A stretch of 41,152 nt of DNA, from the NCBI GenBank assembly GCA_009786985.1, contig WRGW01000106.1, forward strand, positions 1-41,152, in the 5' to 3' direction. This document shows positions 1-41,152 of this stretch, piece by piece (the first letter of the stretch is position 1; every line of letters starts with the position of its first letter). The translations under genes were made by a program, and so were the position numbers. The DNA is from Oscillospiraceae bacterium. GTDB taxonomy: Bacteria > Bacillota > Clostridia > Oscillospirales > Ruminococcaceae. The notes under the pieces are model-generated. The model saw nothing but the letters and a program-made list of their open reading frames with translations. It had not been told where the DNA came from and made no database searches.

Positions 1-825
1 TTTCCCTGGCAAAGACAATGCCCAAATCACCTTAACTCCAGCTACACTTACAGAACCCGATTTAGACAGTTCCATTCCCTCGACACCAGTCTTAGAAGCT
101 AAATCTACAATCAAACAATCTTCACGTAATTTCAACAATCGTTTGCGAGTAAGAATCTGTGCTGGGACCGTGTTTACAATTGTATCGAAGTTTTCCAAAA
201 CACTATCAAATTCATCTCCGAACTTGACCGCTCTACAACCATTGACTTTTGCCCACGCCAAGTCGGCGTGTTTCCGTGCTGCAATTGTGACATTTGCTCC
301 GAGAGTATGCAAATGCCTTGCTAAAATCTTAGATATTCGCCCGTAACCCGTAATAAGAATTTTCATACCGAGAACAGCTTTAGCTTTCTCACGCATAATA
401 ATTTCTAAAGCACCTTCAGCAGTAATACCAGCATTTACGACTGTGAGTTCCTCGCGTTCAAAATAATCGCAGAGAGTCAGTGAATCCCGTTCACAAAGCT
501 CCTGCAATTCAGGACAGGCTTTCCCACAAAATACAGTTGTGTCATAAGTGCAAGCGTTTGCTATAACATCGGGAATCGAAATTCGCCCTGAATGATACGG
601 TGCTGTTATGTAATCACAATTACGACTCATCGGTAGTGGTAAAATCACGTTTTTAGCAGGCTCGATTTTTTTAATAAAATCTACCTCGTGTGCTTCACTT
701 TGAACGTCTTCATGAAGTAAGTCAAATCCGTATATAGCGCAGCTAAAATTCGGATTTGATTTTTTGAGCTTGTTTGCGGCATAAACAAAACGTAAATCAC
801 CGCCAATTATAATCAAATCTTTCAT
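1..825 (-). CDS. dpaA: Dipicolinate synthase subunit A (partial, runs off the left edge)
   Basis: Open minus-strand frame from ATG at 825 to position 1 with no stop: MKDLIIIGGDLRFVYAANKL...ILITGYGRISKILARHLHTLGANVTIAARK...; Rossmann GxGRIxK motif typical of SpoVFA/DpaA. Not in the ORF track because it is unterminated. Confidence 0.8.
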   Translation of the reverse strand, partial: MKDLIIIGGDLRFVYAANKLKKSNPNFSCAIYGFDLLHEDVQSEAHEVDFIKKIEPAKNVILPLPMSRNCDYITAPYHSGRISIPDVIANACTYDTTVFCGKACPELQELCERDSLTLCDYFEREELTVVNAGITAEGALEIIMREKAKAVLGMKILITGYGRISKILARHLHTLGANVTIAARKHADLAWAKVNGCRAVKFGDEFDSVLENFDTIVNTVPAQILTRKRLLKLREDCLIVDLASKTGVEGMELSKSGSVSVAGVKVIWALSLPGK

Positions 826-1141
826 ATGTATTCCCTTCTTTGGCTACATCTAAAAGTCTCAACGCCATATCATTTCATTTTTGGTCTTAGCACGTAAAAA
901 TTTATATGATATTAAGAATCTATGAACATATGTTCTAAAACAGAAAAGCTTTTAGAAATTGACCTTTTTAGGCAATACGCTGATATTATGTTGTATTACC
1001 TTTATATCATGATATGAGAAGAGAGCGTTTTTTGCCACAAATCTATTTGATGTTTTTTGCGTATGTTATATTTTTTAGGTGAATATGTTACCTATGTCTT
1101 GACTTTTAACAAATCAGTTTGTTATCAATCGAAAAAAAGTC

Positions 1142-1170
1142 TTGACTTTTTATTTTAATAGAGGTATAAT
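1142..1170 (+). promoter_or_regulatory. Sigma-A-like promoter upstream of pyrG
   Basis: TTGACT (1142-1147), 17-bp spacer, TATAAT (1165-1170). Confidence 0.8.
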
Positions 1171-1332
1171 AGAAAGTAGCAGGGGAAAATTAAGCTGAAG
1201 GTTGCATAAGTATTTACCACTAAAAATTCTCTTGCCTGAGGCAAAAATCCTTACAAATTATTATAACTTTTTAAGTTAAGAGACTATACACCTTAACTTT
1301 TAATAAGTTCTACTTTATGAAGGAGTAAAAAA

Positions 1333-2919
1333 GTGACTAAATATATTTTTGTAACTGGCGGAGTAGTTTCGGGTCTCGGAAAGGGCATTACCGCTGCGTC
1401 TTTAGGACGACTTCTGAAACAAAGAGGGCTAAAAGTTTTAGCTCAAAAGCTGGATCCTTATATGAACATAGACCCAGGAACTATGAACCCACTCCAACAC
1501 GGGGAGGTTTTTGTCACTGATGATGGCACCGAAACCGACCTTGATTTAGGTCATTATGAGCGATTTATTGACGAGAATTTATCTAAAAACAGTAGTCTTA
1601 CTTCGGGCAAAGTTTATATGAAAGTTCTTGATAACGAGAGGGCTGGAGAGTATCTTGGTGATACTGTGCAGGTGATTCCTCACGTCACTACAGTGATTCG
1701 TAATTTTATCACCTCCCCTGCAAAGGATGTTGATGTAATGATAGTCGAAATCGGCGGAACAGTCGGTGATATAGAAAGCCAACCTTTCTTGGAAGCTATA
1801 CGTCAAATATCACTCATAAAAGGGCGCGAGAACTGTCTGTTTATTCATGTGACGCTTGTTCCATACTTAAAAACTTCTGGTGAGCATAAATCTAAACCCA
1901 CTCAACACTCAGTCAAAGAACTTCGTATTATGGGATTAGCACCAGACATCATCGTCACACGTGCGGATGAACCGATTAGTGGCGGAATCAAAGATAAAAT
2001 CGCACTTTCGTGCAATGTCAAACAAGATTGTGTAATAGACAATATTTCAATCGGTTCTTTGTATGAAGTTCCGCTAATGTTACACGTCAATGGGCTTGAT
2101 GATGTTGTTTGTCGCGAACTCAAACTCGACACCCCAGCACCTAATTTGAGCGAATGGAAACAAGTTGTCGAAAAAAGTAATGCTAGAACAAAACTGGTGA
2201 CGATTGCGATTGTCGGCAAATACACCAAACTGCGTGATGCGTATCTATCTGTAATTGAAAGCCTTAATCATGCTGGAATTGAAATCGGCGTAAACACAGA
2301 AATTCGCTGGATTGATAGTGTCAGCGTTAATGATAAAAACGTAAATGACCTGCTCGAAGGAATCGATGGAATGATTATTCCGGGGGGATTCGGCGATAGA
2401 GGGGTTGAAGGAATGTTGTCGACTTGTCGTTATGCACGTGAAAATAATCTACCGTTCCTTGGCATTTGTTTAGGGATGCAGGTTTCTGTCATCGAATACG
2501 CAAGAAACATCTGTGGATTAGTTGGTGCTAACTCGCGTGAAGTTGACGCTTCCGCTCCATACAAAGTCATTGACGTAATGCCAGAACAAGTTGGCATGGA
2601 AGGTAGCGGTGGCACTATGCGGAGAGGTTCATATCCATGCAAAATCAAGCTCGGGAGTATGCTTCATAAACTATACAGTAGCACCGAAATCGACGAACGC
2701 CATCGCCATAGATTAGAGTTCAATAACGAATACCGCAAGCAAATCAGTGATAACGGACTTGTAATCAGCGGTGAATCCCCGGACGGAAATTTAGTTGAAG
2801 CAGTCGAATTACCAGATTGTAAATTTTATATAGGTGTCCAGTTCCATCCAGAGTTTAAGAGTAGACCGAATCGCCCTCACCCGCTATTCTTAGGATTTCT
2901 AAAAGCAACGATTGATTAA
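1333..2919 (+). CDS. pyrG: CTP synthase
   Basis: 528 aa, GTG start, [34 protein letters not shown], glutaminase motif FLGICLGMQ. Confidence 0.97.
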
Positions 2920-2945
2920 TGAAGTGTTTATGTTTGCCTACGGCA

Positions 2946-2984
2946 ATGTCCTAAAGGGTCGGTCGAGCCCGCCCTTACGGACAT
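2946..2984. repeat. Imperfect hairpin downstream of pyrG
   Basis: ATGTCC-TA-AAGGG-T-CGG / CCG-CCCTT-AC-GGACAT, loop TCGAGC. Confidence 0.6.
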
Positions 2985-3113
2985 CTTGTTTGGCTTTCCC
3001 TGAAACAGAATGTCAAGAGCATTTTGCTAAATTTCTCAGAAAATTTTCTAAAAAGAATGTTGAAGCGTGAATTTACAATGATTTTGCCACATGAAATTTT
3101 GTTCGATTTACAC

Positions 3114-3142
3114 TTGCAAACTGCGTCTAGGCGTGTTATAAT
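3114..3142 (+). promoter_or_regulatory. Promoter of the type II RM operon
   Basis: TTGCAA (3114-3119), 17-bp spacer, TATAAT (3137-3142); GGAGG RBS at 3157-3161. Confidence 0.7.
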
Positions 3143-3167
3143 TATTAACATAAGTTGGAGGTGCGTT

Positions 3168-4253
3168 GTGGAGTACATGACTACGAAAGAAGCCGCTGAC
3201 AAATGGGGCATTAAAATTCGCCAAGTGCAATCCTTTTATAATTATCAGTCAACCATATTCGATTTTATAGAAGAAACAACCCCTATGCTCCCATCTAAAC
3301 AATGGGATTCTTTTCGTTTCATAGATTTATTTGCAGGCATAGGTGGAATACGCCTTGGGTTTGAAAGTGTTGGTGGTAAGTGTGTTTTTTCTTCTGAATG
3401 GGACAAGCAAGCCGCAATGACTTATGAAGCCAATTTTGGTGAGGCACCCGCTGGAGATATTACTCAAATTTGCGCAAGTGAAATTCCTGAGTTTGATATT
3501 TTGTTAGGGGGCTTTCCTTGCCAACCATTTAGTATTATTGGAGATAAAGAGGGTTTTAATCACGAAACACAAGGAACACTTTTTTTTGATATAGAGCGAA
3601 TTTTAGCCGATAAAAGACCTCCTGCATTTATGCTTGAAAATGTTCGTAACTTAACGGCTCATGATGGCGGCAACACTTTTAGGATTATTTTACGTCAGTT
3701 AGAAAATTTGAGGTATAATGTACACGCAAAAGTGCTAAACGCACTTGATTTTGGCGTTCCTCAAAAAAGAGAGCGTATTATTATTTGTGGTTTTCTTGAT
3801 AAGGTTGATTTTAGTTTCCCTAGACCTATACCGAACTATGAAAGACTTACTTTGCCTGATATTTTAGAAGATGATAGCGAAATTGACGAAAAATTATGGG
3901 TTAGGGACGTTATTAGAGATAGCAGAAATGAAAGAATGAAAAAAATACTCGAACGCCCATATATAACGCATGAAAATGTGGCTGGGTCGGTTACTCCACA
4001 TCATTTTTCTTGTGCGTTACGTGCTGGAGCTTCTGCTAACTATATATTGATTAACAACGAAAGGCGACCGTCTGAAAGGGAACTTTTGCGGTTGCAAGGT
4101 TTCCCTGATGATTTCAAAATAGTAGTGCCTTATAGCGGAATTAAGAAGCAAACAGGAAATAGCGTTGCTGTGCCAGTTATAAAGGCTGTTGCAAATGAAA
4201 TGATAAAAGCATTAAAAGCGCATGAAAGAAGGAAAATGGGCTATGGCAAATAG
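3168..4253 (+). CDS. DNA (cytosine-5-)-methyltransferase of a type II RM system
   Basis: C5-MTase motifs: I FAGIGGIRLGFES, IV GGFPCQPFS, VI ENVRN, VIII QKRERIIICGF, X GNSVAVPV. GTG start at 3168 has the best RBS spacing; ATG at 3177 is the alternative. Annotated ORF start at 3024 is probably too long. Confidence 0.93.
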   Translation: MEYMTTKEAADKWGIKIRQVQSFYNYQSTIFDFIEETTPMLPSKQWDSFRFIDLFAGIGGIRLGFESVGGKCVFSSEWDKQAAMTYEANFGEAPAGDITQICASEIPEFDILLGGFPCQPFSIIGDKEGFNHETQGTLFFDIERILADKRPPAFMLENVRNLTAHDGGNTFRIILRQLENLRYNVHAKVLNALDFGVPQKRERIIICGFLDKVDFSFPRPIPNYERLTLPDILEDDSEIDEKLWVRDVIRDSRNERMKKILERPYITHENVAGSVTPHHFSCALRAGASANYILINNERRPSERELLRLQGFPDDFKIVVPYSGIKKQTGNSVAVPVIKAVANEMIKALKAHERRKMGYGK

Positions 4254-5301
4254 AGATACTGCAAAAAAGGCGATAGACGAACTCATACGCAAATCAAGGG
4301 TGCATTTTTACAAGCCTATTCAGATTGCGGAAATTTTGCATCATCATAGGCTAAACCCCAATGCTATAGACTTGCTAAACCTTGAAGATTACCGAAATAA
4401 AAGTAAAAAATGGCGCAATGAGGTTAGCCTTGTCCTTCTTGGTAGAGTTAGCACCAGTAGTGCGCGATTCCAAGATGACTTGTTTAACGATAATGCTATC
4501 CCTCCTACGATTTTGGCTGAATTAGGCAAAGAAAATATACACACAAGTGGTGCAGTTGAAGCCTATATTTATTCAAAATTCACCAACAGATATTCACAAA
4601 TGTCTAACGCCTTAAACTATGCCCTAAATTCTTCAAAAGAAGATTTTGATGTTAAGGTATTCATTGATGGCTTTAGGCATGAAGCTGGCTTGCGCCGTAG
4701 CATAGACAAGGTTTTTGAAATTGTAGTTTATGCTCTATTTGCAACAATTGTTTCAGCCTTAGAATTGCAAGTTGAAATATCAATAAACGCTGAAAAAACA
4801 ACGCTCTTGAGCGAATTTCCAGATTTTGCAAAAATGGTTATGTGCCTCGATGTTGATAATATGACAAAGACACAAGATGCCAAAGTGTACCGAGTTGGCG
4901 TAACCAATGCTGCCGACCGTGGTTTGGATATGTACTCAAACTGGGGGCCTGCTATACAAATAAAACATCTAACTTTAAGCGAAGAAATGGCAGAAGGTAT
5001 TGTGGGTAGTGTTTCAAGCGACAAGATTGTGATTGTTTGCAAAGATGCCGAGGAAAAAATTATTTTATCCCTGCTTAATCAAATGGGTTGGCGCAATCGC
5101 ATACAAAGTATAATCACGGAATCCAATTTGCAAGATTGGTATGAAAAGGCTTTGCGTGGCACTTATGCGAAAGATTTAGGTAGTGAGCTTTTATCCTGTT
5201 TGTGTGGTGAAATAGCTAATGAATTTCCATCTGTTGATGAAACGCCAGAAATAATTAGCGTGCGTAAATATGAGAAAATTAAAGATGATTACTGGGTTTA
5301 A
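4243..5301 (+). CDS. Type II restriction endonuclease, HaeII family (expected site RGCGCY)
   Basis: Overlaps the MTase 3' end. Strings KSRVHFYKPIQIAEIL, YRNKSKKWR, LLGRVSTSSARFQD, YRVGVTNAADRGLDMYSNWGPAIQIKHL, WYEKALRG match my recollection of R.HaeII. Confidence 0.82.
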   Translation: MANRDTAKKAIDELIRKSRVHFYKPIQIAEILHHHRLNPNAIDLLNLEDYRNKSKKWRNEVSLVLLGRVSTSSARFQDDLFNDNAIPPTILAELGKENIHTSGAVEAYIYSKFTNRYSQMSNALNYALNSSKEDFDVKVFIDGFRHEAGLRRSIDKVFEIVVYALFATIVSALELQVEISINAEKTTLLSEFPDFAKMVMCLDVDNMTKTQDAKVYRVGVTNAADRGLDMYSNWGPAIQIKHLTLSEEMAEGIVGSVSSDKIVIVCKDAEEKIILSLLNQMGWRNRIQSIITESNLQDWYEKALRGTYAKDLGSELLSCLCGEIANEFPSVDETPEIISVRKYEKIKDDYWV

Positions 5302-5334
5302 TGCATTTTGGCAATACGTTCTTTGTTGTTCATA

Positions 5335-5358
5335 ATAATTCCCCCATAAGGGAATTAT
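5335..5358. terminator. Hairpin downstream of the restriction endonuclease
   Basis: ATAATTCCC-CCATAA-GGGAATTAT perfect 9-bp stem, followed by ATCATATTTTTT. Confidence 0.65.
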
Positions 5359-5385
5359 ATCATATTTTTTAGGTTTTGTATAGGC

Positions 5386-5569
5386 TTTATCGCATTTTAT
5401 AATTTTCGGACAGGTCTATTAAGCGTTTCAAAATTATGTGTGACCGATACAGAAACAAACGCAAGCGTCACGGGCTTAGAGTGACCATTATTTGCGGACT
5501 GCACAATATGGACTTAAATCTGGCAATTGCTTAGCGTTTATCGCGTTTGTGGATTTTCGGACAGGTCTA
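5386..5569. repeat. Imperfect 33-bp direct repeat pair (5386-5418 and 5537-5569), possible IS ends
   Basis: TTTATCGCATTTTATAATTTTCGGACAGGTCTA versus TTTATCGCGTTTGTGGATTTTCGGACAGGTCTA, 29/33 identical, 151 bp apart. Confidence 0.7.
5403..5534 (+). pseudogene. C-terminal remnant of a DDE transposase (IS5/IS4-like group)
   Basis: Frame reads FSDRSIKRFKIMCDRYRNKRKRHGLRVTIICGLHNMDLNLAIA*, resembling the RYRN(R/K)RKRxGLR...NxxxxL C-terminus of IS5-type transposases. No N-terminal part is present. Confidence 0.65.
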
Positions 5570-5947
5570 ATCGAAATCTTCACTGAAAACGAGCTGATTA
5601 TACTGTGTTTTGTTGATGACACGTCCGCCCATCAGCACCGTCCACGAAAATTTAGAGAACTTCCTAAAGGAACGAGTCACTGTAATTTCTGTATTTGCAG
5701 TTCTTGTAACGCTTTTTTGTGTCCGTGGGCTGGGCATTTTAAGCGACTGGATACTTCGGGAGCTTTCAAGGCTCGATGCGAGAAATGCTCGGCAGGAAAA
5801 GTCGGGGTTATTCACGACTGCGATTATTACACTGCAAGGAAACGCACTAAGTTTTATAAAGTCAAGAAACGTAAGAAGCAAACGCAGTTCGGTATCGTTA
5901 TGCGAGCTTTGGGCGAGATTAAAGACTTGGTTTCTAAGGATAAATGA
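5492..5947 (+). CDS. Hypothetical Cys-rich (zinc-ribbon-like) protein; start uncertain
   Basis: HCNFCICSSCNAFLCPW...CEKC...HDCDYY then basic KVKKRKK tail. The frame upstream of ~5570 is repeat/transposase debris, so the native start may be lost or lie further in. Confidence 0.4.
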   Translation: MRTAQYGLKSGNCLAFIAFVDFRTGLIEIFTENELIILCFVDDTSAHQHRPRKFRELPKGTSHCNFCICSSCNAFLCPWAGHFKRLDTSGAFKARCEKCSAGKVGVIHDCDYYTARKRTKFYKVKKRKKQTQFGIVMRALGEIKDLVSKDK

Positions 5948-5955
5948 TAAAAGAG

Positions 5956-6160
5956 ACTCTTGTTTTGCTTTCGGCGAGATACCCCACTCCAAACGGGCAA
6001 AGCCCGTTTTGCGGGGATACTCTTGTTTTGATTTCGGCGAGATACCCCACTCCAAACGGGCAAAGCCCGTTTTGCGGGGGATACTCTTGTTTTGATTTCG
6101 GCGAGATACCCCACTCCAAACGGGCAAAGCCCGTTTTGCGGGGGATACTCTTGTTTTGCT
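5956..6160. repeat. Tandem repeat, three 63/64/64-bp units plus a partial fourth, each with a GC-rich hairpin
   Basis: ACTCTTGTTTTG(C/A)TTTCGGCGAGATACCCCACTCCAAACGGGCAAAGCCCGTTTTGCGGGG(G)AT, units starting at 5956, 6019, 6083 and 6147; core AAACGGGC-AAA-GCCCGTTT. Confidence 0.95.
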
Positions 6161-6166
6161 TACCCA

Positions 6167-6202
6167 TCTAATAGCGTATAATAGAAATTATACGCTATTA
6201 GA
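6167..6202. promoter_or_regulatory. Perfect 16-bp inverted repeat with 4-nt loop upstream of glnN (terminator or operator)
   Basis: TCTAATAGCGTATAAT-AGAA-ATTATACGCTATTAGA. Confidence 0.75.
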
Positions 6203-6290
6203 TTTAACTGCTTTTATTGTTTTTAACGTAGTACAATTTATTAAATATTTATTAGTATTTGAAAATAACCTCTCTATCTCTAAAAAAGCC

Positions 6291-6319
6291 TTGACTTTTG
6301 TCTTCAATCACAGTATAAT
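6291..6319 (+). promoter_or_regulatory. Sigma-A-like promoter for glnN
   Basis: TTGACT (6291-6296), 17-bp spacer, TATAAT (6314-6319). Confidence 0.8.
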
Positions 6320-6366
6320 AAAAGGTAGCAAAAAATAAATATTTATATCAAGGAATTTATTTAGTT

Positions 6367-8514
6367 ATGAATAAAATAAATCACTTATTTGGAAGCATGG
6401 TTTTTAATGATGCGGTGATGAAATCCCGCCTCCCAAAAGATTCTTATAAAGCACTAAAAAAAACGATTGAACACGGGGTACGTCTTGAACTTGATGTTGC
6501 GAATGTTGTTGCTAATGCCATGAAAGATTGGGCAGTCGAAAAAGGTGCAACGCATTATACTCACTGGTTCCAACCGATGACTGGTGCTACTGCCGAAAAA
6601 CATGATAGTTTTATCTCGCCACAAAATGATGGTGGAGTGATTATGGAGTTTTCAGGAAAATCATTAGTTCATGGTGAACCTGATGCGTCCAGCTTTCCAT
6701 CTGGTGGAATTAGAGCAACTTTTGAAGCACGCGGCTACACTATATGGGATACAACTTCTTATGCTTTTATCAAAGATGGTTCTTTGTGCATTCCGACTGC
6801 GTTTTGCTCATACACTGGAGAGGCTCTCGACAAGAAAACGCCACTTCTACGCTCAATGGAAGCTATTAACAAACAGGCTATGCGAATTTTGAAACTCTTT
6901 GAAGCCAACACTTCTCCCGATAAGTGCAACTGTAATGGTGTGGAGCGTGTTATAGCACAAGTCGGGGCGGAACAAGAATATTTTTTGATTGATGCTGAAA
7001 TTTTTAAAAAACGTCCAGATTTAGTTTTTGCAGGAAGAACTTTATTAGGTGCTCCCCCTCCTAAAGGGCAAGAATTAGATGACCATTATTTTGGCGTTCT
7101 AAAACCGCGAGTGTCCGCTTTTATGAAAGAACTCGATGAGGAACTTTGGAAACTCGGCATTTATTCTTGTACTAAACATAATGAAGTTGCACCCGCTCAA
7201 CACGAATTAGCACCGATTTTTACTACAGCAAATATTGCGACTGACCATAATCAACTCACCATGGAAATCATGAAAATCGTTGCACGCCGTCATGGGCTTG
7301 TTTGCTTGCTTCATGAAAAACCATTCGCTGGAATCAATGGAAGTGGTAAACACAACAACTGGTCACTCAGCACAGATACTGGTGTGAATCTGCTTCAACC
7401 TGGGTCTACTCCGTATGAAAACGCACAATTTTTGCTATTTTTGACGGCGATTATAAAATCAGTAGACACCCATCAAGATTTGCTTAGAGTTTCAGCAGCG
7501 AGTGCTGGTAACGACCATCGCCTTGGTGCGAACGAAGCTCCACCAGCGATTATCTCTATTTTCCTTGGTGAGGAACTCACAGAAATTCTCGAAGCAATCG
7601 AAACTGGTACACGGTATAAAGGTAAGGAAGAAATTCAAATGGAAATCGGCGTGACGACATTGCCACATTTTCCTAAAGATACTACCGACCGTAATAGAAC
7701 TTCTCCTTTTGCGTTTACTGGGAATAAGTTTGAGTTTCGTATGCTCGGTTCTGCATTTTCGATATCTGGACCAAACATTACTTTGAACACGATTGTTGCT
7801 GAATCTCTGCGACAATTCGCCGATGAACTCGAAAATTCATCTCCTGCTGATTTCAAAAAAAATTTAGCTAAAATGATTAAAACAACTTTTACAAAACACA
7901 AGCGAATTGTGTTTAACGGCGATAATTATTCGGACGAGTGGGTGACCGAAGCGGTAAATCGTGGCCTTTCTAATCATAAATCTACGGTGGAGGCTCTTCC
8001 AGCGTTAATCAGAGATGATAGCTTCACACTTTTTGAAACGCATGGGGTATTTACCAAAACTGAACTTCAATCTCGTTTTGAAATCCGAATTGCGAATTAT
8101 GCTAAGACAATCAATATCGAAGCCCTTACAATGGTTAATCTAGTAAAGAACGAAATTCTCCCTGCTTGTATGGAATATCAAGATGTTTTAGCGAAATTGC
8201 TTGAAAGAAAAATCGCTCTAAAACAACACGTCAGCGAACTTGATATTTCAGCGGAAAAACATCTAATGCGTAACATTTCAACATTGACCGCAAAGCTCTT
8301 AACCAAATTAATTGTGCTTGAATCTACCCTAGCTGAATCTTCAGAAAACTTGGCAATGCAAAACGATGTGCAAGATTATGCAAAATTCTATCGAGAAAGC
8401 GTATTTACAGCGATGTGTGAACTGCGGTTAGTTGCCGACGAACTCGAAACACTAGTCGCTAAAAAATACTGGCCTTTACCGTCATATGCAGCATTGCTTT
8501 ATAGTGTTGTGTGA
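6367..8514 (+). CDS. glnN: Glutamine synthetase type III
   Basis: 715 aa; GSIII hallmarks [62 protein letters not shown]. Confidence 0.95.
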
Positions 8515-8517
8515 GCT

Positions 8518-8552
8518 AAGAGCCACTTCGAAATATAATCGAAGTGGCTCTT
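8518..8552 (+). terminator. Rho-independent terminator of glnN
   Basis: AAGAGCCACTTCGA ... TCGAAGTGGCTCTT followed by TT. Confidence 0.9.
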
Positions 8553-8571
8553 TTAAAGTTATAGTCAGTTA

Positions 8572-8599
8572 AATTAAAAATGCCGTGGCATTTTTAATT
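8572..8599. terminator. Palindromic hairpin, possible terminator for the converging DUF1540 gene
   Basis: AATTAAAAATGCC-GT-GGCATTTTTAATT perfect 13-bp stem. Confidence 0.7.
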
Positions 8600-8607
8600 G
8601 CCTTGGT

Positions 8608-8781
8608 TTAGGCAAGTGGAACAAATGAGCAACAATCAGTACTCGCAGTGTTATTATCAGCTCCATGGCTTCCTACACAGATTTTTTCGAGTGCACAATA
8701 ATTGCTCCCGTCTGTGCAGTGGTTAGCACAAGAAGTTACTGAACATTCAATGCTTTTATTTTGGCAATCTTTCGAATTCAT
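8608..8781 (-). CDS. DUF1540-type small Cys-rich protein (57 aa)
   Basis: MNSKDCQNKSIECSVTSCANHCTDGSNYCALEKICVGSHGADNNTASTDCCSFVPLA* with AGGAGG RBS upstream; C-x-V-x-x-C ... C ... I-x-V ... T-x-C-x-S-F pattern. Absent from the ORF track (<60 aa). Confidence 0.85.
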   Translation of the reverse strand: MNSKDCQNKSIECSVTSCANHCTDGSNYCALEKICVGSHGADNNTASTDCCSFVPLA

Positions 8782-8840
8782 AACAACATCCTCCTTTAAT
8801 CTTTAGATATTATTATTATAAACGCATAAAGACAAAGTTA

Positions 8841-9359
8841 TTAGTAGCTTTTTTTGCCATCGGTGTTATGCGTTTCTTGCCATTTTTCAAAAAGTTTTAA
8901 ACATTCCTGTCGATTTTGAAGTGTGAGCGTTTCTAAAATCAATTTAGGTGGTTCGGATTCATTTTTGGTTTCAGTTATACCGAAATCATTTTTAATGAAC
9001 TCATAAATATAGTGGTCATCAAATCCGATTTTAGACGCATCAACAGCATTAGCACCATAATAAAGTTTGGGAATTTTTGCCCACATAATTGCCCCTAGAC
9101 ACATCGGACATGGCATACACGTGCTATAAATCACACAGTCGTGTAGAGAAAATCGCCCAAGTTTTTCGGTAGCTTTACGAATTGCAGAAATTTCAGCGTG
9201 CATAGTAGGGTCTTTGGTTGAAAGAACTCTATTATGTTCACGTGCAATGATTTCGCCATCATTTTCTCGAATAATTACTGCCCCAAAAGGACCACCGTGA
9301 GATTTTTCCATACCCTCAAAAGCTTCTTCAATTGCGATTTTCATATATTTTTCATGCAT
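8841..9359 (-). CDS. guaD: Nucleoside deaminase / guanine deaminase-like
   Basis: 172 aa; TMHAEISAIRKA and CMPCPMCLGAIMWA zinc-binding motifs of cytidine-deaminase-like fold; overall like Bacillus GuaD. Confidence 0.82.
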   Translation of the reverse strand: MHEKYMKIAIEEAFEGMEKSHGGPFGAVIIRENDGEIIAREHNRVLSTKDPTMHAEISAIRKATEKLGRFSLHDCVIYSTCMPCPMCLGAIMWAKIPKLYYGANAVDASKIGFDDHYIYEFIKNDFGITETKNESEPPKLILETLTLQNRQECLKLFEKWQETHNTDGKKSY

Positions 9360-9424
9360 AGTTCTATTTTTTACCTTTAATTTTGATTTTTTAAAAAATT
9401 ATTAAATTTTTTTGAAATAAAGTG

Positions 9425-9453
9425 TTGATTTTTCTAAAATAGTGTGGTATAAT
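9425..9453 (+). promoter_or_regulatory. Promoter of tRNA-Pro
   Basis: TTGATT (9425-9430), 17-bp spacer, TATAAT (9448-9453). Confidence 0.75.
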
Positions 9454-9467
9454 GTTAATTGTGTTTA

Positions 9468-9541
9468 CGGGGCGTAGCTCAGTTTGGTAGAGTGCATGGT
9501 TTGGGACCATGATGCCGCAGGTTCGAGTCCTGTCGCCCCGA
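9468..9541 (+). tRNA. tRNA-Pro (anticodon TGG)
   Basis: Cloverleaf: acceptor CGGGGCG/CGCCCCG, anticodon arm CATGG-TTTGGGA-CCATG, T-arm GCAGGTTCGAGTCCTGT; CCA not encoded. Confidence 0.95.
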
Positions 9542-9555
9542 TTGTTTGATTAGTT

Positions 9556-9596
9556 ATAACCCTCACTCTTTGATTTGCGTCAAGAGTGAGGGTTAT
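9556..9596 (+). terminator. Terminator after tRNA-Pro
   Basis: ATAACCCTCACTCTT ... AAGAGTGAGGGTTAT followed by TTTT. Confidence 0.9.
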
Positions 9597-9651
9597 TTTT
9601 GAAAATGTCCGCTTCTCTTTTGTAAGCGAGTACGGTTCAATTACTCAAGGA

Positions 9652-9811
9652 CAACCTCTGAAAACCTCCTGCACGTTTTCGCTGTACGGGTTCTATCCGT
9701 CATCTTACCCCAAAAAGCTTCGCCCAAACATAAAGTTTGCCTACGTTTTTTGTGCAAAAGTACGAAAAAATCCGTATGGCGAAAATACATATAAAAGGTT
9801 TTCAGAGGTTG
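9652..9811. mobile_element. ~160-bp foldback/MITE-like element with 16-bp perfect terminal inverted repeats
   Basis: CAACCTCTGAAAACCT (9652-9667) and its exact reverse complement AGGTTTTCAGAGGTTG (9796-9811); internal complementary segments (TTTTCGCTGTACGG / CCGTATGGCGAAAA). Confidence 0.55.
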
Positions 9812-9897
9812 CCTAAGATTAGTGAATTGATGCTATTTCGCTATACTTAATACTGCCCTCTTGTTATTGTCTTTATCCAGTCTTTTTAGAATTTCTT

Positions 9898-10872
9898 TTA
9901 AAAACTAATAGTCTTAGCTATTTTATAGAGCTCATCGTCAAACACATTTTGCATAGAGAGTGCTTCGTTGATTTCGTAATCAACGATTGCGTTATTTTTG
10001 ATACCTACTACGCGATTTCCTTTGCCTGCATTAAGTAGTTCTACTGCATGATAACCAAGCTGACTTGCTACAACTCTGTCGCGTAGAGTAGGGGCCCCCC
10101 CTCTTTGTACATGACCCAAAATCGTTGCACGGGTTTCTACTCCAGTTGCTTCTTCAATTTTTAGGGCAATTTGATTAGCATCAATTTTATTTCCAGCGGT
10201 GAACCCTTCCGAAACCACTACAATAAAATGATGCTTTCCCCCAGTTCTAGTGGTATTTATTCTTTTAATTGCATCGTCGATAGTGTAATCTTTTTCCTTA
10301 ACAAGAATGCTTGTTGCACCACACGCAATTCCAGTTTGTAACGCAATATCACCCGCACGTCTCCCCATAACCTCCACTACCGAACAGCGGTCGTGCGATT
10401 GTGCGGTATCTCTAACCTTGTCCATAAGCTCCATAGCCGTATTCATAGCAGTATCAAAACCAACTGTGTATTCAGTTGAAGCGATGTCGTTATCGATAGT
10501 ACAAGGAATACCTATGCAAGGAATTCCTTCATTAGATAAGTCTTTAGCTCCTCTAAAAGAGCCGTCACCACCGATTACTATAATTCCTTCGATTCCTTCA
10601 TCAATACAGATTTTTACACCTTTGCGGACGCCTTCTAAAGGAACAAACTCAGGACAACGTGCGGTATATAACATAGTTCCGCCTTTTTCGATTATGTTAG
10701 AAACACTCCTCACCTCAAGTTCTTCGATATGTCTATTCAACAAACCATTGAACCCTCTGTAAATTCCTTTAACAGTTATATTCTTTGCAATAGCAGCACG
10801 TGTCACCGCACGGATTGTAGCATTCATACCTGGAGCGTCTCCCCCACTAGTAAGTACACCTATAGTTTTCAT
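9898..10872 (-). CDS. pfkA: 6-phosphofructokinase
   Basis: 324 aa; MKTIGVLTSGGDAPGMNATIRA, GGDGSFRGA, PCTIDND, VVEVMGRRAGDIA, ILGHVQRGG. Confidence 0.96.
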   Translation of the reverse strand: MKTIGVLTSGGDAPGMNATIRAVTRAAIAKNITVKGIYRGFNGLLNRHIEELEVRSVSNIIEKGGTMLYTARCPEFVPLEGVRKGVKICIDEGIEGIIVIGGDGSFRGAKDLSNEGIPCIGIPCTIDNDIASTEYTVGFDTAMNTAMELMDKVRDTAQSHDRCSVVEVMGRRAGDIALQTGIACGATSILVKEKDYTIDDAIKRINTTRTGGKHHFIVVVSEGFTAGNKIDANQIALKIEEATGVETRATILGHVQRGGAPTLRDRVVASQLGYHAVELLNAGKGNRVVGIKNNAIVDYEINEALSMQNVFDDELYKIAKTISF

Positions 10873-11091
10873 ATTATAAAGTTCCCCCTTGATTTAGTTT
10901 TCCTATAATTATTACCATTATTCTTGTATTATTTCATATTGCTTTACATTATACATCATTTATACCGAAAAGTCAATAATAATTAAAACAAAATTACATA
11001 AAGACTTGAAAAATTTCAAAATTTGTGATAATATATTATAGTGTAGGCGATAATAGCCGAGAAATAGTCACGAAAGGTCATAAAATAAATC

Positions 11092-12873
11092 ATGGATTTA
11101 AAAAGAACTCATTATTGTGGGGAAGTTGGGACAGAACAAATCGGGAGCAAGGTTGCAGTTGGAGGGTTTGTAAAGAGGAATCGCGATAAAGGTGGGATTA
11201 TCTTCATAGACTTAAGAGATAGAACTGGTGTAGTCCAGCTTGTATTGGATGAAACTGTACCGCCTGAAGCATTTGAAATTGCAAAAACTGTTAAAAGTGA
11301 ATATGTATTGATGGTTTATGGGCATTTACGTCGCCGCGAAAGCATTAACAAAGAAATCAAGACTGGTTCAGTCGAAATCCTTATTAATGAACTTAAAATC
11401 CTTTCAAAATCAAAAACCCCTCCTTTTGAAATCACTGACGAAACCAATGTTAGCGAAGAACTTAGATTAAAATATCGTTACCTCGATTTACGCCGAAAAG
11501 AACTTCAAGATAATCTCATGATGCGACATGATATTGCTCGTTACACGCGTGAATATTTTTACGATAATGGGTTCATAGAAATCGAAACACCTACTTTTAT
11601 GAAATCTACTCCAGAGGGTGCGAGGGATTACCTTGTTCCGTCAAGAATTCATAATGGGAAGTTTTATGCTCTCCCGCAATCACCACAAATTTACAAACAG
11701 CTCCTTATGATTGCGGGATACGATAGATATATTCAACTTGCACGCTGTTATCGTGATGAGGACTTACGTGCCGACCGTCAGCCTGAGTTCACACAAATAG
11801 ACCTTGAGATGTCTTTTGTTGACGTGCCAGATATTCTCGAAATTCTTGAAGGATTCATAGCGTTTGTTATGAAAAAAGTCAAAGGTATTGAAGTGTCCTT
11901 GCCGTTCCCGCAATTGACTTATGATGAGGCTATGTCGATTTACGGTTCGGATAAGCCAGATACTCGCTTTGATATGAAAATCGTAGATATCTCCGACTTA
12001 CCAGCTGTCAAAGATAGTGAGTTTGTGGTATTCAAACAGCCGCTTAATGCTGGAGGTTCGGTGCGTGGAATTGTCGCAAAAAATTCAGCAACTACTCTGA
12101 CACGTAAGGAAATCGATAAATTAATTGAGTTTGTTAAAGGAATTGGTGCAAAAGGTTTAGCCTACATTCGATGGGTGGAAGATGAACCGAATTGTAGTTT
12201 TGCAAAGTTCTTAAAAGAAGGTGAATTAGCACAACTCTGCCAAAAACTCGGTTGCGAAAAAGGTGACGTGGCATTCATTTCAGCGGATACTGATAAGACT
12301 GTTTTTTCAACACTCGGTGCACTTAGAAATCAACTTGCTGAAAAGCTCAGTTTAATTCAAGACAACGTATATAACTATGTCTGGATTACTGATATGCCTT
12401 TCTTTGCAAAAGAAGAAAACGGCGAATTTGTAGCAATGCATCATCCATTCACCTGCCCTACCGACGAAAGTATGCAGTATATTGATTCTGGCAACGTTTT
12501 TGACAAAGAAAAAGTGCACGCTAAGGCGTACGATTTGGTGATTAATGGGGTTGAATTGTTATCGGGGTCGATTCGCATAAACGATTATGAGTTGCAAGAA
12601 AAGATGTTTAAGGCACTCGGGCTTACTGAAGATGAGATTGAAGCTAAATTCGGATTCCTAGTAGAGGCTTATAAATACGCCAGCCCTCCTCACGGTGGTG
12701 CGGGAATAGGATTGGATAGACTTGCGATGGTGCTTTGTGGCGCGGATAGTTTAAGAGATGTCACCGCTTTCCCAAAAATTAAAGATGCAAGCGAGCTTAT
12801 GTCTGAATGCCCAACCGAAGTAGGAGTTGAACAACTGGGTGAACTTGGTATTACAATTGCTACCAATAAATAG
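11092..12873 (+). CDS. aspS: Aspartyl-tRNA synthetase (bacterial type)
   Basis: 593 aa; class II motifs ETPTFMKSTPEGARDYLVPSR, QSPQIYKQLLMIAGYDRYIQLARCYRDEDLRADRQPEFTQIDLEMSF, GAGIGLDRLAMVL. Confidence 0.97.
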   Translation: MDLKRTHYCGEVGTEQIGSKVAVGGFVKRNRDKGGIIFIDLRDRTGVVQLVLDETVPPEAFEIAKTVKSEYVLMVYGHLRRRESINKEIKTGSVEILINELKILSKSKTPPFEITDETNVSEELRLKYRYLDLRRKELQDNLMMRHDIARYTREYFYDNGFIEIETPTFMKSTPEGARDYLVPSRIHNGKFYALPQSPQIYKQLLMIAGYDRYIQLARCYRDEDLRADRQPEFTQIDLEMSFVDVPDILEILEGFIAFVMKKVKGIEVSLPFPQLTYDEAMSIYGSDKPDTRFDMKIVDISDLPAVKDSEFVVFKQPLNAGGSVRGIVAKNSATTLTRKEIDKLIEFVKGIGAKGLAYIRWVEDEPNCSFAKFLKEGELAQLCQKLGCEKGDVAFISADTDKTVFSTLGALRNQLAEKLSLIQDNVYNYVWITDMPFFAKEENGEFVAMHHPFTCPTDESMQYIDSGNVFDKEKVHAKAYDLVINGVELLSGSIRINDYELQEKMFKALGLTEDEIEAKFGFLVEAYKYASPPHGGAGIGLDRLAMVLCGADSLRDVTAFPKIKDASELMSECPTEVGVEQLGELGITIATNK

Positions 12874-12885
12874 GAGAGATTTATT

Positions 12886-13482
12886 ATGAGAACTGCGAGC
12901 ATTACTCGTAAAACCAGAGAAACTGACATTCTTGCGACAATCAATCTTGACAACACTGGAGAGTGCAAAATCGCCACTGGTATAGGATTTTTGGACCATA
13001 TGCTTACTGCACTGGCCGTTCATGGCGGATTCGGATTGCAACTTCATTGCAAAGGTGACCTTGAAGTAGATTGTCATCACACAACCGAAGATGTAGGAAT
13101 TGTAATTGGTAGAGCGATTAAAGAAGCACTAACCACACCGTCAGCTAAAGGAGCAGTTGCACCTTTTATGCGCTACGGTTCGGCAAGAATCCCCATGGAC
13201 GAGAGCATTGGTTGGTGTGATTTAGATATAAGCGGTCGCCCATATTTAGTCTTCAAAGCGGAATTTGCTCATCCGAAAGTCGGTGAACTTGATACTCAAA
13301 TGATTAAGGAATTCTTCCATGCAGTCTCATTAAACGCAAAGTTGACTTTGCATATAGGGGCGGACGGCGAAAACGACCATCACAAAATCGAAGCGATGTT
13401 CAAGGCGTTTGCGTACGCAATTAAAGAAGCTGTTCGTGTAAACACTGAAGGCAAAATCATTTCAACTAAAGGAGTACTCTAA
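12886..13482 (+). CDS. hisB: Imidazoleglycerol-phosphate dehydratase
   Basis: TGIGFLDHMLTALAVHGGF, DCHHTTEDVGIVIG. Confidence 0.96.
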   Translation: MRTASITRKTRETDILATINLDNTGECKIATGIGFLDHMLTALAVHGGFGLQLHCKGDLEVDCHHTTEDVGIVIGRAIKEALTTPSAKGAVAPFMRYGSARIPMDESIGWCDLDISGRPYLVFKAEFAHPKVGELDTQMIKEFFHAVSLNAKLTLHIGADGENDHHKIEAMFKAFAYAIKEAVRVNTEGKIISTKGVL

Positions 13483-14213
13483 TGTTAATATTTCCCGCAA
13501 TCGATATAAAAGATGGGCGTTGTGTTCGTCTTACCAAGGGGGATTTTTCTACAGTGCAAAAAGTCGCCGATGATTATATGGAAACTGCACGTGCGTTCGA
13601 GAAATCGGGTTCGGAGTGGATTCATATGGTTGACCTTGATGGTGCAAAATCCGCTTCCCCTCAAAATCGTGATATATTCGTTGATGTTGCGACGAATACT
13701 TCTCTCAAAGTTCAAGTCGGCGGTGGAATTCGTACACTCGAAACAATCGAAAGTTATATAAATGCTGGTATTACGAGAATAATTCTAGGTTCAATCGCAA
13801 TCGAAAATCCCGAACTTGTTAAAAACGCTACTAAACAATTCGGGGCAGAAAAAATCGTCGTTGGTATTGACGCAAAAAACGGAATGGTTGCAACTAACGG
13901 TTGGCTCGAAACCAGTAAAGTTGATTTTATCACTCTCGCTCACAAAATGGTATCATTTGGTGTTAGATACTTTGTTTTTACTGATATAGACAAAGATGGT
14001 ACACTGACTGGACCAAATCACGAAAAAACTAAACAGCTTCAAAACGAAGTCAGGGCTTTTGGTGGAAATGTGGTAGCATCTGGCGGAATCAAAGCTATTG
14101 ACGATATCAAGACACTTAAAACTAATGGTATTTACGGGGCGATTTGTGGAAAATCTCTATACTCAGGTTCGCTTGATTTGGCGGAAGCTATTCAAATTGG
14201 CAAAGGGGTGTGA
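13482..14213 (+). CDS. hisA: Phosphoribosylformimino-5-aminoimidazole carboxamide ribotide isomerase
   Basis: [50 protein letters not shown]. Confidence 0.95.
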
Positions 14214-14215
14214 GC

Positions 14216-14548
14216 ATGAATGATATTAATAAACTATTCGTAAAATCTAAGCTTATTCCAGCGATTATTCAGTGTAATGAAACAGGTGAAGTTCTAATGC
14301 TCGCTTATATGAACCAAGAGAGTTTAGAACAAACTATTGAGCTTGGTGAAACAATATTCTGGAGTCGTTCACGCAAACAATTTTGGCACAAAGGTAAAAC
14401 TTCAGGGCATACTCAGCGTGTAATTGCAATACACTCTGACTGTGATGATGATACACTTTTAATCAAAGTTGAACAGGTCGGAAATGCTTGTCATACTGGG
14501 ACATATTCGTGTTTCTTCAACGAAATTAAACTTGACAATAAGAGGTGA
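14216..14548 (+). CDS. hisI: Phosphoribosyl-AMP cyclohydrolase (no HisE domain)
   Basis: [63 protein letters not shown] at 14216 preferred; GTG at 14210 is the alternative. Confidence 0.94.
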
Positions 14549-14552
14549 CTTA

Positions 14553-15773
14553 ATGCTTGACAAACTGCATGACTTTTTTGCAAACAAACGTGTTTTGATT
14601 CTCGGGTGTGGACTTGAAGGAAAGTCAACTATACGACTTTTGGAAAAACTAAATTGTGCCACAAAAATAGATGTAATTGAACAGTATCATCATACCACGC
14701 CACTCCCCGAAGACTATGATGTGGTCATGAAATCCCCAGGGATTCCACTGTTTGATAACCCAAGTGAGAGCATTAGAAATAAAATCACTTGTCAAGTAGA
14801 TTTGTTTTTGCGATTTGCACGTGATTCAAAACAGAACTTACCAACGGTGATTGGTATTACTGGAACTAAAGGCAAATCGACGACTTCGAGCTTGATTCAT
14901 CATATTCTATGCAAATGTGGCAAAAAGAGTAAACTAATCGGTAATATCGGTGTACCACCGCTGGATATTTGCGTGGAAATGTCCGAACTTGATTTTGTAG
15001 TAGCAGAATTATCCTGCCATCAACTTGAGTATTCAACTTCAAGCCCACAAATCGCTGTTTATCTAAATTTGTTTGAAGAACATCTCGACCATTATGTCAG
15101 CTTCTTGCATTATCGGCGCGCTAAAGAAAACATCTATGCTTATCAGAAATTTGGTGATTTTTTAGTATTCGGCGACAATACTGCTCATGGGTTAGTACCA
15201 GTTGAAGGAGTGACTGTATTTGATGAACGCAAAGTGATTGAATGCGAAAATCTGCGTGGAAAACACAACCAACGTAATGTTGGAGTAGCGGTCAAGGTAG
15301 CAGAACTTGCAGGCATTCCAAGGCAGACAGCAATTTCGGCAGTGAACAGCTTTTCAGGGCTTGAACATAGACTTGAAATGTTTGCAAAACTCAGAGATGT
15401 CAAATGGGTGAACGACAGCATCGGTACTATTCCAAGTGCGACAATCGCAGCGGTAGAGGCTTTTCCTGAAACCGATACTCTTATAATAGGTGGTATGAAT
15501 CGAGGAATTGACTATTCAACTTTAGTCGAATTTTTGAATACTCGCCATGATATCAATGTAATCGCTTTGCCAGACTCTGGGCATATGCTCGCCGACCTGT
15601 TTCTTGTCGAGCACCCAAAAATCCAAAAAGTAGCTGATTTGTCAGAAGCAGTTATTCTGGCGAAAGAAATCACAAAAAAATGTTGCATACTCTCACCAGC
15701 AGCAGCAAGCTATGGATTTTACAAGAATTTTGAGGAGCGTGGGCAACATTTCAAAAAATTGGTGAGAAATTAG
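14553..15773 (+). CDS. murD: UDP-N-acetylmuramoylalanine--D-glutamate ligase
   Basis: ILGCGLEGKSTIRLLEK, KSPGIP, GITGTKGKSTTSSLIHHIL, NLFEEHLDHY, WVNDSIGTIPSATIAAVEAF. Start ATG at 14553 rather than 14469. Confidence 0.93.
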   Translation: MLDKLHDFFANKRVLILGCGLEGKSTIRLLEKLNCATKIDVIEQYHHTTPLPEDYDVVMKSPGIPLFDNPSESIRNKITCQVDLFLRFARDSKQNLPTVIGITGTKGKSTTSSLIHHILCKCGKKSKLIGNIGVPPLDICVEMSELDFVVAELSCHQLEYSTSSPQIAVYLNLFEEHLDHYVSFLHYRRAKENIYAYQKFGDFLVFGDNTAHGLVPVEGVTVFDERKVIECENLRGKHNQRNVGVAVKVAELAGIPRQTAISAVNSFSGLEHRLEMFAKLRDVKWVNDSIGTIPSATIAAVEAFPETDTLIIGGMNRGIDYSTLVEFLNTRHDINVIALPDSGHMLADLFLVEHPKIQKVADLSEAVILAKEITKKCCILSPAAASYGFYKNFEERGQHFKKLVRN

Positions 15774-15806
15774 CGTAGTCTTTTTCAATAAATTTCCCGA
15801 AAAGAC

Positions 15807-15835
15807 TTGACATTATTTTCACTATGGTGTATAAT
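15807..15835 (+). promoter_or_regulatory. Promoter of serC-serA operon
   Basis: TTGACA (15807-15812), 17-bp spacer, TATAAT (15830-15835). Confidence 0.85.
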
Positions 15836-15898
15836 AAAGATTGTGTGAAGGGGTGAAGGTTCTCGCCTACACTACCCAATTAACAAAGGAGAATAACA

Positions 15899-16987
15899 AT
15901 GAAGAAAGTTTACAATTTTAGTGCAGGACCCGCAGTTTTACCAGAAGAAGTCCTAAAAAAAGCAGCATCTGAGCTTACAGCTTATGGAGATACTGGACAA
16001 TCGGTGATGGAAATGTCGCATCGTTCAAAAGAATACGAAGGCATTCATAATGAATGTATTTCGCTTTTGAAAGAAGTTATGGGAGTTCCGGAAAATTATA
16101 AAGTGCTGTTCATTCAAGGAGGAGCACATATGCAGTTTGAAATGTTGCCACTAAATCTCAAGAAAAACGGTAAAGCTGATTTTGTGGTGACAGGTCAATG
16201 GGCTGGAAAAGCTCATTCAGAAGCTGGTAACTATCTCGAAGCTAATATGGTTGCGTCTTCTAAAGACAAAACTTTTTCGTACATTCCAAAACTTGATAGC
16301 ACGACTTTTACTAAAGATGCAGATTATTTTCACATCTGTCAAAATAACACGATTTTTGGAACGAGGTTTGCAGAACTTCCTGATACTGGAAACATACCAC
16401 TCATTTCTGATATGTCATCTTGTATCTTGTCAGAACCAGTTGAGATCAGCAAGTTTGGTGTGATTTACGCTTGTGCCCAAAAAAATATGGGTCCTTCGGG
16501 TGTGACCGTTGTGATTATTCGTGAGGACTTAATCCATGATTTGTCTGACGTTACTCCACACGTTCCGACTATGCTTCGATACAAAACGTATGCTGACAAT
16601 AACTCACTCTATAACACCCCTCCGACTTATAGTATTTATATGTGCAAATTAGTACTCGAGTGGATTAAAGCTAACGGTGGGTTGTCTGCTATGAAAACTC
16701 ATAATGAGAAAAAAGCGTCGATTTTGTATGATGCGATTGATACGTCAAAAATGTTCTCGAACCCAGTAGCAAAAGAAGACCGTTCTCTTATGAACGTAAC
16801 TTTTGTTACTGGAAATGAAGAGCTTGACAAAAAGTTCATCACAGAAGCAAAGACATCTGGATTTGTAAACTTAGGCGGACATCGCTCGGTAGGTGGAATG
16901 CGTGCGAGTATTTACAATTCTATGCCGATTTCTGGAGTAGAAGCACTTGTTAATTTCATGAAAAAATTTGAGGAGGAAAACTCTTAA
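15899..16987 (+). CDS. serC: Phosphoserine aminotransferase
   Basis: MKKVYNFSAGPAVLPEEVLKKAASEL, SHRSKEYE, QKNMGPSGVTVVIIRED, GGHRSVGGMRASIYN. Confidence 0.97.
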   Translation: MKKVYNFSAGPAVLPEEVLKKAASELTAYGDTGQSVMEMSHRSKEYEGIHNECISLLKEVMGVPENYKVLFIQGGAHMQFEMLPLNLKKNGKADFVVTGQWAGKAHSEAGNYLEANMVASSKDKTFSYIPKLDSTTFTKDADYFHICQNNTIFGTRFAELPDTGNIPLISDMSSCILSEPVEISKFGVIYACAQKNMGPSGVTVVIIREDLIHDLSDVTPHVPTMLRYKTYADNNSLYNTPPTYSIYMCKLVLEWIKANGGLSAMKTHNEKKASILYDAIDTSKMFSNPVAKEDRSLMNVTFVTGNEELDKKFITEAKTSGFVNLGGHRSVGGMRASIYNSMPISGVEALVNFMKKFEEENS

Positions 16988-18153
16988 TGTCTATAAACAT
17001 TCAAACTTTGAATAAAATCGCTACTTGCGGAACAAAATTGTTTGACAAAAGCAAATACACTGTAGGGGAAGATGTTGGAAATCCGCAGGCTATTCTTCTT
17101 AGAAGTGCGTCAATGCACGATATGAATTTTGCATCTGAACTACTCTGCATTGGTAGAGCTGGTGCTGGAACTAACAATATTCCTGTAGACGAATGCTCAA
17201 AACAAGGGATTGTTGTATTTAATACCCCTGGTGCGAACGCAAACGGCGTTAAAGAACTTACAATTGCAGGTCTGTTACTTGCATCACGTAAAATTACCGC
17301 CGCGATTGATGAATGTAAGACGCTCAAAGGAAAAGGTGACGAAGTTCCGAAACTTGTCGAAAAAATCAAAGGAGCATACGGTGGTCCTGAAATCATGGGC
17401 AAAAAGCTCGGAATAATCGGGCTTGGGGCGATTGGAGCTTTAGTAGCAAACGCAGCAGCAGCCCTCGGAATGGAAGTCTGTGGTTATGACCCTTACCTTT
17501 CAGTAGGTGGGGCATTATCGCTTTCGAGAAAATTTAACTATGTTAAAGACGTTCGTGAGATTTATAGCACGTGTGATTACATTTCTCTAAACGCACCAGT
17601 AACTCCAGATACTAAAGGAATGATTAACGCTGAAAGTATCGCCTCCTGCAAAGATGGCGTAAGGTTCGTAAATTTCGCACGTTCGGAACTAGTAGATAAT
17701 CCTGCTATGATTACTGCCCTCGGTTCTGGTAAAGTCTCAGCTTATGTAACTGACTTCCCTACCGATGATGTAATCGGAGTTGACGGCGTAATAGCTATTC
17801 CTCACCTCGGTGCGTCTACCCCTGAAAGTGAAGATAACTGTGCAGTGATGGCGGCTACTCAAGTAATCGACTATATCGAAAACGGAAACATCACAAATTC
17901 AGTAAATCTACCGAATCTAATCATGAACCGCACTGGCGATTTTAAGCTATGTGTGATTCATAAAAATATTGATGGAATACTGACTAAAATCACCAAGGTA
18001 GTCGCTGATAAAGGCGGAAATATCGAAAATATGGAAAGTAAGTCTAAAAAAGACTATGCTTACACCGTCCTTGATGTAAAAGGTAGCTCTGACGGCATTA
18101 CAGACAGTGTTTCTGAGATTGACAACATTGTTTCTGTGCGTGTGATTGGGTAA
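16987..18153 (+). CDS. serA: D-3-phosphoglycerate dehydrogenase with C-terminal ACT-like region
   Basis: GRAGAGTNNIPVDECSKQGIVVFNTPGANANGVKEL, LGIIGLGAIGALVANAAAALGMEVCGYDP, IPHLGASTPESEDNCA. Confidence 0.93.
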   Translation: MSINIQTLNKIATCGTKLFDKSKYTVGEDVGNPQAILLRSASMHDMNFASELLCIGRAGAGTNNIPVDECSKQGIVVFNTPGANANGVKELTIAGLLLASRKITAAIDECKTLKGKGDEVPKLVEKIKGAYGGPEIMGKKLGIIGLGAIGALVANAAAALGMEVCGYDPYLSVGGALSLSRKFNYVKDVREIYSTCDYISLNAPVTPDTKGMINAESIASCKDGVRFVNFARSELVDNPAMITALGSGKVSAYVTDFPTDDVIGVDGVIAIPHLGASTPESEDNCAVMAATQVIDYIENGNITNSVNLPNLIMNRTGDFKLCVIHKNIDGILTKITKVVADKGGNIENMESKSKKDYAYTVLDVKGSSDGITDSVSEIDNIVSVRVIG

Positions 18154-18162
18154 TTTGCGATT

Positions 18163-19215
18163 ATGGAAGAACGTAAAAAAATAAGTGTCGGATATTTCCG
18201 CAGTAAAAGGAAACCGGGAAAAAGGGCACACATCACCGCTATGTGTGCGTTAGCTCATGGGATTAATTTTTTCTATTTCAACGAAGACATGGTGAATCTT
18301 AAGGCCAAAACAATCAAAGGTTGGTTTTGGAATGTTGACAAATGCAGATACGTTCAAAAAGAAACGCCTTATCCCGATATAGTGGACTTTACGCGGAGAA
18401 GCGAACTTGAAAAAACGCAACTCATTAGTGAGTTGCGTAAACATTGTATATTCACTTGGCATCATTTAGGCGGAAAATCCACAATTTACTCTGTTCTTGA
18501 AAACGCTGGTTTTTTAGACTATTTAGTTGAATCGCATGAATTTAATGATTGTAGCATTGATGACATTTATACTTTGTTGCAAAAGCATAAGACGCTAATT
18601 ATAAAACCTACAGATTCAAGTCTTGGTAGAGGTGTTCGCAAACTTCGTTATGAAAATGAACGGTATTATCTTCATTATAGGCATGAAGAAACTGAATATA
18701 ATCGCGTGGAATTTCAAAAATATCTTGATGACAAACTACGCACCAAAAAATTCCTGATTCAAGAATACATTCAGTCAGTGTCAAATAGTGGTAGCCCTTT
18801 CGATTTAAGGGTGAATGTTAGGCGTAGCAAAGGCGGCAAATGGAGTTCGATTGAAATGTTTACAAGAAATGGACATCCCGATGGTGTTATATCTAACTTA
18901 GCGGCTGGCGGATATTCAGTCGCACACGGTCTTGAATATTTCTTGCGGTTTGAATTTGGCGACGATGAAGCTAAACGAATCCATGATGAGGCTATGACTA
19001 TAGCAAGAACACTTCCAGCGAAATTTCAAGAGGGCTATTCAACACCTTTTGTGCATTTAGGAATAGATTTAGTTATAAATCGCACCAAAAACAACGAAAT
19101 CAAAATCCTTGAACTTAACAGCAATCCAATCGCTTGCACAATCGAACATATTGCAGCTGAAGACAAAGTTTGGTGTTATAAATGGCTTGCTTCTGGTGCA
19201 GAAGAGCCTGAATAG
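18163..19215 (+). CDS. YheC/YheD-type endospore coat-associated ATP-grasp protein
   Basis: IIKPTDSSLGRGVRKLRYE, FLIQEYIQ, PFDLRVNVRRSKGGKW, LGIDLVINRTKNNEIKILELNSNP. Confidence 0.85.
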   Translation: MEERKKISVGYFRSKRKPGKRAHITAMCALAHGINFFYFNEDMVNLKAKTIKGWFWNVDKCRYVQKETPYPDIVDFTRRSELEKTQLISELRKHCIFTWHHLGGKSTIYSVLENAGFLDYLVESHEFNDCSIDDIYTLLQKHKTLIIKPTDSSLGRGVRKLRYENERYYLHYRHEETEYNRVEFQKYLDDKLRTKKFLIQEYIQSVSNSGSPFDLRVNVRRSKGGKWSSIEMFTRNGHPDGVISNLAAGGYSVAHGLEYFLRFEFGDDEAKRIHDEAMTIARTLPAKFQEGYSTPFVHLGIDLVINRTKNNEIKILELNSNPIACTIEHIAAEDKVWCYKWLASGAEEPE

Positions 19216-19404
19216 AAATTCTCGCCAAAAAATCAAACTATTAGACCTCCACGAAAACTAACGCACGGCGACTTTTTGGCTAATTTTCCGCTTTACTGCG
19301 TTAATTTTTCGTTAAATATCCTCAGATATTCGCCTCAAAATTGCCTTGTATGGCAAAAAATTAGCTTTCAAGTCCACTCACAGTTAGTTTCCGAGGAGGT
19401 ATAC

Positions 19405-19449
19405 TATAAAACCGCAACAAGACCGAAATGTCATTGTTGCGGTTTTATA
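19405..19449. terminator. Bidirectional terminator between the YheC/D gene and the Cof-type phosphatase
   Basis: TATAAAACCGCAACAA ... TTGTTGCGGTTTTATA. Confidence 0.88.
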
Positions 19450-19452
19450 ATT

Positions 19453-20271
19453 TTAGATTTGTTCTTGTTTGAGATAATCAACAATCGCTCTGATAGACCC
19501 ACTATTATTATCACAAACTACAATATCAGCAACTTTTTTCACGACTTCTTCAGCATTATCGACTGCAACAGCTAAATCTGCTATCTGGAGCATCTCAATG
19601 TCGTTCATATAATCTCCCACTGCGATTATTCGTTTATTTTCTAACCCCATGATTTGTATCATTTTTGAAAGTCCACTTCCTTTATTTACGCCTTTAGGAA
19701 GCACTTCAAAAAACATAGGGGCAGAACTCACATAATGAATTTCATCACAAGGATTCATTTTTGCAAAGTCAAGCATTTTTTGAATTTTTTCTGGAGTATC
19801 AACAAATACCGCCTTGAACCAGCCAATTTCAGGAAGTTTTGCGAAATCGCACCTAATCGGGTTTACATCTCCAAACTCAAGATGAGCCTCTTCATAAGCG
19901 TTAGTGTTAGTGACGTAAATATCATCGCCGATTAAAATTTCCGTACCTACATCTGGAAAGTGTTTGCAGAGTGTTTTTATATATTCTACACCCTTAGAAC
20001 ACAACAAAGTTTCTGACAGCTTCTTGTTATTAGCGAAATCATACACTACTGCACCATTAAAGATGACAGCAGGTGCATTAAGTCGCTCCGTGCCGATTTT
20101 ATCGACTACATCGCGTGCTAATCCAATTCCCCGCCCTGTTGCGATTGTAAAAAGTCCGCCTTCTGAAATAAATTCATCAATCGCCGATTTATCGACATCA
20201 AGAATCCGCTTATCATCAGTGAATAAAGTTCCATCAGCATCGGTGACTAATAGCGTTCCAGCATATTTCAT
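19453..20271 (-). CDS. Cof-type HAD-IIB family hydrolase
   Basis: LLVTDADGTLFTDDKRI, ATGRG, KGVNKGSGLSKMIQIMG, IAVGDYMNDIEMLQIADLAVAVDNA. Confidence 0.93.
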   Translation of the reverse strand: MKYAGTLLVTDADGTLFTDDKRILDVDKSAIDEFISEGGLFTIATGRGIGLARDVVDKIGTERLNAPAVIFNGAVVYDFANNKKLSETLLCSKGVEYIKTLCKHFPDVGTEILIGDDIYVTNTNAYEEAHLEFGDVNPIRCDFAKLPEIGWFKAVFVDTPEKIQKMLDFAKMNPCDEIHYVSSAPMFFEVLPKGVNKGSGLSKMIQIMGLENKRIIAVGDYMNDIEMLQIADLAVAVDNAEEVVKKVADIVVCDNNSGSIRAIVDYLKQEQI

Positions 20272-20288
20272 ATAACTAACAATTCCCT

Positions 20289-21191
20289 CTAATTTTTCTG
20301 CAATTTCCGCAAAAATTCTTTAAAATAATCTGGTAATTCACTTTCGATTTCGATTAACTCACCAGAATTGGGGTGATTGAACACCAATCGCTTAGCATGG
20401 AGGCACTGACCGTTCAGAAATGTAGGCTTGCCATCGCCATACACTGAATCCCCCGCCAGTGAATGCCCTACATATGACATATGCACACGAATTTGGTGTG
20501 TTCTCCCAGTTTCGAGCTTAATCCGAATATGGCTGAACTTGTCATAAACGCTGAGTGCTTTATAATGCGTAATAGCTTCACGTGCGGTTCCTTTGAAATT
20601 TGCGGTAGCTACACACATTCGCTTTCGGTCGTGAACGCTCCTACCAAGAGGAGCATTTATAGTAAACACTCCCCTACCCTGCCCCAGCGACTGTCTCACG
20701 CGACCATGAACTACGGCCTCGTACTCTTTTTGGATTGTGCGTTCTTTGAATTGTTCGCTCAAACTAATATGAGCAGTGTTATTTTTTGCGACTACTAAAA
20801 GCCCACTCGTATTTTTATCGATTCGGTGAACAATTCCAACACGCTCGGTTCCAGCGATTCCAGATAAGCTCTCGCCACAATGAAACATTAACGCATTAAC
20901 AAGAGTTCCAGAATAATGCCCAGGTGCTGGATGTACAACCATTCCTTGCGGTTTGTTTATAACAATCACGTGTTTGTCTTCATATCGAATGTCAAGCGGA
21001 ATTGATTCCGGCAAAATATCTAATTTTTGTGGTTCTGGAATATTTAAGCGAATTTCGTCACACAACTTCACTATATGCTTCTTGCTCGTGATTATAACAT
21101 CATTTACAGTACAATTTCCGCTTTCGATTAGTTTTGTTGCTAATGCACGTGTGACTTCACGATTTTCCGCTAAATACTTGTCAAGACGCAT
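20289..21191 (-). CDS. rluD: RluA/RluD family 23S rRNA pseudouridine synthase
   Basis: S4 domain at N-terminus, IVHRIDKNTSGLLVVAKN catalytic motif, KLETGRTHQIRVHMSYVGHSLAGDSVYG. Confidence 0.93.
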   Translation of the reverse strand: MRLDKYLAENREVTRALATKLIESGNCTVNDVIITSKKHIVKLCDEIRLNIPEPQKLDILPESIPLDIRYEDKHVIVINKPQGMVVHPAPGHYSGTLVNALMFHCGESLSGIAGTERVGIVHRIDKNTSGLLVVAKNNTAHISLSEQFKERTIQKEYEAVVHGRVRQSLGQGRGVFTINAPLGRSVHDRKRMCVATANFKGTAREAITHYKALSVYDKFSHIRIKLETGRTHQIRVHMSYVGHSLAGDSVYGDGKPTFLNGQCLHAKRLVFNHPNSGELIEIESELPDYFKEFLRKLQKN

Positions 21192-21807
21192 TTTCTGATT
21201 TTTCTTCTGATTCAGAGTTTACAAAATCATCGACCTCATCAGAAACTTCACAAGCTCTTTTAGCACGATAAATTCTGATTTCTTCAGCAATTACTGCATA
21301 ACACATCAAAATCGCTCCTGCGACTGCGAATACATCAGCAAAATTAAAAATCGCAAAAGTAGTGAACCTAAGCTCGATAAAGTCGATTACATATCCCATG
21401 CTCACACGGTCGATTAGATTCCCTATTCCACCCCCGACAATTAGTGTAACTGCCGCCAACAACAATTTGTCTTTAATAATTCGTGCGAGGATTGCAATAA
21501 TCGCACCCACTAAAAAAACGCTTGTAATTGTTATTAGAAACGCCTGCCATCCCGAAAGAATTCCGAACGCCGCACCGTCGTTATGAATGTGCGTGATTCG
21601 GATTAACTCAAGCTCGCCTAGTTTAAAAAGTGGGGTTTCAACGTCAGTAGGCATTCTGTTACAAGATTCTCTCATAAAACACGGAATATTTCTGACAACC
21701 AACCATTTAGTAAACTGGTCAATAGCAATTAACAGCGAAATAATAGCAAGTGATAACCATTCACGCCACGTCGGGTTCGGTCGTATAAATTTTAATTTAG
21801 CTTTCAC
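21181..21807 (-). CDS. lspA: Lipoprotein signal peptidase (signal peptidase II)
   Basis: IDQFTKWLVV, THIHNDGAAFGIL, GGGIGNLIDRVSMGYVIDFIE, FAIFNFADVFAVAG. Confidence 0.95.
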   Translation of the reverse strand: MKAKLKFIRPNPTWREWLSLAIISLLIAIDQFTKWLVVRNIPCFMRESCNRMPTDVETPLFKLGELELIRITHIHNDGAAFGILSGWQAFLITITSVFLVGAIIAILARIIKDKLLLAAVTLIVGGGIGNLIDRVSMGYVIDFIELRFTTFAIFNFADVFAVAGAILMCYAVIAEEIRIYRAKRACEVSDEVDDFVNSESEEKSENAS

Positions 21808-24613
21808 GAATCACCTCTGCACATCTTTCGCACAAACCATCTTTGATTTTTGTGGTATAAATCCAGCAACGTTCACATTTTTCACCTTCAGCTTTAGCAA
21901 CAGTGACAGATGGTTCAGAACTCTCAGTTCCCTTTATGACTTCAACCGATGACACTATACAAGCAGTCGCTAATTCATTAGCAGTAATTTTGTATTTTGA
22001 TAAGTCTTCACCAACCTGTAGAGTAACTCTTGCTTCGAGGGGTTTACCAATCACCTTTTCGTTACGAGCAACTTCGAGCGCTTGTAGAATCACACCCCTA
22101 ATGTCACGAATCTTCTCCCACTTTTGAACAAACGCTTCAAATTCCTCATCTATTAAACTTATGCCTGATTTTTTAGGCATGGTATTAAAATGCACACTTG
22201 TAGAGTTATCCGTTTTACATTTAGGCATTTCCTCAAAGATTTCATCGGCAGTGAAACAAAGTATAGGTGCAATTAAACGAGTTAATCCGCTCAAAATAGT
22301 GTACATAACCGTTTGTGCTGAACGCCTTAGTGTTGACTTTTCGCCCTCACAATACAGTCTATCTTTGATTATATCAAGATAGAAATTCGACATATCCACT
22401 ACACAGAAGTTGTTCAAAGCGTGATAAGCTCTGTAAAAGTCAAACTCGTCAAAAGCGGTAATGACCTTATCAATCAACTTATCAAATTTGAGTAACGCCC
22501 ATTTGTCGAGTTCAACTAAGTCGATAGTTTCAACCATGTCGGAGTCAGGCTCAAAACCGCTACCATTGCAGATATTACCAAGAATATACCGTGCAGTATT
22601 GCGGATTTTGCGATAAACTTCAGACAATTGTCCGAGCATTTCGTAAGACACACGAATGTCTGAATGATAATCAAGCGATGCCACCCATAATCTTAGAACA
22701 TCAGCACCATATTTAGCAATCACAGCTTCGGGAGCAACTACGTTTCCAAGGGATTTTGACATCTTTTTGGCATTACCATCAAGCACCCATCCATGAACGC
22801 AGACCGCTTTATAAGGCGCACGACCGTTCACGGCAACCGAAGTCAACAAAGACGATTGAAACCACCCTCTAAATTGGTCAGAACCTTCAAGGTACAAATC
22901 ACACGGAGAACCTAATTCTTGGCGTTGCTCAAGCACTGCTGCATGGGTGACACCTGAATCAAACCACACATCAAATATGTCGTGTTCTTTTACAAAATTT
23001 CGGCTTCCACATTTGCATTTGACCGTGTCTGGTAAAAATTCGGTCGGTTCTTTTTCATACCATGAATCAGCACTTTCGTTTCTAAACATTTTAGAAATAG
23101 CTGAAATGCTTTCATCATTTATAACAATGCTATCTGGATTTTCTTTTCCACAATCAGCACAGTACAAAATCGGAATAGGCACACCCCATCTACGCTGACG
23201 CGAAATGCACCAGTCGCTTCGGTCACGAACCATGTTGAGCATTCGCTCTTTTCCCCACTTCGGTAGCCATTCAACATCTTCAATCGCATTGATTGTTTCT
23301 TTTGCGAATTTGTCAACTTTTACAAACCACTGGTCAGTAGCACGATAAATAATTGGTGATTTACATCTCCAACAATGCGGATAAGAGTGGTTGATTTTCT
23401 GAATTTTGAGAAGGTTATTATCTTCTTTTAATTTTTTAGAGATAGCTTTATTCGCCTCATCAGTAGTAAGCCCTGCAATAAAATCACCAGCATCAGAAGT
23501 CATACGTCCGTTAGCATCGACTGGGACAATGATTTCAAATTTATTCTTATACGAATTACAGACCTCATAGTCTTCCACACCAAACCCCGGTGCTGTATGA
23601 ACACAACCTGTACCGTTTTCAAGCGTGACATGATTACCAACGATTACATACGATTTCCGCGGTAAGAACGGATGAGCAGTTTCGAGTAAATCTAAGTCTT
23701 TTCCCTTAAATTCTCCAACAAGTTCGTATTCGCTAATACCGCAAGACTGTGCAACTTGTTCCACCAGTTCTTTTGCGACAAGAATATGTTCGCCATTCGT
23801 GGTTTTGATGAATGTATATTCATATTCTGCTCCTAACGATATAGCGAGATTTCCGGGTAGCGTCCAAATTGTAGTAGTCCAAATAGCTATAAATGCTTTC
23901 CCCGAACTAACATCAACAAATTCAGAGAACATTCCTTTATCATCAGTCACGCAAAATTTCACAAACGCAGAATAACACTCGTGGTCTTCATATTCGATTT
24001 CAGCTTCAGCCAATGCCGTTTTACACTGTGCACACCAGTGAACTGGCTTTAAACCACGTTCGACATATCCTTTTTTATATATTTCCCAGAAAATTTCGAT
24101 TTGTCGTGCTTCAAAATCATGAGCAATTGTTACGTAAGGATTATCAAAATCTCCCCATACGCCAAGCCTTTTGAACTGTTTTTTTTGTTCATCGAGACAC
24201 GACAAAGCGAACGCTCTACATTCTTTGCGGAGTTGAACAATATCTATATCAGAGGCATTATTGTTCTTTTTGGAAATTTCCTTAGCAGCAATAAGCTCAA
24301 TAGGCAGCCCGTGACAATCCCATCCTGGGACGTATGGTGCATTATATCCGCGCATAGTTTTGTATTTCACAATAATGTCTTTTAAGACTTTGTTGAGTGA
24401 ATGTCCAATATGAATATCACCATTAGCATACGGAGGACCATCATGCAAAACATATTTAGGTCGTGATTCAGTTTCTGCCTGCAACTTATAATAAAGTCGC
24501 TCTTTCTCCCATTCCGAAAGTCGTGCAGGTTCTCTTTCAGGGAGATTAGCACGCATAGGAAATTCAGTTTTGGGTAAATTTAACGTAGAATTATAATCTT
24601 TAGACTTAGACAT
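21797..24613 (-). CDS. ileS: Isoleucyl-tRNA synthetase
   Basis: HDGPPYANGDIHIGHSLNKVLKDIIVKYKTMRGYNAPYVPGWDCHGLPIE, GWFQSSLLTSVA, KMSKSLGN, C-terminal zinc site CERCWIYTTKIKDGLCERC. ATG at 24613 (MSKSKDYNSTLNLPKTEFPMRANLP) preferred over 24673. Confidence 0.97.
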   Translation of the reverse strand: MSKSKDYNSTLNLPKTEFPMRANLPEREPARLSEWEKERLYYKLQAETESRPKYVLHDGPPYANGDIHIGHSLNKVLKDIIVKYKTMRGYNAPYVPGWDCHGLPIELIAAKEISKKNNNASDIDIVQLRKECRAFALSCLDEQKKQFKRLGVWGDFDNPYVTIAHDFEARQIEIFWEIYKKGYVERGLKPVHWCAQCKTALAEAEIEYEDHECYSAFVKFCVTDDKGMFSEFVDVSSGKAFIAIWTTTIWTLPGNLAISLGAEYEYTFIKTTNGEHILVAKELVEQVAQSCGISEYELVGEFKGKDLDLLETAHPFLPRKSYVIVGNHVTLENGTGCVHTAPGFGVEDYEVCNSYKNKFEIIVPVDANGRMTSDAGDFIAGLTTDEANKAISKKLKEDNNLLKIQKINHSYPHCWRCKSPIIYRATDQWFVKVDKFAKETINAIEDVEWLPKWGKERMLNMVRDRSDWCISRQRRWGVPIPILYCADCGKENPDSIVINDESISAISKMFRNESADSWYEKEPTEFLPDTVKCKCGSRNFVKEHDIFDVWFDSGVTHAAVLEQRQELGSPCDLYLEGSDQFRGWFQSSLLTSVAVNGRAPYKAVCVHGWVLDGNAKKMSKSLGNVVAPEAVIAKYGADVLRLWVASLDYHSDIRVSYEMLGQLSEVYRKIRNTARYILGNICNGSGFEPDSDMVETIDLVELDKWALLKFDKLIDKVITAFDEFDFYRAYHALNNFCVVDMSNFYLDIIKDRLYCEGEKSTLRRSAQTVMYTILSGLTRLIAPILCFTADEIFEEMPKCKTDNSTSVHFNTMPKKSGISLIDEEFEAFVQKWEKIRDIRGVILQALEVARNEKVIGKPLEARVTLQVGEDLSKYKITANELATACIVSSVEVIKGTESSEPSVTVAKAEGEKCERCWIYTTKIKDGLCERCAEVIRES

Positions 24614-24728
24614 TTTTAAGTCTTCCTTTCTGCCGAGATTTTTATAATTTCTGGCACTGTGTATGTAATTCAAACAGTCAGAGTGGTTTTAATTCCGACC
24701 CAACTGCTCGATTCAAGAAAGATAAATT

Positions 24729-25205
24729 TCAATCCAAAGCACTTGGTAAGTTTACCAAGTATCGTAATACCTGAATAGCATCATCAATATCAAGCTCTCC
24801 GTTTTGATTGAAGTTATGAGTAGGGATTGTCGCTTCATTCGGGAGGTCTACGAGGTATCGAAGGATATCGATGGCAATTTGTATTGTTGGAGTTTTTAAT
24901 TCGTTTATAAATGTTGTTCCTCTATTACCTAGCAACTCACGGACATCTTCAACCGAATTAAAAGAAAAATTCGCATTTTCGTTGTCGAATCCATACACAA
25001 GCCTACCGTTTGCTCGAACTTGATAATGTTTAATTGGTCTAGTTTCGCGTATATTACCGCTCCAAGAACACTCATAAGTAGAATCCCACCCCATAAAATG
25101 CGAAAAAGTTGAACCTCCCCACGGTGCAAAAGAGATTGCACTTGTTGTCACGGTCAATGTTATTATAATTATCGCAAGTAATAAAGCTAAAATTATTCTT
25201 TTCAT
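24729..25205 (-). CDS. Secreted protein with C-terminal dockerin-type repeats
   Basis: Signal peptide MKRIILALLLAIIIITLTVTTSA; tail TPTIQIAIDILRYLVDLP ... NFNQNGELDIDDAIQVLRYLVNLPSALD (DxNxxGxxxxxDAIxVLRYLV-like). Confidence 0.7.
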   Translation of the reverse strand: MKRIILALLLAIIIITLTVTTSAISFAPWGGSTFSHFMGWDSTYECSWSGNIRETRPIKHYQVRANGRLVYGFDNENANFSFNSVEDVRELLGNRGTTFINELKTPTIQIAIDILRYLVDLPNEATIPTHNFNQNGELDIDDAIQVLRYLVNLPSALD

Positions 25206-25245
25206 CGTAGTCTCCTTATTTAAGCTATTCTTGATTCAAATTATC

Positions 25246-26358
25246 TCACGACTCATCTTCATTCTCGTTTTTGTTTCCGCCGAACCGCAATTGTTTTGCA
25301 CGTACACGATTTGATTTTCGTTTTGTTTGCTTGAAAAGGACTTCGCTCGTTTGATGAGCATTGACTGATTCTTCTTGTTTTTCGAGTTCAGAAACCAATT
25401 CTGGTGGCAATTCTATACCAACACCTCCAGATTCTTGAGATTCTGGTTTAATTTCTTCATTATCGGAAATTTCAGATGCAACATCATTCATATCTACTTC
25501 AAACTTAACAGAATTTGCTGGATTTTCGTCTGTAGAAACTTCAGTCGTTTCAAACTTAGGAGAAGTAACATCTTTTTTGTCATTTTCAACGTTTTCAGAT
25601 TTAGCCTGAGCGTTTTTGTTTTTATTTTCCTTTCCATTGTTAGAAGAAGAATTTTCATTAGCATTTTTAGAGTTAGCTTGGAAGTTAGGTCTATTCTCTT
25701 TTAATATACCTTTAATAAAATCATTTTCACATTCTTTAGCAATTTTGCTGATTATCTCCTCTTGCTGTTGATAGTGTTCTCTAATAGCTTCCATCTGCTT
25801 TTTATGATGCTCTTCAAAAGCGGATTTCTGAACCCTACAATACTCCATTGTTTTCTTTTTATAAGCCAAAACTTCTTCGGCGGTTCGATGGAGGATTTCT
25901 TTTTGAATATCTGTTTTATTATTCATTTCGCATTCGATTTCTGTGGCTTTTTTGTTAGCTGCGGTGATAATATTATTAGCTTCTTTCTCGGCTGCAGCGA
26001 TTTCGTCTTCGCCTTGTTTTTTCTTTGATAATCGACCTTCTTCTGCTTTTTTTGCTATTTCTTCGGCTTTGTCTTGAGACTCCTTAACAATTTCCGCTGC
26101 TTTACGTTTTGAATCGGCGATTAAAGCATTGCCTTGGCGTTGGGCACCTAATAGTGCATCTCTAATTGCATCTTCATCTTCTTTATATTCTCTAATTCGG
26201 TCTGCTAAGATTTCAAGTTTCTTCTCTAAATCTTCATTTTCTTTTTGCACACGAGAAAAATCAAGAGAAACCTCCCTCAAAAACTCATCGACTTCTTCGG
26301 CTTTATAACCTTTGAGTACGCGTTCAAAGCTGCGTGACATTATTTCTTTCGCGTTCAT
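25246..26358 (-). CDS. divIVA: DivIVA-domain cell-division protein with long disordered/coiled-coil tail
   Basis: MNAKEIMSRSFERVLKGYKAEEVDEFLREVSLDFSRVQKENEDLEKK. Confidence 0.88.
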   Translation of the reverse strand: MNAKEIMSRSFERVLKGYKAEEVDEFLREVSLDFSRVQKENEDLEKKLEILADRIREYKEDEDAIRDALLGAQRQGNALIADSKRKAAEIVKESQDKAEEIAKKAEEGRLSKKKQGEDEIAAAEKEANNIITAANKKATEIECEMNNKTDIQKEILHRTAEEVLAYKKKTMEYCRVQKSAFEEHHKKQMEAIREHYQQQEEIISKIAKECENDFIKGILKENRPNFQANSKNANENSSSNNGKENKNKNAQAKSENVENDKKDVTSPKFETTEVSTDENPANSVKFEVDMNDVASEISDNEEIKPESQESGGVGIELPPELVSELEKQEESVNAHQTSEVLFKQTKRKSNRVRAKQLRFGGNKNENEDES

Positions 26359-26442
26359 AATTGTTTCCACCTTTCTCTGATGTAGAATAAAACCTACAAT
26401 CTATGTATAAATTCTTTATTGAAAGTTTTAAAACACGCCAAT

Positions 26443-26474
26443 AAGTAGCGAAATATCATAAAATTCCGCTACTT
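26443..26474. terminator. Hairpin between sepF and divIVA
   Basis: AAGTAGCG ... CGCTACTT 8-bp stem in AT-rich context. Confidence 0.45.
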
Positions 26475-26638
26475 ACTATAATTTTTAACTCTTCAATACC
26501 CTTGGTTTTATTGACATTTAGAACCGCCCTCTGGCATTATATCTACAATCTTTAGGCAACTTTTTTTGTAATGCGTTTCGATGTTCAGGGTAACACTGCA
26601 GAGAAGGTAAGCCCCCTCTCGAACTTTACAATAAAGAA

Positions 26639-27145
26639 TTAATAATCGTTTTCGCTAAATCCGAAACTGTTTTCATCGCTATAAATATCAGCACCCATTA
26701 ACTCACCGCCTTCTGCATCGTAAACCGACGGAACAGCAGCAAACACATTCGTGCCGTATTTAACTAATTTGCCATCATTTGCATAAATCACGCCAGCCAT
26801 AAAGTCAAGCATTCTTCCAGTTGCTTCTTTACTGCCCTGCTCTGCGTTAATCATAACAACAGAACCTCTCTTAAATTCATCGGCAGCAGCTACAGCCACT
26901 TTGAGCCATTCTGTACCAACTAATTTTTGTCGTCTGAGTTTGCCAGATTTCATTGATTTTTCGACAAAACTTAAATTTGCCTCCCTTGTATCTTCTTCTT
27001 GACTGTAGTCTTCACCGTAACCATCGTTGTTGTAATCGTCATCATAATTAGGTTTTCTCACCACTGAACCCTCCATTTCATAATCTTCTTTTGAATCTTT
27101 CATCGTCAAAAATTCCCATGCTTTTCTACCCAAATTTGATTTCAC
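26639..27145 (-). CDS. sepF: Cell division protein SepF
   Basis: C-terminal SepF domain VVMINAEQGSKEATGRMLDFMAGVIYANDGKLVKYGTNVFAAVP, in the expected gene neighbourhood. Confidence 0.9.
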   Translation of the reverse strand: MKSNLGRKAWEFLTMKDSKEDYEMEGSVVRKPNYDDDYNNDGYGEDYSQEEDTREANLSFVEKSMKSGKLRRQKLVGTEWLKVAVAAADEFKRGSVVMINAEQGSKEATGRMLDFMAGVIYANDGKLVKYGTNVFAAVPSVYDAEGGELMGADIYSDENSFGFSENDY

Positions 27146-27233
27146 AATACCATACCCCCTCGTTACTTAATATCTATTATTTTTATTTATAATAACTGCG
27201 TTTATTGCAATTTATTAAACAGTTTAATTACGC

Positions 27234-27971
27234 TTATACTTTTGTTCGTTTACCGAATAAAGCAGTTCCGAGCCTTATAATTGTTGAACCATACGCAATA
27301 GCCGTCTCGTAATCATCAGACATTCCCATAGATAGCGTATCAATTTGTAAATTTGACGGAGCAAACGATTTCAAGTCTTCATACAACCGTTGCATCACAA
27401 TAAAATTGCTTTCAGAAGAACCGATTGGAGGAATTGCCATAAGCCCTCTAAGTCTAAGCCCCGAAAGTCTTAAAACAGTTTCAACTAACTCATTGAGATT
27501 TTCAGGAAACACACCACTTTTAGTGTCTTCACGCCCAACATTAACTTGAATCAAAACATCAATCACAAGATTGTGTAGCATAGCTTGGCGGTCAATTTCA
27601 AGTGCCAATTTTTCGCTATCAAGAGATTGAATCATGCTGACTTTGTTTATAATCTGCCTAACTTTATTGCTCTGTAATTTTCCGATAAAATGAATTTCAC
27701 ACTTGCGTTTGATTGAATAATCATTTTCTTTTTCCAAAAATTCTTGAACTCGGTTCTCGCCAATTAAGTCAATACCAAGCGAAATCGCTTGATTGACTAG
27801 AAAAGGCTCGATTGTTTTAGTTACAGCCATAATACGAACTCTTGAATTTTCAGATTCCACACGCCCGGTTTTGATTTTAGCTTTTTGGATGTTTTCGTTG
27901 ATTCGTTTAAGATTTTCTTTTAACTCTCCCGAAACGTTCAAATTATAAGCATCGCTACAAATCAAGTCCAT
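27234..27971 (-). CDS. YggS family PLP homeostasis protein
   Basis: VRIMAVTKTIEPFLVNQAISLGIDLIGENRVQEFLEK, IHFIGKLQSNKVRQI, LSMGMSDDYETAIAYGSTIIRLGTALFG. Confidence 0.94.
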   Translation of the reverse strand: MDLICSDAYNLNVSGELKENLKRINENIQKAKIKTGRVESENSRVRIMAVTKTIEPFLVNQAISLGIDLIGENRVQEFLEKENDYSIKRKCEIHFIGKLQSNKVRQIINKVSMIQSLDSEKLALEIDRQAMLHNLVIDVLIQVNVGREDTKSGVFPENLNELVETVLRLSGLRLRGLMAIPPIGSSESNFIVMQRLYEDLKSFAPSNLQIDTLSMGMSDDYETAIAYGSTIIRLGTALFGKRTKV

Positions 27972-29380
27972 AACACAACTTTCCCATCATACAGATTAAC
28001 ACCTTCGACTACGACATCATCAAATAGTCGCAAAAACCCTGGAGTTTCATCACTCTCTTCAATGATTACAAAATTTTCATTAGAACGCAACATATTTATT
28101 CTACGAAAATGGAGTATAAAGCCGCTACGGACAAATACACCACGCTCGCCGTCATCATTGAAAGTAACTGCACTTTGCGGAAGCCTAATTCCGTGATAAG
28201 TACCAAGCATCAATCGAACACTTGCCACTCGTTGTCTAACAAATTCTTCGTTAAGAACCTCACTTTCAAACACGAACACAGTATAACCATCGCCTTGGTC
28301 TTCTGAACGCACAACGCGTGCTGGTACAGACCGTGAGAAAGACCCCACACGCAATTGAACAGTATGGTCAGTCGCAATCCCTCTCACCCTATTAGTCGGA
28401 ATCACTGCTGCCATTCTCCATCTGTAATCATCAATCATTCTCCCAACTACATTGTCAGCTACCGGGAGAGATGGATTGATTGGATTTTTTATGATTTCTT
28501 CGATTCGCTCACGTGTAAGTGTGAGAGCGTCCCCCATATTCAATACACTCTCATATCCGTCAGCATTACCAACAAAATATCCAGCTTCGTTAGACCTAAG
28601 TTCTTGTAAAACACCAGATAATCTACTTTCAAGTGCCGTTACTTGATTTTTGTATTCAGCGATACGGGAGCTAATCTGTTCTATCGAAACACTTCCACGA
28701 AGTAAATTGATTTTTGTCTGTAACCCCAAATATTGACTCGCATACACCGACACCCTGTCATATTGAGCAGTTGCGATACTACGAAGCATTCTCGAATGCA
28801 CATCAGACATTTGTCCCGAAAACGCTTCAATTTGTGCACCAATCGCACCTTCAGAGTCGCCTCCGCTCACAAAATCCTCTGCATCAACAAGTACTTCAAT
28901 TCGCCTAGAAAGTTCAGTGATTCTCTGACGATTGTATTTTTCGCCTTCACTTTCATAAACTACCGCAATTACAGAATTGTTGGATAATTTCGCACCACAT
29001 CTATTAGTAAAAGAAATCACTCCGTTTCCAGTTCGAGAAATTTCACCAAACGCTTCAGAATGTACTTGCCTTTCATCGCGAATATACACACCCTTGAATA
29101 AAACAGTATCATTTCCAGTATAAAGCTGTGCAGTTTCAGTCACTATAGGATTACTTAAAAACGTGTGCAACTGGCTCGCTACAGTGGTCAAAAGAAATCC
29201 ACCCACTAAAATCCAAACAAGCCACATTGTTGTAGTGCTACTACGATGTGTTCTTGACCTTTTTAGGGGAGCAGTTGGAGTAGACGAATTTGGTATATCA
29301 AGTAAAGCTGATGTTCCAGTCGTAATGCTCTCAGTTAATCCTTCTCTATCCACTTTACTCGAAAAATTTGATTTTCGCAT
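27962..29380 (-). CDS. HlyD-like membrane-anchored protein of the ylm/division cluster
   Basis: Single N-terminal TM (TTMWLVWILVGGFLLTTVASQL), barrel-sandwich/coiled-coil layout; C-terminal GIRLPQSAVTFNDDGERGVFVRSG. Start ATG 29380 after GGGGGAGG. Confidence 0.7.
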   Translation of the reverse strand: MRKSNFSSKVDREGLTESITTGTSALLDIPNSSTPTAPLKRSRTHRSSTTTMWLVWILVGGFLLTTVASQLHTFLSNPIVTETAQLYTGNDTVLFKGVYIRDERQVHSEAFGEISRTGNGVISFTNRCGAKLSNNSVIAVVYESEGEKYNRQRITELSRRIEVLVDAEDFVSGGDSEGAIGAQIEAFSGQMSDVHSRMLRSIATAQYDRVSVYASQYLGLQTKINLLRGSVSIEQISSRIAEYKNQVTALESRLSGVLQELRSNEAGYFVGNADGYESVLNMGDALTLTRERIEEIIKNPINPSLPVADNVVGRMIDDYRWRMAAVIPTNRVRGIATDHTVQLRVGSFSRSVPARVVRSEDQGDGYTVFVFESEVLNEEFVRQRVASVRLMLGTYHGIRLPQSAVTFNDDGERGVFVRSGFILHFRRINMLRSNENFVIIEESDETPGFLRLFDDVVVEGVNLYDGKVVLWT

Positions 29381-29555
29381 TGCCCTCCCCCTTTCATCCT
29401 CCTTTTTGCCTTGACTTTTTATCACTATACATCTTTGAACACTTAGTCATAAAAAAGTAGTTGTAAAAAAAGCAAAGCTCTATATTTTATGTGCCTTTTC
29501 AACTTTGCCACGCTTTCTATTATATCACAACAATCGCATTATTTCAAGGGTTTTT

Positions 29556-30539
29556 TTAATTTTTTTTCGTTTTTTGTGAAAAAAATTCACTTTCTAAAAC
29601 AACGCTCGCTTTTTGAAAAATGTGAACGTATTTTGTATTTTCGTTCACGAACAATCGGTGAATCTGTTCGTTTTTACGAAACCATGTCAGTTGACGCTTT
29701 GCATAATTTCTTGTTTTCATTTTTAGAGTTTCTATGCACGAATCAAGTTCCGCAATACCGTTAAAGTATGGTAAAAATTCTTTATGCCCGATTGCTTGAG
29801 CAGCAGTACAAAATTCGCAGTTTATTTGATTTTTTTTGAATACAAATTTTCGTGCTTCTTCAATTAAACCGTTCGCAATCATCCCATCAACACGAACGTT
29901 AATTCGGTCGTACAACATCTGGCGTTCTTCAAATTCGATTGTGAACATGACAGGCTTTAGAGGTGAATGTTCGGAGGTGTTTTGAACAAATTCTGGTGAT
30001 TTTTCGCTTACGTTCTTGTTGGCGAGTTCCAATGCACGAATAATTCTTTTGGTATTGTTCATATGTAGGCGTGAATATGCCTCAAAGTCAACCTCGCGTA
30101 ATTTAGCGTGGAGAGCTTCATTACCATGGTTTTGTGCGAATTTGTACATTTTTTGGCGAAATTCTGGGTTTACTTTGGTTTCGCTAAAAGTAACATCATC
30201 AATAAGAGATGAAATGTACAAACCAGTTCCACCAACTATTACTGGAATCGCTCCACGACTTTCGATTTCAGCGATTTTAGTTTTCGCCAATTCAATCCAT
30301 TGTACCACTGAAAAAGATTGCTCAGGTTCAAGAATTGCGAATAAGTGGTGCGGAACTTCTGCCATTTCAGATGCACTTGGCATAGCAGTAGCAATATCCA
30401 TCCCTTTATAAACCTGCATTGAGTCGGCATTAACAATTTCGCCTCCAAATTTACGTGCAATGTCAATCCCAAGTTGTGATTTACCAGAAGCGGTAGCACC
30501 ACAGACTACGATAATTGGTGTTTTTTTATAAATGTTCAT
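29556..30539 (-). CDS. miaA: tRNA dimethylallyltransferase
   Basis: IIVVCGATASGKSQLGIDIARKFGGEIVNADSMQVYKGMDIATA, NTKRIIRALE, QAIGHKEF, RNYAKRQLTWFRK. Confidence 0.96.
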   Translation of the reverse strand: MNIYKKTPIIVVCGATASGKSQLGIDIARKFGGEIVNADSMQVYKGMDIATAMPSASEMAEVPHHLFAILEPEQSFSVVQWIELAKTKIAEIESRGAIPVIVGGTGLYISSLIDDVTFSETKVNPEFRQKMYKFAQNHGNEALHAKLREVDFEAYSRLHMNNTKRIIRALELANKNVSEKSPEFVQNTSEHSPLKPVMFTIEFEERQMLYDRINVRVDGMIANGLIEEARKFVFKKNQINCEFCTAAQAIGHKEFLPYFNGIAELDSCIETLKMKTRNYAKRQLTWFRKNEQIHRLFVNENTKYVHIFQKASVVLESEFFSQKTKKN

Positions 30540-32500
30540 ACAATTCGCTTAAACCTTTTCTCGAGTTCTTTTCGGGTGATTTTTTCCACAATCGGTCTAC
30601 CGTGAGGGCAATACCTTAAAGTTCCTGTTTCGTCTTCTAATATGCGATTTGCAAGTTGTTCGATATCAATAGATGATGTTTTATCTCCAGCTTTAACCGC
30701 CAAACGACAAGCAAATGAATGCAAAATTCGATTGATTGCCGAAACCTCGCTCCCCTGCCCTATTTGTAAAGTTTCGCCGATTTCAGTGAGCATTTCTTCG
30801 ATTTGCACAGCATCTTGTTTTTCAAGAATTGTAGGCATTGCAAGAACCAAAATACTTTCAGAAATTTTACTGGATTCAATTTTTATTCCAAGTTTATATA
30901 ACTCTTCCTGATTTTCGCATAAAATCCCACAAATCAAAATATCGAGTTTGATTTCAAGTGGTGATAACAATAATTGTGAATGCATTTTGAGTTCAGTTTT
31001 TAACCGCTCAAATTGTAGTCGTTCATCGGCAGCGTGTTTGTCAATTAACAACAACTCATCACCACGTTCACATATAATATAAGTTGAAAACAATTCTCCA
31101 ATTATACGAGTGTTATTTGTTTTTGAATTTAGCACTATTTGCGACTCGTGATGCTGTCCTGAAATCAAGACGCTTTCGTTAATTAATTTCTGTCGACAAT
31201 GCCCTAAATGGTCTGCATATTCCTCATTACGAACATCTTGTTTAGAATCTAGGTTTTTGCGTATAAGCGAATCATGGTTAATATATTTGTATTCTATTGT
31301 TATGTCCGTGTTTGTAACAGCTGGGGTAATAGGTTCGATTTCTCGGGCAGAAACCGCATACTCAGTCTTAGGAGACGCAAATGTAAGTATTTCTGATGTT
31401 TCGAGCTTTTCAGAATTTTTTGAAAATTCCGTGGGTTCAGCAGAAACAGCCCCGAAACTTTTATTTGTTTTATTCGCTTCTATATTTTCGGAGTTTACAC
31501 CAAGAATTGCAACACTATTCAAAAGTGCGTTTTTGACCGCTAAATTCACCGCATTAAAAACCGAACGTTCGTTTGCAAACTTCACTTCAGTTTTAGCGGG
31601 GTGTACGTTGGCATCAACGTCACCAGGATGAACTTTTATATTTAGCACACAAGCTGGAAATTTCCCGGTCATAATATTATTTTTGTATGCTTGTTCTACC
31701 GCTGCAGAAATGGTAGAAGAGCGTATATAACGAGAATTTACATAAAAATTTTGAAAAGTTCGATTACTTTTGACCAAAAGTGGTGCGGAAATACATCCAC
31801 TAACACTAATTCCATTTTGGGAATAGTCAACATAGAGCATACTTGCTGCTAATACCTTCCCGTAAATTGCATAAATCGCAGATGACAGCTTTCCATCTCC
31901 AGGAGTGACTTTCACGAGCTTATTATCGCGTACAAATCTAAAGGCAATTTGTGGATTAACTAGTGCCACCTTATCAATTATTGATTGTATGTAGTTGCCC
32001 TCAGTGACATCTTTTTTTAGAAACTTTAGTCTTGCTGGTAAATTGTAGAACAGCTCTCTAATCACAATCGTCGTTCCATCAGGACACCCAGCCTCCGAAT
32101 GTTTAATTTCATTTCCGCCCTCAATTTTGTAAGAAGTTCCGATTGTTGTATCAGCGGTCTTAGTCAATAAGCTAACCTTAGCAACCGCTGCAACAGAAGC
32201 CAAAGCCTCCCCCCTAAACCCAAGAGTCGCAATCGCACCTAAATCTTCACTTGTAGACACTTTGCTAGTTGCATGACGCAAAAAAGCTGTCGGACACTCA
32301 TCATAAGGAATGCCGACACCATCGTCACTTATTCGCAAAAAAGTAATTCCACCGTTTTGTATTTCAACGGTAATTGATTTTGCACCTGCGTCAATAGAAT
32401 TTTCGATTAGCTCTTTAACCACTGACGCTGGTCGTTCAATTACTTCACCTGCAGCAATGAGTTCAGCCACATTTTTATCGAGGAGTTTGATTTTCGACAT
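30536..32500 (-). CDS. mutL: DNA mismatch repair protein MutL
   Basis: MSKIKLLDKNVAELIAAGEVIERPASVVKELIENSIDAGAKSI, GFRGEALASVAAV, GTTIVIRELFYNLPARLKFLK; C-terminal RYCPHGRP. ATG at 32500 preferred. Confidence 0.96.
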   Translation of the reverse strand: MSKIKLLDKNVAELIAAGEVIERPASVVKELIENSIDAGAKSITVEIQNGGITFLRISDDGVGIPYDECPTAFLRHATSKVSTSEDLGAIATLGFRGEALASVAAVAKVSLLTKTADTTIGTSYKIEGGNEIKHSEAGCPDGTTIVIRELFYNLPARLKFLKKDVTEGNYIQSIIDKVALVNPQIAFRFVRDNKLVKVTPGDGKLSSAIYAIYGKVLAASMLYVDYSQNGISVSGCISAPLLVKSNRTFQNFYVNSRYIRSSTISAAVEQAYKNNIMTGKFPACVLNIKVHPGDVDANVHPAKTEVKFANERSVFNAVNLAVKNALLNSVAILGVNSENIEANKTNKSFGAVSAEPTEFSKNSEKLETSEILTFASPKTEYAVSAREIEPITPAVTNTDITIEYKYINHDSLIRKNLDSKQDVRNEEYADHLGHCRQKLINESVLISGQHHESQIVLNSKTNNTRIIGELFSTYIICERGDELLLIDKHAADERLQFERLKTELKMHSQLLLSPLEIKLDILICGILCENQEELYKLGIKIESSKISESILVLAMPTILEKQDAVQIEEMLTEIGETLQIGQGSEVSAINRILHSFACRLAVKAGDKTSSIDIEQLANRILEDETGTLRYCPHGRPIVEKITRKELEKRFKRIV

Positions 32501-32511
32501 AACACCATCAC

Positions 32512-33339
32512 TCAAGCTAACACTAATTGCCCGTCTGTAGCGTCAGCCAATTTTAGTTTTAGGCTCTCAAGCTCTTCTTGCATTTTTCTAATTTCGTCCT
32601 CTTTACGTGATGAAAATTCCGCAAAAGTTTTCTCGAAATTTTCAAGAGTTTCAGCTAATTTTTGATTTTCTTCTTCTTTAAGTGTGGCGACTTCGTTAGC
32701 TTCTCTAATTGCACTATTGTAAACATCCATCGCATGAGAATCCCAGACTTTTTCATGCTCAATTAGTTTAGAAATCAATTCATTTTGTGTCCTCTCTTTG
32801 GTTGCAGCAATGCTCACGAACTCCTCATTTGCATCATCACGGTTTTGGTTGACCCAAGTATTCCAATTTTCTTCATATTTCATGAGTTTGTTTTGTAACT
32901 CTGACATCTCTTGGTCTTTTAGCTTTGCGAGCTGTGCTAACTCGTCTGAAGCACTTCCATACATTTTCGTTGAATGTGAATCCCAATGTTTTTCAAATTC
33001 AGTGATTCTTTCTCTAAGTTCGTTATTTTCTTTTTCTTTTAAAGCAAAAATCTGCTCCATCTCTTTGACTGCACTTTCGTGAGTGTCTTTAGTCTCATAT
33101 TCTGCTTTTTGAATATCGCCTTCTAAATTTTCGATTTCAATTTTAGCTTTATCTAGCTTTTCCCACAAATGAAAAGCTACCATAGTAAGGATTTCAACTT
33201 CAGAACGCCTTCCCATACTGTTAGCAAATTCGTTAATCTTTTCTTCAAGCGTGTTTGCTAATTTGCTTATACGCTCTTGATTTTCATCAGTGCGTAAAAG
33301 ATAACTGCGATTTTTAATTTTGATTTGTAACGAAACCAT
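32512..33339 (-). CDS. ZapA-like cell-division protein fused to a repetitive coiled-coil tail
   Basis: N-terminus MVSLQIKIKNRSYLLRTDENQERISKLANTLEEKINEFANSMGRRSEVEILTMVAFHLWEKL resembles ZapA; tail consists of four 40-aa repeats. Start ATG 33339. Confidence 0.78.
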   Translation of the reverse strand: MVSLQIKIKNRSYLLRTDENQERISKLANTLEEKINEFANSMGRRSEVEILTMVAFHLWEKLDKAKIEIENLEGDIQKAEYETKDTHESAVKEMEQIFALKEKENNELRERITEFEKHWDSHSTKMYGSASDELAQLAKLKDQEMSELQNKLMKYEENWNTWVNQNRDDANEEFVSIAATKERTQNELISKLIEHEKVWDSHAMDVYNSAIREANEVATLKEEENQKLAETLENFEKTFAEFSSRKEDEIRKMQEELESLKLKLADATDGQLVLA

Positions 33340-33448
33340 AATTATGATTTTCCTTTCTGATTGCCACAAAAAAGTATCTTTAGTATCTTTTTACATCTTA
33401 CATCTTACATCTTAATAATCAAGAACTGCAAAAATTGTTTGAATATTC

Positions 33449-33483
33449 GGTAACACCGCAGGGCAAGCCCTGCACCCCTCTCG
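33449..33483. repeat. GC-rich intergenic repeat with GCAGGGC-AA-GCCCTGC hairpin; related segment at 26588-26622
   Basis: GGTAACACCGCAGGGCAAGCCCTGCACCCCTCTCG versus GGTAACACTGCAGAGAAGGTAAGCCCCCTCTCG. Confidence 0.5.
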
Positions 33484-33631
33484 CTTCGCCCGCAAGAACC
33501 AACGCTGAGTGTCGGGGGTATTACACCTAAACTTTCAATAACTACCTACACTTACTATTATACCCCGATTGAAATAAAAAGTCAAGCCTTTTGGTTTGAA
33601 TTTTTTTTGAGATATACTTGTAGTTGAAAAT

Positions 33632-33674
33632 AATCTTAATTCGCTTGACGTATTCAGATTTTTATGGTATAATA
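33632..33674 (+). promoter_or_regulatory. Promoter of the type IIG RM gene; identical 43-bp copy at 40653-40695 in opposite orientation
   Basis: AATCTTAATTCGCTTGACGTATTCAGATTTTTATGGTATAATA; TTGACG (33645-33650), 17-bp spacer, TATAAT (33668-33673). Confidence 0.88.
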
Positions 33675-33726
33675 TACAAATTCGAGTACAATAAAGCTTG
33701 AAAATAAGTAAAAAGGAGAATCACTC

Positions 33727-36700
33727 ATGGAGAGTCATGTACAGGATTATTTCGAAGCCGTTTGCGAGGCACGAAAGCTCGGAAATATTGAATCAACATA
33801 TACTAAACCTATAGCCGATTTGCTAATGAACTTCGGTTGTATTACTCGTGATTTGTCGGGAGAACGCAGTCGGCAAGCGGGTGAAAATATCGACATTAAA
33901 GTATGGCTTGAAGGTGCGGTCATAACAGAAATAGAACCTTTCGCAGGTGTTGAAGTCAAGAAAATAGGCGGCATTGATAAGAGGGCGAGAAGCCAAATAA
34001 AGAAAGAGGCTAATCTGTATGGTTATGCAATCTTAACGGACAACCTGTCGTGGCAATTTTGGCGTGCAGGCGAAGAAAAAATGTACGCCGGAATTCAGTT
34101 AATCGAGGAATTGCCCAACGGCGAACTCGTATTGAAACAAGAAAGCGTTGAACTATTCGTAACCTTAGTAAACGACTTCTTTTTACAATCACCTACAAAA
34201 ATTAAATCTTCAAATAAACTTGCGGAATATATGGCTATTCATGCGAGAACAATTCGCTCCGTAATCACAGGAATACTTAAAGAAGATAAAGATGGTTTAC
34301 CTCTCATAAACGACAAACAAGAAAGACTTCCTATGTTCCCAGAATTACATGGTCTGTACAGCAGAATAAAAATGGATTTGCGTCCGTTGTTGAATACTCG
34401 CAGTTTTGCAGATATGTACGCTCAAACAATCGTATATGGATTGTTTATTGCTCGATATAACGATGCCAAAACTAAAATTTTTAATAGATATGAAGCTATC
34501 GGGAAATTAAAAAAGGAGTCGGCATTACTCAACAGATTTTTTACTCATATAGCAAGCACAGAGGAACATCACCCGACTCTTGATGCGGTGGTTGACAAAT
34601 TATGCTCGTTGTATCAAATTTGCGATATTTCAGCGTTGCTCGACCATGAAAATAATGGCGATACAATCGTACATTTTTATGAAAATTTTTTGGCTTTTTA
34701 TGACCCAGAGTTGCGAAAATCTTTGGGAGTATTCTATACTCCATATCAAGCAGTGCAATATTTAGTTTCAATGGTTGATAAACTTCTTATCAAAGAATTT
34801 GGGATAGAGGGTGGCTTATCTAATAACGAACAAATGCAAGTAACCGTTCCAACAGAGCCATATATACACAGAGAGAAAGAACATACTACGAAAAAAATCA
34901 CTGTCCCGAGGGTAGCAATACTTGACCCCGCTTGCGGAACAGGCACGTTTCACGCTGAAATAATCAAGTATATCAAAAATACGTACTTTTCGGGGGCAAA
35001 AGAACCTTTTTATAAAGATTACATCTTAAAAGAGAACGGCTTATTATCACGCATAATCGGTTTTGAAATTATGATGACGAGTTACGTTGTCGCCCATTTG
35101 AAAATTCGCCGTACTATCTATGAAACACTCAATAATACTCCCGAAACACTAATCCCGACAAACATCTACTTAACTAACACTCTCACACCGCCCAATACAG
35201 ATGTAGAGCAAAACGGTCAGATGTCATTATTTGACTTTTCGGCGGCTATTTCTGACGAAGCATACAAAGCTGATACGTGGAAGGCTCGCAGACCGATAAA
35301 AGTCATTATAGGTAATCCGCCTTACCTTGCGGCTTCTACTACTCCGTTTGATATTTCAGCATATAGAATGGAAGCAGACGGTGTAACAAAGCTACAAGAA
35401 CGTAACTCCAAATGGCTTGGCGATGATTATGTAAAATTCTATCGTTTTGCCGAGCGAATCATCAACAAAAACGGCGAGGGTATTCTTGCTTTTGTTTCTA
35501 ACAATGGATTTTTAGATAATCCGACTTTCAGAGGCATGAGAGCCAGTCTTTTACGTACTTTTGACAAGATTTTTGTGGTCAATTTACATGGAAGTGCAAA
35601 CAAACAAGAGAAGTCCCCAAACGGTAGTAAAGACGAAAACATTTTCAATATCATGCAAGGCGTATCACTTTTTGTAGGCGTGAAAACGACTACCGTTGAA
35701 AAATGGGCGAAGGTGTATCACTGCGATTTATGGGGACGGCGTGAACAAAAATTTCGTGATTTGCAGGAGGGAGATATAACTTTTACGGAAATAACCCCCG
35801 ATTCTAAAATGGCATATTTTATTCCTCAAAACAATGCAGATAACGACTCTTACGAAAAGGGCGTTAGTATAGCAGAACTGCTACCTGTAAACGTGGTAGG
35901 TGTGGTTACTGCACGTGATTCTTTGTGTATCAAAAAAACACGCAAAGATATTGAACTCGTGTTGAAAGAATTTCAAACGCACGACACAGAACGATTGCGT
36001 TCGCAGTATAATTTAGGCAAGGATACTCGAGACTGGTCTGTAGTAGGAGCCCAAAACGATATTGCGTTTCTTGATGGAGACATAATTCAAATAGCGTATC
36101 GACCTTTCGACAACAGATATACCTATTTTACGGGGCGGTCAAAGGGATTTCATTGTATGCCACGTGGTAAGGTTATGAAACACATTCTGTCATCATTTCA
36201 AACGCCAATAGGAAAAAATATCGGTTTGATTTATGCACGTGGCGATTCCACTCCTAATGAATTTTCGATGGTATCCGTTAGCGACAAGCCTATCGAAGCC
36301 AGATTTACCGTTGCCCAAACTGCTGGTATTGCTTACGTTGCCCCTCTCTACACATACAACAAACTCGAAGACTGTTGGCAACCTAACTTCAATTCTGACG
36401 AACTCGCAAAGCTAACCCAACACATGACTTTCGAGCCGTCTGCAATCGAAATATTCGATTATATCTACGGTATTCTCCACGACTCAACATATCGTGAACG
36501 CTTCAACGAATTTCTCAAGCGTGACTTCCCACGCGTGCCATTCATCAACGCTCCGAAGTCTAACGAAAGCGATTTCCATGTCAGTGAGACTATGTTTCGA
36601 GAATACGTCAAAGCGGGAGAAAGGTTACGCAAACTTCATCTTATGCAGGAGAAAGTCACTGCGGAATTGCGGCTAGAACCGAATACATCTGATGATTTAG

Positions 36701-36951
36701 AAATCGGTGCAATCAAGTACAAGAATGGAGTTCTGCACTTGAACGCTAACAAGCAAATTCACGGCATTCCAGAAGACGTGTGGACGTTTCGGATTGGTGG
36801 GTATCAAGTTCTTGATAAGTGGTTTAAGTCGCACAAGGGTGAAACGCTGACGATTGAGGATTTCGAGCATATCTGTAACGTGGCGGGGCTGTTGGCGGAG
36901 ACGATTAAGGTGCAGAAGGGGTTGCGGGGGTTGCACGTTGGGCATCTTTGA
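33727..36951 (+). CDS. Fused restriction nuclease / N6-adenine DNA methyltransferase (type IIG, type ISP-like)
   Basis: 1074 aa; N-terminal GENIDIKVW...PFAGVEVKKI (PD-ExK-like), MTase motif I LDPACGTGTFHAEII, motif IV IIGNPPYLAAS, C-terminal specificity region (VYHCDLWGRREQKFRDL, RPFDNRYTYFTGRSKGFHCMPRGKVMKH). RBS AAGGAG. Confidence 0.88.
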   Translation: MESHVQDYFEAVCEARKLGNIESTYTKPIADLLMNFGCITRDLSGERSRQAGENIDIKVWLEGAVITEIEPFAGVEVKKIGGIDKRARSQIKKEANLYGYAILTDNLSWQFWRAGEEKMYAGIQLIEELPNGELVLKQESVELFVTLVNDFFLQSPTKIKSSNKLAEYMAIHARTIRSVITGILKEDKDGLPLINDKQERLPMFPELHGLYSRIKMDLRPLLNTRSFADMYAQTIVYGLFIARYNDAKTKIFNRYEAIGKLKKESALLNRFFTHIASTEEHHPTLDAVVDKLCSLYQICDISALLDHENNGDTIVHFYENFLAFYDPELRKSLGVFYTPYQAVQYLVSMVDKLLIKEFGIEGGLSNNEQMQVTVPTEPYIHREKEHTTKKITVPRVAILDPACGTGTFHAEIIKYIKNTYFSGAKEPFYKDYILKENGLLSRIIGFEIMMTSYVVAHLKIRRTIYETLNNTPETLIPTNIYLTNTLTPPNTDVEQNGQMSLFDFSAAISDEAYKADTWKARRPIKVIIGNPPYLAASTTPFDISAYRMEADGVTKLQERNSKWLGDDYVKFYRFAERIINKNGEGILAFVSNNGFLDNPTFRGMRASLLRTFDKIFVVNLHGSANKQEKSPNGSKDENIFNIMQGVSLFVGVKTTTVEKWAKVYHCDLWGRREQKFRDLQEGDITFTEITPDSKMAYFIPQNNADNDSYEKGVSIAELLPVNVVGVVTARDSLCIKKTRKDIELVLKEFQTHDTERLRSQYNLGKDTRDWSVVGAQNDIAFLDGDIIQIAYRPFDNRYTYFTGRSKGFHCMPRGKVMKHILSSFQTPIGKNIGLIYARGDSTPNEFSMVSVSDKPIEARFTVAQTAGIAYVAPLYTYNKLEDCWQPNFNSDELAKLTQHMTFEPSAIEIFDYIYGILHDSTYRERFNEFLKRDFPRVPFINAPKSNESDFHVSETMFREYVKAGERLRKLHLMQEKVTAELRLEPNTSDDLEIGAIKYKNGVLHLNANKQIHGIPEDVWTFRIGGYQVLDKWFKSHKGETLTIEDFEHICNVAGLLAETIKVQKGLRGLHVGHL

Positions 36952-37040
36952 TTACCAATCCAGACGCTGAATCTCCATCAATCGCAGATGCACTGGCGAT
37001 TCTAAGACACCTTGTAGGATTACCGAGTGAATTGGATTAA
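36948..37040 (+). pseudogene. Orphan dockerin-type repeat tail (remnant)
   Basis: Frame reads ITNPDAESPSIADALAILRHLVGLPSELD*, matching the tail of the 24729-25205 protein (DIDDAIQVLRYLVNLPSALD*); no own start codon or signal peptide. Confidence 0.65.
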
Positions 37041-37057
37041 ACACAATATAAAATTAA

Positions 37058-37086
37058 CCCCGCTCTTGTAAAAATCAAGAGCGGGG
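37058..37086. terminator. Bidirectional terminator between the RM/dockerin remnant and pyk
   Basis: CCCCGCTCTTG-TAAAAAT-CAAGAGCGGGG, 11-bp perfect stem, T-rich flank. Confidence 0.9.
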
Positions 37087-37122
37087 GTGATTTTATTATA
37101 ATCGTATATTAAACTATTTACT

Positions 37123-38889
37123 TTATTGCTCTGACAAATGCACAACACCACGACTTGCGTCCACCGAAACACGCATTCCATCGCGAAGTTTGGTTGTAGC
37201 ATCAAGTGCACCAACGATTACTGGTTTATCCAGAGTTAGCCCTACTACCGCTGCATGTGAATTTGTACCTTCTTCTTCGGTGATTACCGCCGCTGCTTGT
37301 TTGATTTGCGTCAAAATTGTATTAGAAGTTGTCGGAATCACAAGCACTTGTTCAGGTAAGAATTTTTCAAAAACTTCTTCTTCGTTATCACAAACGCAGA
37401 CTATTCCTTTTGATACGCCTTTACAAATACCAGTTCCACTTACTAGTGCATCGCCGATTAGATGAACAGTAATCATATTAGTAGTTCCACCAACTGGTAA
37501 ACCTGCAACAATCACCACTAAATCACCGTTTTTGATGTATCCCGCATCTTGACAAATTTGTTTACTTTTCTTTAGAAGCTCTTCGGTAGTTGGCATAAGT
37601 GGTATTGTCAGTGGATATACCCCCCACGAGAGCGATAAGTGACGTGCAACGTGTTCATCTAAGACGCAGGCGTAAATCGGGTGGTCAGGACGATATTTGC
37701 TGAGCATTCTTGCTGTTTTACCAGTTTTAGAGACTGTGATGATTGCATTCGCTTTGATTTCAGTAGAAGTCGAACACGCCGCATGGCAGAGTGCGTCGCT
37801 TATAGAAACATATTCATTATCAGAACGTCTGCGTTGAATAATACGCCTTGAAGTCTGGTTCTTTTCAGCATCAGCGATGATTGCTGCCATAGTACGCACA
37901 GCTTCAATAGGATATTTGCCTGCAGCCGTTTCACCAGAGAGCATCACTGCACTTGTTCCGTCGTATACAGCATTTGCAACATCACTAACTTCCGCACGTG
38001 TAGGGCGTGGATTATGAATCATGCTTTCAAGCATTTGTGTAGCAGTGATTACTGGTCGGCTTGAGTTGTAGCACATTTGAATCAATTTTTTCTGAATAGC
38101 AGGGAGTTTTGCTATATCAATCTCTACGCCCATATCTCCACGTGCAATCATAATTCCGTCAGATACCGAAAGAATTTCTTGGATATTTTCAACACCTTCA
38201 GCGTTTTCGATTTTTGCTATGATTTTTATATGTGTGCATTTATTAGCGTCAAGGACACGGCGAATGTCAAGAATGTCTTGCTTAGTGCTAACAAAACTCG
38301 CTGCTATGAAATCAAACCCAGTTTTAATCCCGAATTCAATGTCTTCTTTATCCTTTTTGCTCATGTAAGGGATGCTTAAACGAACGCTCGGAATGTTTAC
38401 GCCTTTGTTGCTTTTAGCAACCGCATTGTTCATAACTTTACATACAACGTCATTATCTTTGAATTCTACGACTTCCATTTCAATCAAACCGTCATCAAGT
38501 AAGATTCGTGTGCCGATTTTCACGTCTTTTGCAAGTGCTTTGTGTGTAATCGGACAGCCGTTTTCATCACCTTCAATTTCCTTATCAGTATATAAAGTGA
38601 ACAGCTGTCCTGCTTCGAGAACAACCTCTCTGTTACCATCTTTGTTTTTCTTGAAGTTTTTCAAGCGAGCGTCTGGACCTTTGGTGTCGAGAACAGTTCC
38701 GACATATACACCCATTTCTTCACGAATACGCTTGAGCTGTTCAAAACGTTTTTTATGGCTTTCGTGCGTTCCGTGCGAGAAATTGAATCGGGCTACATTC
38801 ATACCCGCTTTAATCATTCCTCTCAGCGTATCGTCTTCCGTAGTAGAAGGACCTACTGTACATACAATTTTAGTCTTTTTCATCATCAT
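37123..38889 (-). CDS. pyk: Pyruvate kinase with C-terminal PEP-utilizer (swivelling) domain
   Basis: KKTKIVCTVGPSTTED, VARFNFSHGTHESH, GIMIARGDMGVEI, ATQMLESMIHNPRPTRAEVSDVANAVYDGTSAVMLSGETA; C-terminal GTNSHAAVVGLTLDKPVIVG. Confidence 0.96.
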   Translation of the reverse strand: MMMKKTKIVCTVGPSTTEDDTLRGMIKAGMNVARFNFSHGTHESHKKRFEQLKRIREEMGVYVGTVLDTKGPDARLKNFKKNKDGNREVVLEAGQLFTLYTDKEIEGDENGCPITHKALAKDVKIGTRILLDDGLIEMEVVEFKDNDVVCKVMNNAVAKSNKGVNIPSVRLSIPYMSKKDKEDIEFGIKTGFDFIAASFVSTKQDILDIRRVLDANKCTHIKIIAKIENAEGVENIQEILSVSDGIMIARGDMGVEIDIAKLPAIQKKLIQMCYNSSRPVITATQMLESMIHNPRPTRAEVSDVANAVYDGTSAVMLSGETAAGKYPIEAVRTMAAIIADAEKNQTSRRIIQRRRSDNEYVSISDALCHAACSTSTEIKANAIITVSKTGKTARMLSKYRPDHPIYACVLDEHVARHLSLSWGVYPLTIPLMPTTEELLKKSKQICQDAGYIKNGDLVVIVAGLPVGGTTNMITVHLIGDALVSGTGICKGVSKGIVCVCDNEEEVFEKFLPEQVLVIPTTSNTILTQIKQAAAVITEEEGTNSHAAVVGLTLDKPVIVGALDATTKLRDGMRVSVDASRGVVHLSEQ

Positions 38890-38906
38890 CGCATTTACCC
38901 CATTTA

Positions 38907-40643
38907 TTATTTATTATTTTTCTTAACATAAAGATAACCTAAACCGACACCTGCACCAATTATTATAACAGATGCACCAGCTATAATTAGCCACCACATT
39001 CTGCTACCAGAATTGTCTTTGTTTTTATCATTGGAGTTGCTATTATAGTTTTCAGAATGGTCAGAGTCGGTCTCATTGTTTTCATAAACTTCATTATTTT
39101 CTTCGTTGTTATTTTCGTGAATATCATCTGGAGCTGATGCTTCGTGAGCCACTGGATTCCTTAGTGTACTGTTTAGATAAGCTAAAATTCCTTCAGATAA
39201 CGATTCTGCAATTAGCGCGAGATAATCGCTTTCTAACATTCGTTCATAGTCGACTGGATTGCACATAAAACCCATTTCAAATAGCATTGATGAGCCTGCG
39301 GTATGGCGTGCCATTGCGAAATTTCGCCTAATCACGTGTTCACTCCAGTTGTTTTCACTTGAATCAGAAGATTCAGCGGGTTTCCCGACACCGCGTTCGT
39401 TATATAAACGTTGTGCTACGTGAGATAAAATCTTATTCGCCGCTCTTTCTGATTGGTCTAAGGTGTAGAACATCAGCGGACCTTCTTCACTACGGAAGTT
39501 GTTATGAACCGGCATAGAATTGGCATGGATACTAATCAACAAATCGGGGAGGTTCGGATAATGCTCAGAATATTCAGTGCGCTCAAAATACCTCATACGT
39601 TCTAGTGCTGGGAAAGTCACTTCACTACAGGTATAGACTTGTAGAACATTGACACCGTGTTCTTGCAGATGCTCAGCTGTTAATTGCATTACGATAAGAT
39701 TAAAATCATACTCTACCGGACCCATTCGACCGAGTGGACCTAATGCCCCAGGGTCTGCTCCGCCGTGACCAGCATCGAGCATTACTAACGTGTCTTCAAG
39801 TCGAGTAGGTGGGTGTTTGAAACCTACTTTCATTTGATTATTGTCAACAAAAGTCACGTAATGTCCAATAATCGGCTTTTCGAGCCGAAAACTAAAATTA
39901 TTCATCTCTCCACTTAGGTGATACAGAATAATTTCGACTGAAAGCCCATCATCGTCTACATTTATTGTGTAGGGTGGGAGATAACTTTCGCTAAGTTCAA
40001 ACAAAACATAAGTGTATTTTTCTTCTGTATAAACCTCAAAATCGCCTACATAAAATTCTTCAAGCGGCGCAGGGAGGCGTTCAACTCGATTAGTAAAGAC
40101 ATAAGAACCGTCATGAATTATATACATATCATCATACTCAGCGACTATTCTGAACGACGTTCCGCGTGCTAGCGGCGTTCCATGGTTATTATCGTCATCG
40201 CCGTTGTAGAATCTTGAAAGGCTCGGACTCATAGCAATTCCGTAGGCATTCTGCAAGTATTCACGCCTAACTGGTGGAGTAGGTGTGGGTTCGACACGAT
40301 TCACAACAAGTTCATGCACATAGTTTCCATTCTGGAATACGAATATATTTTCGCCGTCTGCAATATTTACAAAAATTGAAAAGAAACCATTTTCTGTGGT
40401 GTAAACCTCCACTCCGTTTTTAAATAAAGGGAAAGAATTATTGCTTGCACCTAAAATGCTCATTCGGTCATGAACAGTTCTTGTTAGATAACCAGCATTA
40501 GCGTGAGGTAAAATAACAAAGCCAGCCTCAGGGTCACTTTCACATTCGAGAGTGATATCCCTCAAATTCCAGTCAAGCCCAAGACCAAATATTATTCCAA
40601 AAATCACTAACACAAAAGGAATTTTTCTAATTTTTTTTTTCAT
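38907..40643 (-). CDS. N-acetylmuramoyl-L-alanine amidase (Amidase_3) with N- and C-terminal TM segments
   Basis: LVMLDAGHGGADPGALG, DLLISIHANSM, SSMLFEMGFMCNPVDYERM; C-terminal MWWLIIAGASVIIIGAGVGLGYLYVKKNNK. ATG at 40643 (MKKKIRKIPFVLVIFG) preferred to the TTG at 40712. Confidence 0.87.
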   Translation of the reverse strand: MKKKIRKIPFVLVIFGIIFGLGLDWNLRDITLECESDPEAGFVILPHANAGYLTRTVHDRMSILGASNNSFPLFKNGVEVYTTENGFFSIFVNIADGENIFVFQNGNYVHELVVNRVEPTPTPPVRREYLQNAYGIAMSPSLSRFYNGDDDNNHGTPLARGTSFRIVAEYDDMYIIHDGSYVFTNRVERLPAPLEEFYVGDFEVYTEEKYTYVLFELSESYLPPYTINVDDDGLSVEIILYHLSGEMNNFSFRLEKPIIGHYVTFVDNNQMKVGFKHPPTRLEDTLVMLDAGHGGADPGALGPLGRMGPVEYDFNLIVMQLTAEHLQEHGVNVLQVYTCSEVTFPALERMRYFERTEYSEHYPNLPDLLISIHANSMPVHNNFRSEEGPLMFYTLDQSERAANKILSHVAQRLYNERGVGKPAESSDSSENNWSEHVIRRNFAMARHTAGSSMLFEMGFMCNPVDYERMLESDYLALIAESLSEGILAYLNSTLRNPVAHEASAPDDIHENNNEENNEVYENNETDSDHSENYNSNSNDKNKDNSGSRMWWLIIAGASVIIIGAGVGLGYLYVKKNNK

Positions 40644-40652
40644 ATTAGTGAC

Positions 40653-40695
40653 TATTATACCATAAAAATCTGAATACGTCAAGCGAATTAAGATT
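40653..40695 (-). promoter_or_regulatory. Promoter of amidase gene; exact inverted copy of 33632-33674
   Basis: Reverse complement is AATCTTAATTCGCTTGACGTATTCAGATTTTTATGGTATAATA. Confidence 0.88.
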
Positions 40696-40708
40696 TTTTT
40701 CACGGAAA

Positions 40709-40975
40709 TCAATTTTCCTGCCCCATCACCGACAAAATCTCATTGCACTCAAGTAAACAGTCAAACATAATTTTAGAAATAGTTCGTTTTATCCCGTTTT
40801 TTTCTTTATAAATTTTAATGCAGTTAAGTGCAATTTTGCGAGCCATATTCAGGTTATCCTGAATATTTTGGTCTTGCACACGGCAAGAATCCTCACCGAA
40901 ATGCACGTCCAAGAGCCAATGCATGACCTCAACCGACCACTCTAAACGCACATGATGAAGCAATTCATCAGCAGT
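40709..40975 (-). pseudogene. ISAs1-family transposase, C-terminal remnant
   Basis: (TADEL)LHHVRLEWSVEVMHWLLDVHFGEDSCRVQDQNIQDNLNMARKIALNCIKIYKEKNGIKRTISKIMFDCLLECNEILSVMGQEN*; the HWxLDVxFGED signature is typical of ISAs1. In-frame stop just upstream, catalytic N-terminal part missing. Confidence 0.8.
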
Positions 40976-41060
40976 CTAATCACGACTTGAAATGAAATAA
41001 TGCTGAATCGGTTATACTTAACTGGACAGGTTTGAGGTTTTCTTGATATATAATCGGGTG

Positions 41061-41089
41061 TGGACAAAATAAAAACTTTATGATATAAT
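41061..41089 (+). promoter_or_regulatory. Promoter of the edge-truncated ORF
   Basis: TGGACA (41061-41066), 17-bp spacer, TATAAT (41084-41089). Confidence 0.55.
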
Positions 41090-41095
41090 AGAGTT

Positions 41096-41152
41096 ATGAA
41101 AACAATAAAAATAGACGAAAACCGTCGTTGCCCAAAGTGCAACAAAGTAACA
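41096..41152 (+). CDS. Truncated ORF with N-terminal CPxC motif; possibly an IS transposase start (runs off right edge)
   Basis: MKTIKIDENRRCPKCNKVT..., open to the window end. Confidence 0.35.
   Translation, partial: MKTIKIDENRRCPKCNKVT

What the first reader, a model, noticed from the sequence alone, without database searches (positions are those of the whole stretch)
32512..33339. ZapA-like protein with four 40-residue repeats in its coiled-coil tail
After a ZapA-type N-terminal domain the tail divides into four in-register 40-aa units: HESAVKEMEQIFALKEKENNELRERITEFEKHWDSHSTKM / YGSASDELAQLAKLKDQEMSELQNKLMKYEENWNTWVNQN / RDDANEEFVSIAATKERTQNELISKLIEHEKVWDSHAMDV / YNSAIREANEVATLKEEENQKLAETLENFEKTFAEFSSRK. 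Typical ZapA proteins are about 100 aa. The exact periodicity, with recurring E-K-x-W-D-S-H, suggests a ruler-like or multivalent FtsZ-bundling scaffold. It lies directly upstream of mutL-miaA, with its stop overlapping the mutL start region.
Basis: partly seen in the sequence, partly recalled or inferred. Interest (0 to 1): 0.65.

Follow-up and report, generated by a model that had tools for sequence, protein, structure and literature searches.

The report
ZapA with long modular coiled-coil tail
A bacterial cell-division protein (ZapA) that is normally about 110 residues long carries here a rod-like tail built from exact 40-residue units, whose number changes from 2 to 5 between related species and which ends in a conserved short peptide, suggesting that one gut-bacterial genus reshaped a common FtsZ cross-linker into a long-reach one.

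Summary
Confirmed, with corrections. The gene is on the minus strand (33339 to 32512, stop included; 275 aa). Residues 1-85 are a true ZapA domain: Pfam ZapA 38.7 bits against a cut-off of 23.8, and the AlphaFold2 model's six best PDB matches are all ZapA. The tail holds four gap-free 40-residue units. Relatives keep the register: the unit occurs 2, 3, 3, 3, 3, 4, 4 and 5 times in eight species, always 40 apart; a homologous 50-residue version occurs in eight more.

Of 71 genomes of the genus, 61 yield a complete ZapA, all 192-486 aa (median 304), against a median near 117 aa in the family and order. Downstream lie mutL, miaA, hlyD, yggS, sepF and divIVA.

Most likely this is an FtsZ cross-linker whose straight helical rod (about 6 nm per unit) sets reach and displays a tip ligand. 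FtsZ binding and the rod are inferred. The strict 'ruler' idea is weakened by 2.5-fold length variation within the genus. The tip resembles a sliding-clamp motif but lacks its fifth-position Phe. A new variant of a known kind, of moderate interest.

The parts
32512..33339 (-). zapA-like gene, 275 aa plus stop
   Evidence: ORF; Pfam ZapA 38.7 bits, cut-off 23.8
33088..33339 (-). ZapA head domain, residues 1-84
   Evidence: Pfam residues 5-96; AlphaFold2 E2-8 E11-17 H21-41 H47-128; PDB matches are ZapA
32962..33081 (-). 40-aa unit 1 (residues 87-126)
   Evidence: PSSM score 82.4 bits
32842..32961 (-). 40-aa unit 2 (residues 127-166)
   Evidence: PSSM score 70.9 bits
32722..32841 (-). 40-aa unit 3 (residues 167-206)
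   Evidence: PSSM score 71.6 bits
32602..32721 (-). 40-aa unit 4, the terminal unit (residues 207-246); a block like it (YExxFDxYxxxK) recurs in most genus tails
   Evidence: PSSM score 68.9 bits; tails
32533..32601 (-). non-repeated end of the long helix (residues 247-269)
   Evidence: helix 133-269 in the model
32515..32535 (-). conserved C-terminal tip DGQLVLA (residues 269-275), largely disordered in the model
   Evidence: tip census 58 of 61 plus L150; column conservation; pLDDT below 50 at 271-275
33557..33585 (-). candidate promoter for zapA, TTGACT-17-TATAAT (11 of 12)
   Evidence: consensus match only
33350..33358 (-). candidate Shine-Dalgarno AGAAAGGAA upstream of the ATG at 33339
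   Evidence: read from sequence
30536..32500 (-). mutL, 11 nt downstream of the zapA stop
   Evidence: Pfam DNA_mis_repair and MutL_C
29556..30539 (-). miaA
   Evidence: Pfam IPPT
27962..29425 (-). HlyD-like protein
   Evidence: Pfam HlyD_2
27237..27986 (-). yggS-like PLP-binding protein
   Evidence: Pfam Ala_racemase_N
26642..27166 (-). sepF
   Evidence: Pfam SepF 46.5 bits
25249..26400 (-). divIVA
   Evidence: Pfam DivIVA 79.1 bits

Best explanation
It is the sole detected ZapA of this bacterium, with an enlarged tail. The head dimer binds FtsZ filaments as in other ZapAs (inferred from homology). The tail is one long, nearly straight alpha-helical coiled coil made of 40-residue modules, each 11 helical layers long (about 6 nm), so modules can be added or lost without breaking the hydrophobic seam (period measured; helix predicted; straightness inferred). 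The tail links heads over a longer span than usual and/or carries the conserved tip peptide DGQ[LM]T[LI] some 20-60 nm from the FtsZ-bound head to meet a partner (inferred). The natural analogue is the E. coli ZapA-ZapB layer made in one chain (inferred). Reach, not an exact spacing, is what evolution appears to adjust.
For: ZapA domain by profile and fold. Exact 40-aa register, 2/3/3/3/3/4/4/5 copies in eight species, with orthologous units mostly in matching slots and the species mostly in supported groups. Homologous 50-aa version in eight sister species. Hydrophobic period 3.625 in the 40-aa group (40/11 = 3.636) and 3.575 in the 50-aa group (50/14 = 3.571), away from the heptad 3.5. Continuous helices 47-128 and 133-269 in the model. 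Tip conservation. Division-gene context. One ZapA match in G000 and in nearly every genus genome.
Against: Nothing here shows FtsZ binding, oligomeric state or a tip partner. The model is a monomer with pTM 0.30, so rod geometry is not tested. Tail length and period vary widely within the genus (192-486 aa), many tails show no clear unit, and long tails arose elsewhere in the family and class; a loosely constrained spacer would look similar. Two of 61 orthologues (L127, L151) lack the tip.
Confidence: 0.6

Rival explanations
1. Strict ruler: an antiparallel dumbbell tetramer in which repeat number fixes the spacing between cross-linked FtsZ filaments (about 6 nm per unit).
For: Characterised ZapAs form antiparallel dumbbell tetramers that make FtsZ ladders (PMC12754632, PMC12216130). 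Units change in whole 40-residue steps.
Against: Full antiparallel overlap of such tails is untested. Unit number changes between close species, and other genus tails have neither period. It does not explain the conserved tip at the far end.
Confidence: 0.2
2. The tail is a passive, drifting coiled coil; only the head matters and the repeats are neutral duplications.
For: Coiled coils expand easily; tail length and period vary widely; long tails also arose in other lineages.
Against: Exact register kept while copy number changes from 2 to 5; conserved aromatic and acidic positions (Y/F29, E30, W/F33, D34); long tails in all 61 complete genus orthologues; tip nearly invariant while the preceding coil varies.
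Confidence: 0.2
3. The tip is a clamp-binding motif that ties ZapA, and so the Z-ring, to the DNA sliding clamp DnaN.
For: Q-[LM]-[ST]-[LI] matches the first four positions of QL[S/D]LF; PolC of this genome ends QMSLFDM and MutS holds QIDF; a full QINLF lies at the end of ZapA of L053; the motif is internal in 17 genus members, so a free carboxylate is not required.
Against: Position 5 is never Phe in the genus and is absent in 15; loss of that Phe abolishes or strongly weakens clamp binding in measured peptides (PMC12309361). No paper in the library held both ZapA and 'clamp-binding motif'.
Confidence: 0.08

Closest known systems
ZapA (Pfam PF05164; E. coli 4p1m, P. aeruginosa 1w2e/1t3u, K. 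pneumoniae 9isk, G. stearothermophilus 2mmv)
   Same: Head domain by sequence and predicted fold; functional residue R13 of E. coli corresponds to R11 here (alignment; role of R13 in PMC6213154); a helical C-terminal tail.
   Different: Tail of about 190 residues in four 40-aa units instead of a short coiled coil; a conserved tip peptide not noted in the solved ZapAs.
ZapB (coiled-coil partner of E. coli ZapA)
   Same: A coiled coil attached to ZapA that reaches away from the Z-ring is the proposed analogy.
   Different: Here it is fused in one chain; no sequence relation was tested or claimed; ZapB is reported absent from Gram-positives (PMC8687745).
ZapJ of Streptococcus
   Same: Shows that Gram-positive ZapA can have a partner other than ZapB (PMC8687745).
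   Different: Confined to streptococci; unrelated gene; no such partner identified here.
Long-tailed ZapAs of other genera (L118, L207-L211, L215-L217)
   Same: ZapA head plus long tail, 244-427 aa; L207 and L210 share the tip (GQLTL / GQLML).
   Different: The others end in a different conserved tip, PxLxW-like; none was shown to have 40-aa units.

Membership tests
ZapA (PF05164) | Domain score above the curated cut-off | tested here: met
   38.7 bits against 23.8
ZapA (PF05164) | ZapA head fold | tested here: met
   Top six Foldseek PDB matches are all ZapA, TM by target 0.66-0.80, probability 1.00, though E-values are only 0.013-0.17
ZapA (PF05164) | Functional Arg at the FtsZ-binding groove (E. 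coli R13) | tested here: met
   R11 in the window protein; R or H in nearly all rows of A1
ZapA (PF05164) | Dumbbell tetramer through the C-terminal coiled coil | not testable with these tools
   Only monomer prediction on hand
ZapA (PF05164) | Binds and bundles FtsZ at midcell | not testable with these tools
   FtsZ is present in the genome; binding needs an experiment
DnaN clamp-binding motif QL[S/D]LF | Q at position 1 and L/I/F at position 4 | tested here: met
   59 of 61 genus tips
DnaN clamp-binding motif QL[S/D]LF | F (or L) at position 5 | tested here: not met
   Position 5 is C, D, A, E, R, S, Y, V or absent, never F or L
ZapB | Sequence homology to ZapB | not tested
   Only a functional analogy is proposed

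The most novel reading that the evidence does not exclude
In this genus ZapA has become a one-chain Z-ring adaptor: the head holds FtsZ and the conserved tip, carried tens of nanometres away on a modular rod, binds a partner outside the Z-ring layer (for example on the chromosome or replication machinery), doing the job of ZapA plus ZapB in bacteria that lack ZapB.
Probability: 0.22. Interest if true: 0.7.

Novelty: new variant of a known kind. Interest (0 to 1): 0.42.

Why it matters
ZapA is a widely conserved FtsZ cross-linker, and how cross-linker length shapes the Z-ring is hard to test because the characterised ZapAs are all short. A natural series with 2, 3, 4 and 5 modules of identical length is a ready-made length series for FtsZ ladder experiments, and the conserved tip gives a bait for finding a Gram-positive ZapA partner.

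Tried and rejected
DNA-level tandem repeats or an assembly artefact: rejected (relatives carry the same units). Chance or generic coiled-coil periodicity: rejected. A C-terminal degron or PDZ ligand needing a free carboxylate: unlikely, because 14 genus members carry 11 or more residues after the motif (plus L150). Enrichment of Q[LMI]x[LIMF] in the last 30 residues of 161 outgroup ZapAs (28 found, 7.9 in shuffles) was not used as evidence: most hits lie inside coils (QIEL) and the sequences are related. PDB search with the whole single sequence found only chance matches; the head profile was needed. The first genome-contig scan found nothing. A pattern search over two genomes was uninformative. 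The open-frame lengths printed by the genome search overstate gene lengths, so lengths were recomputed from the domain start.

Full report
What is there. A Shine-Dalgarno-like AGAAAGGAA precedes it, and a good promoter match reads towards it at 33585-33557. The first 85 residues are a ZapA domain: Pfam 38.7 bits against a cut-off of 23.8; a profile of the relatives' heads finds solved ZapA structures 2mmv, 4p1m, 9isj and 1t3u with E-values of 3e-8 to 2e-6; the AlphaFold2 model of the whole chain (12 sequences, mean pLDDT 82, pTM 0.30) shows strands 2-8 and 11-17, helices 21-41, 47-128 and 133-269, and a disordered end, and its six best PDB matches are all ZapA (E-values 0.013-0.17, probability 1.00).

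The repeat is real. Among lags 20-60, lag 40 stands alone, and no shuffle of 300 reached it, even when the hydrophobic/charged pattern was kept. A profile grown from the four units over eleven genus proteins finds them at residues 87, 127, 167 and 207. No DNA-level repeat remains, so the duplication is old.

Relatives keep the register. In the nearest group the unit occurs 2 times (G021), 3 (G010, G343, G006, G329), 4 (window, G003) and 5 (G327), always exactly 40 apart. G330, which groups beside G003 with weak support, has a 192-aa protein in which only one unit is recognisable. Nearest-neighbour comparison mostly puts first units with first units and last with last, and unit 4 of G327 with unit 3 of the window protein, so whole modules were gained or lost. 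A sister group uses a 50-residue version of the same unit (2 or 3 copies). Conserved unit positions include A4, E7, L22, L26, an aromatic at 29, E30, W/F at 33 and D34.

The geometry is unusual. Hydrophobic residues in the 40-aa group recur every 3.625 residues and in the 50-aa group every 3.575, close to 40/11 and 50/14, not the heptad 3.5. Such a period is close to that of an undistorted alpha helix, so the rod should be nearly straight and each added unit keeps the seam in phase (inference). At 0.15 nm per residue a 40-aa unit is about 6 nm.

The phenomenon is genus-wide. A profile search of 71 genomes of the genus finds a ZapA in 62 (E up to 0.01; 40 of 41 good-quality genomes), a single match in all but one of them. 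The 61 complete proteins are 192-486 aa long, median 304, whereas 80 relatives from the family and order have a median of 116.5. Long tails also arose outside the genus: L207 and L210 share the tip, and another set (L118, L208, L209, L211, L215-L217) ends in a different conserved PxLxW-like tip.

The tip. The motif Q-[LMITV]-x-[LIF] was found in 58 of 61 by the automatic census of the last 40 residues; L150 also has it further in (RYIQTTFDAESE), making 59; L127 and L151 lack it. Anchored on the Q, columns outside the search pattern are also conserved (G or V before it, T or S two after), while the residues just before them vary. In the 17 QTTF members the motif is followed by 2 or more residues, in 14 of them by 11 or more, so it is an internal short motif rather than a carboxyl-end signal. 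It resembles the sliding-clamp motif: PolC in this genome ends AQMSLFDM and MutS has QIDF. But measured clamp peptides depend on the Phe at position 5 (PMC12309361), which no genus member has. The clamp reading is therefore kept as a minor possibility.

Context. In the window the order along the minus strand is zapA, mutL, miaA, hlyD, yggS, sepF, divIVA, then further genes. In relatives the order is dus, lipoprotein, cdaA, cdaR, zapA, U32 peptidase, (transporter), mutL, miaA and, where the contig reaches, hlyD, yggS and divIVA. The window and G330 lack the U32 gene between zapA and mutL, and in the window a Type ISP restriction-modification gene lies upstream instead of cdaA-cdaR. The neighbourhood supports a division role but does not prove one.

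Known biology. Solved ZapAs form antiparallel dumbbell tetramers whose dimer heads bind FtsZ and cross-link filaments into ladders (PMC12754632, PMC12216130). E. coli residues R13, R46, T48, E51 and I56 matter for function (PMC6213154); R13 matches R11 here, and the others are not clearly conserved in the alignment. ZapB is reported absent from Gram-positives, and Streptococcus uses ZapJ instead (PMC8687745).

Verdict. Best reading: a long-reach ZapA whose module number sets reach and whose tip meets an unknown partner.

Noticed in passing
L118, L208, L209, L211, L215, L216, L217 (C-termini): Another set of long-tailed ZapAs in the family ends in a different conserved peptide, e.g. DMPDLSWTLEV, DMPNLSWADTL, DMPNLNWTENL, so conserved tips arose more than once.
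   Followed up: partly
L053 (G294), C-terminus: An ordinary-length ZapA of 130 aa ends SNQINLFSDDKNEG, a match to the general clamp motif QxxLF.
   Followed up: no
L195, L193, L194, L197, L198 and others: cdaA (diadenylate cyclase) and cdaR (YbbR) sit directly upstream of zapA in relatives, a possible link between c-di-AMP genes and division.
   Followed up: no
window 33727-36951 (+): Type ISP restriction-modification gene, divergent from zapA, where relatives have cdaA-cdaR; probably an insertion or rearrangement.
   Followed up: partly
window 33391-33414: Short tandem repeat, 3.4 copies of TTACATC, just upstream of zapA.
   Followed up: no
G000:C77 (L185): MutS of this genome has QIDF without a following Phe in the region where MutS usually carries its clamp motif, so four-residue forms may be used here.
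   Followed up: no
L151 (G345) and L127 (G349): Two genus members lack the tip; L151 is also a very long branch in the tree.
   Followed up: no
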